A stretch of DNA of 64,000 nucleotides from Terribacillus aidingensis (GTDB taxonomy: Bacteria > Bacillota > Bacilli > Bacillales > Amphibacillaceae): the NCBI RefSeq assembly GCF_040703035.1, contig NZ_CP159996.1, positions 1,026,001 to 1,090,000 of the forward strand, written 5' to 3'. Position numbers and translations under genes: made by a program. Position 1 is the first letter of the stretch. Each line of letters begins with the position of its first letter. Below are positions 1 through 64,000 of this stretch, one piece after another. The notes beneath the pieces are model-generated. The model saw only the letters and a list, made by a program, of their open reading frames with translations, made no database searches and had not been told where the DNA came from.

Positions 1-1
1 C

Positions 2-310
2 TGCGGAATCACGCATAAGGCCCCGATATCGATAGACCCTGTCAGCGGCATGTATTTCTTTCCCACCTCTTCACCGCTCTCCCATGCATGCTCCTGGATC
101 TCTCATTCCCACATCAAGCGGATCGAAGCCGCTCCGCATCAGCGAACAACCCTCATCTTTAAGAATGGCCGTACACTAATCCTTGATGTTTCGTATGGAT
201 CCATGATGAACCAGGTCCAGCGTACTGCGCAATACCGATTTCTTCTGGATAAGCGGATCAGGCATTTGTGGAAGTATGGCGGGGATCAGATTGCGGAGCC
301 TTTTGTGTAA
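2..310 (+). CDS. comK: Competence transcription factor ComK, 5' end outside the window
   Basis: C-terminal part of ComK, the DNA-binding master activator of late competence genes. The frame is open from base 2 with no start; the first in-frame ATG at 50 is an internal methionine, because the residues before it (ending in ITHKAPISIDPVSG) continue the ComK alignment. Recognisable ComK stretches are FFPT, WISHSHIKRIE, FKNGRTLILDVSY and NQVQRTAQYR, the conserved core of the family. The C-terminal tail after residue WKYGG is shorter than the B. subtilis tail, which carries the MecA-binding region, so degradation control may differ in detail. Its 3' end overlaps the convergent yhjD gene by 53 bases. 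The MecA adaptor that targets ComK to ClpC is also in this window (40.2 kb). Confidence 0.93.
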   Translation, partial: CGITHKAPISIDPVSGMYFFPTSSPLSHACSWISHSHIKRIEAAPHQRTTLIFKNGRTLILDVSYGSMMNQVQRTAQYRFLLDKRIRHLWKYGGDQIAEPFV

Positions 311-647
311 GCTCCATCAGAATGGCCTCGACTTTCTTCCGTATTGCCGGATTGAAATAATTCCGCTTTTCCTCACATTCCTTCGTTATGAAAAGGAATG
401 TGGTGAAGGCGTCGTTTTTCTCTGCTGTCACAATCTGCATATTATGCTGACGAAGCTGGATGCGCAGCTGGCGCCGCTCCTCCAATGCAGTCTTCTCCAT
501 CGATTGTAATGTATGTAACAGATGCGCTTTTATCTTATGCTTTCCTTCTTCTACAATCCGGATATCCTGCTGCAGGACAACAATGGCCATTGATAGAAAC
601 AGAAAGCGGGATCCCAGCTTATATTCCGACTCACTAAGACAACGCAT
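258..647 (-). CDS. yhjD: YhjD-like protein
   Basis: A 129-residue protein resembling B. subtilis YhjD, a small protein of unknown function encoded next to comK there too. Visible shared stretches are FLFLSMAIVVLQQDI near residue 16, FTTFLFITK, and NYFNPAIRKKVEAIL near the C-terminus. It is predicted to be mostly helical and charged, with no convincing signal peptide; the one hydrophobic stretch is short. The start is supported by a GGAGG ribosome site 8 bases upstream. The 3' end runs 53 bases into convergent comK, so the two mRNAs are complementary there. Position between comK and yhjE matches B. subtilis and supports the name; function is not known. Confidence 0.8.
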   Translation of the reverse strand: MRCLSESEYKLGSRFLFLSMAIVVLQQDIRIVEEGKHKIKAHLLHTLQSMEKTALEERRQLRIQLRQHNMQIVTAEKNDAFTTFLFITKECEEKRNYFNPAIRKKVEAILMELTQKAPQSDPRHTSTNA

Positions 648-838
648 ATGCCTTTCCTCCTAATGCGAACATGTGTTCTAGTATACCCTATTGTATGCGA
701 AGTGAAAACAGGATACTACAGAAATGACTAACCAAATGCAGGAAAAGAAGGGAACTTCCTGTCAGACTTTGCATGCTCGGGCTTTTCGTTTAAAATAGAT
801 AAAAGATGTTTTTTTGCTGGGAATAGGAGAATGGTTAG

Positions 839-1486
839 ATGGTCTTAGGCTTTGGTTGGAACGACTTAATGGAAATGTTCCGCAATGGAACTTGGGACGA
901 ATATGTGAAGTCCCTGCTTGATCGATATGAGAATCTGGGTCCTATACCCGGCATTTTGCTCCCCTTTCTGGAAGCATTCCTGCCGTTTTTGCCGCTTGTT
1001 GTCTTCGTGCTGACGAACACCGTGGCGTACGGCCTGCTATGGGGCTTCCTATATTCGTGGATCGGTACGTCACTTGGTGCAATCACTGTTTTCTGGCTGA
1101 TACGTCGGTATCGGCATGCACGGGTAATCAATTGGCTGCGGCATAACAAACAAGTAAATCGAATAACCGAATGGCTGGATCGACATGGTTTTGGTCCGTT
1201 ATTCTTACTTTTATGCTTTCCATTTTCGCCCTCGGCTATCATCAATGTAGTAGCCGGATTATCGAGAATCAGTGTGCAGCAATTCGCTTTGGCGGTATTT
1301 CTCGGTAAAGCGCTGATGATTTTCTCAATTGCTTATGTCGGTGACAGTCTGACCTCCTTTGCGGAGAACCCGATCAAGACTGTAGTCGTAGCTGTTGCAA
1401 TCATCCTGTTCTGGATGGTGGGTAAATACGTGGAAGGAAGATTGAAGAAGAAGAACGAGAAGCAGGAACAGTCACATAAGGATTAA
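839..1486 (+). CDS. yhjE: DedA/TVP38-family (SNARE-associated) membrane protein YhjE
   Basis: A 215-residue integral membrane protein of the DedA/VTT superfamily, B. subtilis YhjE type. Proteins of this superfamily act in membrane lipid handling, but no substrate can be read from the sequence. It has an N-terminal hydrophilic stretch, then hydrophobic segments around residues 40-85 (LPFLEAFLPFLPLVVFVL), 115-140 (GPLFLLLCFPFSPSAI) and 180-200. The family hallmark region GFGPLFLLLCFPF followed by NVVAGLSRIS is present. A lysine/glutamate-rich tail ends the protein. It is followed 54 bases later by the signal peptidase gene, as in B. subtilis yhjE-sipV, and the two probably form an operon. Confidence 0.85.
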   Translation: MVLGFGWNDLMEMFRNGTWDEYVKSLLDRYENLGPIPGILLPFLEAFLPFLPLVVFVLTNTVAYGLLWGFLYSWIGTSLGAITVFWLIRRYRHARVINWLRHNKQVNRITEWLDRHGFGPLFLLLCFPFSPSAIINVVAGLSRISVQQFALAVFLGKALMIFSIAYVGDSLTSFAENPIKTVVVAVAIILFWMVGKYVEGRLKKKNEKQEQSHKD

Positions 1487-1540
1487 AGCAATTCGAGCCG
1501 GGGTAAAGTGTTGCAAAACACTTACACCGGAGGAAAGCAC

Positions 1541-2083
1541 ATGAAAAAGAATAAACGTTGGAAGTTTTTCTTCCTGTTTGCCGGCATCGTGCTTTTGATT
1601 TTCTTTTCCAGGGAATTAATCTTTGCGGATTATCGAGTGGAAGGGGAGTCAATGGAGCCGACCTTGCAGGACGGTAACTTCCTGATGGTGAACAAGTTCA
1701 TGAACGACGCAGATAGTATCCAGCGTTTCGATGTCATCGTCTTTCACGCAACAGAGGATGAGGATTATGTGAAACGGGTCATTGGAATGCCCGGGGATGC
1801 AGTGGAAGTAAGAAATGACAGACTGTTCGTAAACGGTGAATACAGACCGGAGCATTATTTGGAAACGTATAAAGATGATGTCGAGGGACAGCTGACATAT
1901 GATTTTACATTGGAAGACGTTACCGGACGGACGACAGTGCCCGAAGGAATGCTGTTCGTAATGGGTGATAATCGAAGAGACAGCCTTGATAGCCGCTCAT
2001 TTGGATTCATCCCGATTGAACAAGTTGTCGGGAAGGTGGATGCCCACTTTTGGCCGGTGTCCGCATCTGGACTTGGAGTTTAG
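1541..2083 (+). CDS. lepB: Type I signal peptidase (SipV-like)
   Basis: A 180-residue type I signal peptidase, which cleaves signal peptides from secreted proteins on the outer face of the membrane. One N-terminal membrane segment (residues 7-25) is followed by the catalytic domain. The Ser/Lys dyad is visible: the serine in VEGESMEPTL (about residue 41) and the lysine in DYVKRVIGMPGD (about residue 81). The later box VMGDNRRDSLDSRSFG is also intact. Start ATG 1541 is chosen because a GGAGG site lies just before it; an upstream GTG at 1508 has none. Size and position between yhjE and addB match B. subtilis SipV. A strong terminator follows directly. Confidence 0.92.
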   Translation: MKKNKRWKFFFLFAGIVLLIFFSRELIFADYRVEGESMEPTLQDGNFLMVNKFMNDADSIQRFDVIVFHATEDEDYVKRVIGMPGDAVEVRNDRLFVNGEYRPEHYLETYKDDVEGQLTYDFTLEDVTGRTTVPEGMLFVMGDNRRDSLDSRSFGFIPIEQVVGKVDAHFWPVSASGLGV

Positions 2084-2110
2084 CTCCTTATCTTTTGATA
2101 AGGAGCTTTT
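2083..2110 (+). terminator. Intrinsic terminator after lepB
   Basis: Perfect 10-bp stem GCTCCTTATC/GATAAGGAGC with a TTTT loop, followed by TTTT. It begins at the last base of the lepB stop codon and separates yhjE-lepB from addBA. Confidence 0.85.
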
Positions 2111-2212
2111 CCAGTATATGCAAGCGAACAAATGTGCGCATCTATTTTCCCTTAAACCGCTGGACGTGATAGAATAAGATTACTATTTTGGAAGACAGGA
2201 GTGGAGCTAAGA

Positions 2213-5200
2213 ATGGGTGTACGTTTTATCATCGGCCGGTCCGGAGCAGGGAAAAGCCGTGCATGTCTCGATGAGATTGCAGCTAAATTAAAAAGTGATC
2301 CGATGGGATCGAATATATTTTATCTGGTTCCGGACCAGATGACCTTTCAGCAGGAGCAGGCGCTGATCAGGCAAACCGGTGTAGAAGGAAGCATCCGTGC
2401 ACAGGTATACAGTCTATCGCGGCTGGCTTGGTATGTCCTGCAGGAGACAGGCGGCGCAACCAAGCAGTTCATTACCTCGACAGGCATTCAGATGATGCTT
2501 CGGAAGATTACCGAGGAACGTAAATCTGACTGGAATGTTTTCCAGAAAGCGATCGAGAAGAACGGCTTTATGGGGCAGCTGGAAAGCATGATCACAGAGC
2601 TGAAGCGCTATCGTGTTACGCCGGAGCTTCTGCATGCCCAAATTCGGGAGATGGAGCAGTTCCAACAGCAGCACTCCCCTGAAGTTACACTTCGGGATAA
2701 GCTGGAGGATATCAGCTACATTTACGATCGTCTGACCGCGCTGTTACGGGACAAGTATATTGACAGTGAGGACCAGCTGCATTTGCTGGCATCAAAAATA
2801 CCATTGTCGCGTTCTGTCAAAGGGTCAGAGATTTACCTGGATGGGTTCCACCAATTCACGCCGCAGGAGCTGGAGGTAATCGGTGCATTAATGACAGAAG
2901 CGGAGCAAGTGACAGTGACACTCACATTGGACGGGGCAAACCGCCAGGATGTGGACGAGCTGGATTTGTTTGCACGCACGCATGAAACATTCCTTCAAAT
3001 TAAACAGACAGCGCAGGAAAGAAATGTACCAGTCACTTCTATCGAGCAGCTCAACCCTGCCGATGGTCGTTTCGGACATAACCCTGCCTTTCTGCATTTA
3101 GAGAAGCATTTAGAGACGCGTCCAGCACCATCATTGAAGCAGGAAGTACCAATCACTTTGGCACAGGCAGTCCATCCAAGAGCAGAAGTCGAAGGTGCGG
3201 CACAGGAGATTGTCAAGCTCGTACGGGAGAAAGGCTACCGTTATCAGGATATTGCTTTGCTTCTCAGACAGGCAGATGTATATCATGAGCTGATTGAAAC
3301 AGTATTTGCGGATTATCATATCCCTGTTTTTATTGACCAAAAGAAGCCTATGATTCATCACCCGCTGCTGGAACTGATTCGATCAGGGATGGAAGTCGTT
3401 GACGGGAATTGGCGTTATGAGGCTGTATTCCGTGTTTTAAAGACCGGATTCATACCATCGACTGATGAGGTTTATCCACTGACTGAGGAAGCAATTGATG
3501 AATTGGAGAATTATTGTCTTGAATATGGTATTCGCTCCAGAGATCGCTGGCTGCAGAAAGAAGACTGGATTTTTCAGCGGTTCCGCGGGTTTGATACGAC
3601 ACGGCAAACCGATAAGGAACTGGAAACGCAGAAACGGATCAATCACTATCGCCGTCAAGTAGCGGATGCGATGAAGAAATTTGATCGGAAGCTGCGGGAA
3701 GGCAAGACATTCCGTGAGCGCTCGATTGCGGTTTACAATTGGCTGGAACAGCTAAAGGTACCGCAGCGCCTGGAGGAAATGCAAGTCATTTTCGACGATC
3801 GCGGGGAGCTGGAAAGAGCAAGGGAACAGGATCAAGTATGGGATAGCGTACTTCAGCTGTTGGATGAAGCGGTGGAGATTGTCGGGGATGAGCGTGTTTC
3901 CCTGCAAGTTTTCCGCCACACGATGGAGACTGGTTTTGAATCGCTTGAATTCGCCCATATCCCGCCTAGTTTGGATCAGGTTATTGTCGGTACGATCGAC
4001 CATAGTAAAGTAAGCGGATTGAAATGTGCTTTCCTGCTGGGAGTCAACGAAGGTGTGTGGCCGATGAAGCCGAAGCCTGATGGACTCATCAGTGAGGAGG
4101 ACAGGGAAGTACTGGCTGTATACGGCTTACAGCTTGCGGCTGGAAGCAAGCGTCAGCTGCTGGATGAGAGCTTTTACATGTATCTTGCATTCACGGCAGC
4201 GAGTGAGCGGCTTTGGGTAAGCTATCCGATCAGTGACCAGGAAGGAAAAGCAAAAATGGCTTCCTCGCTCGTACAGCGCATGAAGGACTTATTCGACTGG
4301 TGCTGTGACGAGCGCATGCTTCAGGATCCGGAGGACAGCCTGGATACGGCCCGTTTTGTTGCTACCATCGATCAGAGCCGGTCTGCGCTTACGACTCAGC
4401 TTGCGCGTAAAATGCGGGGATATCCAGTTCATCCTGTTTGGGATAGCGTACTGAACTGGTTCATCAGCCATGAGGGCGCAGAGGAGCTGACAGGAAGAAT
4501 ACTCCAAAGCCTCTTCTACCGGAACGAAACAGAGGATTTGGCGGAAGAGACGAAGGAGCAGCTTTTCCCGAAAAAAGTAAAAGCAAGTGTATCGCGTTTG
4601 GAAACCTACTATCGCTGTTCCTATCAGCATTTTGCTAAGTACAGCCTTGGATTGGAAAACAGACGGACATACAAGCTGGATGCCCCTGATATCGGACAGC
4701 TTTTCCATGAAGCATTAAAGCAAATCACGGATTGGGTACAGCTGGAAGGACGGAATTATGCGCAGCTGAATAAGGAAGATGCAACAGGATATGCAAAACG
4801 GGCGATGGGCAACCTGGCACCTGTATTGCAAAACCAGATTCTCCATAGCTCCAACCGGTTCAAGTATATCCAGCAAAAGCTTCAGGAAATCATCGCACGT
4901 GCTGCCTACACGCTGAGTGAACAGGCGCGGCAAAGCAAGTTCTCCCCAGTCGGGCTTGAGCTTGACTTTGGGGAAAATCAGACATTGCCACCAATTGAGA
5001 TCACGCTGCCAAATGGCTATGATGTACAGCTGAGAGGACGAATTGACCGCGTCGACAAAGCGATCGATCAGGAGGATCTGTTTCTTCGCATCATCGATTA
5101 CAAATCAAGCAGCAAAGCGCTGAATCTTACAGAAGTCTACTATGGTCTCGCACTCCAGATGCTCGCTTATCTGGATGTAGTGCTGTCTCATTCAGAACAG

Positions 5201-5716
5201 TGGCTCGGTCTTAAAGCTACCCCGGCAGGTGTATTGTATTTCCATGTGCATAATCCGCTGATTTCGCAATCGAGCAGATCACATGTGGATATCGAGGACG
5301 AGATATTCAAGAAATTCAAGATGCAAGGTATACTGCTGGAGAACGAATCTGTTGCCCGTATGATGGATACATCACTGGAATCAGGAATGAGTAAGATCAT
5401 TCCCGCTGGTCTGAAAAAAGATGGTGCATTCCGTGCTGGTTCGCAGACAGCTGACCAAGACACTTTCCATGCTTTGCAGCAGCATACTAGATTTCTAATG
5501 GAGCAAGCTGGACTGGATATCACGAATGGCGGTGTGCATTTGAATCCATACCGCCATCACGATAGAAGTGCTTGTACATTTTGTGATTTCAAGGCAGTAT
5601 GCCAATTTGACGCATCACTTGCCGGGAATAAATATCGTGCAATAAAAGATATGAAGGATGAAGATGTATTGAATAGTATCAAAAAGGAGGTGGAACGACA
5701 TGGTAAAGTGGACTGA
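2213..5716 (+). CDS. addB: ATP-dependent helicase/nuclease subunit B AddB
   Basis: A 1167-residue AddB, the Chi-recognising partner of AddA in the RecBCD-type complex that resects double-strand DNA ends for recombination. The N-terminus carries a Walker A motif (GRSGAGKS, residues 8-15). The C-terminal nuclease domain has GRIDRVD and IIDYKSS, the RecB-nuclease Asp and Asp-x-Lys elements. Four cysteines at positions 802, 1121, 1124 and 1130 correspond to the 4Fe-4S ligands known in B. subtilis AddB. The start ATG 2213 gives the family N-terminus MGVRFIIG and has GGAG upstream; a GTG at 2201 is in frame but badly spaced. It overlaps addA by 17 bases, indicating translational coupling. Confidence 0.97.
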   Translation: MGVRFIIGRSGAGKSRACLDEIAAKLKSDPMGSNIFYLVPDQMTFQQEQALIRQTGVEGSIRAQVYSLSRLAWYVLQETGGATKQFITSTGIQMMLRKITEERKSDWNVFQKAIEKNGFMGQLESMITELKRYRVTPELLHAQIREMEQFQQQHSPEVTLRDKLEDISYIYDRLTALLRDKYIDSEDQLHLLASKIPLSRSVKGSEIYLDGFHQFTPQELEVIGALMTEAEQVTVTLTLDGANRQDVDELDLFARTHETFLQIKQTAQERNVPVTSIEQLNPADGRFGHNPAFLHLEKHLETRPAPSLKQEVPITLAQAVHPRAEVEGAAQEIVKLVREKGYRYQDIALLLRQADVYHELIETVFADYHIPVFIDQKKPMIHHPLLELIRSGMEVVDGNWRYEAVFRVLKTGFIPSTDEVYPLTEEAIDELENYCLEYGIRSRDRWLQKEDWIFQRFRGFDTTRQTDKELETQKRINHYRRQVADAMKKFDRKLREGKTFRERSIAVYNWLEQLKVPQRLEEMQVIFDDRGELERAREQDQVWDSVLQLLDEAVEIVGDERVSLQVFRHTMETGFESLEFAHIPPSLDQVIVGTIDHSKVSGLKCAFLLGVNEGVWPMKPKPDGLISEEDREVLAVYGLQLAAGSKRQLLDESFYMYLAFTAASERLWVSYPISDQEGKAKMASSLVQRMKDLFDWCCDERMLQDPEDSLDTARFVATIDQSRSALTTQLARKMRGYPVHPVWDSVLNWFISHEGAEELTGRILQSLFYRNETEDLAEETKEQLFPKKVKASVSRLETYYRCSYQHFAKYSLGLENRRTYKLDAPDIGQLFHEALKQITDWVQLEGRNYAQLNKEDATGYAKRAMGNLAPVLQNQILHSSNRFKYIQQKLQEIIARAAYTLSEQARQSKFSPVGLELDFGENQTLPPIEITLPNGYDVQLRGRIDRVDKAIDQEDLFLRIIDYKSSSKALNLTEVYYGLALQMLAYLDVVLSHSEQWLGLKATPAGVLYFHVHNPLISQSSRSHVDIEDEIFKKFKMQGILLENESVARMMDTSLESGMSKIIPAGLKKDGAFRAGSQTADQDTFHALQQHTRFLMEQAGLDITNGGVHLNPYRHHDRSACTFCDFKAVCQFDASLAGNKYRAIKDMKDEDVLNSIKKEVERHGKVD

Positions 5717-8700
5717 TGAACAGCAGCTGGCTATTGACGCCAAAGGACATGATATCTTAGTCGCAGCCGCAGCTGGTTCAGGGAAGACGGCTGTTCTCGT
5801 TGAACGGATTATCCAAAAGCTTGTGAATCAAACTGACCCGGTCGATATCGATCAGCTGCTAGTCGTGACTTTCACAAATGCAGCTGCACAAGAGATGCGC
5901 AGTCGGATCGGAACGGCGCTCGAAAAGGCTTTGGAGGCGAATCCTTCTTCGCAGCATCTTCGCAAGCAGCTGTCATTACTTCAGAATGCTTCCATTTCCA
6001 CGCTCCACTCATTCTGCCTGGACGTTGTACGTAAATATGCGTATTTGCTGGATCTGGATCCAGGTTTCCGTATTGCAGATGACTTGGAAGCAGATTTGAT
6101 CCGTCAGGAAGTAATCGGGGAGCTGCTGGAGGAATGGTACGGTAAGGAAGGCGAAGAGCAAGCAGCTTTCTTTGGCGTTGTTGATCGTTTCAGTAATGAC
6201 CGCAATGACCTGGAAGTGGAAGATCTTATTCTGAAATTATATGATTTCGCTACCCAGAATCCATACCCAGAGGCTTGGCTCGATCAGATGGCAGAATTGT
6301 ATAATGTGTCTGCTATACAGGATGAGAATGAGCTGCCTTGGCTGCAAGTGCTGAAGCGTGAAGCAAACGATCAGCTGCAGGCGATGCTGCAGGAAGCAGA
6401 CCAGGGGCTCGCGCTCACACGCGAACCGGATGGGCCGTATCATTACGCAGAAACATTCGAGGCTGAAAGAAAGTTCATCGCCGAAGCGAAGCTCCTTGTG
6501 GAAGGCAGCTGGAATGACGCTGTAAATTTCATCAAAGAGCAATCATTCGGCAGACTTTCCGGTAAAAAGATTGAATGTGATGACATGAAAAAATCGCAGG
6601 CAAAAGCGCTGAGAGATTCTTATAAGAAGAGATGGGGCAAGCTTGCTGGCGATTGGTTTGCTAGGAAGCTCGAAGTCTATTTAACGGATATGCTCGAGCT
6701 TTATCCGTCAATCCAGCAGCTCGCATTGCTCGTCAAGCAATTCCGCAGCCGTTATCAGTTGGAGAAACGGGAGCGGGCTTTAGTCGATTTCTCAGATCTG
6801 GAGCATTTTTGCCTTGAGGTGCTGATTGATGAGAACAGCACACCGGAACAGATCATTCCCTCAAGCATTGCGGAAAGCTATCAGAACCGGTTCAAGGAAC
6901 TATTATTGGATGAATACCAGGATACAAACCTTGTACAGGAAACACTTGTTACATTGATTTCTGACCGTTCAGGAAGCGGTAATATGTTCATGGTTGGAGA
7001 TGTCAAACAAAGTATCTACCGTTTCCGTCATGCGGAACCAACATTATTCCTGAATAAATACAAGGCTTTTTCTGACCCGGAACATCCTGCTATGCGCATT
7101 GATTTGGCAAGTAACTTCCGCAGCCGGCAGCAAGTACTGGACGGAGCGAATTATATTTTCAGGCAGCTTTTCTCAGAAGACGTTGGGGAAATGGAGTATG
7201 AAAAAGAAGCGGAACTCATCTATGCAAACAAAATGTATGATGATTTGAAACAGGATGATACCGACGTCGAACTAGTCATCATCAATCGCGACGGTACCGA
7301 AGAAGCTGAAGATGCTGAGACGGACACCGAAATGGTGGAGGACCTGGAGAAGGCACAGCTGGAAGGTCGTGCATACAGCAGGATGATTCAGCAATGGATT
7401 GGTCACGATGGCCAGGATGCGATGAAGGTTGTCGATAAATCGACACAGCAGCAGCGTGATATTCAGTATCGGGATATTGTTATCCTGCTGCGATCTATGA
7501 CATGGGCACCGGCAATCGTGGAAGAACTGAAGCAGCGGGGCATTCCGGTATACGCAGAGCTTTCAACGGGCTATCTGGAAGCCATTGAGATCAAAGTGAT
7601 GATGAGTGTGCTGAAAATCATTGATAACCCGCTTCAGGACATACCGTTCGCTGCCGTTTTGCGTTCTCCTATCATTGGTCTGAAGGAAGACGATCTTGCC
7701 AAAATAAGACTCGCAGATCAGCGAAGCAGCTATTACGAAGCGGCTAGGGCCTATGTTCGGACTGCGAATGATGAGATTTCTATCAAAATCGAACGGCTGC
7801 TGGAATGGCTTCGCTCTTGGAGAATGGAAGCAAGACAGGGAGCATTGTCAGCATTGATTTGGTCGATCATGAGGGAGACAGGCTACTATGATTTTGTCGG
7901 CGGTATACCAGGCGGACGACAGCGTCAGGCGAATCTTCGTGCCCTTTATGATCGAGCTAGAAACTATGAAAATACATCATTCCGCGGACTGTTCCGCTTT
8001 GTGAAGTTCATCGAACGTATGGAAGAACGCGGAGATGATTTAGGAGCTGCGAAGGCTTTAGGTGAACAGGAAGACGTCGTTCGGATTATGACGATTCATA
8101 AAAGTAAGGGGCTTGAGTTTCCAGTCGTCATCACTGGTGCGATGGATAAAACATTCAACCAGCAGGATTTGAGGGAACGTTATTTGCTGCATAAAGATCT
8201 AGGATTTGGCAGTAAATACATTGATCCAGTGAAAAGGCTTATGTATCCTACATTGATTTACCATGCATTAAAGGCAGAGAAACAGCGGGAATCACTAGCA
8301 GAAGAAATGCGCGTACTTTATGTTGCTTTGACACGTGCAAAAGAAAAACTGGTCATGGTCGGCAATGTCGCATCATTAGAGAAAAAGCTGCAAAAGTGGC
8401 GTCAAATTGCTGATCATCCGTCATGGGTGCTGCCGTCGCATTATCGACTGGAAGCAACCTCCTATTTGGATTGGGTGGCACCTGCGCTAATGCGTCATGA
8501 ACAAGCAATGGAACTGAGAGCAGAAGAGCTATCACAGCACCTGCCGACAGAAATCACAGCAGATAGTTCCCAGTGGCGAATCCGTATCCAAGAAAGCAGA
8601 GATTATCTAACTTCTGAGGAACAGGAAGAAGAAGCTAACCAAGAGCTGCTTCAACGTATCACTGACTGGAATCCGGGTGAAGAGGATCCGGATTGGAAGG

Positions 8701-9425
8701 AAGAAGTGGAAAACCGGCTGACTTATCATTATCCGCATACAGAGGCGACAAGGTTCCGGGCAAAGCAGACAGTAACGGAAATTAAGCGCCAGCGGGAAAT
8801 ACGGGACAGCTATAGTGATAGTGGTGTAGTGAACCGTATCCAGCAAAGAGCACCGATTTCAAGCAGACCACGTTTCCTGCAGGAAGCGAAGGAACTTACA
8901 CCGGCAGAACGAGGCAGTGCGGTCCATGCTGTCCTGCAGCAGCTTGATATCCGAAGGGAATGGGATAAGAAGAAACTGGAGGAATTTCTCTTTGAATTGG
9001 TAGATAAGGAATTTTTACAGCAAGAAGCTGCCGCATCGATTGATGTGGAGCGGATACTGGATTTTCTAGAGTCTCCAATAGCAGATCGCATACGCCGAGC
9101 TGAGCACTTCTATCGAGAAACACCGTTTACTTTGGCACTGCCGGCGAATGAACTGTACAATGACTGGACAGGTGCGGCTTCTGACAGAGTAGTTGTTCAG
9201 GGAGTGGTGGATCAAATTCTAGTGGAGGAAGACGGACTTGTACTCCTGGATTACAAAACGGATTCACTTTATGGAGAAGATCCGAATAGGAGAGCTGAGA
9301 TTCTGACGGAGAAGTATCGGGTACAGATCGAGCTATACGCAAAAGCAATCGAACGGATTTGGAAGAAGCCGGTCAAGGAAAGGTATCTCTACTTCTTTGA
9401 TAAAGGTCTCTTGCGACAAGTATGA
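5700..9425 (+). CDS. addA: ATP-dependent helicase/nuclease subunit A AddA
   Basis: A 1241-residue UvrD/Rep-type helicase with a C-terminal RecB-type nuclease domain, the motor subunit of AddAB. Helicase motifs are visible in order: Q motif WTDEQQLAI, Walker A AAAAGSGKT (residues 22-30), Ia VTFTNAAA, II LLLDEYQDTN, III GDVKQSIYRFR, IV-V around MTIHKSKGLEFPVV, and VI VLYVALTRAKEKL. The nuclease block near residues 1160-1190 contains GVVDQILVEEDGLVLLDYKTD. The gene starts inside the end of addB behind GGAGGTGG. B. subtilis has sbcDC after addA; here a terminator and a convergent unrelated gene follow, so that part of the synteny is broken. Confidence 0.97.
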   Translation: MVKWTDEQQLAIDAKGHDILVAAAAGSGKTAVLVERIIQKLVNQTDPVDIDQLLVVTFTNAAAQEMRSRIGTALEKALEANPSSQHLRKQLSLLQNASISTLHSFCLDVVRKYAYLLDLDPGFRIADDLEADLIRQEVIGELLEEWYGKEGEEQAAFFGVVDRFSNDRNDLEVEDLILKLYDFATQNPYPEAWLDQMAELYNVSAIQDENELPWLQVLKREANDQLQAMLQEADQGLALTREPDGPYHYAETFEAERKFIAEAKLLVEGSWNDAVNFIKEQSFGRLSGKKIECDDMKKSQAKALRDSYKKRWGKLAGDWFARKLEVYLTDMLELYPSIQQLALLVKQFRSRYQLEKRERALVDFSDLEHFCLEVLIDENSTPEQIIPSSIAESYQNRFKELLLDEYQDTNLVQETLVTLISDRSGSGNMFMVGDVKQSIYRFRHAEPTLFLNKYKAFSDPEHPAMRIDLASNFRSRQQVLDGANYIFRQLFSEDVGEMEYEKEAELIYANKMYDDLKQDDTDVELVIINRDGTEEAEDAETDTEMVEDLEKAQLEGRAYSRMIQQWIGHDGQDAMKVVDKSTQQQRDIQYRDIVILLRSMTWAPAIVEELKQRGIPVYAELSTGYLEAIEIKVMMSVLKIIDNPLQDIPFAAVLRSPIIGLKEDDLAKIRLADQRSSYYEAARAYVRTANDEISIKIERLLEWLRSWRMEARQGALSALIWSIMRETGYYDFVGGIPGGRQRQANLRALYDRARNYENTSFRGLFRFVKFIERMEERGDDLGAAKALGEQEDVVRIMTIHKSKGLEFPVVITGAMDKTFNQQDLRERYLLHKDLGFGSKYIDPVKRLMYPTLIYHALKAEKQRESLAEEMRVLYVALTRAKEKLVMVGNVASLEKKLQKWRQIADHPSWVLPSHYRLEATSYLDWVAPALMRHEQAMELRAEELSQHLPTEITADSSQWRIRIQESRDYLTSEEQEEEANQELLQRITDWNPGEEDPDWKEEVENRLTYHYPHTEATRFRAKQTVTEIKRQREIRDSYSDSGVVNRIQQRAPISSRPRFLQEAKELTPAERGSAVHAVLQQLDIRREWDKKKLEEFLFELVDKEFLQQEAAASIDVERILDFLESPIADRIRRAEHFYRETPFTLALPANELYNDWTGAASDRVVVQGVVDQILVEEDGLVLLDYKTDSLYGEDPNRRAEILTEKYRVQIELYAKAIERIWKKPVKERYLYFFDKGLLRQV

Positions 9426-9430
9426 GAAAA

Positions 9431-9461
9431 GGAGACAGCCACCGTGGGCTGTCTCCTTTTT
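9431..9461 (+). terminator. Terminator after addA
   Basis: 10-bp stem GGAGACAGCC/GGCTGTCTCC, six-base loop, T5 tail. A-run before the stem lets it also act for the convergent minus-strand gene that ends at 9460. Confidence 0.88.
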
Positions 9462-10824
9462 AATTTGGCTGCAAATGTCTTTCCAATTCATAATAATCCA
9501 TTTCATTCCCTGTGATTTCCGCTAACTGCTTTAGATAATCAAGTAAGCGAATCCGGTCAGCACGGAAGTAAGCAGAATCCGAGATGTGGAGGATTGTGTC
9601 TTTGGCGAACTCCCATATAATCGGGAAGTTCTTTTGAGATATAGAATCAGTCATCCGGATGAAAACGAGAATCATTTCCAGGATTAATAGATAATCCTTT
9701 TGCGTATAATGCCGAATCCTTCCGAAGCCTTCATGCAGATACGTAGAAAAAGTGACGGTATTATACACGACGCGTGTCTGTTCATCTTCATCCTGTAGAT
9801 AGGGGTGAAGCGTCGTTGACGCATCGATATTGATCATCAAGTCCGCCATTTGATGGAAAGTATTTATAGCGGAGGTTGGATCATCATTTCCAATCGACTT
9901 GATGGCGATTTCACTTAGTTTATTCATACTCATATCCACGTCCTGAATCTCGGATCGCTTATGTCCAATTTGGATGAGCTTGCTGTATTTTTCGATTTGT
10001 ACATCCTGTGCACCTGGTCCGCGATAGCTGAACAAGCGATTGCCTTTTAGTACGAAATCACCTGCTTTGGCATTCATTTTTACAACAACATTGTCTTCTT
10101 TAGCCTGCTTGATCATGTCCACAAAGTTGATCAGCTGGATATACCCCGAATTAGATGCTTTACAAGTGTATCCAGTATAATCTTCAAATGTATAACCGGA
10201 CTCATCACTACGATACGGCTCGAGTTCATCAATTAAAGTCGATTGGATAATCCTTTCAGACTCGGTTTTCATAGCATCTACGATATTATGCATTTGCATC
10301 CATGTTGTCGTGTGGTTAACAAATACAGCAAAACCGATAACGGCTGTCAGTGTAACAAGCGTACTGGCAATCGGCACAGCCGTAAAATAATCCCGGGAAC
10401 TGTTCGTGACGAACAGGAAGGAGACGAGCATAAACACAAAGCTTCCATAGAATAGTCCTAGAATATGCTGCGTCGTTCGATCAGAGATGAAGTTGAATAG
10501 CATGCGTGGTGAATACTCTGAACTGAAGCTTGTTAAGACTACTAAAATCGAGTTCAACGTATAAGCTGCCAGAAGCAGCGTACCACTGACTAGCACACTA
10601 ACAAGGGTACCGGTATTCGAGGCGGAAGCATTGAAAAATCCCGTTGTTTTCGTCGGTAAATCCAAGTAAAGGTCTAATAATAGTGGTATTGTTACAAGCA
10701 CGAGGGCTCCGACTATATAGATGGCGGGCATCATCCAGAGATTTAGCTGCGCTTCATGCTTGCGCTGACGTTTTGTCATATGTAGATATTTTCGTATAGG
10801 TCGCGGTAGTAATTTGATAAGCAT
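9460..10824 (-). CDS. DUF2254 domain membrane protein
   Basis: A roughly 454-residue membrane protein of the DUF2254 family (function unknown). Four hydrophobic segments fall in the first 200 residues (for example AIYIVGALVLVTIPLLL, TLVSVLVSGTLLLAAY, ILGLFYGSFVFMLVSFLFV, ASTLVTLTAVIGFAVFV), followed by a large soluble C-terminal half. The ATG at 10824 is preferred because AAAGG precedes it at a good distance; an ATG at 10854 would add ten residues but lacks a ribosome site. It is monocistronic, converging on addA with a shared terminator. No catalytic motif is recognisable. Confidence 0.82.
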   Translation of the reverse strand: MLIKLLPRPIRKYLHMTKRQRKHEAQLNLWMMPAIYIVGALVLVTIPLLLDLYLDLPTKTTGFFNASASNTGTLVSVLVSGTLLLAAYTLNSILVVLTSFSSEYSPRMLFNFISDRTTQHILGLFYGSFVFMLVSFLFVTNSSRDYFTAVPIASTLVTLTAVIGFAVFVNHTTTWMQMHNIVDAMKTESERIIQSTLIDELEPYRSDESGYTFEDYTGYTCKASNSGYIQLINFVDMIKQAKEDNVVVKMNAKAGDFVLKGNRLFSYRGPGAQDVQIEKYSKLIQIGHKRSEIQDVDMSMNKLSEIAIKSIGNDDPTSAINTFHQMADLMINIDASTTLHPYLQDEDEQTRVVYNTVTFSTYLHEGFGRIRHYTQKDYLLILEMILVFIRMTDSISQKNFPIIWEFAKDTILHISDSAYFRADRIRLLDYLKQLAEITGNEMDYYELERHLQPN

Positions 10825-10953
10825 ATAGGACGCCTTTCTAATGGGAGTGATCATTGGATTTTACCCTACATTTGGAAGCGGCAAACACCTGGGAGCCAGA
10901 TGAATACCTAGCTGATCATGCGGGTAAAGTAGGGGAAGGAAGGAGTTGGTACT

Positions 10954-11229
10954 ATGGCAGACATCAAACAAGAACAAGGGCGCTTTTATATCGGAAATAG
11001 TGACCAGCCGGATGCAGAGGTGACATTCAGGGAATCTGATAATATTGTCATTGAACATACGATGGTAATAGAGGATAAGCAAGGCGCAGGCATTGGAAAG
11101 CAATTGATTAATCGAGTCGTAGATTATGCTAAGGAACAAGGGAAACAGATTGTTCCTGTATGTACTTTTGCGCATGAGATTCTGAGTTCTGACAAGAAGT
11201 ATGATGGGGTTTGGGAAGGCCCGCTATAA
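10954..11229 (+). CDS. Small GNAT-type N-acetyltransferase (YjdJ-like)
   Basis: A 91-residue single-domain protein of the short GNAT (YjdJ/Gtn) type. The acetyl-CoA loop is seen as EDKQGAGIGKQLINRVVDYAKEQG (residues about 49-72, within the Q/RxxGxG/A pattern), followed by IVPVCTFAHEIL, the conserved Pro-x-Cys-x-(F/Y)-(A/V) element of this subgroup. Substrate unknown. Starts behind GGAAGGAG, ends just before a strong terminator, and stands alone between two minus-strand genes. Confidence 0.85.
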   Translation: MADIKQEQGRFYIGNSDQPDAEVTFRESDNIVIEHTMVIEDKQGAGIGKQLINRVVDYAKEQGKQIVPVCTFAHEILSSDKKYDGVWEGPL

Positions 11230-11231
11230 GG

Positions 11232-11266
11232 AAGAGTGACTCGCATCCTGCGAGTCACTCTTTTTT
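11232..11266 (+). terminator. Bidirectional terminator
   Basis: Long stem GAGTGACTCGC/GCGAGTCACTC, five-base loop, T6 tail, with AA before the stem. It lies between the convergent acetyltransferase gene and the PH-domain gene whose stop is at 11265. Confidence 0.88.
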
Positions 11267-11879
11267 AGTTGTTGATATATTTTTCGTAAACTGCACCGAA
11301 ATCATGTGCATGATATTTATCTTTTGTGGCGGTCAGCCACTCGAAGCCGAATTCAGTCAGTTTTTTGTATGTCTCGTCCAGCGTACCGTCGGTATAACGG
11401 GATTGCTGAAGAATGGTCGCTGCTTTATCCAGGCTTGTATGCGCCATATCTGTATATAAACTGTTTTCATAATTGATTTCTGAAATGCGCAGCAGAGCTT
11501 TATACAAATCTTTCAGCTGATCGATTTGATCTTTCTTCACATCGATACTGATAACCTGATTATCGATAGAAAATTTAATTTCAATATCCAGATCCACTTT
11601 ACCGGCTGTTTCTAAATAGACATTGCTGATACGGTGCTGCATATACGGGTAACGGCGGAGAGTTCTTTTGGAAGAAACGGCGCTTTCACCGTCAACATGA
11701 ATGATAGCGAGATTCGTAAAGCAATACTCATCCTGCCTCGTTTTAATCAGGAAATAAATTTTTTCATTATCTTCATTCATGACATAATCATCGGCATCTG
11801 TCTTATCATAGTCACTTGGAGGAATGATCTTGCCGATATCAGATAGACCTAGAGCATCAGAAGCTAGTTTCTTAAACAT
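11265..11879 (-). CDS. yvbH: PH-domain protein with YvbH-like oligomerisation region
   Basis: A 204-residue soluble protein that resembles B. subtilis YvbH: an N-terminal bacterial pleckstrin-homology-like fold (about residues 1-120, containing EKIYFLIKTRQDEYCFTN and LRRYPYMQHRISNVYLE) and a C-terminal helical oligomerisation region ending in FGFEWLTATKDKYHAHDFGAVYEKYI. No membrane segment and no enzyme motif. The role of the family is not known. Divergent from the DUF418 gene with about 115 bases between starts. Confidence 0.8.
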   Translation of the reverse strand: MFKKLASDALGLSDIGKIIPPSDYDKTDADDYVMNEDNEKIYFLIKTRQDEYCFTNLAIIHVDGESAVSSKRTLRRYPYMQHRISNVYLETAGKVDLDIEIKFSIDNQVISIDVKKDQIDQLKDLYKALLRISEINYENSLYTDMAHTSLDKAATILQQSRYTDGTLDETYKKLTEFGFEWLTATKDKYHAHDFGAVYEKYINN

Positions 11880-11994
11880 AATTTAACCCTTTCCGCTATG
11901 TAGCATGTGATATACTAATTTTAGCAATTTTGACAGAGTGCATCCATATTTTTTCTGTAAATGGTGCATCTGTACTAATGAAAGGCGGAATGAG

Positions 11995-13200
11995 ATGAAA
12001 GAAAGAATAAGACCTATGCCACAGACAAAACGGCTGCATTGGATCGACGCAGCAAGAGGGGCAGCCATACTTGGTATTTTCATGGTGAACGCACCATCAT
12101 TCGGATCTCCCTTTTATATGCCGGGATTTGACTCTCCGGAATGGGATTCACCACTTGATAACTTTTTGCTAGGCGGTATCGATATATTTTTCCAAGCCAG
12201 CTTCTATACGTTATTTTCCATATTATTCGGGTTCGGTATGCAGCTAATATTTGATAGTCGGAAACGAGACGGCATCAAACCTGGCTGGTTCCTGAGCAGA
12301 CGTATGCTGGTACTGCTCGGACTAGGAGCAATCCATGCATTTCTTATTTGGCATGGCGATATTCTCTTTACATATGCAATTCTTGGTTTACTGCTTATTC
12401 CATTCCTATATACACCAAGATGGGTTCTGCTGACAATGATTCCGGTTTTGCTTCTTCCGGTGGTTCTGCTGTTTACGCTGTTAACTCTGGCCGCGTCAAT
12501 GCTAGGTGAAGGAATAAATGAAATAATGTACAGCACGATGGATATACCTAGTAAGCTAGCCGCTTATGGTAATGGTACTTATACTGATGTCCTGCAGCAG
12601 AATCTAATTGACTGGTCGACAGCCAATGGGGCCGGCGGTATATTCCTCAATGCATTTATGCTGCTGCCATTATTGATGCTTGGCGCGTATATCGCCCGTA
12701 CGAAGCTGTTTCATGATCCAGTAGCCAATCGTCGCAAGCTGATTTGGTTTACTGCTATAACCGGATTTCTTTTCGTCGTATTCAAAGCGGGACCGTACTT
12801 GATTGGAGCACCTTATTGGCTGAGCATTGTTCAAGATTCGATTGGCGGCCCAGCATGTGCGCTGTTTTATCTTTCTTTGATAACACTCCTGGCAAACGTC
12901 CCTATCTTCAGTTGGATTGCACGTCAGCTAAGCTACGTTGGGCGCATGTCTTTGTCCAACTACTTATTCCAGTCCGTATTGATGTTCGTCTTGTTCTACG
13001 ATATCGGTTTCGGATTATATGGGACGTTCTCTTTAGCAGGCTTCATTGGCTTTGTCATTGGTGTCTTCGTAATCCAAGTGATCTTGAGCCGCCTCTGGTT
13101 CCGATATTTCACCTTCGGACCTATTGAATGGCTGTGGCGCATACTGACGTATGGAAAAATTCAGCCGCTTCGGAAGAAAAACGAACAGCAAGTGTCTTAA
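11995..13200 (+). CDS. DUF418 family membrane protein
   Basis: A 401-residue polytopic membrane protein of the DUF418 (YeiB/YrkO-like) family. The N-terminal signature is RLHWIDAARGAAILGIFMVN, and the C-terminal DUF418 half contains RMSLSNYLFQSVL and GPIEWLWR. About nine or ten hydrophobic segments are visible. Some members have been linked to acyl transfer or transport, but nothing here shows a substrate. ATG 11995 follows AAAGGCGG at proper spacing; an in-frame upstream ATG region (from 11938) has no ribosome site. Confidence 0.87.
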   Translation: MKERIRPMPQTKRLHWIDAARGAAILGIFMVNAPSFGSPFYMPGFDSPEWDSPLDNFLLGGIDIFFQASFYTLFSILFGFGMQLIFDSRKRDGIKPGWFLSRRMLVLLGLGAIHAFLIWHGDILFTYAILGLLLIPFLYTPRWVLLTMIPVLLLPVVLLFTLLTLAASMLGEGINEIMYSTMDIPSKLAAYGNGTYTDVLQQNLIDWSTANGAGGIFLNAFMLLPLLMLGAYIARTKLFHDPVANRRKLIWFTAITGFLFVVFKAGPYLIGAPYWLSIVQDSIGGPACALFYLSLITLLANVPIFSWIARQLSYVGRMSLSNYLFQSVLMFVLFYDIGFGLYGTFSLAGFIGFVIGVFVIQVILSRLWFRYFTFGPIEWLWRILTYGKIQPLRKKNEQQVS

Positions 13201-13259
13201 TGCGGCAATAATGGGAAACATGGTATGATGTACGGGTACATAACAAAAGGAGGCGCACC

Positions 13260-13640
13260 ATGGACGGAATGATACTTACACATATAATCGGCTGGGGACT
13301 CGGTCTTCTGCTCTTCTTCTTTGCGCTTGTTCTTTATAGCGAGAAGAAAATAAAGAAGGCAACAATTCCGCATATGATCCTTCGGCTTGATTATCTGCTT
13401 ATCTTGTATACTGGCTTTGTACTTTTATGGAGATATTTTGACGCATCTGGTTCTTCCTTTACTGTCCAAGCAGTCATCAAAGGTATTGCCGGGTTGATCG
13501 TCATCGTCTGCATGGAGATGATTCTCGTGAAACTGAAGAAAGAAAAGTCCGCAAAAGCTTGGTGGATTATCTTCCTCATTGCGCTCGTCATTACATTACT
13601 GCTTGGCTTTGGCATCCTTCCGATGGGATTCCTGCCATAA
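13260..13640 (+). CDS. yisL: UPF0344 membrane protein YisL
   Basis: A 126-residue protein with four predicted membrane helices, matching UPF0344 (YisL): MILRLDYLLILYTG, an acidic and lysine-rich loop (LVKLKKEKSAKAWW) and LLGFGILPMGF at the C-terminus. Function unknown. Preceded by AAAGGAGG and, further upstream, by TGGTATGAT (13221-13229), a possible extended -10 element. In B. subtilis yisL also lies close to asnO, which is the next gene here. Confidence 0.87.
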   Translation: MDGMILTHIIGWGLGLLLFFFALVLYSEKKIKKATIPHMILRLDYLLILYTGFVLLWRYFDASGSSFTVQAVIKGIAGLIVIVCMEMILVKLKKEKSAKAWWIIFLIALVITLLLGFGILPMGFLP

Positions 13641-13666
13641 ACCTGCCTATAAAGGCAGGTTTTTTT
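13640..13666 (+). terminator. Terminator after yisL
   Basis: 8-bp stem AACCTGCC/GGCAGGTT, six-base loop, run of T. Confidence 0.85.
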
Positions 13667-13754
13667 CTTTTGCTCACGTTTAGCTCCGCTTTTCATATGT
13701 TGTAGAAGTAACGGCTTAATATGACATAGGCGAGAAAAGGAGTAGAGCGGGCAT

Positions 13755-15602
13755 ATGTGCGGTATTACCGGGTGGGTTAATTTCAAACGAAATCTGGTGC
13801 AGGAGCAACCTGTGATCCAGAAGATGGCTCAGACATTATCGAAACGGGGTCCGGATGAGTACAACGATTGGGGCGCACCACATGTCCTGTTCGGTCACCG
13901 GCGACTGATTGTAGTAGATGCTGCAGGAGGCAAACAGCCGATGCAGCACACTGATGAGCGCGGGACTTATACATTGATTTACAATGGAGAGCTCTACAAC
14001 ACAGAAGATATTCGGAAGGAATTGAAGCAGCGTGGATGGTCCTTTCAAGGGCATTCCGACACGGAAGTGCTGCTGAAAAGCTATATTGAGTGGCAGGAAG
14101 CGTGTGTCGAGAAATTTAATGGGATATTTGCATTCGCCATTTGGCATGACAAAACAGAAACCCTCTTTTTTGCAAGGGATAGATTAGGCGTAAAACCACT
14201 CTTCTTTATGGAACAGGATGGCGGGCTGTTGATCGGGTCAGAACTGAAAGCAATCCTTGCCCATCCAGAAGTGGAAGCAGTACTTGATAAGGAAGGCGTT
14301 TCGGAGATTTTGGCACTCGGTCCATCACGGACACCTGGCCACGGCGTCTTTAAAGGCATCAAGGAATTACGAGCAGCACACATTGGGAAATTCGATCGGA
14401 ATGGCTTGAAGCTGACTCGTTATTGGAACGTGGAAAGCAAAGAACATACAGATTCTATAGATGAAACTGCTGCAAAAGTAAGAGAACTTCTGACAGACTC
14501 CGTCATCAGACAGCTTGTATCAGATGTACCGCTTGGCACCTTTCTGTCAGGCGGCATCGACTCGAGCGCGATAACCGCAATTGCTGCGAATCACTATAAA
14601 GAAACAGGCAAAGGGCAGCTTTCAACATTCTCGATCGATTTTGACGGGAACGATACGTTTTTCAAGAAAAGCGATTTCCAGCCGGCAAGCGACCAGACTT
14701 TTGTTGAGAAAATGCAGAAAGCCTTTGGAACGAACCATAAGACATATGTAATGGATAATCTGTTATTAGCTGGCTCGCTAAAAGAAGCAGCGATTCTTAG
14801 GGATTTGCCTGGTATGGCGGATGTCGACGCCTCATTATTTTGGTTCTGTGAACGAATCAAGGAGAATGTTACGGTAGCATTATCAGGTGAATGCGCAGAT
14901 GAAATCTTTGGTGGCTACCCGTGGTTTTACCGGGAGGATGACTTGAACAGAGAAGGTTTCCCTTGGATCCGATCAGCTCAAGTCCGTAATGGCTTGCTGA
15001 AGAAAGAATGGCAGCATGACCTTGATTTGCATGGGTATATGCTAGATAGATATCAAGAGACTATTGATGAAACACCAATGCTGCCTGGTGAAGAAGCAGA
15101 AGCAGCAAAACGGAGACAAATGTTTTATTTGAATATGCATTGGTTTATGCCGACGTTGCTCGATCGAAAGGACCGGATGAGCATGGGAGCAAGCTTCGAG
15201 GCCCGGGTTCCGTTTAGTGATCATCGATTGGTGGAATATGTCTGGAACATCCCATGGGAAATAAAGACGTACGGCAATAAAGAAAAGGGCATACTTCGAA
15301 AAGCGCTCGAAGGAATCCTGCCGGATGAAGTGCTTTATCGGAAGAAGAGTCCATATCCGAAAACACATAATCCAGTTTATACGGCTGCTGTCGTTCAGTG
15401 GATGGAAGAGATTCTCCGGGATGATGATGCGCGCTTATTCGACTTATTCGACCGGAAGGCCATTGATGCACTTGTCAAAAGCAAAGGTCAGGATGTAACT
15501 GCTCCTTGGTTCGGTCAATTGATGACCGGTCCGCAGCTGCTGGCACATCTGGGACAGATTGACTTTTGGCTGCGGCATCATGATGTAAAGATACGAGTTT
15601 GA
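13755..15602 (+). CDS. asnB: Asparagine synthetase, glutamine-hydrolysing (AsnO type)
   Basis: A 615-residue class II glutamine amidotransferase that makes asparagine from aspartate, ATP and glutamine. Residue Cys2 (MCGITGW) is the glutaminase nucleophile; GHRRLIVVD and YNGELYN belong to the same domain. The synthetase domain has the PP-loop LSGGIDSS (about residues 265-272) and SGECADEIFGGYPWF. Length and synteny with yisL point to AsnO (YisO), the sporulation-expressed paralogue of B. subtilis, rather than AsnB or AsnH. Single gene with its own ribosome site (GAAAAGGAG). Confidence 0.93.
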   Translation: MCGITGWVNFKRNLVQEQPVIQKMAQTLSKRGPDEYNDWGAPHVLFGHRRLIVVDAAGGKQPMQHTDERGTYTLIYNGELYNTEDIRKELKQRGWSFQGHSDTEVLLKSYIEWQEACVEKFNGIFAFAIWHDKTETLFFARDRLGVKPLFFMEQDGGLLIGSELKAILAHPEVEAVLDKEGVSEILALGPSRTPGHGVFKGIKELRAAHIGKFDRNGLKLTRYWNVESKEHTDSIDETAAKVRELLTDSVIRQLVSDVPLGTFLSGGIDSSAITAIAANHYKETGKGQLSTFSIDFDGNDTFFKKSDFQPASDQTFVEKMQKAFGTNHKTYVMDNLLLAGSLKEAAILRDLPGMADVDASLFWFCERIKENVTVALSGECADEIFGGYPWFYREDDLNREGFPWIRSAQVRNGLLKKEWQHDLDLHGYMLDRYQETIDETPMLPGEEAEAAKRRQMFYLNMHWFMPTLLDRKDRMSMGASFEARVPFSDHRLVEYVWNIPWEIKTYGNKEKGILRKALEGILPDEVLYRKKSPYPKTHNPVYTAAVVQWMEEILRDDDARLFDLFDRKAIDALVKSKGQDVTAPWFGQLMTGPQLLAHLGQIDFWLRHHDVKIRV

Positions 15603-15607
15603 CTTCG

Positions 15608-15630
15608 GGAGCTACTATTAGCTCCTTACT
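15608..15630 (+). terminator. Weak hairpin after asnB
   Basis: 7-bp stem GGAGCTA/TAGCTCC with a four-base loop and only a short, interrupted T tract (TTACTT). A weak terminator at best. Confidence 0.4.
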
Positions 15631-15641
15631 TAAGAAAAGTA

Positions 15642-15670
15642 TTTTCATTCGGAGTGATTTCGGCTATAAT
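15642..15670 (+). promoter_or_regulatory. Sigma-A promoter of the YitT-family gene
   Basis: TTTTCA (15642-15647), 17-base spacer, TATAAT (15665-15670). Transcription would start near 15677 and immediately meet the hairpin at 15680-15723. Confidence 0.6.
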
Positions 15671-15679
15671 GATTCGCGG

Positions 15680-15723
15680 GCTTTGCGCAGGAATAGCTTA
15701 CAGTCGTTCTGCGCAAGCTTTTT
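15680..15723 (+). terminator. Leader hairpin with T tract directly after a promoter
   Basis: Stem GCTTTGCGCAG / CTGCGCAAGC (one bulged T), 18-base loop, then TTTTT. It sits between the promoter at 15642-15670 and the YitT-family start codon, so it could be an attenuator, or end a very short RNA of about 45 nt. Confidence 0.6.
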
Positions 15724-15753
15724 AATGTATGGGTCTTATGAGGAGGTACATAA

Positions 15754-16602
15754 TTGTTCTACTTTGAAGTGAAACGTATCGTGGTCGTCATTTTCGGAGC
15801 TTTGCTCAATGCAGTGGCACTGAATTTCTTCCTGATACCTGCAAGTGTATATGGCAGCGGCTTTACCGGTGCTGCACAGCTTTTATTCGATTTCTTTGCA
15901 CAAGTACTTGGTATCACCTCGATCGGTACTGGGATTTGGCTTTTCATTTTGAACGTTCCAGTAGCTATCCTTGGTTGGATGAAGGTGGGCAAAGGCTTTA
16001 CGATTTATAGTCTCTTTTCAGTTGCTTGTATGACAGTCATGCTGGAGCTGCTTCCTATTCATGCTCTTTCAGATGATATCATCCTGAATGCCGTATTCGG
16101 CGGTGTCATTGCAGGTGTTGGGGTTGGTCTGACACTCAAATGGGGAGCTTCTACCGGAGGTATGGATATTGTCGTCATGATTTTATCCCGTCTGAAGGAT
16201 CGCCCTGTTGGCACATACTTCCTGCTTTTGAATGGAGTCATCATCCTTCTTGCCGGTGTCTTGAATGAACCAGCCAATGCCTTGTACACGCTGGTCACGC
16301 TTTATGTATCGACTCGAGTAATCGATGCGATCCATACACGCTATGAGAAGGTGACAGCAATGATTGTCACTACCAAGGCGGACGAGCTTTCAAAAGCGAT
16401 TTATAATAAAATGGTACGGGGTATTACGATCATTCCTGTTCGAGGCGGCTACACAAAGCAGGACAAAAATATGCTGATGCTCGTCATCACTCGTTATGAA
16501 TTATATGATTTGGAGCACATTATTAAGGAAGTGGATCCATCAGCCTTCATGAATGTCGTAGAGACAGCGGGTATCTATGGATTCTTCCGTAAAGATAAAT
16601 AA
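15754..16602 (+). CDS. YitT family membrane protein (DUF161/DUF2179)
   Basis: A 282-residue protein with five or six membrane segments in the first 175 residues (YitT/DUF161 region) and a soluble C-terminal DUF2179 domain (AMIVTTKADELSKAIY... GYTKQDKNMLMLVITR). Several paralogues exist in each Bacillus genome; none has a settled function. Translation most likely starts at TTG 15754, which follows GAGGAGG at ideal spacing and aligns with the family N-terminus FYFEVKRI. It is transcribed alone and ended by a strong terminator. Confidence 0.88.
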   Translation: MFYFEVKRIVVVIFGALLNAVALNFFLIPASVYGSGFTGAAQLLFDFFAQVLGITSIGTGIWLFILNVPVAILGWMKVGKGFTIYSLFSVACMTVMLELLPIHALSDDIILNAVFGGVIAGVGVGLTLKWGASTGGMDIVVMILSRLKDRPVGTYFLLLNGVIILLAGVLNEPANALYTLVTLYVSTRVIDAIHTRYEKVTAMIVTTKADELSKAIYNKMVRGITIIPVRGGYTKQDKNMLMLVITRYELYDLEHIIKEVDPSAFMNVVETAGIYGFFRKDK

Positions 16603-16637
16603 AAGCTGAGGAGCATTATAGCTCCTCAGCTTTTTTT
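16601..16637 (+). terminator. Bidirectional terminator
   Basis: Stem AAAGCTGAGGAGC/GCTCCTCAGCTTT, six-base loop, T7. Shared by the YitT-family gene and the convergent Nfu-type gene. Confidence 0.9.
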
Positions 16638-16899
16638 AATAGCCTGCTTCTTCCATGACAGCGACGACTTTCGCAGAAAGCTCGTCCCAATCTGCGTTCG
16701 GCAGCTTGTTGATTGTAATGAAGTTCTGGAAACCGAAAACATTATCGACACCTTCAACTGTCATCAGCTGATTCATGATGTCGTATTCGCTCGTTTGTCC
16801 AGGCATGACAGACACGCTGCCGTTGCCTTCAAAGATGATTTTATCAGTAGTAAATTTCTTTGCATTCGGATTTGGGGTATTTTCCACTCTAATACTCAT
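16636..16899 (-). CDS. NifU/Nfu N-terminal domain protein
   Basis: An 87-residue protein consisting only of the Nfu N-terminal domain: it opens with the family signature VENTPNPNAKKF and contains TVEGVDNVFGFQNFITI. Full Nfu scaffolds carry a C-terminal CxxC domain for iron-sulfur cluster binding; this protein has no cysteine at all, so it cannot hold a cluster by itself and may be an accessory or binding module. Good ribosome site (AAGGAGG) upstream. Monocistronic. Confidence 0.83.
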   Translation of the reverse strand: MSIRVENTPNPNAKKFTTDKIIFEGNGSVSVMPGQTSEYDIMNQLMTVEGVDNVFGFQNFITINKLPNADWDELSAKVVAVMEEAGY

Positions 16900-17028
16900 G
16901 CTATTGGCCTCCTTGCGTCCATACTTACCACTATCATAGCAGATAGCGAACGATTTAAAAAGCGGGAAATAACTTGGTTAAATAGAAACAGGTTTGGGTA
17001 GTGAAAAAGGTGTAGAGGAGGGGTATGG

Positions 17029-17469
17029 ATGGTGGTTCGTGTTTTTTGCATTGGCAGTATATCGGGCATTGCACTATCGGCCTGGATGTATCTTTGGCAG
17101 CAATTAACTAGCAGTAAGGTGTATACATTACTGCTGAATGTTGATTTCATTCCCTATTTTCGACAGGTGGATTGGAATGAACTTATGCTCAACATCTTTC
17201 ACATTATTATTTCCTGGGCAATTGTCCTTGTCTTCTTCTTATTGATAAATAGGATCGGACTAGGCAGGTGGTTGAGTAGTATTGGTCTAAGCCTCTTTGC
17301 GGCCTCTGTATATTTTCCATTATCCATTCTTGCTAAACAGTCAGTACCAGCTGTAGATGATTGGTTGGCTATTATAATCTGGTATACCGGGCACTTACTA
17401 TATGGTCTTCTGGTAGTAAAACTGACCGATTTATTTTATAATCGTAAATTTTTAGGGAAACAAAGATGA
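17029..17469 (+). CDS. Conserved membrane protein of unknown function
   Basis: A 146-residue protein with four predicted membrane helices (about residues 5-23, 50-72, 78-100 and 112-134), not recognised as a named family; it vaguely resembles YagU/YqhR-type proteins. It starts at ATG 17029 behind GAGGAGGGG. It lies just before the signalling operon on the same strand, 84 bases upstream, but there is no evidence that they work together. Confidence 0.65.
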   Translation: MVVRVFCIGSISGIALSAWMYLWQQLTSSKVYTLLLNVDFIPYFRQVDWNELMLNIFHIIISWAIVLVFFLLINRIGLGRWLSSIGLSLFAASVYFPLSILAKQSVPAVDDWLAIIIWYTGHLLYGLLVVKLTDLFYNRKFLGKQR

Positions 17470-17553
17470 AGGTTGCTGTTGTGATATAATCAACCTGCAA
17501 TCTTAGCTAATACACCAGGAGTTAAGTGCTTAATAAAGATAGAGGTGTACAGA

Positions 17554-19122
17554 TTGAAGAAATACCAAGAGATATTTACGTCAAAAATTAATGAAAGTTT
17601 TGCAATGTTCAAGCAGCAGGAAACGATACGAAAAGGGGATTTATATCAGTTAATCCATCAAATAAAAGGGACAGGAGCATCCATAGGTCTTAATACCTTG
17701 TCTGAAGTTGCAGAAGCCCAGCTGCTCTGTATAGCGGAAATAGATGAGGAACGTCTGTCAAAGGACATTTGGATGCCAATAATAGAAGCTATCGAGCCAG
17801 AATTGCAGCAGCAAGCTGAACTTCCTGTTAGACCGCGGGAATTTATCAGGCAAGAACCTGTGCTGCTTATATCCAGCAATAATGACTGGCTCATGCGAGC
17901 GAGAGAACGTATCGAGAAGGAAGGGCTCCAAGTAATTGTAGCCGCGGACAAAGAACGTGCGATTGCGCATCTTTACGAGGCGCATCCGCTTATGACACTG
18001 ATTGATGGCAGCTGGCGTGAGCATATAAAGAAGGAAGATAAATCCTATGTTCAACAGAAGATGTTTTCCTTTGTCATGTTCATTGGAGGTAATTTGAAAT
18101 TCGAGGAAAAACAGCGATTCTTCCGAAATGGTATAACCGATATTATTGATCAGCATGAAGTGGACGAGTTGGTAATTGAACTCATCTTTAACCGTTTGAA
18201 GCTTTTGGAAACGCTGGAACAGCGAGTCGTGGTCGACCCATTAACGCAAGTTTATAACCGCTCATTCTTAGCTGGCTTCCCAGCTGGCCGGGAGGCAGAG
18301 CTCACTTGTGCCGTGCTTGATATTGATAATTTTAAACAAGTAAACGATACATATGGTCACGCAAGCGGTGATATTGTACTGCGGAATTTTGCTGCTTATT
18401 TTAAAGGTGCTGTGAGAGAAGAGGATTACATCATCAGGTATGGAGGGGAAGAGTTCCTTCTGCTCATGCCGGGAATTACGGATGAACTTGCAGCAAGCCG
18501 CTTACGTGAAATTCTGGAAGGCTATAAACAGCAGCCGCATGAGCTGGCTCAAACAACGATCTATACATCCTTTACAGCAGGTATAGCATCGAGAGGAAAA
18601 GGTGAGCAATTTTCGCTGGATCATTTGATCGAACAAGCTGATCAAGCCCTGTATTTCGGGAAACGTAATGGAAAACAGCAAGTAAATATTTATGAAGCTT
18701 GTCATCATAATATGGATGAGAAGCATTATAAATCTCTTTATCTATCTGTAGTGGATGATGATACCATCATTCGTTCATTGCTTCATGATAGTCTGGAAGG
18801 TTTGCAGATGGATGGCTATCGTGTACAGCTAAAGGCTTTTGCAGACGGAAGCTCCTTGCTTGACTCCGATTGGATCAGACAAGCGGGCAAGCATATTGTT
18901 CTGCTTGATGGAGTCATGCCGGATATGGATGGGCTCGAAGTGCTGACAGCTTTGCGCACATATTCAAATGAAAAAAATCTTTTTGTCATGATGCTGACTG
19001 GCAGACAAGATAACCAGGATGTAGTAAAAGCGCTGGAGCTTGGAGCGGACGACTATATGACCAAGCCATTCCATGTTGAAGAAGTGGCAGCCAGAATCAA
19101 AAGGCTGACGCTCCGCACCTAA
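17554..19122 (+). CDS. HPt - receiver-like - GGDEF - receiver protein (diguanylate cyclase)
   Basis: A 522-residue cytoplasmic signalling protein. Residues 1-85 form an HPt-like helical domain with the phospho-acceptor pattern around His35 (HQIKGTGASIG). Residues 100-205 resemble a degenerate receiver. Residues 225-380 are a GGDEF domain with an intact active-site motif GGEEF (297-301) and the inhibitory-site motif RxxD (Arg288-Asp291) five residues before it, so product feedback by c-di-GMP is expected. Residues 396-520 are a receiver with acidic pocket DDD, phosphorylatable Asp452 in LLDGVMPDMDG and Lys504 in MTKPFH. Start TTG 17554 is chosen for its GAGG site; GTG 17545 is possible. First gene of a three-gene operon with a CheY-like protein and a hybrid kinase. 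Confidence 0.9.
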   Translation: MKKYQEIFTSKINESFAMFKQQETIRKGDLYQLIHQIKGTGASIGLNTLSEVAEAQLLCIAEIDEERLSKDIWMPIIEAIEPELQQQAELPVRPREFIRQEPVLLISSNNDWLMRARERIEKEGLQVIVAADKERAIAHLYEAHPLMTLIDGSWREHIKKEDKSYVQQKMFSFVMFIGGNLKFEEKQRFFRNGITDIIDQHEVDELVIELIFNRLKLLETLEQRVVVDPLTQVYNRSFLAGFPAGREAELTCAVLDIDNFKQVNDTYGHASGDIVLRNFAAYFKGAVREEDYIIRYGGEEFLLLMPGITDELAASRLREILEGYKQQPHELAQTTIYTSFTAGIASRGKGEQFSLDHLIEQADQALYFGKRNGKQQVNIYEACHHNMDEKHYKSLYLSVVDDDTIIRSLLHDSLEGLQMDGYRVQLKAFADGSSLLDSDWIRQAGKHIVLLDGVMPDMDGLEVLTALRTYSNEKNLFVMMLTGRQDNQDVVKALELGADDYMTKPFHVEEVAARIKRLTLRT

Positions 19123-19136
19123 GAGGAGGAAATAAG

Positions 19137-19499
19137 ATGGCAAAGATATTAGTGGCGGATGATGAAGAGGTATTGCGTATGTTAATCACGGATACTTTGG
19201 AAGATGAAGGTCATGAGATTGAGAGTACAGCTAATGGAAATGAAGCCCTAAAGAAAATGCAATCAGAAAACTATGACTTGGTGATTCTGGATAATATGAT
19301 GCCCGGCAAGACAGGTATCGAGGTGGCCCAGTCGCTGTCTGCGGATTGGAAGCAGAAATGCCCGATCATTATGCTGACCGCAAAAACACAGCAGTCTGAT
19401 ATCGAGGAGACGAAAAAAGCTGGCATTGCCTATTATATGGCGAAACCATTTAGTCCGTCTCAATTGATTTTGTTAGTAGAGGATATTCTAGATGCCTAA
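19137..19499 (+). CDS. CheY-like single-domain response regulator
   Basis: A 120-residue stand-alone receiver with DDEE (residues 8-11), phosphorylation site Asp51 in VILDNMMPGKTG, Thr/Ser switch LTAKT and Lys103 in AKPFSP. It has no output domain, so it most likely shuttles phosphate between the flanking hybrid kinase and the HPt domain of the GGDEF protein, or binds a target directly. It follows the GGDEF gene by 14 bases behind AAGAGGAGG and overlaps the kinase gene by 8 bases, which indicates one transcript. Confidence 0.9.
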   Translation: MAKILVADDEEVLRMLITDTLEDEGHEIESTANGNEALKKMQSENYDLVILDNMMPGKTGIEVAQSLSADWKQKCPIIMLTAKTQQSDIEETKKAGIAYYMAKPFSPSQLILLVEDILDA

Positions 19500-22400
19500 T
19501 TACTTTCGAAAAACGATCAGACGGCAGTTCCTTTATATTCTCTTCTTTGTTCTGCTGGCCACGATGCTAGGTATTGCTGCTTTCTTTTATATGCATTATT
19601 CGACTAATAAGCAATATGAAAAGGAGCGGGATGTCCTTGTTGAAAAGCGGGGAGTTCTGCAGAATATTAAATCTGACTTAAGTGATATGGTATTCCATAT
19701 GCGAGGTTACGCTCTTTATACAAATGACCAGGAAAGGCAAAATGCAGAAAACTCTCATGCGTCATTGGAGGATAACCTGGCCAAGCTCGAAGCGTTCGAT
19801 CTTTCTTTGGAAGAAAGAGATAACCTGACACGGATCAAGAGTTTTGAGGATATTTATTGGGATACGTATTATCCAGAGCTGCAGGAAGCTATCGAGTCGG
19901 ATAATCTGCAAGGATTTGCGGATGATGTAGTCGATGAACGGATAGATGAAATCAATGATATTCTGCATGTGACGGAAAACCTAAGACAGCATAACGAGGA
20001 TGCTATATCCGAGCTGCATAATGAATTTATGCAGGATAACACGTGGGAATCTTATATGCTGCTGCTCTTTGTCCTGCTTATCTTCGGAATTTTATTATTC
20101 TTTAACCGACAGTTCACGCGGAACATTGGGAAGCCTTTGTATGATTTATCAACTGCTTCCTATGATGTTGCACATGGGAAAAATGTGACCATTGCGCCTC
20201 TTGAACGAAGTGATGAAATCGGTATTCTATCGGATGCTTTCCGTGATATGACTAAACGTATTCAAAATCGGGAGCAAAATCTTTCTAAACAGAACGCTCA
20301 GCTGACGGAACAGCAAGAACAGCTGGAGAGCTATGTCAATGATCTGCGTAACTTGAATTGGGCATTGAATGAATCCTCGATGGTGATAGTTCTGGATAAC
20401 AAAGGGATTGTCAAACAAGTAAATGAAAATTTCAGTTCCATTTCCATGTATCCGGAGAAAGAGCTTATCGGAAAGGATTTTCTCAATATTATCGCGCTAG
20501 AGGCGAATAGGACAGATATCAGAACAGTTTTTCCTGAGCTGTTTCAAGGGCAGGCTTGGAGCGGAACACTTGAGCATCGGAAGAAAGATGGAACAAGCTA
20601 TTGGGTGCATGCAACAATTGTGCCGTATTCAAATGAAGATCAGGTTATGGAACAGCTTATTGTAATTGAACAGGATATTACGCGAATCGTAGAGTCAGAA
20701 AGGATGCTTCGGGATTCTTTGCGTGAGACTGAGGAAACAAAACAAAGCATCGAACGAATGAATCGTATGAATAACACATTATCCGTTACGATGGAAAAGC
20801 AAGCTCTTCTGGATACAACGATAAAAGAACTGTCTGCTCTTTATCAGTATGATAAAGGCGTCATTTTTATGGCAGAGACATCGGAATTTGCTGCAATCGG
20901 AATCACAAAACAATTTAAAGCGCCAGTAGCTGCACATTTCCAGACAGTGATACAGCGTCTGGAAGAAAATCCGGAACCATTTGTACTTGAAAGGCAGGCA
21001 GACAAAGGGGAAGTGGGATATCGTGAAAGCGGAATGAGTGAAGATTTGCATATCCCTGTGCATAACTCGGCTGGAGAATTAGTTGCTGTATTTATATGTA
21101 CGAGATTCCAGCGTTCTTTCCGGGAGTCAGAAAAGAAAGAACTGAATTGGATTTTGAAACGACTCAGCTTATTCTTGGATAAGATTGAATCGTATGAGCT
21201 CACAGAATACAATAGACAACTTAATCAGGATATTATCGATAATGTGAATGAAGGTATCCAATTTGTCAGTAACACTGGGGATTTACTGCAGTACAATGCC
21301 AATTGGCAGGTATACCTGCAGCTTGCTGCCGTGCAATCCCGCCGGGACGCTTGCAATGATTATGCTAGCTGGATGGAATTTAGTAAAACATACATTGAAA
21401 ATCAAGAAGCATACGAGGCATACGTGAACCAAGCCATTTTCAAAGAAGAACAGCCAGAGGGCGGTCTGAGGCTGCGTGTCAGCGGAGTACAGAATAAAGT
21501 GCTGCTTCTATATCATGTCAGCATTACACGTCATGACGAGAAAATTGGTACCCTTTTTGTTTACCGTGATATTACAGCGGAATACGAAGTGGATCAAATG
21601 AAATCTAATCTGGTTAGTACGGTCAGCCATGAATTAAGAACACCTCTGGCAAGCGTACTTGGTTATACAGAGCTGATGATCACCAAGGATTTAAAGCCGG
21701 AGCGCCAAGCGCGATACTTGCAGACGATTCATCAGGAAGCGACAAGGCTGACGAATCTGATCAATGACTTTCTCGATTTGCAGCGCATGGAAGCCGGGAA
21801 GCAGGAATATGTGAAAGAAAAACAGCCTTTCACGCCGATTGCGGAGCAGGTGATCGAGAATTTCCAGTCTATGAACACTAATCATAATCTCGTCCTTCAG
21901 CAGAATAGTGTATATGATCATGTGAGTGTGGATCATGACAAAATGATTCAGGTATTGACGAATCTCGTCAGTAATGCCATCAAGTTCTCACCGGAAGGCG
22001 GAGATGTGGTCGTTTCTATTCAACAGCAGAAGCATCAGCTTTATGTCCATATTTCTGACGAAGGAATCGGCATTCCAGATCAAGAACTAGGGCGACTGTT
22101 CCAGAAATTCAATCGGCTCGATAATTCCAGCAGTCGCAAAATCGGCGGTACTGGATTAGGGCTTGCTATTTGTAAAGAAATCGTCGAAGCCCATGACGGG
22201 AAAATCATGGTCAGATCCACCGAGGGTGAGGGCAGTGTCTTTTCAATAGTATTGCCTTTGGTTGAGGCAGATGTGCATGTCTTGCCAGAAGTTGAACAAA
22301 GCCGCCAAATAATTCTTCTGGAGGATGATCGCAGCTTAGCAATTCTTCTGGAGGATGAGCTGAAGGATGCCGGCTTTGCTGTGAACCGCTTCATCACTGG

Positions 22401-22701
22401 AGAGGCACTTATCAAACAGCTGCCGCAATTAAAACCAGCAGCATTTGTAATCGATTTGATGCTTGGCGAGGGTGTGGATGGCTGGGATGTTATACATGAA
22501 ATCAAACAGCATCCAGAACTACGGCATATCCCTATTTTCATTTCTAGTGCTATACAGGAAATGGAAAAAGCGAAGCACTATGAAATCAATCATTATTTGA
22601 TCAAACCCTACCCGCCGAATAAGCTGTCGACTGTAATTTTGCAATCGATCTTGCAGCCTGGTAACAAAGGGATAATTGCATTTGAAAAGGAACAGGAATA
22701 A
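19492..22701 (+). CDS. Hybrid sensor histidine kinase (HAMP-PAS-GAF-HisKA-HATPase-REC)
   Basis: A 1069-residue membrane-bound hybrid kinase. Two membrane helices (residues 13-33 and 187-205) bracket a helical extracellular sensor of the four-helix/CHASE3 size. Then follow HAMP (205-260), a coiled linker, PAS (290-400), a GAF-like domain (430-560), a second PAS-like region (570-700), HisKA with His713 in VSHELRTPLA, HATPase with N box LVSNAIKFSPEGG, DEGIGIPDQ and GGTGLGLAI (about 820-925), and a C-terminal receiver with Asp988 in FVIDLMLGEGVDG and Lys1038. Full domain set suggests an active His-Asp phosphorelay ending in the HPt-GGDEF protein. Signal unknown. Confidence 0.9.
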   Translation: MPNYFRKTIRRQFLYILFFVLLATMLGIAAFFYMHYSTNKQYEKERDVLVEKRGVLQNIKSDLSDMVFHMRGYALYTNDQERQNAENSHASLEDNLAKLEAFDLSLEERDNLTRIKSFEDIYWDTYYPELQEAIESDNLQGFADDVVDERIDEINDILHVTENLRQHNEDAISELHNEFMQDNTWESYMLLLFVLLIFGILLFFNRQFTRNIGKPLYDLSTASYDVAHGKNVTIAPLERSDEIGILSDAFRDMTKRIQNREQNLSKQNAQLTEQQEQLESYVNDLRNLNWALNESSMVIVLDNKGIVKQVNENFSSISMYPEKELIGKDFLNIIALEANRTDIRTVFPELFQGQAWSGTLEHRKKDGTSYWVHATIVPYSNEDQVMEQLIVIEQDITRIVESERMLRDSLRETEETKQSIERMNRMNNTLSVTMEKQALLDTTIKELSALYQYDKGVIFMAETSEFAAIGITKQFKAPVAAHFQTVIQRLEENPEPFVLERQADKGEVGYRESGMSEDLHIPVHNSAGELVAVFICTRFQRSFRESEKKELNWILKRLSLFLDKIESYELTEYNRQLNQDIIDNVNEGIQFVSNTGDLLQYNANWQVYLQLAAVQSRRDACNDYASWMEFSKTYIENQEAYEAYVNQAIFKEEQPEGGLRLRVSGVQNKVLLLYHVSITRHDEKIGTLFVYRDITAEYEVDQMKSNLVSTVSHELRTPLASVLGYTELMITKDLKPERQARYLQTIHQEATRLTNLINDFLDLQRMEAGKQEYVKEKQPFTPIAEQVIENFQSMNTNHNLVLQQNSVYDHVSVDHDKMIQVLTNLVSNAIKFSPEGGDVVVSIQQQKHQLYVHISDEGIGIPDQELGRLFQKFNRLDNSSSRKIGGTGLGLAICKEIVEAHDGKIMVRSTEGEGSVFSIVLPLVEADVHVLPEVEQSRQIILLEDDRSLAILLEDELKDAGFAVNRFITGEALIKQLPQLKPAAFVIDLMLGEGVDGWDVIHEIKQHPELRHIPIFISSAIQEMEKAKHYEINHYLIKPYPPNKLSTVILQSILQPGNKGIIAFEKEQE

Positions 22702-22703
22702 GA

Positions 22704-22740
22704 AAGAGGCAGATCCGAAAACCGGATCTGCCTCTTCTGT
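22704..22740 (+). terminator. Terminator after the signalling operon
   Basis: 12-13-bp stem AGAGGCAGATCCG / CGGATCTGCCTCT with an AAAAC loop and a T-rich tail. It also faces the convergent small gene ending at 22740. Confidence 0.85.
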
Positions 22741-22907
22741 TACTGGTCGAGCTTCTGCTCGAAGTCCTGCAATTGCTGCTTTTCTTCTGCAGTCGCATCG
22801 TTATATGCAGATTGGATAGTCTCTTGCGCTGTTGCAGAGTCATCCTGGCTTGGTTTATTAGTCAAGCCCTGCACTGTTTTCTTGGCTTTTTCGAAGAAGT
22901 TTTCCAT
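22740..22907 (-). CDS. Small DUF3813-like protein (YitR-like)
   Basis: A 55-residue hydrophilic, helical protein (MENFFEKAKKTVQGL ... AYNDATAEEKQQLQDFEQKL) that looks like the DUF3813 family to which B. subtilis YitR belongs; the match is by eye and only moderately sure. The start at 22907 is set by the GGAGGG site seven bases before it; an upstream in-frame ATG (22922) overlaps that site and is not used. It lies directly after the 47-codon gene, whose stop codon is one base from this start, so the two are co-transcribed, apparently with yitU upstream. Confidence 0.65.
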   Translation of the reverse strand: MENFFEKAKKTVQGLTNKPSQDDSATAQETIQSAYNDATAEEKQQLQDFEQKLDQ

Positions 22908-22908
22908 C

Positions 22909-23052
22909 CTAAAACCCTCCATTATGGCTTTCTGATTGATGCTTCTTCACACTATCGCTGAAACGTTCGCGGTAGACGAAAACATCGTCATGCTGTCTTA
23001 CCGATTGCGCTCCTTGACTCGTGAACCGTTTAGATTTACTCCTCTTACTCAT
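22909..23052 (-). CDS. Very small basic protein, 47 residues
   Basis: A short open frame with a textbook ribosome site (GGAGGGG, six bases before ATG 23052). The product is rich in Lys, Arg, Ser and Gln (MSKRSKSKRFTSQG ... VYRERFSDSVKKHQSES), with no membrane segment. Its stop TAG at 22909-22911 sits between the ribosome site and the start of the downstream DUF3813-like gene, a layout that suggests translational coupling. I do not recognise the family. The strong ribosome site and tight packing are the main support. Confidence 0.65.
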   Translation of the reverse strand: MSKRSKSKRFTSQGAQSVRQHDDVFVYRERFSDSVKKHQSESHNGGF

Positions 23053-23080
23053 TCGTTACCCCTCCGAACGTCTAAAGAAG

Positions 23081-23117
23081 TAAAAGCATAACCGGCTTTA
23101 CCCGATTACGCTTTTAG
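23081..23117 (-). terminator. Hairpin after yitU-like gene
   Basis: On the minus strand AAAAGC-TAA-CGG pairs imperfectly with CCG-TTA-GCTTTT, followed by a T-rich tail (TTTTACTTCTTT). A likely partial terminator between the HAD phosphatase and the two small genes. Confidence 0.6.
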
Positions 23118-23157
23118 TTTGCTCCTTGAACGCAGGAAGTATGATTTGTAAAAATTG

Positions 23158-23985
23158 TTAATTCGTCGGCACTTCCAGCTTCAGATAAGAATGAAGGAAG
23201 GTTGCAATGCCATCCTCCATATTCGATCCGGTTGTGTAGTTGGCGATTTCTTTCAACGGCCCGATAGCATTACCCATTGCAACTCCTGCACCGGCATACT
23301 CGATCATTTCCAGATCATTGTCTTCGTCACCGAAGGCGATGATATTTTGCTGCGGTATACCATAATAATGGGAGATCTTTTGCAAACCGACTGCTTTGCT
23401 CAGCCCTTTGCGAATGATTTCGATGATATGGTAAGGTGCACCCCAGCGTCGATGCTCAATTACTTCGGCATGCTCTTTCTCGAGTGTCTCCCTGATGGAA
23501 GCAACTTGGTTTTCATGTGGATAAATGAGCAGGGAAGTTGGATCATCCTGCAGCGCTTGATTCAAGCTGCCAACTTTAATCGGATCATCTTCTTCCTCTA
23601 AGTGGAACAAGTCCAATAAGTATTGGTCGAAACGATCGATATATACATCATCCATCACTTCTGCAATGATATTTTTCACATCAAGTTTATTGCATGTGTC
23701 CACAATTTTACGTGCTGTACGGACCGGCATCGGGGAGTGGACAGCGTCCCATTTTTTATCATCTGGATGATGGATGAGCGCTCCGTTGAAATTCACCATC
23801 GGGGTAGTAAGCCCGAGTTCACGATAATAAGCCAAGGAAGCACGATGGGGCCTCCCTGTTGCAATAACGACGACATGACCAGCATGTATTGCTGCTGCTA
23901 TGGCTTGTTTGTTCTTTTCAGAGATATGTTTATCATCTGTTAAAAGTGTTCCATCTAAATCAAGTGCTATCAAATGTTTTTCCAT
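23158..23985 (-). CDS. yitU: Cof-type HAD-superfamily phosphatase (YitU-like)
   Basis: A 275-residue HAD-IIB (Cof) hydrolase. HAD motif I is DLDGTLL (Asp9 nucleophile, Asp11 acid), motif II is VIATGRP, motif III lysine lies in RKGLSKAVGL, and motif IV is AFGDEDNDLEMIEYAGAGVAMGNA. Such enzymes dephosphorylate small phosphorylated metabolites (in B. subtilis YitU has been connected with FMN precursor dephosphorylation); the exact substrate cannot be read here. Adjacent to yitV and yitW homologues as in B. subtilis, but on the opposite strand to them. Confidence 0.88.
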   Translation of the reverse strand: MEKHLIALDLDGTLLTDDKHISEKNKQAIAAAIHAGHVVVIATGRPHRASLAYYRELGLTTPMVNFNGALIHHPDDKKWDAVHSPMPVRTARKIVDTCNKLDVKNIIAEVMDDVYIDRFDQYLLDLFHLEEEDDPIKVGSLNQALQDDPTSLLIYPHENQVASIRETLEKEHAEVIEHRRWGAPYHIIEIIRKGLSKAVGLQKISHYYGIPQQNIIAFGDEDNDLEMIEYAGAGVAMGNAIGPLKEIANYTTGSNMEDGIATFLHSYLKLEVPTN

Positions 23986-24139
23986 TTATTATCACCTCTA
24001 TATTGTACATTATAGTGTATCCTTCTCTTTCTCATCTGTAAAGAAATCGTCAAGACGAAGGAGTATCGATTTACAAAAGCGGCCTGGACAACTAAGATGA
24101 AGCAGTAGGTAATGGAAAACGTAGAAGAGGATGAAGCAA

Positions 24140-24904
24140 ATGATCGTCATTAAAGAAGAAGTCTGGAACGAGGTACCGTTGCTGCGTATTGAGCAAGCAG
24201 GTGCTGAGGATCAAGAACTTCCTGTGTTTACATATTTCCATGGCTTCACAAGCGCCAGGGAACATAATTTGCCAATTGCATACATGCTGGCTGAAAAAGG
24301 ATATCGCGTACTCTTGCCGGAAGCGCTCCATCATGGTATTCGGGAAGATGGTGTAAGCAGCAGCAAGCGTCAAATGGAATTTTTCGCAATCGTAAAGCAG
24401 AATCTGTATGATTTGCAGCAGATTCATCAGTACGCATCCGAAAAAAGATTAATACAGAGTGAACGGTTTGCAATCGGTGGTACAAGCATGGGTGGAATCA
24501 CGACATGTGCTGCACTTACACAATTTGAATGGATCAAAGCTGGTATGGTCATGATGGGATCGCCTAAGATTGCAGCATTCGCGCGCGGAATGGTGGAAGC
24601 GGTAAAGAAATCCGGCGTCGAAATGAATATACCAGAGGAAGAAATGGAGCAGCTATTCACCTCTTTAGAGAAAATTGATTTATCTCTGCATCCTGAGGCG
24701 ATCGGTGACCGGCCAATGTTCTTCTGGCATGGTGATCAGGATCCTGTTGTTCCATATATACATTCCCGCAGTTTCTATGAAACGCTGGAATATGAAGCCG
24801 CAGATCAGGAGCAGTTCACGTATGTTACGGAAGCTGGATCTGGGCACAAAGTATCCAGAAAAGCGATGCTAGCCGGAACAGCTTGGCTGGAGAAGGTACT
24901 GTAG
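24140..24904 (+). CDS. yitV: Alpha/beta-hydrolase esterase (YitV-like)
   Basis: A 254-residue serine hydrolase of the dienelactone hydrolase/prolyl oligopeptidase type. The oxyanion region is YFHGFTSAREHNL, the nucleophile elbow is GGTSMGG (Ser about 117), an Asp in WHGDQDPVVPY and the His in SGHKVSRKA complete the triad. Residues AEKGYRVLLPEALHHG are characteristic of YitV. Start ATG 24140 gives the family N-terminus MIVIKEE and has AGAGG at nine bases; ATG 24131 touches that site. Substrate unknown. Confidence 0.88.
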   Translation: MIVIKEEVWNEVPLLRIEQAGAEDQELPVFTYFHGFTSAREHNLPIAYMLAEKGYRVLLPEALHHGIREDGVSSSKRQMEFFAIVKQNLYDLQQIHQYASEKRLIQSERFAIGGTSMGGITTCAALTQFEWIKAGMVMMGSPKIAAFARGMVEAVKKSGVEMNIPEEEMEQLFTSLEKIDLSLHPEAIGDRPMFFWHGDQDPVVPYIHSRSFYETLEYEAADQEQFTYVTEAGSGHKVSRKAMLAGTAWLEKVL

Positions 24905-24987
24905 CAGTTTATTTCTATTTTACCGAAAATATGTTTAAATAGATGCAGACAAACAGTTTCTTGAACTGGTATAAAGGAGGAGTAAGA

Positions 24988-25299
24988 ATGGATCAAGCAT
25001 TGGAAGAGAATATGCTCGGTGCACTGGAGAACGTTATCGACCCTGAGTTGGGAATTGATATTGTTAACCTTGGCCTAGTGTACGGTGTAGATATAGATGA
25101 AGATGGTACTGGCATCGTTACGATGACGTTGACTGCAATGGGCTGCCCGCTGGCTGGCCATATCGAACAAGATGTAAAACGCGTCCTTATGGATATTCCA
25201 GAAGTGAAGGAAACAAAAGTAAATATTGTATGGAGTCCGCCATGGTCCAAGGACCGCATGTCCCGCTATGCGAAAATAGCTCTCGGAATTCCGGATTAA
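24988..25299 (+). CDS. yitW: MIP18/SufT-family iron-sulfur assembly factor (YitW)
   Basis: A 103-residue DUF59/MIP18 protein. Family features are ENVIDPELGIDIVNLGLVYGV, TLTAMGCPLAGHI with its single conserved cysteine, and IVWSPPWSKDRMSRYAKIALGI. Relatives help load iron-sulfur clusters into apoproteins. ATG 24988 follows AAAGGAGGAG; the same frame extends upstream to 24943 without a ribosome site. It follows yitV on the same strand by 83 bases and ends in a strong terminator. Confidence 0.92.
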   Translation: MDQALEENMLGALENVIDPELGIDIVNLGLVYGVDIDEDGTGIVTMTLTAMGCPLAGHIEQDVKRVLMDIPEVKETKVNIVWSPPWSKDRMSRYAKIALGIPD

Positions 25300-25307
25300 T
25301 ACACTGT

Positions 25308-25338
25308 CCTCCTGCTTAAGCAGGAGGGCTTTTTTTTT
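25308..25338 (+). terminator. Terminator after yitW
   Basis: 8-bp stem CCTCCTGC/GCAGGAGG, TTAA loop, GC, then nine T. Confidence 0.9.
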
Positions 25339-25340
25339 GC

Positions 25341-25368
25341 ACACAGGACACTTTCCCGGCATAGGCTG
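25341..25368 (+). promoter_or_regulatory. Sigma-K-like promoter
   Basis: AC (25341-25342), 17 bases, CATAGGCTG (25360-25368); consensus is AC-N16/17-CATAnnnTA. One mismatch at the last base. It would drive the Tyr/Gly-rich gene at 25394. Confidence 0.5.
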
Positions 25369-25393
25369 AGTGTGTAAAGGGGGAGGGTTCATC

Positions 25394-25717
25394 GTGACGA
25401 ATTCTTATGAACAAACATATCCGCAGTCTCATCACATGATGAATATGTGTAAGCAGCATAAAAACCAATATGTCCTTGTGCAGCTTATGGATGGCTATCA
25501 ATTGGATGGAATTGTTTTGGATGTGGATGACGAGTATGTCCATCTCGCAATACCAGCAGATGAGCAGTATGATTATGTGGAAGAGGATGACGACGAATAC
25601 CGCAATCCATACGGTTATCCGGGTTATGGATACGGGTATGGATATCCTGGCGGTCGCTTCCGCCGGCTGGTATTACCGCTAGTAGGCTTGGCAGCACTCA
25701 GCCTTATTCCGTGGTAA
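25394..25717 (+). CDS. Sm-fold-like protein with Tyr/Gly-rich tail, possible spore protein
   Basis: A 107-residue protein. The N-terminal half (KNQYVLVQLMDGYQLDGIVLDVDDEYVHLAI) has the strand pattern of a small Sm/LSm-like barrel. An acidic stretch (EEDDDEY) follows, then a tail of Gly/Tyr/Pro repeats (PGYGYGYGYPGG), an Arg pair and a short hydrophobic end. Start is GTG 25394 with GGGGGAGGG six bases before. Tyr/Gly-rich tails occur in spore coat proteins, and a sigma-K-like promoter lies upstream, so a coat role is a reasonable inference; no named homologue is recognised. Confidence 0.7.
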   Translation: MTNSYEQTYPQSHHMMNMCKQHKNQYVLVQLMDGYQLDGIVLDVDDEYVHLAIPADEQYDYVEEDDDEYRNPYGYPGYGYGYGYPGGRFRRLVLPLVGLAALSLIPW

Positions 25718-25720
25718 AAG

Positions 25721-25749
25721 AAAAAACCTTGCCAGATGGCAAGGTTTTT
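25721..25749 (+). terminator. Bidirectional terminator
   Basis: Stem AAAACCTTGCC/GGCAAGGTTTT, AGAT loop, A-run before and T-run after; serves both convergent genes. Confidence 0.88.
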
Positions 25750-25927
25750 ATTCATGTTCTTCCCCTTTTGGAAGAACAGCAGATACAGTCCATACACCTA
25801 GACTGAAGATGATTGTCATGACGATAACAAGTGACATATCGTATGGATCACCGGACATGCTCGTCAGCACAAACGCTACGACAGCACTAAGGACGAAAGC
25901 CCAAATAATTGTTGCAACAAACCGCAT
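25748..25927 (-). CDS. Small membrane protein, DUF2929 (YjzD-like)
   Basis: A 59-residue protein with two membrane helices (MRFVATIIWAFVLSAVVAFVL and VIVMTIIFSLGVWTVSAVLP), the layout of the DUF2929 family, which includes B. subtilis YjzD from the yja region near fabHA-fabF. ATG 25927 follows GAGGTGAT; longer in-frame starts lack this. Function unknown. Confidence 0.7.
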   Translation of the reverse strand: MRFVATIIWAFVLSAVVAFVLTSMSGDPYDMSLVIVMTIIFSLGVWTVSAVLPKGEEHE

Positions 25928-26034
25928 TAGTATCACCTCTATCATTCACACATATACTTCTATCATAGCAGGTTCCGGTCAAAAAGAAAACGATTCTTGT
26001 GCAAATCCTCACATGGATAGGAGCGGTGAAATTT

Positions 26035-26628
26035 ATGCATTTCCTCGTAAGTCAGTGTTATTCCTGGGAAGGGTATCATTTAGTCCAGGCATTACTGGAA
26101 GATGGCCATGAAGTATCAGGCTTGCATGGGCAATCCTTAACAGATAAAGAGTCACATTTAAGTATGTATATTGGTCGTCATGCCATGTTCCGCGAAGGAA
26201 TTCAAGATACGGATTATAAAGCGTATGTCAGTTTCTTCGGAACAGCGGATAAAAGAGTGGAAAATCAATCTTGTGTAGATATCAGTTACGCTGCCGAGAA
26301 TACCTCTGAACTTGAAAAACAGATTCTGTTACCGATCTTATACGGCGAATGGATGCCAAGAGATGAGGAAGCAATTCAATGGAATAACAAACGAATTTTG
26401 TTTGATGATGAATATTTCCATAAAAATGCGCTGCCTATCAAACCTGTCATGCAAACCATCAGCAAGCTGTTATCAGGTGATGGAAGTATGACTAATTATC
26501 GCTTTTATACAAAAGAGGTGTGTCCGGAGCAGGAAGATCAAGCAGCTATTGCTCTTACACGCAATTTAAAGGATGATTTATCGGCTTTACACAAACACTA
26601 TGCACAATTCAGATTTTTTTATGAATAA
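26035..26628 (+). CDS. Conserved hypothetical protein (YjaV-like?)
   Basis: A 197-residue soluble protein. Its first 40 residues (MHFLVSQCYSWEGYHLVQALLEDGHEVSGLHG) follow the beta-alpha-beta pattern of NAD(P)-binding epimerase/SDR starts, though the glycine motif is absent. No catalytic YxxxK is seen. B. subtilis carries yjaU-yjaV upstream of fabHA-fabF and YjaV has a similar length, so this may be YjaV, but I cannot confirm the identity by eye. ATG 26035 is favoured over GTG 25999 because GGAGCGGTGA lies before it. Confidence 0.65.
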   Translation: MHFLVSQCYSWEGYHLVQALLEDGHEVSGLHGQSLTDKESHLSMYIGRHAMFREGIQDTDYKAYVSFFGTADKRVENQSCVDISYAAENTSELEKQILLPILYGEWMPRDEEAIQWNNKRILFDDEYFHKNALPIKPVMQTISKLLSGDGSMTNYRFYTKEVCPEQEDQAAIALTRNLKDDLSALHKHYAQFRFFYE

Positions 26629-26651
26629 GCCTGCTCCGCACAGTCCAGTCT

Positions 26652-26858
26652 TCATTTTTTCTTAATGTATTTTGCTGCGTGATTTTTCAGATGTTTTACA
26701 TATGGAGAGAGTTGCTCATAAGTCTCCATGATTGTGCCAGCTGTCTCCATCAAATTGAATTCTTTTTTTGGTTCTTCTTTTTTAATTTCCTCTTGTTCCG
26801 GCTCTGAATTTCTTCTCTTTCCAAAAAGGAATTCATCCATACGGTCATTTCTTCTCAT
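26652..26858 (-). CDS. Small basic/acidic protein of unknown function
   Basis: A 68-residue hydrophilic protein: basic N-terminus (MRRNDRMDEFLFGKRR), a Glu/Lys-rich stretch, then a helix NLMETAGTIMETYEQLSPYVKHL and a lysine-rich end. The strong ribosome site GGAGGTGCGGAG before ATG 26858 supports it. The layout resembles YppG/YqfQ-type spore-associated small proteins, but no match is certain. Convergent with the gene ending at 26628; no clear terminator between. Confidence 0.6.
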   Translation of the reverse strand: MRRNDRMDEFLFGKRRNSEPEQEEIKKEEPKKEFNLMETAGTIMETYEQLSPYVKHLKNHAAKYIKKK

Positions 26859-26955
26859 CTCCGCACCTCCATACGTTAAAGTATGTTCGCAGTCTGCATC
26901 TTGTCTATGTAATTACCTAGTTTATTGGAACTGAGATATTTTGTTTTCATTTAAG

Positions 26956-26983
26956 AGCTTACAGATCAAGAAAAATACGTTAC
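26956..26983 (+). promoter_or_regulatory. Promoter candidate upstream of fabF
   Basis: TTACAG, about 16 bases, TACAAT in the stretch GAGCTTACAG...GTTACAATG. The -10 lies inside an inverted repeat AAATAC-N8-GTATTT that could be an operator. No clear FapR box was found. Confidence 0.45.
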
Positions 26984-27044
26984 AATGTATTTCAGATTAT
27001 GCACTTTATCATGGTCATTATAATTATTGGACATGTCAGATCAG

Positions 27045-27068
27045 CTTCAGCATGATTTTTTGCTGAAG
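27045..27068 (+). promoter_or_regulatory. Hairpin just before the fabF ribosome site
   Basis: Perfect 8-bp stem CTTCAGCA/TGCTGAAG with an eight-base T-rich loop. It ends two bases before AGGAGG. There is no T tract, so this is not a terminator; it may protect the mRNA end or affect initiation. Confidence 0.55.
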
Positions 27069-27085
27069 AAGGAGGAAACAATCGT

Positions 27086-28324
27086 ATGGAAAAGAAAAGA
27101 GTAGTTGTCACGGGACTAGGTGCGGTGACACCAGTTGGAAATGACGCCGCTACAACGTGGCAGAACCTCTTGGAAGGTAAATCGGGTGTTGATGTTTTGA
27201 CCCGTGTTAATAAAGATGATTACCCTGCGAAGGTGGCAGCGGAAGTAAAGGACTTCAATCCTGAAGATTATATGGAGAAGAAAGATGCGAAACGCATGGA
27301 TCTTTTCACACAATATGCGGTAGCAGCGAGTAAGATGGCTGTCGAAGATGCAAAACTGGAGATTACTGACGAAAATGCAAACCGTATCGGAGTTTGGATC
27401 GGTTCTGGTATTGGTGGAATGGGCACATATGAAGAACAGTTCGAGAAACTAATGACGAAAGGTCCTCGTAGAGTAAGTCCTTTCTTTGTACCGATGATGA
27501 TACCGGATATGGCTTCCGGGCAAGTATCCATCCAGCTTGGTGCAAAAGGAATCAACTCTTGCTCCGTTACAGCGTGTGCATCTGGAGCGAACTCGATCGG
27601 AGATGCCTACAAGGTTATCGAACGCGGTGACGCAGATGCGATGATCACAGGCGGATCGGAAGCGCCTTTGACAAAGATGGCTTTTGCAGGCTTCTCAGCT
27701 GCCAAAGCACTATCCTTCAATGATGATCCGAAGACGGCAAGCCGTCCTTTCGATGCCAACCGAGATGGTTTCGTAATGGGAGAAGGAGCGGGTATCTTAA
27801 TTTTAGAATCACTTGATTCCGCCTTGGAACGCGGTGCAACTATTTATGCTGAGATTGTTGGCTACGGAGCATCGGGTGATGCTTATCATATCACTGCACC
27901 AGCTCCAGAAGGTGAAGGTGCTGTACGTGCGATGCGTCAAGCAATGGAGGATGCAGGCCTGCAGGCAGAAGATATCGATTATGTTAACGCACATGGGACA
28001 AGCACAGAACTTAACGATAAATTCGAAACAGCAGCTTTAAAACAGCTTCTTGGAGACCATGCTTATCAGACAGCTATTTCCTCTACGAAATCAATGACAG
28101 GCCATATGCTTGGTGCTGCTGGAGCGGTGGAAGCAATCATATGTGTCAAAGCAATTCAAGAGGGCATGATTCCTCCGACAATCAATCAAACGGAGAACGA
28201 TCCACTTTGTGATTTGGATTATGTACCGAATGAGAAGCGTGAGAAGAAAGTTCGCGCTGCTTTAAGTAATTCACTTGGTTTTGGCGGCCATAATGCTGCA
28301 CTTGTATTCAAACAATATCAGTGA
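27086..28324 (+). CDS. fabF: 3-oxoacyl-[acyl-carrier-protein] synthase II FabF
   Basis: A 412-residue beta-ketoacyl-ACP synthase II, the elongating condensing enzyme of type II fatty acid synthesis. The Cys-His-His triad is intact: Cys in VTACASGAN (about residue 163), His in NAHGTST (about 304) and His in [11 protein letters not shown] (about 341). The N-terminus [19 protein letters not shown] and the C-terminus [12 protein letters not shown] are typical. In B. subtilis fabF forms an operon behind fabHA; here no fabH precedes it and the gene has its own leader. Followed by a strong terminator. Confidence 0.97.
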
Positions 28325-28331
28325 TTTAGAG

Positions 28332-28359
28332 AACCCCCTAATTCTTAGGGGGTTTTTTT
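28332..28359 (+). terminator. Terminator after fabF
   Basis: Stem AACCCCCTAA / TTAGGGGGTT, TC loop, run of seven T. Confidence 0.9.
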
Positions 28360-28523
28360 ATTTTTTCAATCATATAATACAAGAATAAATCTTTGCTGGT
28401 TGGTCATAATGTATCCTACTACAAGCCACACGGGACGCGCTCCCCACACCCAATGGTTTCAGCTGCATGCAAGCGCGTACCGGAGTGGATTAGCAGAATC
28501 GAAAAGCAAAGTGAGGGTTATCT

Positions 28524-29276
28524 ATGTTATTTATGCATGATATTTGGGTGAACTGGTTTGAAGGAGAAGAAAATGGCTATAACGTATGCTCATTTCATGA
28601 ATGGCGAAAGGAAGACGGCATCGAACTGCTCGATCAGGTACCGCTACTCTACATAGAAGATGCGCTGTTCGCATACATCGAGAATGACTTAAGGGAGCTT
28701 CCAAAGCAAATGCTGGATATGATTCACAGAAAAGCTTTCCTGCGTAAGAACCAAGAGCGGATCGCCATCGATTATGCTTGCATTATAACGAACGGAAAAG
28801 CAATCCTTGCAATCGATACGATGGGCTATATCACGCCGGTCAGAAAAAGCAGGCTTATTCCGCGCCAGGAGCGGCTCGTCTATCAAATGATTGAAGATGC
28901 CCATCCCGAAACCTTCAGCTGGCAAGCAGAAGAGGAAAAGAAAGAATATCATATCTTATCCCTGAAGCCCGACTTGATGGTTGGACTGACAAGGAAAGAG
29001 AGACAGCTGAAGCAGCTTCTAATGATGACGCTGGATCAGCTTGAGACGAGTGAGAATTTGGAGCAGGTCAGATACTGGCTGACAGAGTGGAAACCTGAAG
29101 AGTACCATGTGCATCGTTCATTAGAATTTCAGGAAGCATGGCAGAAGCTGTATGACGGAGTTTCCGTCGGCTGGAGCAAGAAGCAAGAGGAACTATGTGA
29201 AAAAATGGTAAAAGGCCAGCCTTTCTATGAAAAGCTATGGGAGCTCGAACAAAATGATCAGGCAAAAACCTCATAA
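28524..29276 (+). CDS. yjbA: UPF0736 protein YjbA
   Basis: A 250-residue soluble protein matching UPF0736/DUF3603 (YjbA) along its length: [67 protein letters not shown] and [14 protein letters not shown]. Function unknown. Position between fabF and trpS is the same as in B. subtilis. Ribosome site is weak (GTGAGGG). Confidence 0.93.
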
Positions 29277-29307
29277 AAAATAACCGGCAGTTATCTGCCG
29301 GTTATTT

Positions 29308-29310
<3 letters not shown>
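29275..29310 (+). terminator. Bidirectional terminator between yjbA and trpS
   Basis: Stem AAATAACCGGCAG/CTGCCGGTTATTT with a TTAT loop, A-rich on one side and T-rich on the other. Confidence 0.9.
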
Positions 29311-30309
<999 letters not shown>

Positions 30310-30319
30310 CTAAAAAAAG

Positions 30320-30569
30320 ACACAAAAAAATCCATTCGCTGTCTGCATTTGCTGCAGGGACGAATAGACCGCGGTGCCACCCTAATTATCCTCCTGTATG
30401 AAGGATCACTTGATGCAGTTAACGCCTGCTTAAACGGCGGGACACAATCCCGCAGCTCCAAAAACCCAATTTCCGCTACCCATGGTGCTTGTTCTCACCA
30501 GCCACAAGCTCTCTTTAACCAGAGGAGTACCGTACTATATTTTCTTCGTCGCTGTTATATTCCTGTTAG
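30320..30569 (-). promoter_or_regulatory. T-box riboswitch, tryptophan-specific
   Basis: Minus-strand leader of trpS. It holds the T-box sequence AATTAGGGTGGCACCGCG (30370-30387), stem I elements (AGAGAGCTTGTGG, GGTGAGAACAAG) and a terminator hairpin ending in seven U (30324-30330), built from TCTATTCG and CGAATGGA. The most likely specifier is UGG (complement of 30476-30478) in the internal loop AAATTGGGTT, which fits tRNA-Trp. Uncharged tRNA-Trp would stabilise the antiterminator and switch trpS on. Confidence 0.93.
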
Positions 30570-30575
30570 TTATTC

Positions 30576-30604
30576 ATTATATGCATGTTGCGACCGGTTT
30601 GCAA
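30576..30604 (-). promoter_or_regulatory. Sigma-A promoter of the trpS T-box leader
   Basis: Minus strand TTGCAA (30604-30599), 17-base spacer, TATAAT (30581-30576). Start near 30569, giving a leader of about 275 nt. Confidence 0.75.
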
Positions 30605-30613
30605 GCCGGTCTG

Positions 30614-31054
30614 TCAGAATAGATAGTAGATCGCAAGAAGGATAAGCAGGATGCCGATCAGTACCAGCGCTTGGAAACGTATATAGGAAAGGAAATTCCG
30701 ATTCACCCATTCAGATGGAGCTCCGTTCTCTTCAAAATCATAGAGACCGCGACTTTTGAATTTACCGAACTTACGGAAGCTGTAAACAATCCCGTCCAGC
30801 ACCCGTCCTTTAATGACGACTAAGATCAACGTGACTACAAAATAGAAGAAAGCCACATAAAATACTGCATTTATAAGATGAAAAAGATCTTTTGCTTCTC
30901 CTGTCAGAAAGACAGTAAGAGTTATAAGCAAATTGATGACCAGTAGAATCCAATGCAATTTCCCCAAAATAATACCCGCCTTACAATATAGTTTTAAAAG
31001 CAAGTATATCATACATAGGTAAATGATAATTTGTAAATAGATTCCCTTCCGCAC
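30614..31054 (-). CDS. DUF3899-like membrane protein
   Basis: A protein of up to 146 residues with four hydrophobic segments: about residues 8-25, 33-52, 60-85 and 125-146, with a conserved-looking loop SRGLYDFEENGAPSEWVN before the last one. It looks like the DUF3899 family (function unknown). The start is uncertain: the GTG at 31054 has no good ribosome site and the first ATG lies 14 codons later. It lies upstream of the trpS leader on the same strand. Confidence 0.65.
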   Translation of the reverse strand: MRKGIYLQIIIYLCMIYLLLKLYCKAGIILGKLHWILLVINLLITLTVFLTGEAKDLFHLINAVFYVAFFYFVVTLILVVIKGRVLDGIVYSFRKFGKFKSRGLYDFEENGAPSEWVNRNFLSYIRFQALVLIGILLILLAIYYLF

Positions 31055-31209
31055 CTCAAAGCATTTAGTACTAGTTGAAATGATTCAATTGTGTAAAAAG
31101 CATAAAATTTGTGCAAATTCCATGAAATCAAACTAGTTAATTAGTCCTATTTTTTGTTATGAAAATGCAATGTTTTCGCACTTTTGTAAAATTGCTCTAA
31201 AATTAGGGG

Positions 31210-31238
31210 TGCACAAATTGTGAGAAAACTTGTATAAT
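31210..31238 (+). promoter_or_regulatory. oppA promoter with CodY-like box
   Basis: TGCACA (31210-31215), 17 bases, TATAAT (31233-31238). The spacer holds AATTGTGAGAAAACT (31216-31230), which differs from the CodY consensus AATTTTCWGAAAATT at three positions. opp operons are classical CodY targets, so nutrient repression is likely. Confidence 0.55.
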
Positions 31239-31246
31239 TCTAATTG

Positions 31247-31261
31247 CGAACAAGTTGTTCG
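31247..31261 (+). promoter_or_regulatory. Palindrome at the oppA transcription start
   Basis: CGAACAA-G-TTGTTCG, a perfect 7-1-7 inverted repeat located 9 bases after the -10 element. Position fits a repressor operator; the regulator is not known. Confidence 0.5.
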
Positions 31262-31308
31262 TAGAAAAGTGATAAAATTTAGAATTTTTGGGGAGGTCAT
31301 GTTTTCAC

Positions 31309-33012
31309 ATGAGAAAGACGAACTGGTTATTACTTGCACTTGTTTTAGTTCTAAGTTCTTTCCTTGCAGCATGTTCCGGCGGTTCTAGCGGTTCCGGCGG
31401 CAGCGGAGGAGAAAGCGGCGGAGACAGCGCTTCAGGCTCTGCAAACGGCGATCAGATTTTTAACTTGCCTATCACTGATGAGATTCCTTCCATGGATCCA
31501 TCCAAAGTTGAAGATGCTCTTGGGATCCAATGGGTATCCGAGGTTATGGAAGGCCTTTACCGTTTAGATGAAAACGGAAAACCTGTTCCGGGTATGGCTG
31601 ATGGGGAGCCCGAAATCAGTGAAGACGGTCTTACTTATACATTCAAAATCAAAGAAAACGCTGAATGGAGCAATGGTGATCCAGTAACTGCTCAAGACTT
31701 CGTATTTGCTTGGCAGCGCGCAGTTGATCCAGCTACAGCTTCTGAGTACGGTCCATATATGATGGGCGGCGTTGTAAAGAACGCAACACAAATTTCATCC
31801 GGAGAGATGGATCTTGAAGAATTAGGAGTAAAAGCTGAAGGCGACAAGACATTGGTTGTAGAACTTGAAAAAGAAGTTCCTTACTTCCAGTCCATGACTA
31901 CTTTTGCTACATTCTTCCCGCTTAACCAGAAATTCGTTGAAGAGCAAGGAGATAAGTTCGGTCTAGAACCAGAAAACATCCTTTCCAACGGACCTTTCGA
32001 AATGACAGAGTGGAACCACTCTCAAAGCATGAAATTCGTGAAAAACGAAACATATTGGGATGCTGAAACAGTTCAGCTTGAAGAGTTGAACCTAACTGTA
32101 GTTAAAGATACATCAACTGGTGTAAACCTTTATGAAACTGGTGAACTTGACAGAGCAGGATTAAGTGCTGACTTTGTTGATCAGTATATCAACGATGCTA
32201 ACTTCATCACAGAACCTGAACCAACTGTATTCTACTTGAAAATGAACCAAAAACGCGGTGGTGAAGAGGATACACCATTCGCTAACGAAAACGTACGTAA
32301 AGCAGTTGCTCAAGCAATCAATAAAGAAGACTATGTTAACGTAATCCTTAACAACGGATCTACTGTAATTGACGGTTTAATGCCGGCAGATTTCGTTTCT
32401 GGTCCAGATAACAAAGACTTCCGTGAAACTAACGGTTCCCTTCTTTCTTATGACCTAGAAGCTGCACAAGCCGCTTGGGAAAAAGCAAAAGAAGAGCTTG
32501 GCACAGATGAAATCACTATTGAGATGCTAGGTGATGACGGCGACACAGCAGCGCAAACATCAGCATACTTCAAAGACCAGCTGGAGAAAAACCTTCCTGG
32601 CCTTACAGTTGAAAACAAACAAGTACCGTTCAAGCAGCGTCTAGAGCTTGATAATGCGCAAGATTACGATCTTCAAGTAGCTGGCTGGGGTCCTGACTAT
32701 GTGGATGCAAACACATTCATGAACCTATTTGTTACAGATGGTGCAAATAATGGTATGAGCTACTCCAGTGAAGAGTATGATGCTTTGATTGAATCTGCTA
32801 ACGGCGAACATGCTGGCGATCCAGAAGCTCGTTGGAATGATTTCCTTGAGGCAGAGAAAGTACTGATGGAAGATGCAGCAATAGCACCTCTTTATCAGCG
32901 TTCCCGTTCTGCTCTACAAAGTCCGAAGGTTCAAGGCGTATTCAAAAACGCTTCTGGTCCTGACTACGAGTACAAGTGGGCATACGCAGATAATGCGGCT
33001 GCTGAACAATAA
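31309..33012 (+). CDS. oppA: Oligopeptide ABC transporter, substrate-binding lipoprotein OppA
   Basis: A 567-residue lipoprotein of the SBP-5 family that captures oligopeptides outside the cell. A lipoprotein signal peptide ends in the lipobox LAAC, followed by a Gly/Ser-rich linker. Family signature regions include EGLYRLDENGKPVPGMA, WSNGDPVTAQDFVFAWQRAV, VRKAVAQAINKEDYV and GWGPDYVDANTFM. ATG 31309 follows GGGAGGT at 11 bases; the in-frame TTG at 31288 would place a non-signal extension before it. It is separated from oppB by a hairpin, which normally gives the binding protein more mRNA than the membrane subunits. Import feeds nutrition and peptide signalling. Confidence 0.95.
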   Translation: MRKTNWLLLALVLVLSSFLAACSGGSSGSGGSGGESGGDSASGSANGDQIFNLPITDEIPSMDPSKVEDALGIQWVSEVMEGLYRLDENGKPVPGMADGEPEISEDGLTYTFKIKENAEWSNGDPVTAQDFVFAWQRAVDPATASEYGPYMMGGVVKNATQISSGEMDLEELGVKAEGDKTLVVELEKEVPYFQSMTTFATFFPLNQKFVEEQGDKFGLEPENILSNGPFEMTEWNHSQSMKFVKNETYWDAETVQLEELNLTVVKDTSTGVNLYETGELDRAGLSADFVDQYINDANFITEPEPTVFYLKMNQKRGGEEDTPFANENVRKAVAQAINKEDYVNVILNNGSTVIDGLMPADFVSGPDNKDFRETNGSLLSYDLEAAQAAWEKAKEELGTDEITIEMLGDDGDTAAQTSAYFKDQLEKNLPGLTVENKQVPFKQRLELDNAQDYDLQVAGWGPDYVDANTFMNLFVTDGANNGMSYSSEEYDALIESANGEHAGDPEARWNDFLEAEKVLMEDAAIAPLYQRSRSALQSPKVQGVFKNASGPDYEYKWAYADNAAAEQ

Positions 33013-33052
33013 TAATTTCATAGTCTTTTAACTGAATAAGGTATAAAAGGCA

Positions 33053-33094
33053 AGAGAGAGTATATCCAACTTGATTGGCTTATACTCTCTTTTA
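33053..33094 (+). terminator. Partial terminator between oppA and oppB
   Basis: Stem AGAGAGTATA/TATACTCTCT with an inner CCAA/TTGG pair, then TTTT. Probably permits read-through, raising oppA over oppBCDF. Confidence 0.7.
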
Positions 33095-33155
33095 CCGTTA
33101 ATGCGCATTTTGTCGGATAATAACAAATTTTCAAAATTTGAGGAGGAGAAGAGCT

Positions 33156-34082
33156 ATGGGGAAATATATCGCACAACGTATAGGCTATATGCTGATCACT
33201 TTATTCCTAATTGCTACCATTTCGTTCTTCCTGATGCATTTCCTGCCAGGAACACCAATAACGAATGAAAATAAATTATCACCTGAACAAAGAGAAATCA
33301 TCTTGGAAACATATGGCTTAAATGATCCACTGCCAGTACAGTATGTGAAATATATGGGTGGACTAGTAACAGGCGATTTGGGAGTTTCTTTCCAATATGA
33401 CAACCGTGGTGTGACGGAAATATTGATGGATAGAATAGGACCTTCTATGCAATTAGGTGCCCAGGCGCTATTGATTGGTACGATCCTTGGAGTCCTTCTT
33501 GGATTAGTAGCAGCCATCTACCATAATGGTTTCATGGATTATACATCAACTATCGTAGCCGTTTTGGGTACATCTATCCCTTCCTTCGTATTTGCAGCAT
33601 TGCTTCAATATGTACTTGCTGTACAGTTGGGCTGGTTCCCGGTAGCAACCTGGGAAGGCTTCAGCTATACGATACTTCCTACCATAGCGCTGGCGATATT
33701 CCCAATGGCCACCTGCGCCAGATTTGTCAGGACAGAGATGATTGAAGTGCTTGGCGAGGAGTATATCACAACTGCAAGAGCGAAAGGATTGAAAGGCTCT
33801 GCCATCATCTTCAAGCATGGAATCCGTAATGCGCTAATTCCTTTGATTACCGTATTGGGACCATTAGCAGTTGGTTTGCTTACAGGAACTTTGGTTATTG
33901 AGAAAGTATTCGCTGTACCTGGAATAGGTCAGCAGTTCGTTAGCTCGGTTACAACAAATGATTTCCCTATTATCATGGGAACTACACTGCTTTTTGCTGT
34001 ATTCTTCATTGTAATGCTGTTGATTATCGATATCCTTTACGGATTGATTGATCCTCGAATCAGACTGGCTGGAGGTAAATAA
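33156..34082 (+). CDS. oppB: Oligopeptide ABC transporter permease OppB
   Basis: A 308-residue permease with six membrane helices. The N-terminus KYIAQRIGYMLITLFLI and the EAA loop EVLGEEYITTARAKGLKGSAIIFKHGIRNALIP are typical of OppB/DppB. ATG 33156 follows GAGGAGGAGAAG; a TTG at 33138 is in frame but overlaps this site. Forms the membrane channel with OppC. Confidence 0.95.
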   Translation: MGKYIAQRIGYMLITLFLIATISFFLMHFLPGTPITNENKLSPEQREIILETYGLNDPLPVQYVKYMGGLVTGDLGVSFQYDNRGVTEILMDRIGPSMQLGAQALLIGTILGVLLGLVAAIYHNGFMDYTSTIVAVLGTSIPSFVFAALLQYVLAVQLGWFPVATWEGFSYTILPTIALAIFPMATCARFVRTEMIEVLGEEYITTARAKGLKGSAIIFKHGIRNALIPLITVLGPLAVGLLTGTLVIEKVFAVPGIGQQFVSSVTTNDFPIIMGTTLLFAVFFIVMLLIIDILYGLIDPRIRLAGGK

Positions 34083-34086
34083 CATC

Positions 34087-35232
34087 ATGGAAAATCCTAA
34101 AAAGAATATTGATAAAAACTTATTTCAGCTGGCAAACCGTCCCGAGGAGCAAGGGGATAAAATAGCAAGACCTAGTACGACACTTTTACAAGATGCTTTT
34201 AGAAGTATCAGAAAAAATGTGTTTGTGATGATATCCATTATTTTGCTTGTGTTTATCCTGGCAATGAGTATCATCGTACCAATGGTATCTGATCACAGTT
34301 ATACAGAGCAGAATCTAAATGCTTCCCTTATGAAACCGCGCGTACCTGGATTGGAAAAGATGGGTATCTTTGATGGTAAAGAAACAAAGAACTTTGTTGG
34401 TAATAATGTACAAGCTGCAACACAAAAAGCAAATGTAGCTTATGATAATGCTACTGATTATATGGATGTTGAGGTTGTAAATGAAGGAAACGGTTCTCCT
34501 AACTCTGCCGAAGTTAAGGTAACTTACGACAAATATGGAGCAAAAGACATGGCTGATGAATATTATTACTTCGGTACTGACCGACTTGGCCGCGATCTTT
34601 GGGTACGTGCTTGGCAGGGTACTCGTATTTCCCTGTTGATTGCTTTTGTAGCCGCTGCAATTGACTTGGTCATTGGTGTTGCATATGGCGGTATTGCTGG
34701 TTACTTCGGCGGCAGAGTAGACAACTATTTAATGCGATTCTTGGAAGTTATAGTTGGTTTACCAAACTTGGTTGTCGTAATTCTTATGATTCTAATACTA
34801 GATCCTGGATTATGGGCAATTATTATCGCACTTTCGATAACAGGATGGACCAGTATGGCCCGAATTGTCCGTGGTGAAGTACTCAAGCTTAGAGGACAGG
34901 AATATGTATTGGCTGCTCGTACACTTGGTGCTTCTAATTCAAAAATAATTGGAAAACACTTAATACCGAACGTTTCTGGGTTAATCATTGTTAATACAAT
35001 GTTTACAATACCATCTGCTATATTCTTTGAAGCCTTCCTAAGCTTCATTGGTTTAGGCTTACCAGCTCCAGATGCTTCCCTAGGAACACTTATCAATGAT
35101 GGCTTCACATCTATTTTGATTACGCCACATGTTATCCTATGGCCGGCTATCTTGATTTCTTTGATTATGATTTCCTTCAATATCCTAGCAGACGGACTGC
35201 GCGATGCGTTTGATCCGAAGATGCGTAACTAA
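34087..35232 (+). CDS. oppC: Oligopeptide ABC transporter permease OppC, with enlarged extracellular loop
   Basis: A 381-residue permease, about 75 residues longer than B. subtilis OppC. The extra length is an extracellular insert after the first membrane helix (about residues 80-155, from KPRVPGLEKMGIFDG to MADEYYYFGTD) and before GRDLWVRAW. The remaining permease domain has the EAA loop GQEYVLAARTLGASNSKIIGKH. Similar long OppC forms occur in other Bacillaceae. Begins 4 bases after oppB with its ribosome site GGAGGT inside the oppB end. Confidence 0.94.
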   Translation: MENPKKNIDKNLFQLANRPEEQGDKIARPSTTLLQDAFRSIRKNVFVMISIILLVFILAMSIIVPMVSDHSYTEQNLNASLMKPRVPGLEKMGIFDGKETKNFVGNNVQAATQKANVAYDNATDYMDVEVVNEGNGSPNSAEVKVTYDKYGAKDMADEYYYFGTDRLGRDLWVRAWQGTRISLLIAFVAAAIDLVIGVAYGGIAGYFGGRVDNYLMRFLEVIVGLPNLVVVILMILILDPGLWAIIIALSITGWTSMARIVRGEVLKLRGQEYVLAARTLGASNSKIIGKHLIPNVSGLIIVNTMFTIPSAIFFEAFLSFIGLGLPAPDASLGTLINDGFTSILITPHVILWPAILISLIMISFNILADGLRDAFDPKMRN

Positions 35233-35251
35233 TTAAAGGCGGTGAACCGAG

Positions 35252-36298
35252 ATGGAAAAAATTCTTGAAGTGAAAGATTTGAAAGTCTCCTTCAAAACAC
35301 ATGGGGGAGAGGTACAAGCGGTTCGCGGAGTTACCTTCGACCTCCATAAAGGGGAGACCCTCGCAATCGTAGGTGAGTCTGGATCAGGAAAATCGGTAAC
35401 AACTAAAACGCTTATGGGTTTGCTTCCTAAGCCTCATGGTTTTGTAAAAGAAGGCAGCATTGCCTTCGACAATAAAGATATTACGAAATTGAAAGAATCA
35501 GAACTTCAAAAGATCCGCGGGAAGGATATTTCGATGATTTTCCAGGATCCTATGACCTCCTTAAACCCGACTATGAAAGTCGGAACGCAAATTATGGAAG
35601 GTTTGATCAAGCATCAAAATATGGGCAAAACAGAAGCTCGTGAGAAAGCGATCGAGCTGATGAATTTAGTACAAATTCCGAATCCTGAAGCGCGGATGAA
35701 GCAATATCCGCATCAGTTCTCAGGCGGTATGCGTCAGCGTGTCGTAATCGCAATTGCGCTTGCATGTAATCCTCGGGTATTGATTGCCGATGAACCGACA
35801 ACTGCATTGGATGTAACCATTCAAGCACAGATCCTGGAGCTGATGAAAGACATTCAGAAGAAAGTAGATACTTCCATCATCTTCATTACCCATGACCTTG
35901 GAGTTGTTGCTAATGTGGCAGACCGGGTAGCGGTTATGTACGCAGGTAAGATTGTTGAGGTTGGTACAGTTGATGAAGTGTTCTATAATCCGAAGCACCC
36001 GTACACATGGGGTCTGCTCGGTTCCATGCCGACACTTGAGAGTGATGAAGAGGAACTGTTCGCGATTCCGGGTACACCACCTGATTTGATTGCACCTCCA
36101 AAAGGGGATGCCTTTGCAGCGCGTAATAAGTTCGCGCTCGAAATTGACTTTGTTGAGGAGCCGCCAATGTTCAAAGTGTCTGATACGCATTATGCTGCAA
36201 CATGGCTATTGCATGAAGACGCACCGAAAGTCGAGCCGCCTGAGTCAGTCAAGAAGCGAATCGAGTCAATGGAACATTCTGAGGAGGCGACGCGATAA
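35252..36298 (+). CDS. oppD: Oligopeptide ABC transporter ATPase OppD
   Basis: A 348-residue ATPase: Walker A GESGSGKS (residues about 41-48), Q loop MIFQDPMTSLNP, signature FSGGMRQR, Walker B VLIADEP, H loop ITHDLGVV and the C-terminal oligopeptide-transporter extension YNPKHPYTWGLLGSMP. The CxxxxxxC iron-sulfur motif of some OppD proteins is absent. Last base of the stop codon is shared with the oppF start. Confidence 0.96.
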   Translation: MEKILEVKDLKVSFKTHGGEVQAVRGVTFDLHKGETLAIVGESGSGKSVTTKTLMGLLPKPHGFVKEGSIAFDNKDITKLKESELQKIRGKDISMIFQDPMTSLNPTMKVGTQIMEGLIKHQNMGKTEAREKAIELMNLVQIPNPEARMKQYPHQFSGGMRQRVVIAIALACNPRVLIADEPTTALDVTIQAQILELMKDIQKKVDTSIIFITHDLGVVANVADRVAVMYAGKIVEVGTVDEVFYNPKHPYTWGLLGSMPTLESDEEELFAIPGTPPDLIAPPKGDAFAARNKFALEIDFVEEPPMFKVSDTHYAATWLLHEDAPKVEPPESVKKRIESMEHSEEATR

Positions 36299-37242
36299 TG
36301 AGTCAGGAAAAATTACTTGAGATCAAAAATCTGAAGCAGCATTTCAAACTTGGAAGAAATAACGTCGTCAAAGCGGTAGATGGATTGACGTTTGATATTT
36401 ATAAAGGAGAAACATTCGGACTTGTAGGCGAATCGGGCTGTGGTAAATCCACAACTGGCCGCTCCATCATCCGTCTGTACAACTCTACAGATGGTGAAGT
36501 GCTTTTCAAAGGAGAAAACGTCCAAGGAAAGAAAAACAAGTCTGAGTTGAAGAAATTCAACCGTCAGATGCAGATGATTTTCCAGGATCCGTATTCTTCC
36601 CTCAACCCGCGTATGACAGTTATGGATATCATTGCAGAAGGTATCGATATTCATGGCTTGGCAAAGAATGCCGAAGAACGAAAGGCAAAAGTGTATGAAT
36701 TGCTTGAAACAGTTGGTTTGAACAAAGAACACGCTAACCGTTATCCGCATGAATTCAGTGGCGGTCAGCGTCAGCGTCTTGGAATCGCCCGTGCCTTGGC
36801 AGTGGACCCAGAATTCATCATTGCCGATGAGCCGATTTCAGCACTTGATGTATCGATTCAGGCACAGGTGGTCAACTTGATGAAGCAGCTTCAGAAGGAA
36901 AAAGGCCTCACTTACCTGTTCATCGCCCATGACCTTTCCATGGTTAAATACATCAGTGATCGTATCGGTGTTATGTACTTCGGTAAGTTAGTTGAGCTTG
37001 CTGATGCAGAGGAGCTTTATAAGAATCCGGTGCATCCATATACACGCTCTCTTCTTTCCGCGATTCCGCTTCCAGATCCAATTTACGAGCGCAATCGTAA
37101 ACGTATCGTTTATGATCCAAGTCAGCATGATACAAGTGAAGAGCCGGAATTCCGTGAAATCAGCCCAAGACATTGGGTATTGTGCACCTCCAAAGAATTT
37201 GAGGAATACAAAAAAGAAAAACAAAATCCTGTTACAAATTAA
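36298..37242 (+). CDS. oppF: Oligopeptide ABC transporter ATPase OppF
   Basis: A 314-residue ATPase partner of OppD: Walker A GESGCGKS, MIFQDPYSSLNPRMTV, signature FSGGQRQR, Walker B FIIADEP, H loop IAHDLSMV and the C-terminal YKNPVHPYTRSLLSAIP extension. Its start overlaps the oppD stop (TAATG) and is preceded by GAGGAGG, so translation is coupled. Last gene of the operon. Confidence 0.96.
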   Translation: MSQEKLLEIKNLKQHFKLGRNNVVKAVDGLTFDIYKGETFGLVGESGCGKSTTGRSIIRLYNSTDGEVLFKGENVQGKKNKSELKKFNRQMQMIFQDPYSSLNPRMTVMDIIAEGIDIHGLAKNAEERKAKVYELLETVGLNKEHANRYPHEFSGGQRQRLGIARALAVDPEFIIADEPISALDVSIQAQVVNLMKQLQKEKGLTYLFIAHDLSMVKYISDRIGVMYFGKLVELADAEELYKNPVHPYTRSLLSAIPLPDPIYERNRKRIVYDPSQHDTSEEPEFREISPRHWVLCTSKEFEEYKKEKQNPVTN

Positions 37243-37247
37243 TAAGC

Positions 37248-37278
37248 AAAACCGCAGCCTATGACTGCGGTTTTTTTT
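37248..37278 (+). terminator. Terminator of the opp operon
   Basis: Stem AAACCGCAG/CTGCGGTTT, seven-base loop, eight T. Confidence 0.9.
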
Positions 37279-37439
37279 ATGCTGTATTAGGTTTGCTATA
37301 TGAAAAATTAGGATAAGTAGGAAGGGGGGGATAATCCGACATAAACTTGGCGATTTCGTAAGAGACTTGGTAAAACCGGTTTCATCTTCCAAATAACTCC
37401 CTTATAATGATATTAACTACCGAATAGGAGATTGATAGA

Positions 37440-38639
37440 ATGGGAAAATTTAAAAAGTCGATGATGACGGCTGCACTTGCTGTTACAGCGCTAATGCCCA
37501 CAGCTGTCTTTGCAGCTAATGAAGGGGAACAATTGGAAGGAAAGCAGCTTACTGCCCGCTCCTCGACTGTAGATACGTATGAAGTACCGCCAGTGATGAA
37601 GCGGTTTACATATTCATCCGATTTATCCTTTGAATATCCCGATGCTGTCAGAGGTATATATGTTACTGGACCTAGCGCAGGGGGAGCAAAATTCGACAGT
37701 TTAGTGAAGATGGTGGACGAGACAGATCTTAATTCAATGGTCATCGATATCAAAGACGATCATGGAAACATTACATACACGCCTGATGAAAAATCACCAT
37801 ATTACGATATAGCACAAAATTACATAGACGATCCGCAAAAGATGCTGAAGGAATTAGAAAAGCATAAGATCTACCCGATTGCCCGAATCGTGGTGTTCAA
37901 AGATACGTTATTAGCCGAGAAGAAGCCAGAGCTTTCCTTCCGCAACGCGGACGGCAGTGTATGGAAAAACGGACGAGGGGAAGCATTTGTCAGCCCATTC
38001 CAGCATGAAGTATGGGAATACAATGTCGAGCTGGCAAAAGAAGCAGCTATGATGGGCTTCCAGGAAATTCAGTTTGATTATGTCCGTTTCCCGGAAGGGT
38101 TTGAAACAAAGGACGATGAACTGCAGTATGATCTGGGTGATTACACCGATGAAAAAACGGATAATGTACAGAAGCGTGTCAATGCCGTTACTGATTTTGT
38201 AGCATATGCAAAAGAGGAATTATCCAACTATGATGTGCAGACATCAGTTGATATATTCGGCTACGCTGCGACTTTGGATGAAGCACCAGGAATCGGTCAG
38301 AACTTCTCCAAAATATCGTCCAATGTCGATGTCATTTCGTCGATGATATATCCGAGCCACTGGACGTCTTATTTTGGATTGGATGTTCCGAATGACCATC
38401 CGTATGAATTAACGGCTGAATATGCCAAAGTAGAGAATGATGTATTAGGTAAGCTTGAGAATAAACCAGTATCAAGACCGTGGATTCAGGACTTTGAAGC
38501 GCCATGGGTATCCTCGAAACAATATGGCAAGCAAGAAGTAGAAGATCAAATTCGTGCGCTAAATGAGAATGGAATCGACGAATTTCTCATTTGGAATGCA
38601 GCAAATAACTATACAGAAGGTGTCGATTTCACACCATGA
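37440..38639 (+). CDS. Secreted putative glycoside hydrolase (DUF4015)
   Basis: A 399-residue exported protein with a cleavable signal peptide (MGKFKKSMMTAALAV ... TAVFAA). The mature part is a DUF4015 TIM-barrel-type glycoside-hydrolase-like domain: AVRGIYVTG, MVIDIKDDHGN, YPIARIVVFKD, EIQFDYVRFPEG (with the acidic pair expected near the active site), SVDIFGYA, ISSMIYPSHW and FLIWNAAN. Substrate not known; a cell-wall or exopolysaccharide target is a guess. Single gene with promoter element TATAAT at 37403-37408 and a poor -35. Confidence 0.87.
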   Translation: MGKFKKSMMTAALAVTALMPTAVFAANEGEQLEGKQLTARSSTVDTYEVPPVMKRFTYSSDLSFEYPDAVRGIYVTGPSAGGAKFDSLVKMVDETDLNSMVIDIKDDHGNITYTPDEKSPYYDIAQNYIDDPQKMLKELEKHKIYPIARIVVFKDTLLAEKKPELSFRNADGSVWKNGRGEAFVSPFQHEVWEYNVELAKEAAMMGFQEIQFDYVRFPEGFETKDDELQYDLGDYTDEKTDNVQKRVNAVTDFVAYAKEELSNYDVQTSVDIFGYAATLDEAPGIGQNFSKISSNVDVISSMIYPSHWTSYFGLDVPNDHPYELTAEYAKVENDVLGKLENKPVSRPWIQDFEAPWVSSKQYGKQEVEDQIRALNENGIDEFLIWNAANNYTEGVDFTP

Positions 38640-38644
38640 TCCGG

Positions 38645-38676
38645 AACAGCCTCTCTTTTGGGAGGCTGTTTTGTTT
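38645..38676 (+). terminator. Terminator after DUF4015 gene
   Basis: Stem AACAGCCTC/GAGGCTGTT with an eight-base loop and a short T tract. Confidence 0.8.
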
Positions 38677-38700
38677 ATGGAGAGTGTTCGCGGGTATAAT
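38671..38700 (+). promoter_or_regulatory. Promoter of yjbC
   Basis: TTGTTT (38671-38676), 18 bases, TATAAT (38695-38700), about 30 bases before the yjbC start. Confidence 0.6.
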
Positions 38701-38731
38701 TATGTTATCACGTCGCTGAAGGAGTTGCCTT

Positions 38732-39322
38732 ATGAATTGGTATGAGAAATTAAGCAAATATTTTCCGATAGAAGAAATGAAATCGAAGGAGCATATGGAA
38801 TTGCTGCTGAAAGAAAAAGCAGATGTATATTTCAAGGATGAGAGTGCGGATCATGTCCTGATGTATGCAGAGTTCGACCATTTTCTATTTATTGACTATG
38901 TGTATGTCTCCGCCAAAACGCGCGGAAAAGGCATTGGAGGTAAGCTGATTGATAAACTGAAGAAACGTGGAAAGCCAATTTTGCTGGAGGTGGAGCCACT
39001 TCAGTATGATGATACAGATTCCGAGAAACGTCTCCGTTTCTATGAAAGACAAGGGTTCCAGCATGCCCAGACGATTGGATATAACCGTCGTTCCCTTGCC
39101 ACAGCTGAGGAGAACCCAATGGAAATCCTGTATTGGGCGCCTAATGGGGAAACAGAGGAGGAGATATTTGGCGCAATGCGGGACATGTACGAACAGATTC
39201 ATACGTACAAGGATAAACAGCTGTATGGTGAGGCCTATCAGACATCGGATGAAGTGCTGACATTTTCAAAGGATGCATCAAAGGATAGTATTTTTGATAT
39301 GTTGAAAGAAAATGAGAAATAA
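38732..39322 (+). CDS. yjbC: GNAT-family acetyltransferase YjbC
   Basis: A 196-residue protein, N-terminal GNAT domain matching YjbC: MNWYEKLSKYFPIEEMKS, FDHFLFIDYVYVSAKTRGKGIGGKLI (acetyl-CoA loop RGKGIG) and YNRRSLATAEENPMEILYWAPNG. In B. subtilis yjbC is co-transcribed with spx and is stress induced. Substrate unknown. Here 226 bases separate it from spx, with promoter-like and operator-like elements in between. Confidence 0.93.
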   Translation: MNWYEKLSKYFPIEEMKSKEHMELLLKEKADVYFKDESADHVLMYAEFDHFLFIDYVYVSAKTRGKGIGGKLIDKLKKRGKPILLEVEPLQYDDTDSEKRLRFYERQGFQHAQTIGYNRRSLATAEENPMEILYWAPNGETEEEIFGAMRDMYEQIHTYKDKQLYGEAYQTSDEVLTFSKDASKDSIFDMLKENEK

Positions 39323-39435
39323 ATTATTAAAATGGGTTTCAAACCCTATAGGCAGGGTAAACAGGAACCATAACAACATTGCATACGTATATTTGTGTAA
39401 AAACTGTGGTATCTTTCAGGAAGTCTTTTAATAAC

Positions 39436-39462
39436 TTGACCACTGTAGTATACTTGTACATA
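39436..39462 (+). promoter_or_regulatory. Promoter candidate for spx
   Basis: TTGACC (39436-39441) with TACATA (39457-39462) at 15 bases; TATACT (39449-39454) is another -10 candidate. Weak, but placed where the spx-specific promoter of B. subtilis would be. Confidence 0.4.
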
Positions 39463-39473
39463 GAGAGATTAAA

Positions 39474-39488
39474 TTAAAATTATTTTAA
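39474..39488 (+). promoter_or_regulatory. Per-box-like 7-1-7 palindrome upstream of spx
   Basis: TTAAAAT-T-ATTTTAA, a perfect 7-1-7 inverted repeat that differs from the PerR box TTATAATNATTATAA at one position per arm. B. subtilis spx is repressed by PerR and YodB close to this position. Confidence 0.5.
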
Positions 39489-39548
39489 ATAAAATCTTTC
39501 CATGGGCAAAGAAATAGAAACATATTCTGTATTGAGGAGTGAAGTTTA

Positions 39549-39944
39549 ATGGTAACACTTTATACCTCACCAAGTTGTACATCTTGCCGCAAAGCTAAAG
39601 CTTGGTTAGAAGAGCACGATATTCCGTTCACAGAGAGGAACATCTTCTCCGAGACATTATCACTTGATGAAATCAAGGAAATCCTGCGTATGACAGAAGA
39701 TGGTACAGATGAAATCATCTCTACTCGCTCGAAGGTTTTCCAAAGCCTAAATATGAACTTAGATCAATTACCATTGAAGAAGTTATATAGCTTGATTCAA
39801 GAAAACCCAGGTCTTTTGCGACGCCCGATCATCCTTGATGAGAAACGTTTGCAGGTAGGCTATAACGAGGATGAAATTCGCCGCTTCTTGCCAAGAACTG
39901 TGCGTACTTTCCAGTTGCGTGAAGCACAGCGTATGGTCAACTGA
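39549..39944 (+). CDS. spxA: Transcriptional regulator Spx
   Basis: A 131-residue ArsC-family regulator that binds the RNA polymerase alpha subunit and switches on thiol-stress genes. Redox switch C10-x-x-C13 in [10 protein letters not shown] is intact, and the polymerase-contact Gly52 region ([13 protein letters not shown]) and the C-terminal ClpXP-recognition tail are present. Its adaptor SpxH is encoded at 45.0 kb. Single gene with its own upstream control elements and terminator. Confidence 0.97.
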
Positions 39945-39956
39945 CCTTATACAAAC

Positions 39957-39993
39957 AAAGGACGTAGATCCATTGGGATCTGCGTCTTTTTTC
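39957..39993 (+). terminator. Terminator after spx
   Basis: Stem GACGTAGATCC/GGATCTGCGTC with one mismatch, ATTG loop, T6. Confidence 0.88.
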
Positions 39994-40010
39994 TTTCCAG
40001 CTGCCCTTGG

Positions 40011-40039
40011 ATGACAAATTATCTGAAATGCGCTACAAT
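40011..40039 (+). promoter_or_regulatory. Promoter of mecA
   Basis: ATGACA (40011-40016), 17 bases, TACAAT (40034-40039). Start near 40046 gives a 5' leader of about 180 nt, longer than usual. Confidence 0.65.
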
Positions 40040-40228
40040 GGACAGAATCCTTCTAAGGTCATTCGCCTTTTTTCGGCATTCTTAAGCCTTTCTGTTTTCC
40101 ATACGGAAGGATTTATCATAAAATAGAAATACACACAGAAAAAGTTAGATTGAGGGTAAGGGAATACGGGAAGTGTAAAGGCAAGAGGGCGTTTTTCACC
40201 TGCCACTTTACTGGAGGGAGAGAAAACC

Positions 40229-40900
40229 ATGGAAATAGAAAGAATAAATGAGAATACAATCAAATTTTATATATCTTATATAGATATTGAAGATCGCGGC
40301 TTCGATAAAGAAGATATTTGGTATAACCGTGAAAGAAGTGAGCAATTGTTCTGGCAGATGATGGATGAAGTCAATTATAAAGAAGACTTCAGCGTTGATG
40401 GTCCGCTTTGGATTCAAGTGCAGGCCATGGATAAAGGATTGGAAATTGTCGTAACAAAGGCTCAGCTATCAAAAGATGGAGAAAGCTTAGAGCTGAATGT
40501 GGATGATAAAACAATCCAATCCTCTGTAGAGGAAAAAGTCGAATCTGTTCTGGAAGAGAAATTCGGCTCACATCAGCAAGATGGAGAAGAAGAGGATGAG
40601 GAGGAGTTGTCCTTCGTCATTCAATTCAGAGACTTTGAGGACGTCATTCAGCTCAGCCACTACTTCGAAGAGACATATGGCATAGAGAACAGATTATTCC
40701 ATTACAAAGACAGATACATGCTTTATGTGGAATTCGATGATACGGTACTTGGAGATGATGAGCAGGAAGATGTTCTAAGTCAGATACTTGAATTCGGCTA
40801 TGATTCCCAAACAACGATTTATCGATTGGAAGAATATGGCAAGGTGATATTCGCTGAAGACGCACTTACTAACGTGAAGCAATACTTCCCTCGTAAATAG
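40229..40900 (+). CDS. mecA: Adaptor protein MecA
   Basis: A 223-residue ClpC adaptor that brings ComK/ComS and other substrates to ClpCP. The N-terminal substrate-binding part (MEIERINENTIKFYISYIDI, RSEQLFWQMMDEV) is joined by an acidic linker (GEEEDEEE near residue 117) to the C-terminal ClpC-binding domain (FRDFEDVIQLSHYF ... LEEYGKVIFAEDAL). ATG follows GGAGGGAG. In B. subtilis yjbE lies between spx and mecA; it is absent here. Confidence 0.96.
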   Translation: MEIERINENTIKFYISYIDIEDRGFDKEDIWYNRERSEQLFWQMMDEVNYKEDFSVDGPLWIQVQAMDKGLEIVVTKAQLSKDGESLELNVDDKTIQSSVEEKVESVLEEKFGSHQQDGEEEDEEELSFVIQFRDFEDVIQLSHYFEETYGIENRLFHYKDRYMLYVEFDDTVLGDDEQEDVLSQILEFGYDSQTTIYRLEEYGKVIFAEDALTNVKQYFPRK

Positions 40901-40928
40901 ACATTCATTACAGAATGTCTATTTTTTT
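40899..40928 (+). terminator. Terminator after mecA
   Basis: Stem AGACATTC/GAATGTCT, six-base loop, A then seven T. Confidence 0.85.
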
Positions 40929-40934
40929 GTGCTT

Positions 40935-40947
40935 AAAATTGCTTTTT
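40935..40947 (+). promoter_or_regulatory. ComK AT-box upstream of coiA
   Basis: AAAA-TTGCT-TTTT, an exact half-site AAAAN5TTTT. About 35 bases downstream is TATACT (40982-40987), which has no recognisable -35, as expected for an activator-dependent ComK promoter. A full second AT-box is not obvious. Confidence 0.5.
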
Positions 40948-41008
40948 TGATTAGTTTTCCAGCGCTGAATGTTTCCTGATATATACTAGCCTCAAGGAGG
41001 TGATAGCT

Positions 41009-42115
41009 ATGTTGCAGGCGCAGTTGGAGGATGGAAGATTAATCCTGCTTGCTGCACATCGTAAAGAGCAAATCCATGATTTCAAAAAGCAGCGTTTTCT
41101 CTGTCCTGCCTGCAGAAAGTCAGTCATCATAAGGGCTGGCAAGAAATTGATTCCTCATTTTGCCCATGAGCAAATCCACGATTGCGAGCTGAATAGAACC
41201 GGGGAAAGTTTATACCATATGCGAGGTAAGTTGCAGCTGTTCCGTTGGCTTACTAAGCAAGGCTATACTGTTAAATTGGAGCAATGTCTTAAAGATTCCG
41301 CTAGACGTCCAGACTTGCTGCTTCGTACCGCTGGAGGAAAAGAGCTGGCAATAGAATATCAATGTGCAGCCATATCGGATGAAGAGCTGCTGCGGCGCAA
41401 TGAAGCATACGAGCGGAACGGGATAGTTCCTATATGGATCTTGGGCGGCAACAGGTTAAAACGTACATCTACTTATATGCTCGACTTACCAAAAAGGGAA
41501 CAGCGCTTCTTGACGCAATATAAGCAGAACATGCAATTGCAGATGTTATATTATTGCTCGGACAGTAAAACATTTTGTAACGTCCAACACATTCTCCTCA
41601 CTGGAAAAAAACAGACTGTTGGTCAGTTCTTTTTCCGCCCTCTTCCCAATTTACTCTTTCCTCATTTATTTCAAGTTCTCCCTCAAAATGTTGAAGAAAC
41701 ACATAAGGTGTGGCAAAGTATCCAAGCAAGAGCGGTAGCGAGGCCGCTCACATATGCTCCTGCTTCTATTAAACGCTGGGTGATGCGCTTGTATGACGCC
41801 GGGTTTCTCCTGCATGATTTCCCGTTATCCATCTTACAGCCTGTTGAAGCGCAATATCAAATGTCTGTACCGCCATATATTTGGCAGACTGATCTCTGGC
41901 TTGAGCAATTGAACGTTTTACCTGTAATGGGGAGCGTATCTCTTAATCGGCTAAAATACGTATGCAGAAAATGGGAAGCCGCCACAAGACCTTTTGCCGT
42001 GCCTATCAGTACGCATCCGGCGGAATCGTATATGCAGCGTCTATGCCAGCTCGGATGGTTTGGGCAAATTAATGCTGATACTTTCGTAAAGAAAAAGGCA
42101 TTATCTCTATTTTGA
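41009..42115 (+). CDS. coiA: Competence protein CoiA
   Basis: A 368-residue CoiA-family protein, needed for transformation after DNA uptake and proposed to act in recombination of incoming DNA. The N-terminal zinc-finger-like part has CPAC and HFAH...HDC (residues about 28-53); the central nuclease-like domain has RRPDLLLRTAGGKELAIEYQCA, the D...E-x-Q pattern of the restriction-endonuclease fold. ATG 41009 follows GGAGGTGAT; GTG 41000 is inside that site. Expected to be ComK-controlled. Confidence 0.93.
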   Translation: MLQAQLEDGRLILLAAHRKEQIHDFKKQRFLCPACRKSVIIRAGKKLIPHFAHEQIHDCELNRTGESLYHMRGKLQLFRWLTKQGYTVKLEQCLKDSARRPDLLLRTAGGKELAIEYQCAAISDEELLRRNEAYERNGIVPIWILGGNRLKRTSTYMLDLPKREQRFLTQYKQNMQLQMLYYCSDSKTFCNVQHILLTGKKQTVGQFFFRPLPNLLFPHLFQVLPQNVEETHKVWQSIQARAVARPLTYAPASIKRWVMRLYDAGFLLHDFPLSILQPVEAQYQMSVPPYIWQTDLWLEQLNVLPVMGSVSLNRLKYVCRKWEAATRPFAVPISTHPAESYMQRLCQLGWFGQINADTFVKKKALSLF

Positions 42116-42255
42116 GGTAAATTCTTCGCATGATTCTCTTGCTTTTATATATAATATAAGAGAGAAAATGCTTATAGTTGAAGGATTTTCCCTGCCAAAA
42201 TACGAAATAGTTAATTGGAACAGAAAAAGGTAAGCAGCATTGGAGGAGGATGTTC

Positions 42256-44067
42256 GTGTCAAAATCAGCTAAATCTTTACCAAAAAGAAACGAGGTTCCA
42301 GTAGAAAAAACTTGGAACCTAGAGAATATATTCGCGACAGATGAACTGTGGGAGGAAGAGCGCAAAGCATTGTCTGAGGATGGAGATAAGATCTCTGCAT
42401 TCCAAGGCAAGCTGGAAGAGTCCGCAGATACTTTGTACAAGATGTTCAAGCTGCAGGATGATCTGTCTGAGCGTATCGGCAAGCTTTATACATACGCGCA
42501 TATGCGTTATGATCAGGATACGACGAACGGGCATTATCAGGCATTGCAATCAAAGGCGGAGCTATTGATTACGCAGATCTCAAGCAAGATGAGCTATATT
42601 GTTCCGGAATTACTTGCAATTGACGAGAGCCGCATCCAATCGTTCCTGAAAGAGAACGATGATCTTAAAGTGTACGAGCATACCTTGAACGAAATAAGCC
42701 GTCAGCGTGCGCATGTGCTGTCTGAAAAGGAAGAGACATTACTTGCACAGGCTTCCGAAGTTACCGATAATGGCTCTGCTACATTCGGTATGCTTAACAA
42801 CGCCGATTTGACTTTCCCGAGCATCAAGAATGAAGAAGGGGAAGAAGTGGATGTGACACACGGTCGTTATGTCACATTCCTGGAGTCGAAAGATCAGCGT
42901 GTACGCCGGGATGCATTCAAGTCCATGTATGATACTTTCGGTCAATTCCGCAATACTTTTGCCTCTACTCTTTCAGGTACAGTGAAGAAGAATAACTTCT
43001 ACGCAAAAGTAAGGAATTATGAGTCAGCGCGTCAGTCTGCACTGGATAATAATAAAATTCCAGAACAGGTTTATGATAACCTCGTAGATGCAGTCAATGA
43101 GCGTTTACCACTGCTTCACCGTTATGTGGAACTCCGCAAGAAGGTGTTGGGCATAGACGATTTGCATATGTATGATCTCTATACGCCGCTAGTGAAAGAT
43201 GTCGACATGAAGGTGACATATGACGAAGCGAAGGATTATGTCCTTAAAGGACTTGAGCCATTAGGTGAGGAATATCAGTCTATCCTGAAGGAAGGCTTCG
43301 AAAACCGCTGGGTTGATGTGGAAGAGAATAAAGGTAAACGCAGTGGTGCCTACTCATCTGGTGCATATGGAACAAACCCTTATATCCTGATGAACTGGCA
43401 GGATAACGTCAACAATCTGTTCACTTTGGCTCATGAATTCGGTCATTCGGTCCATAGCTATTATACACGCAAAAATCAGCCATACCGATATGGTAACTAT
43501 TCCATCTTTGTTGCTGAGGTTGCATCTACATGCAATGAAGCTTTGCTGAATGAATATATGATTAATAATGTGGATGATGAGCAGGAGAAGCTGTATTTGC
43601 TGAATCACTTCCTCGAGGGCTTCCGCGGCACTGTTTTCCGTCAAACAATGTTTGCTGAATTTGAGCATATGATTCACAAGCATCAGCAGGACGGCGAAGT
43701 GCTTACAGCCGAGAATCTGACATCCATGTATTATGATTTGAATAAGAAATACTTTGGTGATGGTTTGACTATCGATGAAGAAATTGGATTGGAATGGGCA
43801 CGTATTCCTCATTTCTATTACAATTACTATGTGTATCAATACGCTACAGGCTACGCAGCTGCTACTGCACTATCAGCTAAGATCCTTGAAGAGGGAGAGC
43901 CTGCTGTCGAAAAATATGTAGGTTTCTTGAAGGCTGGAAGCAGCGATTATCCAATTGAGGTACTGAAGTCTGCTGGAGTAGATATGACGGATATACAAAC
44001 TATTCTTTCTGCACTTGATGTATTCGAGGCGAAGCTTGACGAAATGGAAAAACTATTGCAGAAGTAA
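42256..44067 (+). CDS. pepF: Oligoendopeptidase F
   Basis: A 603-residue M3B metallopeptidase that cuts short peptides in the cytoplasm. The zinc site is HEFGHSVHSYY (about residue 390-400) with the third ligand in the following EVAST element. The N-terminal part LPKRNEVPVEKTWNLE and C-terminal YATGYAAATALS are typical of PepF. The start is probably GTG 42256, six bases after GGAGGAGG; ATG 42250 touches that site. It fits functionally with the opp importer, which supplies oligopeptides. Confidence 0.95.
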   Translation: MSKSAKSLPKRNEVPVEKTWNLENIFATDELWEEERKALSEDGDKISAFQGKLEESADTLYKMFKLQDDLSERIGKLYTYAHMRYDQDTTNGHYQALQSKAELLITQISSKMSYIVPELLAIDESRIQSFLKENDDLKVYEHTLNEISRQRAHVLSEKEETLLAQASEVTDNGSATFGMLNNADLTFPSIKNEEGEEVDVTHGRYVTFLESKDQRVRRDAFKSMYDTFGQFRNTFASTLSGTVKKNNFYAKVRNYESARQSALDNNKIPEQVYDNLVDAVNERLPLLHRYVELRKKVLGIDDLHMYDLYTPLVKDVDMKVTYDEAKDYVLKGLEPLGEEYQSILKEGFENRWVDVEENKGKRSGAYSSGAYGTNPYILMNWQDNVNNLFTLAHEFGHSVHSYYTRKNQPYRYGNYSIFVAEVASTCNEALLNEYMINNVDDEQEKLYLLNHFLEGFRGTVFRQTMFAEFEHMIHKHQQDGEVLTAENLTSMYYDLNKKYFGDGLTIDEEIGLEWARIPHFYYNYYVYQYATGYAAATALSAKILEEGEPAVEKYVGFLKAGSSDYPIEVLKSAGVDMTDIQTILSALDVFEAKLDEMEKLLQK

Positions 44068-44070
44068 AAA

Positions 44071-44099
44071 GAAAACCGATGCTAACGCGTCGGTTTTTT
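44071..44099 (+). terminator. Bidirectional terminator after pepF
   Basis: Stem AAACCGATGC/GCGTCGGTTT (one wobble), TAAC loop, T6; overlaps the end of the convergent small gene. Confidence 0.85.
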
Positions 44100-44267
44100 C
44101 ATGCCTTTGAATGTTCTTCTTCTTGTAAAGAAAAAACATGCAGCTAGTAAGGATAAAAATAACAAAGGCAACGTAATTGCCAAGGAAACGAAATGCAGCA
44201 TACCGAGAATATTGAAACATAAAGCAAAGATGACCCAGGCGATCAACAGGATTCCGATTCCTTTCAT
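44082..44267 (-). CDS. Small membrane protein (position of B. subtilis yizD)
   Basis: A 61-residue protein with two membrane helices (GIGILLIAWVIFALCFNIL and SLAITLPLLFLSLLAACFFF) and a basic tail. ATG 44267 follows GGAGGTGGTACG. It lies between pepF and roxS, where B. subtilis has yizD, but sequence identity with YizD was not established. Its stop region overlaps the pepF terminator. Function unknown. Confidence 0.7.
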   Translation of the reverse strand: MKGIGILLIAWVIFALCFNILGMLHFVSLAITLPLLFLSLLAACFFFTRRRTFKGMKKPTR

Positions 44268-44338
44268 CGTACCACCTCCGACTATCATCACTTTATGCAG
44301 GCATGGAAAAGACTAGACTAAGTGAGCTTGTGACTTTT

Positions 44339-44356
44339 TTGTGAAATTGTGCACAT
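44339..44356 (+). promoter_or_regulatory. Rex-like operator upstream of roxS
   Basis: TTGTGAAATTGTGCACAT, compared with the Rex consensus TTGTGAAnnnnTTCACAA: left arm perfect, right arm 5 of 7. It ends five bases before the -35 of the roxS promoter. Rex (NADH-sensing) control of roxS is known in B. subtilis. Confidence 0.6.
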
Positions 44357-44361
44357 AATAG

Positions 44362-44391
44362 TTGCCATCTATCAATGTGATATGGTACATT
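44362..44391 (+). promoter_or_regulatory. roxS promoter
   Basis: TTGCCA (44362-44367), 18 bases, TACATT (44386-44391). Start near 44398. Confidence 0.6.
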
Positions 44392-44397
44392 ATATTT

Positions 44398-44503
44398 GTG
44401 AGAAACATCACAAACAAGTCCCCTTTGTTTGGATTATTGTTCTCCCATCCCCTCAGTAGAAGTTATACATGCAAAAAGGTCTGCCGAAAGGCAGGCCTTT
44501 TTG
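44398..44503 (+). ncRNA. roxS: Small regulatory RNA RoxS (RsaE)
   Basis: About 105-nt trans-acting sRNA of the RoxS/RsaE family, which lowers expression of central-carbon and NADH-producing enzymes by pairing with ribosome sites. The two hallmark C-rich seeds are present and spaced as in S. aureus RsaE: CCCCTTTGTTTG (44420-44431) and TCTCCCATCCCCT (44441-44453). The 5' end also resembles RsaE (ATCACAAACAAG before the first seed). It ends in an intrinsic terminator (AAAGGTCTGCC/GGCAGGCCTTT, GAAA loop, T5). The location between a small yizD-position gene and yjbH (spxH) is that of roxS in B. subtilis. Not coding. Confidence 0.93.
44473..44503 (+). terminator. roxS terminator
   Basis: Stem AAAGGTCTGCC/GGCAGGCCTTT with one T-G wobble, GAAA tetraloop and T5. 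The A-run before it also ends transcripts from the minus strand. Confidence 0.9.
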
Positions 44504-44898
44504 TTATGCTTCCCACTTTTTGAAGCTGTCCAAATCCTCAAAATGGATGCTATGAGCGCATGTATCAAATTGCTCGGTTTCTGCTTCTGTCCATAACTTC
44601 TTTCGATAAGATAGGGGAGTAGGGCCGCGCATAAGTAATGTTGAACATGTGACTTTTCGATAGGTTTCTGTATCATCGCATTTACATAATCCTGCGACGC
44701 TTTAATACCCTGTGGATTGAAACATAGCCAGCAGCCGTCTTTTGCTCCATAAGCGCTCTCTGTGTAGTATAAGAAGTAGTTTCCCTCTGTACTTGTTCAA
44801 TATTGTAAGACAGCGTAGCGAGAGTGTCGACTGTGACTATATACCTTATCAAGATATGTTAGCTGCAAACCATTTGAATAGAGGTAATGCTGCTTCAT
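44504..44898 (-). pseudogene. Decayed small gene between roxS and spxH
   Basis: A start with a very good ribosome site (GAGGAGGGGG before ATG 44898) opens a frame that hits an in-frame TGA after 33 codons. The same frame then continues with coding-like sequence (TEGNYFLYYTESAYGAKDG, CWLCFNPQGIKASQDYVNAM), after which a neighbouring frame takes over (TYRKVTCSTLLMRGP, LSYRKKLWTEAETEQFD, HFEDLDSFKKWEA) to a stop at 44504, next to the shared terminator. One nonsense change and one frameshift would restore a protein of about 130 residues. Family not recognised. The rest of the stretch 44268-45003 holds roxS with its control region and the spxH terminator. Confidence 0.45.
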
Positions 44899-44952
44899 GG
44901 GTTTTTCCCCCTCCTCTGTACATCTTTCTTCAATCCCCGGTTCAAGGAAATG

Positions 44953-44983
44953 AAAAACAGCCGCACATAAAGTGCGGCTGTCA
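44953..44983 (-). terminator. Terminator of yjbI-spxH transcript
   Basis: Minus strand ACAGCCGCAC/GTGCGGCTGT with a five-base loop followed by TTTTTC. Confidence 0.85.
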
Positions 44984-45003
44984 GGGATAAGTGCAGCAAT
45001 AAG

Positions 45004-45882
45004 TTATTCAGCTTTCGAAGTAATATTATATTTCCAAAAAGTATCGTGTTTGATTGGGATGCGCTCTACCATCTGTTTCAGCTGTAGCTTTTTCATTTCT
45101 TTTTCTGTCTGCGCATTCGTCCAATCATAAATCAATGAAATTTCCCTGCTTCCAACAAATTTATAGCTGGAAAGGAATTCTTCCACAGGCGGTTTGGCTG
45201 CCGGCTGCGGATCTATCTGCAGCATCTGGTGCAAGACATTGACATACACATCGTAGCTATATAAGCCGGAAATTTTAATACCGGAGTCTTCCTCGGATTC
45301 ATTAAAGAAGACAATGGAAGGGGATTCGTCAATTTCCAGTTCCTTCGAAAGCTTCACATCGCATTGGAATGCTTTTTTTGCGGATGCAGAATACATATCC
45401 TCACGAAATTCCTCTAAATCCAGTTTAGCGATTTTGGCACATTCAATTAGAATTTCATCTGCAGTGATATCTTGCTTGTTCAGGAACAGTGCCTCCTGAA
45501 TAGTTCGGAGGAAACGGGTACCTGCTTTTCTCCCTTGCAGTTCCGCTGCCTTTATTGCGAGTGACGTGCGCCATGGGAAGGACACGGCATTGTTTAACAA
45601 GATGTTATCTGGCTGCAGAACCGTTTTCGGGTAGCTGCATTCATTTCGTTCACGAACGAGCGGCTGATAATCTCCTGTCAGTATCGGGCGTAAAGTGAAA
45701 TATTGACCATATTCCATTGTGAGTTTCTTGAGAAAAGGCTCGAGTGACCAGCAATCCTCGCAAAGCGGATCGATAAAAACGTAAATCTCCACGGGTTTCT
45801 TAGAGGAAGGAAACAGTCCGCAAAATCCGCCACAGTCATCCTCAGGCCTTTGCTGTATTGAATTAGAAGATTCCCAGCTCAT
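45004..45882 (-). CDS. spxH: ClpXP adaptor SpxH (YjbH)
   Basis: A 292-residue DsbA/thioredoxin-like adaptor that promotes Spx degradation by ClpXP. The N-terminal zinc-binding His/Cys-rich segment is reduced here to CGGFCGLF (residues 17-24); the thioredoxin-like motif is PLCEDCW (about 39-45). Other YjbH features are SFPWRTSLAIKAAELQG and the C-terminal substrate region with IPIKHDTFWKYN. It overlaps the upstream yjbI gene by 4 bases (ATGA), so both are translated from one message. Spx itself is encoded 5 kb away at 39.5 kb. Confidence 0.93.
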   Translation of the reverse strand: MSWESSNSIQQRPEDDCGGFCGLFPSSKKPVEIYVFIDPLCEDCWSLEPFLKKLTMEYGQYFTLRPILTGDYQPLVRERNECSYPKTVLQPDNILLNNAVSFPWRTSLAIKAAELQGRKAGTRFLRTIQEALFLNKQDITADEILIECAKIAKLDLEEFREDMYSASAKKAFQCDVKLSKELEIDESPSIVFFNESEEDSGIKISGLYSYDVYVNVLHQMLQIDPQPAAKPPVEEFLSSYKFVGSREISLIYDWTNAQTEKEMKKLQLKQMVERIPIKHDTFWKYNITSKAE

Positions 45883-46280
45883 ATCGATTCTCCTTTCTCT
45901 TCATCTGGTGTATTCATCATATGATGTGCGGTTAACGCAAGTCGTTCATATATTATGCTTTTATAAGGTTCCTCTATGTCAGTTTCCACTAGGGCAGCTG
46001 CCATGCAGGAAAGCCATGCATCCTTGCGTGTAGGTGTGATCTCGAAAGGGAGGTGCCGGTATCTTAGCTTCGGGTGGCCGTGCTCTTCTGTATAGAGCGG
46101 CGGACCGCCGAAGAATTGTGTCAGGAACTGCTTTTGTTTGCGGCGGGTCTCCGTCAGATCATCCGGGAAAATCGGCTTTAAATCAGGATGCTCTGCCACG
46201 CGTCGGTAGAATGCATCTACCAGCTGCTCTAATATGGCTTGTCCGCCAATACCATCGTACAATGTTTCAGCTTGATTCAT
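45879..46280 (-). CDS. yjbI: Truncated haemoglobin YjbI (group II)
   Basis: A 133-residue group II truncated haemoglobin. Visible features are LYDGIGGQAILEQLVDAFYRRV, the B10-type tyrosine region, KQFLTQFFGGPPLYTEEHGHPKLRYRH with the proximal-His-containing helix, and W in KDAWLSCM at G8, the group II mark. These bind haem and O2/NO and are proposed to protect against nitrosative or oxidative stress; in B. subtilis it is encoded with yjbH. ATG 46280 follows AAGGAAG; the frame upstream is not supported. Confidence 0.93.
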   Translation of the reverse strand: MNQAETLYDGIGGQAILEQLVDAFYRRVAEHPDLKPIFPDDLTETRRKQKQFLTQFFGGPPLYTEEHGHPKLRYRHLPFEITPTRKDAWLSCMAAALVETDIEEPYKSIIYERLALTAHHMMNTPDEEKGESI

Positions 46281-46382
46281 TGATTCTTCCTTTCTTATGC
46301 AAAGAGCAATCAACATAACATCTGCCCGGCGTGGGGGTTGACTGTAAATTTATTTTATCAGCCACCTGCCAAGTTGGGCAAC

Positions 46383-46961
46383 TTATCTGTTTCGGAGGCT
46401 GTCATAGAATCGCTGTATTTTGTTCGGAGTCTTGCGTTTCACTATGCCATTTTCGTTAAGGACGGTACGGAAAACATGCTCTCCATGTGCAAAGCTATGT
46501 GCTTCCAATTCCAATTCATAATCTATAATATCGCCGTATTTACTTTTATCAAGAACGATGATTGTATCATTATATGACTGCTCCCGACGGATAGTTTCCA
46601 AAGATCCGCCATAAGTCAATTCAGCAGCAGAAATACCTAATTCCTGAAGCTGCTTACTGATTTCAGGGCCAAGCGTAATATGACCTTGCAGCCAGAAACT
46701 TGCTTCCTGCTCTGTCAGATAGTCATGTGTTTCCAGGAGACCTTCTCCTTGCGGCTGTTTCAATGTGGATTGATATTTTCCGTTCTTTTCTCTGATTCGC
46801 AGTGCGGCACCATGCTGCTTCAGCTGAAAATCCTTTGTTTCAAAATAGTGATTCACCTGATGTATTTCAGGCGCGTTTCCCATATCAAACGCTTCGTATA
46901 GTTTGTTGAATTCTGCTTCTGTAAGCAGGTTCTTGAACTCGATTTCGATTTCTTGCGGCAT
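46383..46961 (-). CDS. yjbK: CYTH domain protein YjbK
   Basis: A 192-residue CYTH/triphosphate tunnel protein. The signature E-x-E-x-K near the N-terminus reads EIEIEFKN with Lys at the expected place, and charged strands LRIREKNGKYQSTLKQP, YDTIIVLDKSKYGDIIDYELELEA complete the tunnel pattern. Relatives hydrolyse triphosphate substrates (thiamine triphosphate, PPPi); substrate here unknown. ATG 46961 follows AGGGGG. Divergent from yjbM, as in B. subtilis. Confidence 0.9.
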   Translation of the reverse strand: MPQEIEIEFKNLLTEAEFNKLYEAFDMGNAPEIHQVNHYFETKDFQLKQHGAALRIREKNGKYQSTLKQPQGEGLLETHDYLTEQEASFWLQGHITLGPEISKQLQELGISAAELTYGGSLETIRREQSYNDTIIVLDKSKYGDIIDYELELEAHSFAHGEHVFRTVLNENGIVKRKTPNKIQRFYDSLRNR

Positions 46962-47084
46962 CCTGATACCCCCTGTGCGCACATATGCTGTATTCCATTG
47001 TAATGCCAAGCTGCTTTTATGATACACTGAAAGCAGATATAATGCATCTGGAACAACTAGACGCTGCTGGGAAGAAAAGGGGCT

Positions 47085-47723
47085 ATGAAGAGCATGAACT
47101 GGGAAGTATTTTTAGCACCATATGTACAGGTAGTAGAAGAACTGAAAGTTAAGCTGAAGGGAATGCGATCACAATTCGAAAATGAATCGCGCCATTCTCC
47201 GATTGAATTCATCACTGGTCGGGTAAAGCCAGTACGCAGTATCCTTCAAAAGGCGGCTACTAAGCAGGTCACGGTAGACCTATTACATCAAGAAATCCAG
47301 GATATTGCCGGTCTGAGAATCGTGACGCAGTTTGTCGATGATATCTATACGGTTGTGGGCATGCTAAAAGCACGAAATGACTTTACTATCGTAAATGAAA
47401 TTGACTATATTGTTGAAACAAAGGAAAGCGGCTACCGGTCGTATCATATGATCATCGAATATCCGGTGGAGACAATACACGGCGAAAAGAAAGTGCTGGC
47501 CGAAATCCAGATCAGGACACTTGCCATGAATTTCTGGGCTACAAATGAGCATTCGCTCAATTATAAATATGACGGCCAAATACCGGCTGATTTGAAAACA
47601 AGGTTGAAAACAGCGGCAGAAGCTGCATTCCGACTGGACGAAGAGATGTCCAAAATCCGGGATGAAGTGCAGGAAGCGCAGCGGATTTATCACGATCAGC
47701 AGCAAATCAAAAAGCATAAATAG
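47085..47723 (+). CDS. relQ: Small alarmone synthetase (GTP pyrophosphokinase) YjbM/RelQ
   Basis: A 212-residue single-domain (p)ppGpp synthetase (SAS1). Key RelA-synthetase motifs: VKLKGMRSQFE, SPIEFITGRVKP, IQDIAGLRIV, KESGYRSYHMIIEYPVE and VLAEIQIRTLAMNFWATNEHSLNYKY. No hydrolase or regulatory domain. Makes pppGpp/ppGpp from ATP and GDP/GTP. A TATAAT (47038-47043) lies 45 bases upstream. Followed 14 bases later by nadK and then yjbO, one operon. Confidence 0.95.
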   Translation: MKSMNWEVFLAPYVQVVEELKVKLKGMRSQFENESRHSPIEFITGRVKPVRSILQKAATKQVTVDLLHQEIQDIAGLRIVTQFVDDIYTVVGMLKARNDFTIVNEIDYIVETKESGYRSYHMIIEYPVETIHGEKKVLAEIQIRTLAMNFWATNEHSLNYKYDGQIPADLKTRLKTAAEAAFRLDEEMSKIRDEVQEAQRIYHDQQQIKKHK

Positions 47724-47737
47724 GGGTGTGAGCTGGG

Positions 47738-48535
47738 ATGAAATATACGGTTTTATCACGGGGAGATGAGAAGTCGAATGCGATCAAAGAGACAATTGTC
47801 GAACATCTTGCGCATTTCAATTTCGAGTACGATGATAAGGAGCCGGCTCTCGCGATATCCGTTGGGGGAGACGGGACTTTCCTGGAAAATTTCCATACAT
47901 ATGTCCATCGATTGGACAGTACGGCTTTTATCGGTATCCATACAGGACATCTAGGATTCTACGCAGACTGGGTTCCTGAAGAGCTGGAGAAACTGCTGCT
48001 GCAGATCGCCAATAAACCGTACCATATCGTAGAGTATCCCTTGCTCGATATATCCATTACCCATAAAGATGGCAGAGTGGACGAGCATTTGGCATTGAAT
48101 GAATGCTCTGTCAAAACCCCAGATGGCTCGGTTGTGCTTGATGTATCGATAAAAGGAGAGCATTTCGAGACATTCCGAGGAGATGGCCTTGTCATCTCAA
48201 CGCCTTCTGGAAGTACAGCCTATAACAAGGCGCTGAATGGAGCTATCATTCACCCTTCTTTGGCATCCATACAAGTGACAGAACTAGCTTCCATTAATAA
48301 TCGTGTATTTCGGACGATTGGTTCTCCGCTCATTTTGCCGAGCCATCATCCATGCACACTAAGACCGACGTTGGATAAGAGTTTCCTGATCGCCATTGAT
48401 CATATGACAGAGAATCATTCGGATATCGAGTCCATCACTTGCTCCGTTGCGAAGCAGCGCGTTCGGTTTGCGCGTTTCCGTCCGTTCCCATTCTGGAAAC
48501 GGGTACATGACTCATTTATTGCAGATAAGAGGTAA
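47738..48535 (+). CDS. nadK: NAD kinase
   Basis: A 265-residue NAD kinase that phosphorylates NAD to NADP. The GGDGT motif is in [12 protein letters not shown] (about residues 44-54), with the NE/D element [13 protein letters not shown] and the glycine-rich [26 protein letters not shown]. Corresponds to B. subtilis PpnKA (YjbN). ATG follows GGGGTGTGAG. Confidence 0.96.
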
Positions 48536-48540
48536 AAGCT

Positions 48541-49404
48541 ATGAAATTAAGCTGGACCTTGCAGGCGGAAATCGTCATCAAGGAATTCCTAAAATCGCAA
48601 GGAGTTTCAAGAAGATTATTCAAGACATTAAAAGAGGAGCCGCAGCTGGTTACGCTCAATCAGCAGCCGGCACCTCTTTGGCATGCGGGGAAAGCAGGGG
48701 ATAGCTTAGAAGTGGAGCTGCCGCAGGAAAAAGCTGGTGCTTATATGGAAGCAGAGCCGCTCGAGCTGCCGATTGTCTACGAAGACGAGCACGTTCTAGT
48801 CTTGGATAAGCAGCCAGGGGTGGCAGTGATTCCATCTATGAATCAGCCGTCAGGTACGATTGCGAATGGTTTGCTTTGGCATTATCAGAAACAAGGGCTT
48901 GCTTATACAGTCCATATACTGACAAGGCTTGATCGCGATACTTCGGGATTGATGCTTGTCGCAAAACATCGCTATGCCCATACGCTTTTGGCTGCCGACC
49001 AAAAGCAAGGAAAAATACAGCGGTCATATGTCGCGCTAGTGGAGGGCAGTATGGAAGAATCGTCCGGGACAATCAGCAAACCGATCGGCAGGAAGGAAGG
49101 CTCGATCATTGAACGGGAAGTAAGGCCTGATGGACAGACAGCAGTTACTCACTTTCGCCGTCAGACCAGCTTCGCTGATCATACACTAGTTGAAATAAAG
49201 CTTGCTACTGGAAGGACGCATCAAATCCGTGTTCATATGGCATCACTTGGACATCCGCTCGCCGGTGATACACTGTATGGCGGTGGTACGGGTGTCATCA
49301 GCCGACAGGCGCTCCATTCCCAGCAGCTGCGCTTTATTCATCCGTTTACGAAACGCGTACTGACCTTTCATTCACCGGTTCCGGCTGACTTTTCAATCGA
49401 ATGA
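48541..49404 (+). CDS. yjbO: RluA-family pseudouridine synthase YjbO
   Basis: A 287-residue RNA pseudouridine synthase. The N-terminal S4-like part (GVSRRLFKTLKEE) is followed by the catalytic domain with VLDKQPGVAVIPS, the catalytic Asp in HILTRLDRDTSGLMLVAK, RSYVALVEG and GRTHQIRVHMASLGHPLAGDTLYG. Probably modifies rRNA or tRNA; target not readable. Begins 5 bases after nadK. Its last 12 bases overlap convergent prpE. Confidence 0.94.
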   Translation: MKLSWTLQAEIVIKEFLKSQGVSRRLFKTLKEEPQLVTLNQQPAPLWHAGKAGDSLEVELPQEKAGAYMEAEPLELPIVYEDEHVLVLDKQPGVAVIPSMNQPSGTIANGLLWHYQKQGLAYTVHILTRLDRDTSGLMLVAKHRYAHTLLAADQKQGKIQRSYVALVEGSMEESSGTISKPIGRKEGSIIEREVRPDGQTAVTHFRRQTSFADHTLVEIKLATGRTHQIRVHMASLGHPLAGDTLYGGGTGVISRQALHSQQLRFIHPFTKRVLTFHSPVPADFSIE

Positions 49405-50130
49405 ACGGAATTTCTCTTCGACGAACGGCTGCTGGGACGGGACGCTATGCAGGGATTGTTCTGGAAAGCGACAGGCGGTAAGCTTGTTGCCGAAAACACA
49501 GCCTGTATCGATATTGATAGTATGATGAATAGTGCGGGCTTCCAGAACCGGGGTATGGCCATAGATAATCCAGTCTTCCCCATGATAATGCTTAGCCCAG
49601 TCCAGTCTGACTGGACGGCCAAGTTCATCCATTTCACCAGTCGTATCTCCATAAAGAACAAAGCTTTTCACTTTTTTCCCTTCCTTGCCGATTAGGGATT
49701 CTTTAATACCAGCATGTGCTGCCACGACGCCTAATTCCGGGATTTGTTTGTATAGAGGTGCTTTTTTGTAGAGCTGCATGAACATATTAGATAGCTTTCT
49801 GCGCTTATTCGGTTCACAATTCTGAAGTTCAGCTACTGTTGTTTCCAATCCATGTTTCACTTGTACGTTATTACCGCGCAGGTAACGGTAAAGCTTATCA
49901 CAATGATTACCTGGTACATAATATCCCAGCTCTTCTTCGACAAGCCGGTAAACGAGTTCAATTACACCTAAGGAATCGGGGCCGCGATCCGTCAAATCTC
50001 CGATGAAAAATGGCCGGCGTTTTTCTGGATGGACAGGCAAACCATCCTTTATGTCATATCCTAACTTATTGAGTAGCTCGAAAAGCTCTGGCAAGCAGCC
50101 ATGCACATCTCCGATAAAATCTATTTTCAT
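49393..50130 (-). CDS. prpE: Bis(5'-nucleosyl)-tetraphosphatase PrpE
   Basis: A 245-residue metallophosphoesterase of the PrpE type, which hydrolyses Ap4A and has a role in spore germination in B. subtilis. Metal motifs: FIGDVHGC (D-x-H), FIGDLTDRGPDS (GDxxDRG), VPGNHCDKL (GNH), AAHAGIKE and IIYGHTPV (GH). ATG 50130 follows AGGAGTGATTC. The end overlaps yjbO on the other strand, as adjacent genes in B. subtilis. Confidence 0.94.
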   Translation of the reverse strand: MKIDFIGDVHGCLPELFELLNKLGYDIKDGLPVHPEKRRPFFIGDLTDRGPDSLGVIELVYRLVEEELGYYVPGNHCDKLYRYLRGNNVQVKHGLETTVAELQNCEPNKRRKLSNMFMQLYKKAPLYKQIPELGVVAAHAGIKESLIGKEGKKVKSFVLYGDTTGEMDELGRPVRLDWAKHYHGEDWIIYGHTPVLEARTIHHTINIDTGCVFGNKLTACRFPEQSLHSVPSQQPFVEEKFRSFD

Positions 50131-50149
50131 ATGAATCACTCCTATATAC

Positions 50150-50183
50150 AAAAAGGGAAAGCTTATAATAGCTTTCCCTTTTT
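50150..50183 (-). terminator. Terminator between rodA and prpE
   Basis: Stem AAAAAGGGAAAGC/GCTTTCCCTTTTT with an eight-base loop; symmetric A and T runs. Confidence 0.88.
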
Positions 50184-50192
50184 ACGTAAGGC

Positions 50193-51371
50193 TTATTTCT
50201 GTGTTTCAAACATGAATGTACGTGTTCTCGAGTGGATATTGAGCACGATACCGATTGCAATCATATAGGCGAGCGTCGAACTTCCTCCATAGCTGAGGAA
50301 TGGCAGCGGAAGTCCGGTAATCGGTACGAGTCCTACCGACATCCCGATGTTCTGGAATATCTGATAAGTGAACATCCCGATGAACCCGGCTGCCAAGTAA
50401 CTGCCGAATGGCTCGTTGCTCTCCAGTCCCACTTGAATCATCCGATAGATGAGGATGAAGAATAAGAAGAGCACAATTGCGGATCCGATAAACCCAAACT
50501 GTTCAGCGATGGCAGAAAAAATATAATCTGTATGTCTTTCCGGAATGGAGACCTGGAAATTTGATGCCCCTTTTCCGAAAAGAATTCCTGATCCAATAGC
50601 CATCAGTCCCAATCTGTACTGGTAACTGGAATCTGGATATTTTTCTGGATAAAGCCAGCCGAGGAATCGGCTCTCAACGTGTTTGAAAATCGTTTCCTGC
50701 AAGAAGGCACCGACCTGGTCAGGTAAAATATAAGCCAAAATTGCTACAAATAAACCAATACCAAGGATAACACCCAATATGGTCAACAGCAGCCTCCAGC
50801 TGATTCCTGATACTAAAATCGTAGCTCCAAGAATAGAACACAGTACAAGGAAACCGCCCAGGTCAGGCTGTACAGCGATCAGTCCCATAGGGGGCAAGGC
50901 TACTGCAAACAGCTTCCCAAGCAAGAACAAATCTGTTTTATTTGTGCGGACTGTATTCTTTTCGTTATGGGACATGATGACATGCGCTAAAGCGATAACG
51001 ACAAACACCTTCACAAATTCGGCAGGCTGCATCGAACCGATACCCGGCAAGATGAACCAGCTTGTCGCTCCGTTTGCTTCATTGATGATGGCAGCTGGGA
51101 ATTTGAAGAATAACATCAACAGCATAACCATACCAATTCCGTAGAAAATCCACACGAGCTGGCGAAGCCGGTCATAATCAAGCAGCATCATAACAGCAAT
51201 GACGACAGCACCAAGGACGTACCACATAATCTGGCGCGGCATATATTGTGTTTGGGCTGCGATACCGGATAATGTCGGCTGCAGCTCGAATAACGTGAAT
51301 GAAGAGACGATACAAAGCAATATCAAAACTAATATAATTGTTAGATCTAACCGGAATTTGTTAGAATTCAT
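50193..51371 (-). CDS. rodA: SEDS-family peptidoglycan polymerase RodA
   Basis: A roughly 392-residue polytopic SEDS protein with about ten membrane helices, most like RodA, the glycosyltransferase of the elongation machinery. Conserved parts: QPAEFVKVFVVIALA, LIAVQPDLGGFLVL, LGLMAIGSGILFGKGASNFQVSIPERHTDYIFSAIAEQFGF and FQNIGMSVGLVPITGLPLPFLSYGGSS. The likely catalytic Asp is in the loop YPEKYPDSSYQ. Start is uncertain: ATG 51371, or TTG 51377, which is better spaced from AAAGG. FtsW/SpoVE are less likely by residue pattern. Not part of the B. subtilis yjb order, so placed here by rearrangement. Confidence 0.88.
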   Translation of the reverse strand: MNSNKFRLDLTIILVLILLCIVSSFTLFELQPTLSGIAAQTQYMPRQIMWYVLGAVVIAVMMLLDYDRLRQLVWIFYGIGMVMLLMLFFKFPAAIINEANGATSWFILPGIGSMQPAEFVKVFVVIALAHVIMSHNEKNTVRTNKTDLFLLGKLFAVALPPMGLIAVQPDLGGFLVLCSILGATILVSGISWRLLLTILGVILGIGLFVAILAYILPDQVGAFLQETIFKHVESRFLGWLYPEKYPDSSYQYRLGLMAIGSGILFGKGASNFQVSIPERHTDYIFSAIAEQFGFIGSAIVLFLFFILIYRMIQVGLESNEPFGSYLAAGFIGMFTYQIFQNIGMSVGLVPITGLPLPFLSYGGSSTLAYMIAIGIVLNIHSRTRTFMFETQK

Positions 51372-51545
51372 ACACAACACAAAACCTTTCTTTCGTTCCT
51401 TCCGCATCTCTAGCTGCTATAAAAGCGATTAGATTTTGCAAATGAGTGGAATATAATCTTGTTACAGTTTACAACAAAATGACGGATAAATTAAGTGAAC
51501 TCTATTAAAGTTTCTTAAACCTTTCACATAACGACCGTTTTTACG

Positions 51546-51574
51546 TTGACAAAGGGCAAGATATTACTTACTAT
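51546..51574 (+). promoter_or_regulatory. mgtE promoter
   Basis: TTGACA (51546-51551), 17-base spacer, TACTAT (51569-51574). Start near 51581 leaves only about 25 nt before mgtE. Confidence 0.78.
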
Positions 51575-51605
51575 TGAGTGTTCTTGCAAGCGAGGAGGCA
51601 GACGT

Positions 51606-52973
51606 ATGGATCATTTGGAAAACCAAGAAATCTTACTATACCAAAATAAAATCAGGGAAGCACTAGCTAACCAGCAAATCGACCAATTTCGTGCAGAATA
51701 CCTAGAATTGCACCCGTATGATCAAGCAGCTGTTTTCGAGGAACAGCCTGAAGAAATACGGAAGCAAATTTATTCCTATCTCTCACCAGATGAAACCGCA
51801 GAGATTATGGAAAACGTCAACTGGGAAAATGCAGACCTGTATTTCACCGAGATGTACTCACGTTATGCAGCGCAGGTACTGGCCGAGATGTCTGCAGATG
51901 ATGCCGTCGATATTTTAAAGGAAATGGATAAAAACAAGGTTGCTAGTTTCATCACGATCATGGAAAAAGAATCAGCAGATGAAATTAAGCATCTTCTGCA
52001 TTATGAGGATAAAACGGCCGGGAGTATCATGACGACTGAATTTGTCAGTGTCAGCGCTACGGATACAGTACGGGAAGCAATGCTACATCTCAGAGCGGAA
52101 GCACCTGATGCTGAAACTATCTACTATACGTATGTCGTTGACCAAGACAAGAAGCTGGTCGGCGTTATTTCTTTACGTAATCTCATAATAGCGGAGAAAG
52201 ACTGGCTCATTTCTGAAGTGATGAGCGACAGGATCGTTAGTGTCGATGTCGGTGGCGATCAAGAGCATGTCGCCCAAATGATGCGTGATTATGACTTCTT
52301 GGCACTGCCGGTTGTCGACTTTCAAAATCATATACTCGGTATCATTACGGTCGATGATATTCTTGATGTTATGGAAGAAGAAGCAGATGAGGATTACAGC
52401 CGATTAGCTGGTGTCAGTGATACGGAAAGAGGGGAAGACAGTGCCTTTGTATCCGCTCGAAAACGGCTGCCATGGCTCGTAGTTCTCCTTTTCCTTGGTA
52501 TGGTTACGGCTAGCTTAATTAGTCGTTTCGAGAATACACTAAGCCAAGTGGCCATACTGGCGAGCTTTATTCCGCTAATCGGGGGAATGGGAGGGAATAC
52601 TGGCACCCAGGCACTGGCAGTTGCAGTTCGGGGCATGGCGACAGGTGATGTTGCTAAGCATGGAAAGATGCGGATGGTGATGCGGGAAGGTCTGACAGGA
52701 ATTATAACTGGACTTAGCTGTGGTATCGTCATCACCTTAGTCGTAACCGTCTGGCAGAAAGATTTCTTCCTAGGTCTACTTGTCGGGTTATCCATTTTTG
52801 CGACATTAATCATTGCTACACTGGCAGGAGCTATCATCCCGCTGCTCATGCATAAACTGAACATCGACCCGGCCATCGCCTCAGGTCCGTTCATTACGAC
52901 TATTAATGACATCATTTCCATTTTAATTTATTTCGGGCTGGCGACAGCTTTTATGGGACTGCTGACAAGTTAA
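51606..52973 (+). CDS. mgtE: Magnesium transporter MgtE
   Basis: A 455-residue Mg2+ channel. The N domain (residues 15-130, LSPDETAEIMENVNW, AAQVLAEMSADDAVDIL), two CBS domains (about 135-260, IMTTEFVSVSATDTVREA and VMSDRIVSVDVGGDQEHVAQMMRDYDFLALPVVD) and five membrane helices with the pore signature GGMGGNTGTQALAVAVRGMA are all present. Cytosolic Mg2+ binding to the CBS and N domains gates the pore. ATG 51606 follows GAGGAGG. No M-box riboswitch fits the short leader. Confidence 0.95.
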   Translation: MDHLENQEILLYQNKIREALANQQIDQFRAEYLELHPYDQAAVFEEQPEEIRKQIYSYLSPDETAEIMENVNWENADLYFTEMYSRYAAQVLAEMSADDAVDILKEMDKNKVASFITIMEKESADEIKHLLHYEDKTAGSIMTTEFVSVSATDTVREAMLHLRAEAPDAETIYYTYVVDQDKKLVGVISLRNLIIAEKDWLISEVMSDRIVSVDVGGDQEHVAQMMRDYDFLALPVVDFQNHILGIITVDDILDVMEEEADEDYSRLAGVSDTERGEDSAFVSARKRLPWLVVLLFLGMVTASLISRFENTLSQVAILASFIPLIGGMGGNTGTQALAVAVRGMATGDVAKHGKMRMVMREGLTGIITGLSCGIVITLVVTVWQKDFFLGLLVGLSIFATLIIATLAGAIIPLLMHKLNIDPAIASGPFITTINDIISILIYFGLATAFMGLLTS

Positions 52974-52981
52974 TATGTGAC

Positions 52982-53012
52982 AAAAAAAGACTGTCTGAAT
53001 ACAGTCTTTTTT
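52982..53012 (+). terminator. Terminator after mgtE
   Basis: Stem AAAAAGACTGT/ACAGTCTTTTT with a six-base loop. Confidence 0.88.
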
Positions 53013-53030
53013 CTTTTAGTCAAATTGGGC

Positions 53031-53057
53031 ACCCTCTATCATCAGCTGCATATAATG
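53031..53057 (+). promoter_or_regulatory. Sigma-K-like promoter of cotO
   Basis: AC (53031-53032), 16 bases, CATATAATG (53049-53057); one mismatch to CATAnnnTA. Fits late mother-cell expression. Confidence 0.6.
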
Positions 53058-53089
53058 GGTAGGAATCCTAATGCGAAGGAGGACGTTGC

Positions 53090-53554
53090 GTGTCCAATGA
53101 AAAGGTAAGGAGCCAGCAGCCAATGCTGTTCATAGCCCAGCCCAAGCTTGATTTGCCAAAGGCAGAAATGCAGCAGGCCTATCGTACGGCAAAAGGAAAA
53201 AAGAAAGAAGTACTAACAGAAGAAGAAAAGCAAGAAACTGCACAAATAGAGGAAAAACGTAAAGCTGCTGCACGAGCAGAGGAGAAAACACAGCCATCTG
53301 AGAAGAAAGCAGCACCAACCAGTAAAAAAGTGAATTTCAAGGAATTGACGACGGTCGAAAAGGTTGAGTATTTCTTGAATCTTCCTTCTCAAATCCCCAG
53401 AATGAAATGTGAAATCGTTACATCGGAAGGCAGCTTGATCGGCATCATTTCAGGTAGGGAAGAAGATCTAATTCAATTTAAATCCATACGGCGTCCGTTT
53501 AAACGGGAATTGAAGATTGAAGATATCCGTGATATCAAGTTACTTGGTTTCTAA
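53090..53554 (+). CDS. cotO: Spore coat protein CotO
   Basis: A 154-residue CotO-family protein, a morphogenetic component of the outer spore coat. The N-terminus has MLFIAQPKL, the middle is a long lysine/glutamate-rich, coiled-coil-like stretch (residues 30-85), and the C-terminal conserved domain is TTVEKVEYFLNLPSQIPRMKCEI, followed by RRPFKRELKIEDIRDIKLL. Start is GTG 53090 behind AAGGAGGAC. Somewhat shorter than the B. subtilis protein. Sits with a CotY/CotZ-type gene, as cotO does in B. subtilis. Confidence 0.88.
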   Translation: MSNEKVRSQQPMLFIAQPKLDLPKAEMQQAYRTAKGKKKEVLTEEEKQETAQIEEKRKAAARAEEKTQPSEKKAAPTSKKVNFKELTTVEKVEYFLNLPSQIPRMKCEIVTSEGSLIGIISGREEDLIQFKSIRRPFKRELKIEDIRDIKLLGF

Positions 53555-53556
53555 AA

Positions 53557-53590
53557 AAAAGTTCAATCTTGTAATCAAGATTGAACTTTT
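53557..53590 (+). terminator. Bidirectional terminator between coat genes
   Basis: 15-bp stem AAAAGTTCAATCTTG/CAAGATTGAACTTTT with a TAAT loop. Confidence 0.9.
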
Positions 53591-53606
53591 CTTGTTTGAT
53601 CTTGGA

Positions 53607-54095
53607 TTAAGCAGTTGGGCCAGTTGTACCAGTAAGGAATGCGGAGATAGCTGGCAAAGTAGTGATGTGTGCAAATTTAGTCAGATCGACTGTGAAGCAA
53701 AGGCCAGTTGCTGCTAAGCCAGTAACTATCTGATCGTCGACACCATCAGGAATGAGTGTGATATCAGCTGGGCTGCGAAGCAGTTCCAATACAGCAGCGT
53801 CATCATCGTAAACTGCTTTTACACGGAAGTAGTAGCTTGCAGCTACCGGTCCGAGTGTTCCAGGAGTTGCTCCTGGTGCTACACCATATCCGCGGAAGAT
53901 ACCTCCGAGATCGTTGTATAGCATTATTGGTACTGTATCGAAACCAGCAGATCCTCCAAAGTTTCCAAGAAGATCATTAATGGATTGTTCCGCACTTGTT
54001 GCACAGCACTCGCTGGAGATATCTCTTTGTGCATTAGCAATTTCTCTGACGATATCCACAACGATTGATGAACTTTCTCGCGATGCGTTGCTCAT
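53607..54095 (-). CDS. cotZ: Spore coat/exosporium protein, CotY/CotZ (ExsY) family
   Basis: A 162-residue protein of the CotY/CotZ/ExsY family, which self-assembles into the crust or exosporium basal layer. Shared pattern: N-terminal helix VDIVREIANAQRDI, DTVPIMLYN, SYYFRVKAVYDDDAAVLELL and a C-terminal GLCFTVDLTKFAHITTLP. The usual cysteine richness is much reduced: only the pair in SSECCATS and one in GLCFTV remain, so fewer disulfide cross-links are expected. ATG 54095 follows GAGAGGGG. A perfect sigma-K promoter lies upstream. Symbol is by family only. Confidence 0.8.
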   Translation of the reverse strand: MSNASRESSSIVVDIVREIANAQRDISSECCATSAEQSINDLLGNFGGSAGFDTVPIMLYNDLGGIFRGYGVAPGATPGTLGPVAASYYFRVKAVYDDDAAVLELLRSPADITLIPDGVDDQIVTGLAATGLCFTVDLTKFAHITTLPAISAFLTGTTGPTA

Positions 54096-54142
54096 GATTT
54101 TACCCCTCTCGAAATGATAAAGTAATGACGTTTCGTCTTTAA

Positions 54143-54169
54143 TAAGATATGAGAGGTCACTTGTTATGT
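54143..54169 (-). promoter_or_regulatory. Sigma-K promoter of the CotY/CotZ-type gene
   Basis: Minus strand AC (54169-54168), 16 bases, CATATCTTA (54151-54143); exact match to AC-N16-CATAnnnTA. Confidence 0.72.
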
Positions 54170-54251
54170 GTGGGCACTTATCCGCATAATGCAAGAAGTT
54201 GGTAGGTATTTGCTTGTGAAGAAAAAACACAGGATTAGGCGTACATAGCAC

Positions 54252-54279
54252 ACCTTATCCTAATGGGTTACATAAACTA
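54252..54279 (+). promoter_or_regulatory. Sigma-K promoter of the His/Asp-rich gene
   Basis: AC (54252-54253), 17 bases, CATAAACTA (54271-54279); exact match to the consensus. The start codon is 37 bases downstream. Confidence 0.72.
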
Positions 54280-54315
54280 TCAAGACTTGAGTCCAAGGAA
54301 AAAGGAGTGAAAGAC

Positions 54316-54711
54316 ATGTCACAGGAAAAAAAGGTCATCCACGTGAAGAATCTCATCATTAAAGCTGACAAAGTTGTGCTTGATGCAGACGATATCCACA
54401 AAGATAAGCACGATCATGACGATAAAAAGCATCATGATCATGAAGATAAAAAACATCATCAAAAACAAGACTATGATCTGTTCTTTGGTTCCGGCCGGAA
54501 AAAAGATGATGACAAACACGATCATGATGATAAACACGATCATGATGATAAACATGATCATGAAGATAAACATGATCATGGCTTTGATTTTGATCCAATA
54601 TTCGGTTTCCGCCGGAAGAAAGATGATCGTAAACATGATGACAAACATGATCACGATGATAAAAAGAAAGACGACGATGATAACAAAAGACGCCCTAATT
54701 TCTGGTTCTGA
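54316..54711 (+). CDS. His/Asp/Lys-rich repeat protein, probable spore coat protein
   Basis: A 131-residue, extremely hydrophilic protein. N-terminal 30 residues (KKVIHVKNLIIKADKVVLDADD) look structured; the rest is low-complexity Lys-His-Asp sequence, with hexapeptide repeats KHDHDD/KHDHED in residues 68-90, broken by two related short motifs, DLFFGSGRKKDD and DPIFGFRRKKDD, and ending in RRPNFWF. Many alternating His and Asp residues could bind metal ions such as Ni, Zn or Mn. A sigma-K promoter and coat-gene neighbours point to the spore coat; I do not recognise a named homologue. ATG 54316 follows AAAGGAG. Confidence 0.75.
   Translation: MSQEKKVIHVKNLIIKADKVVLDADDIHKDKHDHDDKKHHDHEDKKHHQKQDYDLFFGSGRKKDDDKHDHDDKHDHDDKHDHEDKHDHGFDFDPIFGFRRKKDDRKHDDKHDHDDKKKDDDDNKRRPNFWF
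54513..54585 (+). repeat. 18-bp tandem repeat inside the His/Asp-rich gene
   Basis: About four copies of an 18-base unit (AAACACGATCATGATGAT and close variants) encoding the KHDHDD hexapeptide. Such repeats change copy number easily between strains. Confidence 0.8.
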
Positions 54712-54739
54712 TAAAAGCAGCCTCGGCTGCTTTTTTTAT
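54712..54739 (+). terminator. Terminator after the His/Asp-rich gene
   Basis: Stem AAAGCAGCC/GGCTGCTTT with a very short loop and seven T. Confidence 0.82.
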
Positions 54740-54800
54740 ATGGTTCAACAAGGAAGTAAACGGGAAAAAGAAGAATAAGATACATAAAGGAGGAGATTGT

Positions 54801-55079
54801 ATGAGTTGGACAGTACCGGTTTCATCCTATCAGTATATGGATTACCAAAATAGGATCAACAGTCCAAAAAGCGATCGTTATGTAATTGAAAGAACCAACC
54901 CGATTATGTCCCACAAAACAAAAGATACATTTGAGCAGCGCGTTCAGGATAGGCTGGACTACCAAGCTGCTGCTATGCCCCGCCAGAAGCGTAATCAAAC
55001 AACCAAAGAGGCACTATTTGACGGGCAGACATATAGCTTCTTAACCGGAAAAGGGCGTTATATTAACACAGTTTGTTAG
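54801..55079 (+). CDS. Conserved hypothetical protein, 92 residues
   Basis: A hydrophilic 92-residue protein with many Tyr, Gln and Arg (MSWTVPVSSYQYMDYQNR ... ERTNPIMSHKTKDTFEQRV ... YSFLTGKGRYINTVC). No membrane segment, no known motif. Start ATG follows AAAGGAGGAG at ideal spacing. It lies at the edge of the coat island in the same direction as the His/Asp-rich gene, but has no clear sigma-K promoter. Function unknown. Confidence 0.68.
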   Translation: MSWTVPVSSYQYMDYQNRINSPKSDRYVIERTNPIMSHKTKDTFEQRVQDRLDYQAAAMPRQKRNQTTKEALFDGQTYSFLTGKGRYINTVC

Positions 55080-55757
55080 TTAATACGATTTAGTAAATAG
55101 TCCGTCAATAGGCGTCCATTCCGCATATGCTACCTCAGAAACACTGTTGAAGCCTTGTTTGCTTATTTCATTCTCCAGCCATTCCAATGTCTGGCCGCTA
55201 TTTATAATGTTATCCTTTATTGTTTCACCATCTAGTATGAACGAAACAGGGAGAGGGTTGGGCTGTTCTTTCAAATCAAGGTCATTTCTTGTAGGATTTT
55301 GATACGCACTTTTTTTCAAGACGCTAAGACTGCCATCAGCTTCAATAATGGCGTAATCAACTTCTGAGAGTGAAAAGATGCTGTTTGATCGTAATTGGTG
55401 CATCAGCTGATTGAAATCCATCTTGTTGGCTTTCATGTCAGCGTACCTGAGCTCGCCTTTGGAGATGATCACAGTAGGTTTTCCTTCCAGAAAACCGCGT
55501 GTACCTTTGAATTGCTGGGTGATTTTCTCAATGACGACCATCAATAAGCCCCATGTGATGATTGCAACTGCAATATGCGATATACCAGCTTCTGGATCAA
55601 AAATAGCATTACCGAATAGCTCTCCGACAGCGATTGCGGCGATAAAGTCGAAGGCAGTAATTTGATTCATTTGGGTTTTTCCGAGCACCTTCGTTAAGAT
55701 AAACAGGCCAAAAAAGCCGAATATTACTTCCACGATGATATGTCCATATTCTCCCAT
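55080..55757 (-). CDS. DUF421 membrane protein (YetF/YkjA-like)
   Basis: A 225-residue protein with three membrane helices near the N-terminus (IIVEVIFGFFGLFILTKVLG, ITAFDFIAAIAVGELFGN, AVAIITWGLLMVVIEKI) and two C-terminal DUF421/DUF1657-type soluble units (GKPTVIISKGELRYADMKANKMDFNQLMHQLR ... SLSEVDYAIIEADGSLSVL). Several paralogues are present in most Bacillus; some are spore-membrane proteins. ATG 55757 is chosen, since a longer frame would run into the terminator of the upstream gene. Confidence 0.85.
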   Translation of the reverse strand: MGEYGHIIVEVIFGFFGLFILTKVLGKTQMNQITAFDFIAAIAVGELFGNAIFDPEAGISHIAVAIITWGLLMVVIEKITQQFKGTRGFLEGKPTVIISKGELRYADMKANKMDFNQLMHQLRSNSIFSLSEVDYAIIEADGSLSVLKKSAYQNPTRNDLDLKEQPNPLPVSFILDGETIKDNIINSGQTLEWLENEISKQGFNSVSEVAYAEWTPIDGLFTKSY

Positions 55758-55809
55758 GTGCAACACATCCCTTCTAAGAGAAAGCATGCCCAAAGGAATC
55801 ATGACTATA

Positions 55810-55840
55810 CAAAAAAAGAGACCTCCAAAAGGAAGTCTCA
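55810..55840 (-). terminator. Terminator of the yjcHGF group
   Basis: Minus strand GAGACTTCC/GGAGGTCTC (one wobble), TTTT loop, T7. Confidence 0.85.
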
Positions 55841-56260
55841 CAGCTGTTTTGTCATCGTTTTATGCGGAATGCCCGCATCCATGAATTCTTCTGAAACGAC
55901 TGTATAACCTAATCGTTCATAGAAAGGAATGGCCTGAGTTTGCGCGTTCAGTTTCGCTTTTTGCATGCCGCGTTTTTTGGCTTCCTCTTCCATTGCCCAC
56001 ATTAGATCATTGCCATAACGTTTGCCTCGGAATTCTTTCAGGATGCAAATGCGTTCCATCTTCGCATACTCATCGACCAATCGCATTCTGGCAGCCGCTC
56101 CCGGAGTTCCATCCTCGTACCCGACGAAATGGATACTTTCATTTTCCAATTCATCGATTTCAAGATCGGCCGGTACTTTTTGCTCTTCAACGAATACAAG
56201 TGTTCTTACTTGGAAAGCATCTTGCTGTTGTATACTGTTTTCTGCTACGAATATTTCCAT
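55838..56260 (-). CDS. yjcF: GNAT-family acetyltransferase YjcF
   Basis: A 140-residue GNAT protein matching YjcF: VRTLVFVEEQKVPADLEIDELENES, the acetyl-CoA loop EFRGKRYGNDLM (RGKRYG), LNAQTQAIPFYERLGY and DAGIPHKTM. Substrate unknown. Starts 3 bases after yjcG, with the ribosome site GAGGAATA inside the end of that gene, so the two are co-translated. Confidence 0.92.
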   Translation of the reverse strand: MEIFVAENSIQQQDAFQVRTLVFVEEQKVPADLEIDELENESIHFVGYEDGTPGAAARMRLVDEYAKMERICILKEFRGKRYGNDLMWAMEEEAKKRGMQKAKLNAQTQAIPFYERLGYTVVSEEFMDAGIPHKTMTKQL

Positions 56261-56262
56261 GA

Positions 56263-56778
56263 TTATTCCTCACCTAACGTAAAAGTTTCTTTCACGATCC
56301 ATTTTCCGTCTTCTTGTTCCTGAAGTAAATGGAACTGTGTGGCTTGTTCTTCATATTGAAATTGCTTCAGCTTCAGCGTTCCGTGCAAATCGGCATATTC
56401 CCCATTGGAAAGATTTTGCGCAATCGTGATATGCGGAATGAATGCATATGCTTTTTCGCCTTCGAAGAAACCATGATATAGCTTTTCGTGCAGTGTTTTT
56501 AATTCCTCAGAAGGCGTCACCTTGAAATAGAGTGTATTATGAGCAGGTGCAAACGTACTTACTTTTTCGATTTGATAAGAAAAGGGTGCTGTTTCGCGTG
56601 CGATTCGTTTCAGCTCACTGACAGCATCGATCAAATCATCTTCTTCATTCAATGTGAATGGCTGTCTTACCTTCATATGCGGTTTGATGAGTGCGTAAGC
56701 CGAGTCGTATCGTTTGCGGTACGAATTAGCTTCTTGCTGCACGTGCTCAGATGGGAAAATTGCTACAGTGTAGTTCAT
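56263..56778 (-). CDS. yjcG: 2H phosphoesterase superfamily protein YjcG
   Basis: A 171-residue member of the 2H (2'-5' RNA ligase-like) superfamily. The two H-x-T/S-like motifs appear as IKPHMKV (changed: HMK) and FIPHITIA (HIT), so the first catalytic motif deviates. Family-typical stretches: VAIFPSEHVQQEANSYRKRYD, STFAPAHNTLYFKV and LKTLHEKLYHG. Biological substrate unknown. Start behind GGAGGTATTGAG. Confidence 0.9.
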   Translation of the reverse strand: MNYTVAIFPSEHVQQEANSYRKRYDSAYALIKPHMKVRQPFTLNEEDDLIDAVSELKRIARETAPFSYQIEKVSTFAPAHNTLYFKVTPSEELKTLHEKLYHGFFEGEKAYAFIPHITIAQNLSNGEYADLHGTLKLKQFQYEEQATQFHLLQEQEDGKWIVKETFTLGEE

Positions 56779-56874
56779 CTCAATACCTCCAATTAAGAAT
56801 GAGTAGCATGCGTATCGTTTGCTTTATGCCTCTTATTATACCAGAGATAGGGCCTGCTGTATGCGGCCGAAGGT

Positions 56875-57600
56875 TCAGCCGAATACGTCTGTCAGGACCT
56901 GTTTCATATCACGCTGCCAATACTTCCATGTATGTTCTGCATTCTCCAGTTCCCGATACGTATAATCAACAGGCTTTGTGTGGAAGTATTCCTGTAAGCT
57001 ACGGTTCGGTTCCACAAAGTCAATTTCTTTCCCGAAGCTTGTAGGAACCTTTGTCTCATTCGTACCGATTGTATGATAAATAGACAAGCTATCCAGCTGC
57101 TTTGCTTCTCTTACTTCCCGCATGACAGCTTCATCGATTAATGGAGACTGCATTACAACGCCTCCGAATGTATGCGGAAAGCGAAGGGCAGCAACAAGGG
57201 AGAGAGTGCCGGCCAGAGAATCACCCATTAATGTCCTGGTTGCTCCCATATGTAATGTCGGCAGATCATCCTCCAAAACCGGCAGCACTTCATGAAGAAG
57301 GAACTGCAGAAAGGCTTCGTGTTTCTTTCCATCAGGGTAGTATTTATCAATTCGGTCGTAACGGTCGCGATAATGGATGCCGGCGAAAACTGTATTTTGA
57401 ATCTGACCATCACCATGCAGCTGATCGCTTAACGTCGCGATACGCCCCATTTGGAAATAATCGTTGCCATCCTGCATGATGCATAGCTGATACTTATACA
57501 TGGGAGAAAAGGTCTCCGGTTTATACCATCGCACTTCCAAGCTTTCATCTAAATAGATACTGTCTATGATGGCACTTTCCATCTTACCATTTCGTTTCAT
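56875..57600 (-). CDS. yjcH: Esterase-like alpha/beta hydrolase YjcH
   Basis: A 241-residue protein of the esterase D-like fold matching YjcH. The nucleophile elbow GDSLAGTLSLVAAL (Ser in G-D-S-L-A-G), ALRFPHTFGGVVMQSP, an acidic residue in TNETKVPT region, and the His in AEHTWKYWQ may form a triad. Substrate not known. Starts behind GAGGTTTAGC, followed at 96 bases by yjcG. Confidence 0.9.
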   Translation of the reverse strand: MKRNGKMESAIIDSIYLDESLEVRWYKPETFSPMYKYQLCIMQDGNDYFQMGRIATLSDQLHGDGQIQNTVFAGIHYRDRYDRIDKYYPDGKKHEAFLQFLLHEVLPVLEDDLPTLHMGATRTLMGDSLAGTLSLVAALRFPHTFGGVVMQSPLIDEAVMREVREAKQLDSLSIYHTIGTNETKVPTSFGKEIDFVEPNRSLQEYFHTKPVDYTYRELENAEHTWKYWQRDMKQVLTDVFG

Positions 57601-57732
57601 CTGCTAAACCTCGCTTTGTGAAAGGGTTGTGATGTCATTTTACCATGAAAGGCGGGAAGAGAAAGAATAATACGGGATGTTAGGGTAACGTACAGCCATA
57701 TGGAGTGGATTGCTTCTTCTTTAACCCCATAG

Positions 57733-57767
57733 AAAAAGGATCCATTTCACAGAATCGAAATGGATCT
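57733..57767 (-). terminator. Terminator of the VOC gene
   Basis: Minus strand GATCCATTTC/GAAATGGATC, eight-base loop, then CTTTTT. Confidence 0.82.
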
Positions 57768-57791
57768 AGCGCGGTGTATGTAATCCAGGAA

Positions 57792-58175
57792 TCATTTGTT
57801 TTTTTCCATGACTGCAAAGTAATTTCCTTCATAATCTGCAAAGTTAAAAACTCTTTCAGATGGCATTTCAACTATTTCTCCGACGGTCACATGAACCGTT
57901 AGTAAATCATTATGTAGTTTATCAAGATCATCTGAGACGAACATTAAAGAGGGAGTACCTAAATTTAGTTCAGGCTCCATTTTAGAGATGAATGCTTTAT
58001 TGTGGAGAACAATACTTGTTTCCGCATCTTTTGAAGGTGCGATTTCAATCCATCTCATACCATGTTCATTGTCTTCTTCGGCAAGCACATGAAAACCAAG
58101 TTTTTCTGTCCAAAAATGGACTGCTTGATCCTGATCATTTACATACAGCATAATTTGACCAACGCGATTAATCAT
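57792..58175 (-). CDS. VOC-family (glyoxalase-like) protein
   Basis: A 127-residue vicinal-oxygen-chelate protein: INRVGQIMLYVNDQDQAVHFWTEKLGF at the start, GMRWIEIAP, and the C-terminal FADYEGNYFAVME. The typical pattern of two beta-alpha-beta-beta-beta units is visible. Metal ligands are not all present (Gln and Glu at the usual His/Glu positions), so the activity is open; glyoxalase or antibiotic-binding roles are possible. Ribosome site AAAGGAG. Monocistronic. Confidence 0.85.
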   Translation of the reverse strand: MINRVGQIMLYVNDQDQAVHFWTEKLGFHVLAEEDNEHGMRWIEIAPSKDAETSIVLHNKAFISKMEPELNLGTPSLMFVSDDLDKLHNDLLTVHVTVGEIVEMPSERVFNFADYEGNYFAVMEKNK

Positions 58176-58257
58176 TATTATTCTCCTTTATTATAGGCGT
58201 GCCTATACATTCTACAGTCTCTCGGATTTTACCTTTTAAAAGCACTCTTTCTTGTAA

Positions 58258-58300
58258 AATAAACTGGCCGCAAGCTTAAAAAAATAGTATGCAGCCAGTT
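58258..58300 (-). terminator. Terminator of the mntABCD operon
   Basis: Minus strand AACTGGC(TGC)/(GCG)GCCAGTT with a long A/T-rich loop, followed by TATTTTA. Confidence 0.65.
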
Positions 58301-58323
58301 AAAGGAGAATACTTAGTCTGAAT

Positions 58324-59190
58324 TCATGACGTGGTCATCGTCCGATAACGTCGCAACAGCCCATAGCTTGGGGAGAATATCCATGTCAGCAGAAATAAAA
58401 TACCTCCCGAAGCACTCATCGATCCTGAAATGGAAGCATCCAGCAGTAATGCACCGTAATAACCGGATATGGCACTAGCGGCTCCAAACAAACAGCTATA
58501 CAGCAGCATCACAGATAATCGATCGGTCAAAAGATAAGCGCAGGCGCCCGGCACGACTAGCATGCTGACGACAAGGACAGCGCCAACTGCATCAAATGAG
58601 CCAACTGATGTAATGGATACCAGACCCATTAATAAATAGTGGATCAAAGTAACCGGAAGGCCCAGCGTCACTGCCAACGCAGCATCGAAACTCGTGAGCT
58701 TTAATTCCTTATAGAACATCAGAATGACAAGCAATGCGAAAAGGCTGATAGATAGGAGCATCCCAGTTGCTTTCGGTATTTCGATCCCAAGAAGAGTGAA
58801 CGTATTCCATGGAATAAAGGCAATTTCTCCCATTAATGCATGCTCCACATCGAGATGGACATCTCTGGCGAAAAGCGAAATAAGTATGACCCCGATGGCA
58901 AAGAAAGTCGTAAACACAATACCGATACTAGCATCTTCTTGAACGCCTGAGTTATGGAGTGATTGGATAGCAAATGTCGTCACCAATCCAATTATGGTTG
59001 CACCAATCAGCATGTAGATGCCGTTCAAACTATTTGCAACAAGAAATGCGAGTACGATTCCAAGCAGTACGCTATGACTGATCGCATCAGCGAGCATCGT
59101 CATTCGCCTAACAATCAAGAAACAGCCGACCATACCACAGCTGATTCCGACGAGACAGGCAGTCAGTAAAATCCAGCCTTCATAAGTCAT
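58324..59190 (-). CDS. mntD: Manganese-type ABC transporter permease MntD
   Basis: A 288-residue ABC-3 family permease with about eight membrane helices. The signature region RRMTMLADAISHSVLLGIVLAFL near the N-terminus and VGAVLVVSMLVVPGACAYLLTDRL are typical. Overlaps mntC by 4 bases (ATGA). Pairs with MntC to form the channel; last gene of the operon. Confidence 0.9.
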   Translation of the reverse strand: MTYEGWILLTACLVGISCGMVGCFLIVRRMTMLADAISHSVLLGIVLAFLVANSLNGIYMLIGATIIGLVTTFAIQSLHNSGVQEDASIGIVFTTFFAIGVILISLFARDVHLDVEHALMGEIAFIPWNTFTLLGIEIPKATGMLLSISLFALLVILMFYKELKLTSFDAALAVTLGLPVTLIHYLLMGLVSITSVGSFDAVGAVLVVSMLVVPGACAYLLTDRLSVMLLYSCLFGAASAISGYYGALLLDASISGSMSASGGILFLLTWIFSPSYGLLRRYRTMTTS

Positions 59191-60095
59191 ACACTTTCCT
59201 CCTTCAAACGATCAGCATGTACGCGATGCGCCATCATCTTTTGAATAAGGCCGCGCTTTGGTCCAATAGTGAAGGAGACGATAAAACAACCAGCAGCAGT
59301 TACAACGATGAGCGGACCTGTAGCCAAACCAGTGCTAATCGTACTGATCAAGGCGCCAGCAATACCGGAGAGAGCTCCAATAGATCCAGCTATGAAAATC
59401 ATCCAGCCAAGTCGGTCCGTCCAATACCTGGCGCTGATAGCTGGTATAATCAGCAATGCTGCCATCAAGATGACGCCAACCGCTTGGATGCCAATTACAA
59501 CTGTGATTACAAGCAGGGTAGAGAAGAGTGTTTCAAGCAATCCAACTGGCAGCCCGCTGTTTTTGGCAAAGTCGGGATCGAAAATAAGCAGCTTCCATTC
59601 TTTAAATAGAAGAAAGGCGAGTAGTATCAGTCCGCTGGCAACACCAGCCATGGTATAGACATCGTTTCGGGTCATAGCTGCAGCCTGACCGAAGATAAAG
59701 TGATCGAGCCCGCTTTTATTTCCTCCGGCTTGCTGCGTGATCCGGCTCAGCAAAACAATTCCTGCGCCGAAGAAGACGCTTAATATGAGGCAGATGGCAG
59801 CATCTTTTTTTATCGTCGTCGTTGCCGTAATGAGCTGGATAAGATAGGTAGCCAGCAGTCCGGTCGCAGTCGCACCGAGCAGAAGGACAAGCAGCTGCTT
59901 TTCACCGGTGAAGAGGTAAGCGATACATATTCCTGGCAGTGCAGCGTGGGCAACCGCATCACCGATTAGGCTCTGTTTTTTTAAAAGAGCAAAGCTTCCA
60001 AGAACTCCGCTGGCAATCCCGAGCAGCATTGTGCTAAGCACTACCCACTGCGCATTCGGCTGGTACAGTAATGCATTCCACATGTACTGCATCAT
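59187..60095 (-). CDS. mntC: Manganese-type ABC transporter permease MntC
   Basis: A 302-residue ABC-3 permease, about eight membrane helices; LLKKQSLIGDAVAHAALPGICIAYLF and AVGVILMAALLIIPAISARYWTDRL are the family signatures. A second methionine directly follows the first, so ATG 60092 is an alternative start. Overlaps mntB by 4 bases. Confidence 0.9.
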   Translation of the reverse strand: MMQYMWNALLYQPNAQWVVLSTMLLGIASGVLGSFALLKKQSLIGDAVAHAALPGICIAYLFTGEKQLLVLLLGATATGLLATYLIQLITATTTIKKDAAICLILSVFFGAGIVLLSRITQQAGGNKSGLDHFIFGQAAAMTRNDVYTMAGVASGLILLAFLLFKEWKLLIFDPDFAKNSGLPVGLLETLFSTLLVITVVIGIQAVGVILMAALLIIPAISARYWTDRLGWMIFIAGSIGALSGIAGALISTISTGLATGPLIVVTAAGCFIVSFTIGPKRGLIQKMMAHRVHADRLKEESV

Positions 60096-60841
60096 GATGT
60101 CACACGCCTATCGTCTGTTGGAGTAAAAAATGCCAGCGTACCGCCATAGGTTTTCTGAAGCAGATCTTTTGTGAATACTTGTTCGGTAGGTCCGTTGGCT
60201 ATAACAGTGCGATTCAATAGGAGCGTATGATCAAAGTATTCTGGCACAGTCTGTAAGTCGTGATGCACGACGATAACCGTTTTGCCTTTTTGCTTTAATT
60301 CTCTTAATAAGTCGATAATCGCTTTCTCTGTTTTGGCATCCACTCCGACAAAGGGCTCATCCATGAAATATACTTCAGCATCTTGCACCAATGCACGCGC
60401 CAGGAAGACGCGCTGCTGCTGTCCGCCGGAAAGCTGGCGGATCTGCCTATCTGCATATTCAGTCATTCCGAGCTTGTGCAATGCTTCTTTCGCAAGCTTA
60501 ATATCCTGTTTGGAAGGCCGCTTGAACCAGCCGATATGTCCGTAGCGCCCCATCAGGATGACATCAAGAGCATTTGTTGGAAAGTCCCAATCGACGGATC
60601 CGCGCTGTGGTACATAGCCTACATTTCGATTTTTTGAGCTATATGTTTTCCCGAGAATGGAGATTTGTCCTGATGAACGCTTCAGCATTCCGAGTATGGC
60701 TTTGATCAGTGTGGATTTTCCTGCTCCGTTAGGACCGACGACTGCTGTAAGGCTGCCCGCAGGGACAGAAATATCCACACCGTCCAGTACCGCTTTTCGA
60801 TCATAAGCAACGGTTAAATCCTTTACTTCCAATGCATTCAT
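60092..60841 (-). CDS. mntB: Manganese-type ABC transporter ATPase MntB
   Basis: A 249-residue ATPase: Walker A GPNGAGKS (about residues 36-43), Q loop YVPQRGSVDWDFP (typical of Mn/Zn importers), signature LSGGQQQR, Walker B VYFMDEP and H loop VVHHDLQTV. Energises MntCD. Starts behind GGAGGATGACTG, 12 bases after mntA. Confidence 0.94.
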   Translation of the reverse strand: MNALEVKDLTVAYDRKAVLDGVDISVPAGSLTAVVGPNGAGKSTLIKAILGMLKRSSGQISILGKTYSSKNRNVGYVPQRGSVDWDFPTNALDVILMGRYGHIGWFKRPSKQDIKLAKEALHKLGMTEYADRQIRQLSGGQQQRVFLARALVQDAEVYFMDEPFVGVDAKTEKAIIDLLRELKQKGKTVIVVHHDLQTVPEYFDHTLLLNRTVIANGPTEQVFTKDLLQKTYGGTLAFFTPTDDRRVTS

Positions 60842-60852
60842 CAGTCATCCTC

Positions 60853-61782
60853 CTATTTCAAAGCTTCCACGATTGTGTCTACATTGTGGCGGTACATACC
60901 GATGTATGTGCCTTCCTCAGTACCTTCCTCACCCATGGCATCTGAATATAGTTCACCGCCAATTTTTACTTCGTGCCCAGCTTCCTTGGCTCCATCAATC
61001 ACTGCATTGATAGATTTCTCCGATACACTCGACTCAACGAATACTGCACCGATTTTTCGTTCCGTCAGCTTATCCACCAGTCTCTGAATATCAGCCAAAC
61101 CGAATTCGGAGTCAGTAGACAACCCTTGGAGTCCCATCACTTCCATATCATATGCCTCGCCGAAATATTGAAAAGCATCATGCGCTGTAATAAGAACCCG
61201 TTGTTCTTCTGGAATGGAGGCTATCTGTTCTTCAGCATAAGTCTTCAACTCATCTAATTCCCTCAAATAAGCAACTTCATTTTTCTCATAATCTGCTTTG
61301 TTTTCAGGATCTTTTTCGATAAATGTGTCGGTAATACTGCCAATAGCATCTTTCCAGAGTACAATGTCAAACCAGATATGAGGATCGGAAAGAGAGTCAT
61401 CCTCTGTATCTGTAAGCAAACCTGAATCGTTGATTTGCTCGCCGATTGCAACTGCAGGAGTCTTATCTTGCATATTCTCGAATACTTCCAGCATCTGACC
61501 TTCCAAATGCAGACCGTTATAGAGAATAACATCGGCATCCTGAAGCTTTTGCATATCGCTTTGTGTTGCTTTGTACAAATGTGGATCGATTCCTGGACCC
61601 ATTAGACTTTCAACATCCACATGTTCGCCGCCAATTTGGTCAGCAGCATCGGCAATTTGAGCAATAGTCGTCGTCACCTGCAATTTCTTTTCCTCCGAAC
61701 CCGAAGCAGAATCCGAAGCACCACAGCCAGCAAGCAAGAAGACAGCAAACAAAGGGGAAACAAAGTAAAACAGCTTCTTCAC
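60853..61782 (-). CDS. mntA: Manganese-type ABC transporter, substrate-binding lipoprotein MntA
   Basis: A 309-residue cluster A-I (SBP-9) metal-binding lipoprotein. Signal peptide ends in lipobox LAGC. Ligand positions: His in GIDPHLYKATQSD, His in LSDPHIWFD, Glu in FVESSVS region and Asp in the final MYRHNVD part. The long His-rich loop of zinc-specific ZnuA/AdcA proteins is absent, and MntR-like operators lie upstream, so manganese is the likely cargo. GTG 61782 is preferred (AAGGAG at eight bases) over GTG 61791, which overlaps that site. Confidence 0.9.
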   Translation of the reverse strand: MKKLFYFVSPLFAVFLLAGCGASDSASGSEEKKLQVTTTIAQIADAADQIGGEHVDVESLMGPGIDPHLYKATQSDMQKLQDADVILYNGLHLEGQMLEVFENMQDKTPAVAIGEQINDSGLLTDTEDDSLSDPHIWFDIVLWKDAIGSITDTFIEKDPENKADYEKNEVAYLRELDELKTYAEEQIASIPEEQRVLITAHDAFQYFGEAYDMEVMGLQGLSTDSEFGLADIQRLVDKLTERKIGAVFVESSVSEKSINAVIDGAKEAGHEVKIGGELYSDAMGEEGTEEGTYIGMYRHNVDTIVEALK

Positions 61783-61831
61783 ACTAAACACTCCTTTTCA
61801 GTAAATTCAATCCTTTAGGCGCGCGCACTTA

Positions 61832-61849
61832 TTTTGCCTTAGTGCAAAA
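61832..61849 (-). promoter_or_regulatory. MntR-like operator at the mntA promoter
   Basis: TTTTGCCTTAGTGCAAAA, a near-perfect palindrome similar to the B. subtilis MntR boxes (TTTGCCTTAAGGAAA type). It sits directly downstream of the minus-strand -10 TATAAT (61854-61849), where a repressor would block transcription. A TTGACT (minus, about 61875-61870) is the likely -35. Confidence 0.7.
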
Positions 61850-61910
61850 TTATATTATGTACATGGGAAAGTCAAGTGTGTTTATGCAAAAAATAATCAA
61901 TTGAGAAAAT

Positions 61911-61928
61911 GATTTTACCTAAGGCAAA
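61911..61928 (+). promoter_or_regulatory. Second MntR-like operator
   Basis: ATTTTACCTAAGGCAAAA; read on the minus strand it gives TTTTGCCTTAGGTAAAAT, close to the MntR consensus and sharing TTTTGCCTTAG with the first site. It lies 56 bases before the start of the HD-domain gene and about 60 bases upstream of the mntA promoter core. Confidence 0.6.
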
Positions 61929-61983
61929 AAACGACATGTGCAGCATGAAAATTATGGTAAGATGGCAGGAAGGGGATGTTACA

Positions 61984-62595
61984 ATGGAACAGATGAAAGG
62001 AATCATGCAAGTATTGAGGCTTGCTGAAAAGCTCAAATTCGAGATGCGGCACAGCTGGCTTTCAAACGGCAGGCAAGAGAGTGTAGCAGAACACACATGG
62101 CGTGTAGGCCTTATGGCAGTACTGATAGAACCGTACATAGAAGAAAAATTAGACATGGCAAAGTTGCTGAAAATGATCATGATTCACGATTTAGTCGAAG
62201 CAGAAGCAAAGGATGTTCCTGCTTTTGATACGCTGTATGATGCAGAAAGAAAAGTACAAAAGCAGCTTGCTGAGCAACATGCTATGGATAACATAAGGGG
62301 AATGCTGGAAGAAGAGCCAGGTAAGGAGCTTCAGATACTTTGGCTTGAATTCGAAGCAAAGGAAACATTCGAGGCAAAGGTAGCCAATGCGTTAGATAAG
62401 TTGGAAGCACAGCTGCAGCATAATGAAGCAGCGATGGATACATGGCTGGATATTGAAAGAGAAATGGTTTATATGCTGAAACCCCATACGGAATTCCATC
62501 CGGTACTGGAGGATCTGAGGCAGGTTATTGTAGGTGAGGCAGAAGAGAAGTTGAAAGCGAATGGTTATGTTCAAAGCGTGGGACCATCGGAATGA
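61984..62595 (+). CDS. HD-domain hydrolase, YfbR-type 5'-nucleotidase
   Basis: A 203-residue HD-domain protein. The metal ligands are visible: His in RHSWLSNGRQESVAEHTWRV (Trp-Arg-x-His style), IHDLVEAEAKDVPAFD (HD pair) and the later Asp in NALDKLEAQLQ. Relatives (YfbR) dephosphorylate deoxynucleoside 5'-monophosphates with Co2+/Mn2+. ATG 61984 follows GGAAGGGG; the frame upstream to 61909 runs over the MntR-like site and is not used. Metal dependence and the shared operator region with mntA suggest a manganese link. Confidence 0.85.
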   Translation: MEQMKGIMQVLRLAEKLKFEMRHSWLSNGRQESVAEHTWRVGLMAVLIEPYIEEKLDMAKLLKMIMIHDLVEAEAKDVPAFDTLYDAERKVQKQLAEQHAMDNIRGMLEEEPGKELQILWLEFEAKETFEAKVANALDKLEAQLQHNEAAMDTWLDIEREMVYMLKPHTEFHPVLEDLRQVIVGEAEEKLKANGYVQSVGPSE

Positions 62596-62666
62596 TCAAG
62601 GGAATCAGCCATATCACGTTTGGTGTCAGGGATCTTCCTCTTTATAACAAGGGACCAAAAAACTGA
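62592..62666 (+). pseudogene. 5' fragment of a FosB/VOC-type gene
   Basis: ATG 62592 overlaps the YfbR-type stop (ATGA). The first 15 residues, MIKGISHITFGVRDL, are the standard start of FosB-like and other VOC enzymes (MLKGINHITFSVSDL type). Homology stops near 62635, and the frame ends at 62666 with unrelated residues. About 90% of the gene is missing. Confidence 0.7.
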
Positions 62667-62826
62667 TCAGCGGCCAGTCGACCTTCTCAAAATCAATTTT
62701 TTGGTCTTTATCCCGGAACCATATATAGACAAGCGTACCAGCAATCCAAAGTGACATCAAAAATGGGTACCAAAAGACGAAACGGGCAATGCCATTCAGC
62801 CCTGGTACGAAAATATTATCGAACAT
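62626..62826 (-). pseudogene. 5' fragment of a family 2 glycosyltransferase (PgaC/IcaA-like)
   Basis: Begins at ATG 62826 (AAAGG upstream) and encodes one membrane helix (ARFVFWYPFLMSLWIAGTLVYIWF) followed by the first strand of a GT2 domain, PLISFLVPCYKEED, then stops at 62626. Complete relatives have about 400 residues. The cut is at the same place where the FosB-like fragment ends, on the opposite strand. The stretch 62827-63246 between this and csp holds only AT-rich leader and promoter DNA with an inverted repeat at 62987-63015. Confidence 0.75.
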
Positions 62827-62986
62827 GTCTTGCCAACCTTTATGTATTACGCTAACTGAGCTATCAAAGTGTAATAGATTGCCAGATTGAAGTACTGGAA
62901 TTTTGTATATATCTGTAAAAGAAAGCAAAAATGAGGGATGTTTGAGCTCTCTATAAGCTGCTGTTTCTTAATTAATACGCAGGGCA

Positions 62987-63015
62987 ATTCAAGTATTATT
63001 TGGGACTACTTGAAT
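62987..63015 (+). promoter_or_regulatory. Inverted repeat in non-coding DNA
   Basis: ATTCAAGTA-N11-TACTTGAAT, a perfect 9-bp inverted repeat upstream of the GT2 fragment and of the csp promoter. Could be an operator or a hairpin; no T tract. Confidence 0.45.
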
Positions 63016-63097
63016 ACCCCAGTAGACAAATGAATGTGGATATATACATATCAAATCCAGGTTTTTACACTTTTAAAATTTATCTACTTTTCTGTAT

Positions 63098-63126
63098 TTG
63101 CTTTATGCAGTTCTATATGTTATGAT
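63098..63126 (+). promoter_or_regulatory. csp promoter with extended -10
   Basis: TTGCTT (63098-63103), 17 bases, TG-T-TATGAT (-10 at 63121-63126). Start near 63133 gives a leader of about 113 nt, as is usual for cold shock genes. Confidence 0.6.
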
Positions 63127-63213
63127 GAATTTAGTTATTTTTGTTCGGTGTAAGATTTGCAAGAAGTATTATATATCTTGAGATAATATGTTTGAACAAG
63201 GGTAGTAATATAT

Positions 63214-63231
63214 TTGTGGGAATTCCCACAA
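63214..63231 (+). promoter_or_regulatory. Perfect 18-bp palindrome before the csp ribosome site
   Basis: TTGTGGGAATTCCCACAA, directly followed by CAGGAGG. In RNA it could fold back or pair between molecules next to the ribosome site; as DNA it could be an operator. Confidence 0.6.
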
Positions 63232-63246
63232 CAGGAGGCAACAATT

Positions 63247-63447
63247 ATGGAACAAGGTACAGTGAAATGGTTTAACGCAGATAAAGGATTCGGCTTCATC
63301 GAAGTTGAAGGCGGAGAAGATGTATTCGTACATTTCAGCGCTATCCAAGGCGAAGGCTTCAAATCTTTAGACGAAGGTCAAAAAGTGACATTCGATATCG
63401 AACAAGGTCAACGCGGAGCACAAGCTGCTAACGTTAACAAAATCTAA
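63247..63447 (+). CDS. cspD: Cold shock protein (CspB/CspD type)
   Basis: A 66-residue single-strand nucleic-acid-binding OB-fold protein. RNP1 KGFGFIEV and RNP2 VFVHFSAI are intact, as are the aromatic residues W8, F15, F17, F27, H29 and F30. Acts as RNA chaperone and at low temperature. Strong ribosome site (CAGGAGG), long structured leader and immediate terminator. Paralogue letter (B, C or D) is not certain. Confidence 0.93.
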
Positions 63448-63454
63448 TTAAAGT

Positions 63455-63483
63455 AAAAAAGACCCCTTCGGGGGTCTTTTTTT
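63455..63483 (+). terminator. csp terminator
   Basis: Stem AAAAAGACCCC/GGGGTCTTTTT, TTCG tetraloop, T7. Confidence 0.95.
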
Positions 63484-63631
63484 ATTTCTTATGATGTGTT
63501 AGCTATAAAACACATACTAAATCTACTTTTGAAATTTCGGTATAAAAATACCAGAGTTGACAGAAGTTCTTTGGGGAATCATAAAGGCGGACATAATATA
63601 TTTTGGATTGATACCCGAGAGGATGAGAGCT

Positions 63632-63808
63632 ATGAGCGCAGGAATATTCCGTAATGGAGAAGTAGTCAAAATAAAAGAATCGAATGAATTAGTAACGGTC
63701 TTGAAAAGTCATTATGTGAAAAACATGAAAAAATACTCTTATGTAGTCAATAAATATCCAAGTACTTTTTTCTTTGAAGAAGAATTGTTGAAACATGAAA
63801 ATAGTTAA
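63632..63808 (+). CDS. Small hypothetical protein, 58 residues
   Basis: A basic, SH3-like small protein (AGIFRNGEVVKIKESNELVTVLKSHYVKNMKKYSYVVNKYP) with no known motif or membrane segment. ATG 63632 follows GAGAGGATG at nine bases; an ATG at 63623 touches the ribosome site. The pattern 'xxGxxVxI...VxVxxxxYVxxxxxYxYxV' resembles small barrel proteins. Function unknown. Confidence 0.55.
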   Translation: MSAGIFRNGEVVKIKESNELVTVLKSHYVKNMKKYSYVVNKYPSTFFFEEELLKHENS

Positions 63809-63950
63809 TAAGGGCATATAAACTTTTTAAGTGAGCTAAGATTTTTTTAATAGATTGAGCTTGGACCTATGTAGCTTGGCCTATGTATGATGAGAACGCA
63901 AAAGGCATATCTTAAGGGGAAAAAGCTGAATGCAAGTTGCAAGCTTAAAT

Positions 63951-63989
63951 AAAATGGACCGACTGGCAGTTGCCAGTCGGTCCATTTTA
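63951..63989 (+). terminator. Strong terminator at the window end
   Basis: 17-18-bp stem AAAATGGACCGACTGGC/GCCAGTCGGTCCATTTT with an AGTT loop. Works in both directions; the gene it belongs to on the far side is outside the window. The 140 bases between the last gene and this hairpin show no convincing gene. Confidence 0.88.
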
Positions 63990-64000
63990 TTTAATTGCTA

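Follow-up and report, generated by a model that had tools for sequence, protein, structure and literature searches.

The small RNAs RoxS of Bacillus subtilis and RsaE of Staphylococcus aureus are the closest described systems to the locus analyzed here. The genomic surroundings of roxS/rsaE are similar in B. subtilis and S. aureus (PMC4409812). Expression of B. subtilis roxS depends on resDE, and 8 conserved nucleotides near -65 were put forward as a candidate ResD box (PMC4409812); a Rex site lies immediately downstream of the start, where a Rex gel shift and derepression in a rex mutant were reported (PMC5419742). RsaE belongs to the same family, its control by SrrAB has been shown, and the roxS/rsaE Rex site is conserved in staphylococci (PMC5419742, PMC4409812). 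Binding of S. aureus Rex was most reduced by changes at half-site positions 4 or 5 and less strongly by changes at positions 6 and 1 (PMC2883068). At S. aureus srrAB, a proposed Rex site upstream of the -35, overlapping a predicted SrrA site, would interfere with SrrA (PMC8593685).

The locus described here lies in a window of 64,000 nucleotides of Terribacillus aidingensis DNA, the whole stretch analyzed. It resembles B. subtilis RoxS (PMC4409812, PMC5419742) in its position, C-rich seeds, hairpin 1, and 3' hairpin, as well as in a putative Rex operator at the start site and a conserved box near -65. It differs in its Rfam score (46 bits, against 123.5 bits for B. halotolerans, a relative of B. 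subtilis), in having neither the predicted middle-helix partner GUGA nor a second CCCCUUUGUU copy, and in a TGCACAT arm upstream of the -35 that is missing from the B. halotolerans, B. paralicheniformis, and B. changyiensis copies. The CACA of this arm was also absent from five Staphylococcus copies, none of them from S. aureus. S. aureus srrAB shares with the window a Rex-type site upstream of the -35; however, no sRNA is involved there, and the SrrA motif given for it, AAATAN4TTTAT, is unlike the box in the window (PMC8593685). A search of the open-licence literature retrieved no report on RoxS of Terribacillus or Oceanobacillus, and the texts searched, some of them partial, contained no description of the composite, regulon-shared form of the upstream site. 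RoxS and its Rex operator are known; this composite shared form is a variant.

The RoxS/RsaE RNA and its locus

The sequence-only reading had proposed a RoxS/RsaE RNA with two seeds, a promoter, and a terminator at the locus of B. subtilis roxS. Both seeds are present (Table 1), and a covariance search with the Rfam RsaE model (RF01820) matched the locus over the full model length with 46.0 bits (E 3.6e-5), which is below the curated gathering score of 79. Despite this score, the E value, the full-length match, and the gene order make orthology to RsaE/RoxS very likely, and we consider the locus a divergent but very likely genuine roxS/rsaE gene. No other copy in the 3.58-Mb genome is credible: the next-best RsaE match reached 24.7 bits (E 0.107), and a second roxS copy elsewhere was rejected with no match above that value. 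The length of 105 nt given in the earlier reading becomes 107 nt with the Rfam match, counted from a predicted start.

Table 1. Features at the roxS locus, in coordinates of the window.
Feature	Position	Strand	Remarks
ResD-type direct repeat, TTGTGAC-N4-TTGTGAA	44328-44345	+	step of 11 bp; approximately -70 to -53
Site 1, asymmetric palindrome TTGTGAAATTGTGCACAT	44339-44356		left arm is part of the ResD-type repeat; TGCACAT forms the right arm
Promoter (predicted)	44362-44391	+	-35 TTGCCA, 44362-44367; spacer 18; TG; -10 TACATT, 44386-44391; consensus scan
Site 2, putative Rex operator TTGTGAGAAACATCACAA	44396-44413		spans the predicted start site
RoxS/RsaE small RNA	44398-44504	+	~107 nt, start predicted; RF01820 match, fold
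C-rich seed 1, CCCCTTTGTTTG / CCCCUUUGUUUG	44420-44431	+	hairpin 1: loop and 3' side
C-rich seed 2, TCTCCCATCCCCT / UCUCCCAUCCCCU	44441-44453	+	sequence
Terminator-like hairpin with U run	44471-44504	+	15-pair stem, minimum-energy fold

The 107-nt RNA folded to -36.8 kcal/mol against a shuffle mean of -19.5 kcal/mol (z -5.98), and none of 200 shuffles was equally stable. In the fold, hairpin 1 presents CCCC in its loop and the 3' hairpin is strong, so that the C-rich seeds, hairpin 1, and the terminator hairpin of the RsaE/RoxS family are all found. As for the terminator, the 15-pair hairpin appeared in the fold, but a simple terminator scan listed it for the minus strand only and not for the plus strand; its plus-strand T run sits within the stem. 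After seed 2 the window has CAGUAG, where many Bacillaceae copies have UUGUU. Bases 1-72 of the RNA and site 2 were unvarying in all 14 Terribacillus rows (four named loci and ten genus genomes, some rows being the same strain).

A roxS copy was present in each of the ten genomes counted as Terribacillus, and close copies among the matches listed came from Terribacillus saccharophilus, T. aidingensis, and Virgibacillus sp. 7505. RF01820 gave 44.2 and 52.8 bits at two other Terribacillus loci. Of seven other loci from the same family (L206, L209, L217, L218, L224, L232, and L234), six scored 48.3-64 bits, and L218 gave no RsaE model match up to E 0.001. The cut-off was passed by Bacillus halotolerans and Mesobacillus (104.2 bits). 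Annotation by the Rfam cut-off would thus overlook roxS in all ten same-family copies scored (the window and these nine loci). Among the matches listed, paired roxS-like copies at distances of 366-418 bp occur at L012, L058, L075, and L079, and the start-site Rex palindrome is degraded in one of the two copies at L058, L075, and L079. On the strand opposite to roxS, L206 carries a weak match to the Rfam ylbH leader (1562-1669, minus strand; 35.2 bits, cut-off 50).

The gene order in the window is pepF-like, a 69-aa ORF, roxS, Thioredoxin_5 (spxH position), globin, CYTH, and RelA_SpoT. This order agrees with the earlier description of the locus as that of B. subtilis roxS. The 69-aa ORF at the yizD position had no Pfam match. 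Between roxS and the neighboring spxH/yjbH gene lies a broken hydrolase gene, an alpha/beta-hydrolase remnant at ~44505-44920 on the minus strand whose longest start-to-stop minus-strand ORF is 80 aa. The hydrolase frame at this place is open in L044 (287 aa, Abhydrolase_1) and L161 (288 aa), and its L106 counterpart has a longest open stretch of 146 codons.

The promoter claimed in the earlier reading was recovered as TTGCCA-18-TACATT with a TG, one of three promoter-like matches in the stretch scanned (0.5 expected), and relatives carry a similar -10 with TG at the matching place. Further upstream, CTAGACTA at 44313-44320 precedes the ResD-type box and is kept in the Terribacillus rows; in L161 and L162 it is part of a palindrome. 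Directly upstream of the roxS ResD-type box, L029, L070, and L095 carry cre-like TGAAAACG-type sequences.

Two palindromes around the promoter

Each of the two palindromes differs from the Rex consensus TTGTGAANNNNTTCACAA by two mismatches. Site 2 has the TTGTGAAN4TTCACAA form, the few mismatches, and the repressor position of a Rex operator, and it stands where PMC5419742 places the Rex operator of B. subtilis roxS. Its position 13 was T in all 109 Bacillales copies scored and TCACA was near-invariant, although these copies had been preselected for a recognizable site 2 and at least 5/7 matches to TTGTGAA, so that the conservation of both is inflated. These data support site 2 as the Rex operator already known from B. 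subtilis rather than a new one, and the palindrome spanning the predicted start is as the sequence-only reading had it.

The 109 copies were obtained from 124 scored, namely 123 from 119 named loci and the window. Of the 15 dropped, six had a poor site 2 (>5 mismatches), seven had no left arm at that spacing (five Staphylococcus and two Jeotgalibacillus), and two lay at contig ends. A separate family survey that required TGTGAA found a match in 95 of 159 genomes and none in 64; removal of ten Terribacillus and two others (one wrong anchor and one chance match) left 83 family copies from 35 other genera. All copy counts are raw and ignore kinship.

Upstream of the -35, site 1 has the place and the two mismatches that the earlier reading gave for a Rex-like palindrome, but its identity as a plain Rex site was not established; it sits on a ResD-type repeat. 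TTGTGA at 44328 and 44339 forms an 11-bp direct repeat, and TTRTGAC-N4-TTGTGAA recurs in relatives (upstream sequence read for 30 loci); a conserved upstream direct repeat is found at the place published for the putative ResD box (PMC4409812). The left arm of site 1 occurred in the 109 copies (exact TTGTGAA in 81, exact TGTGAA in 102), while a CACA right arm was missing in 74 of them. With so many copies retaining the left arm alone, whatever reads this arm seems not to need the palindrome.

The right arms that do carry CACA have a character of their own. In these 35 copies, position 13 was G in 18, A in 16, and T in one; leaving aside the five Terribacillus rows (n = 30), it was A in 16, G in 13, and T in one. 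Among the 83 family copies, the right arm took the form ATG[CA][AG]CA[AT]A, with genus-weighted frequencies of G.74, A.18, and T.08 at position 13 and A.54 and C.39 at position 14. The Terribacillus right arm TGCACA was unvarying in 14/14 rows, where the -35/-10 spacer drifts. Right-arm positions 15 and 14 mirror half-site positions 4 and 5, and site 1 of the window retains C14 and A15, the mirrors of the bases to which S. aureus Rex is most sensitive; both of its mismatches mirror half-site positions 1 and 6 (PMC2883068). Conservation of both arms as Rex half-sites is nevertheless not what site 1 displays, with A or G at position 13 in 34 of 35 right arms. In the relatives, then, the right arm of site 1 is not maintained as a Rex half-site, and site 1 is probably something other than simply another Rex operator.

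Symmetric and asymmetric sites were scored with separate matrices; the training set of the symmetric Rex matrix comprised the symmetric sites that the genus has at ldh, at cydA, and at an NADH-dehydrogenase-like operon. On this matrix, site 1 ranked first (18.0) and site 2 second (15.5) of 63,983 window positions, the matrix-building sites scoring 20.6-22.5. Site 1 was also the best in the window on the asymmetric matrix (20.2). Its four genus variants had symmetric-minus-asymmetric differences of -2.15, 1.24, 0.74, and -4.66, which lie between both classes, and the matrix scores alone therefore cannot decide between Rex and another reader.

The asymmetric form at other promoters

Zero-mismatch matches to the asymmetric pattern WTGTGAANNNNTGMACAW (WTGTGAA-N4-TGMACAW) numbered 37 in ten Terribacillus genomes, against seven for the reversed control, and every one of the 37 belongs to the promoter of roxS, ldh, or cydA or to a single divergent transporter/LysR promoter. 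A chance origin of the palindromes was rejected on these counts together with the matrix ranks. By promoter, the matches occur at roxS in ten of ten genomes, at ldh in nine (the tenth ldh site is one base off the pattern), and at cydA in ten, one genome having a further match at a second cydA-like copy. The remaining seven are located between a yhgE-like ABC-2/DUF3533 membrane protein gene and a divergent LysR-type regulator gene, immediately 5' of the transporter-like start codon. The conserved sequence there is TTGTGAAATATTGAACAT, present in seven of ten genomes (L263 2296-2313 and six further genus loci).

Pfam matches downstream of the ldh and cydA sites were Ldh_1 and cytochrome bd subunit I, and ldh and cydA are Rex targets in relatives. 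In all ten genomes, a symmetric Rex-type site at both of these promoters is accompanied by an asymmetric one of the TTGTGAA-N4-TGMACAW form. The ldh asymmetric site overlies a weakly predicted -10/spacer (one match, 0.6 expected); that of cydA has the opposite orientation and, in every one of the ten genomes, an A at position 14. Reading the ldh and cydA alignments by eye brought up no ResD-type direct repeat with an 11-bp step. For ldh, the status of Rex target is also stated in PMC5419742. The second cydA-like promoter (G008:C1:498704-499060, L185) carries both site types, and a stray site with no clear gene downstream was seen in another genus (L205).

Of the 83 family copies, 36 had a roxS site 2 with neither TGTGA nor TCACA, and 33 of these 36 kept TG[CA][AG]CA at site 1 (kinship ignored); this form was found in 4/14 copies with both site 2 arms, in 16/31 with TGTGA only, and in 2/2 with TCACA only. 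Site 2 of Terribacillus retains both TGTGA and TCACA.

The start-site operator is also part of the RNA, its right arm TCAC having GTGA as the predicted pairing partner, and in example folds (L060, L014, L015, and L011) the operator TCAC pairs with a downstream GTGA. In a set of 91 distinct hairpins, 66 came from other Bacillales (one Virgibacillus copy, L009, counted among them), of which 63 contained TCAC as well as GTGA; of 24 distinct same-family hairpins, 20 contained neither. The operator and the RNA helix thus appear to change together. Terribacillus, with one hairpin form, keeps TCAC and is missing GTGA, which suggests, without proving, that TCAC is kept there for DNA binding.

Regulators and readings of site 1

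The genome encodes Rex (352 bits, cut-off 177; best solved structure match 2vt2) and a resABCDE-like cluster comprising ResB (251 bits), resA-like (thioredoxin-fold) and resC-like (Cytochrom_C_asm) genes, and a response regulator and a kinase. The response regulator is named ResD by context, because its NCBIfam matches were limited to other OmpR-type models and stayed under the respective cut-offs. No TTGTGA was seen upstream of resA, and the literature searched contained no published ResD consensus.

We consider it moderately probable that ResD activates and Rex represses roxS as in B. subtilis, and that site 1 is a shared composite element. At high NAD+, Rex would occupy site 2 over the start site and block transcription, and NADH would release it; under hypoxia or nitric oxide, phosphorylated ResD would bind the direct repeat and activate roxS. 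The added right arm (about -48 to -42) could serve as a further ResD half-site or reflect competition of Rex with ResD on the TTGTGAA arm. Most likely, site 1 is a ResD-type box extended by TGMACAW that ResD reads as an extra half-site beside the -35, competition by Rex at site 1 being less likely. Some observations do not fit this reading well: site 1 retains the Rex-critical bases 14 and 15 and outscores site 2 on the symmetric Rex matrix, its TTGTGAA and right arm are only weakly alike as a direct repeat, the position of the same form over the weakly predicted ldh -10/spacer suits a repressor, and the cydA copy is reversed.

Several of these observations would be expected if both palindromes were Rex operators, with Rex near -50 blocking ResD and Rex at the start site blocking polymerase. 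The pairing of symmetric and asymmetric sites at ldh and cydA, the asymmetric site immediately preceding the transporter-like start codon, and the S. aureus srrAB precedent (PMC8593685) agree with such an arrangement as well. Yet position 13 separates the two sites, A predominates at position 14 in the family and at cydA despite the importance of this position for S. aureus Rex (PMC2883068), and the site centers are 57 bp apart (~5.4 turns), which does not favor looping. We regard a double Rex control as possible but rather unlikely, and the tighter NADH-dependent control that the earlier reading had expected from two Rex sites was not substantiated, the right arms of site 1 departing systematically from Rex half-sites. 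A Crp/Fnr-family protein binding the TGTGA-N6-TCACA-like site 1 is highly improbable. Three genome matches exceed the HTH_Crp_2 cut-off, one of them a 235-aa Crp-like protein, and at cydA a start placed by eye follows the asymmetric site at a distance of ~42 bp, the scan having found no plus-strand promoter there; but the 235-aa protein passes no NCBIfam cut-off, the center of site 1 is near -50 instead of -41.5, and its right arm is without the T of TCACA. With its single cysteine this protein has no Fnr-type cluster, and Fnr as the reader of site 1 was disfavored. That the right arm arose by chance or from promoter context, leaving only the ResD box and site 2 of importance, would suit the 74 of 109 copies without it, but is improbable given its invariance in Terribacillus next to a varying spacer, its recurrence at ldh and cydA, and the excess over the reversed control.

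Returning to ResD activation with Rex repression, a more specific proposal can be made tentatively, although we hold it to be unlikely: TTGTGAA-N4-TGMACAW would be a distinct composite operator of roxS, ldh, cydA, and the transporter/LysR promoter, with its TTGTGAA arm contested between ResD and Rex. As part of this tentative proposal, the asymmetric element may have outlasted the start-site Rex operator in part of the family. If true, signals from oxygen/NO and from NADH would converge on a single half-site common to both regulators. RoxS joins the NADH level, through Rex, and respiration/NO, through ResD, and the element common to roxS, ldh, and cydA offers a small testable regulon for how ResD and Rex may divide promoters between them.
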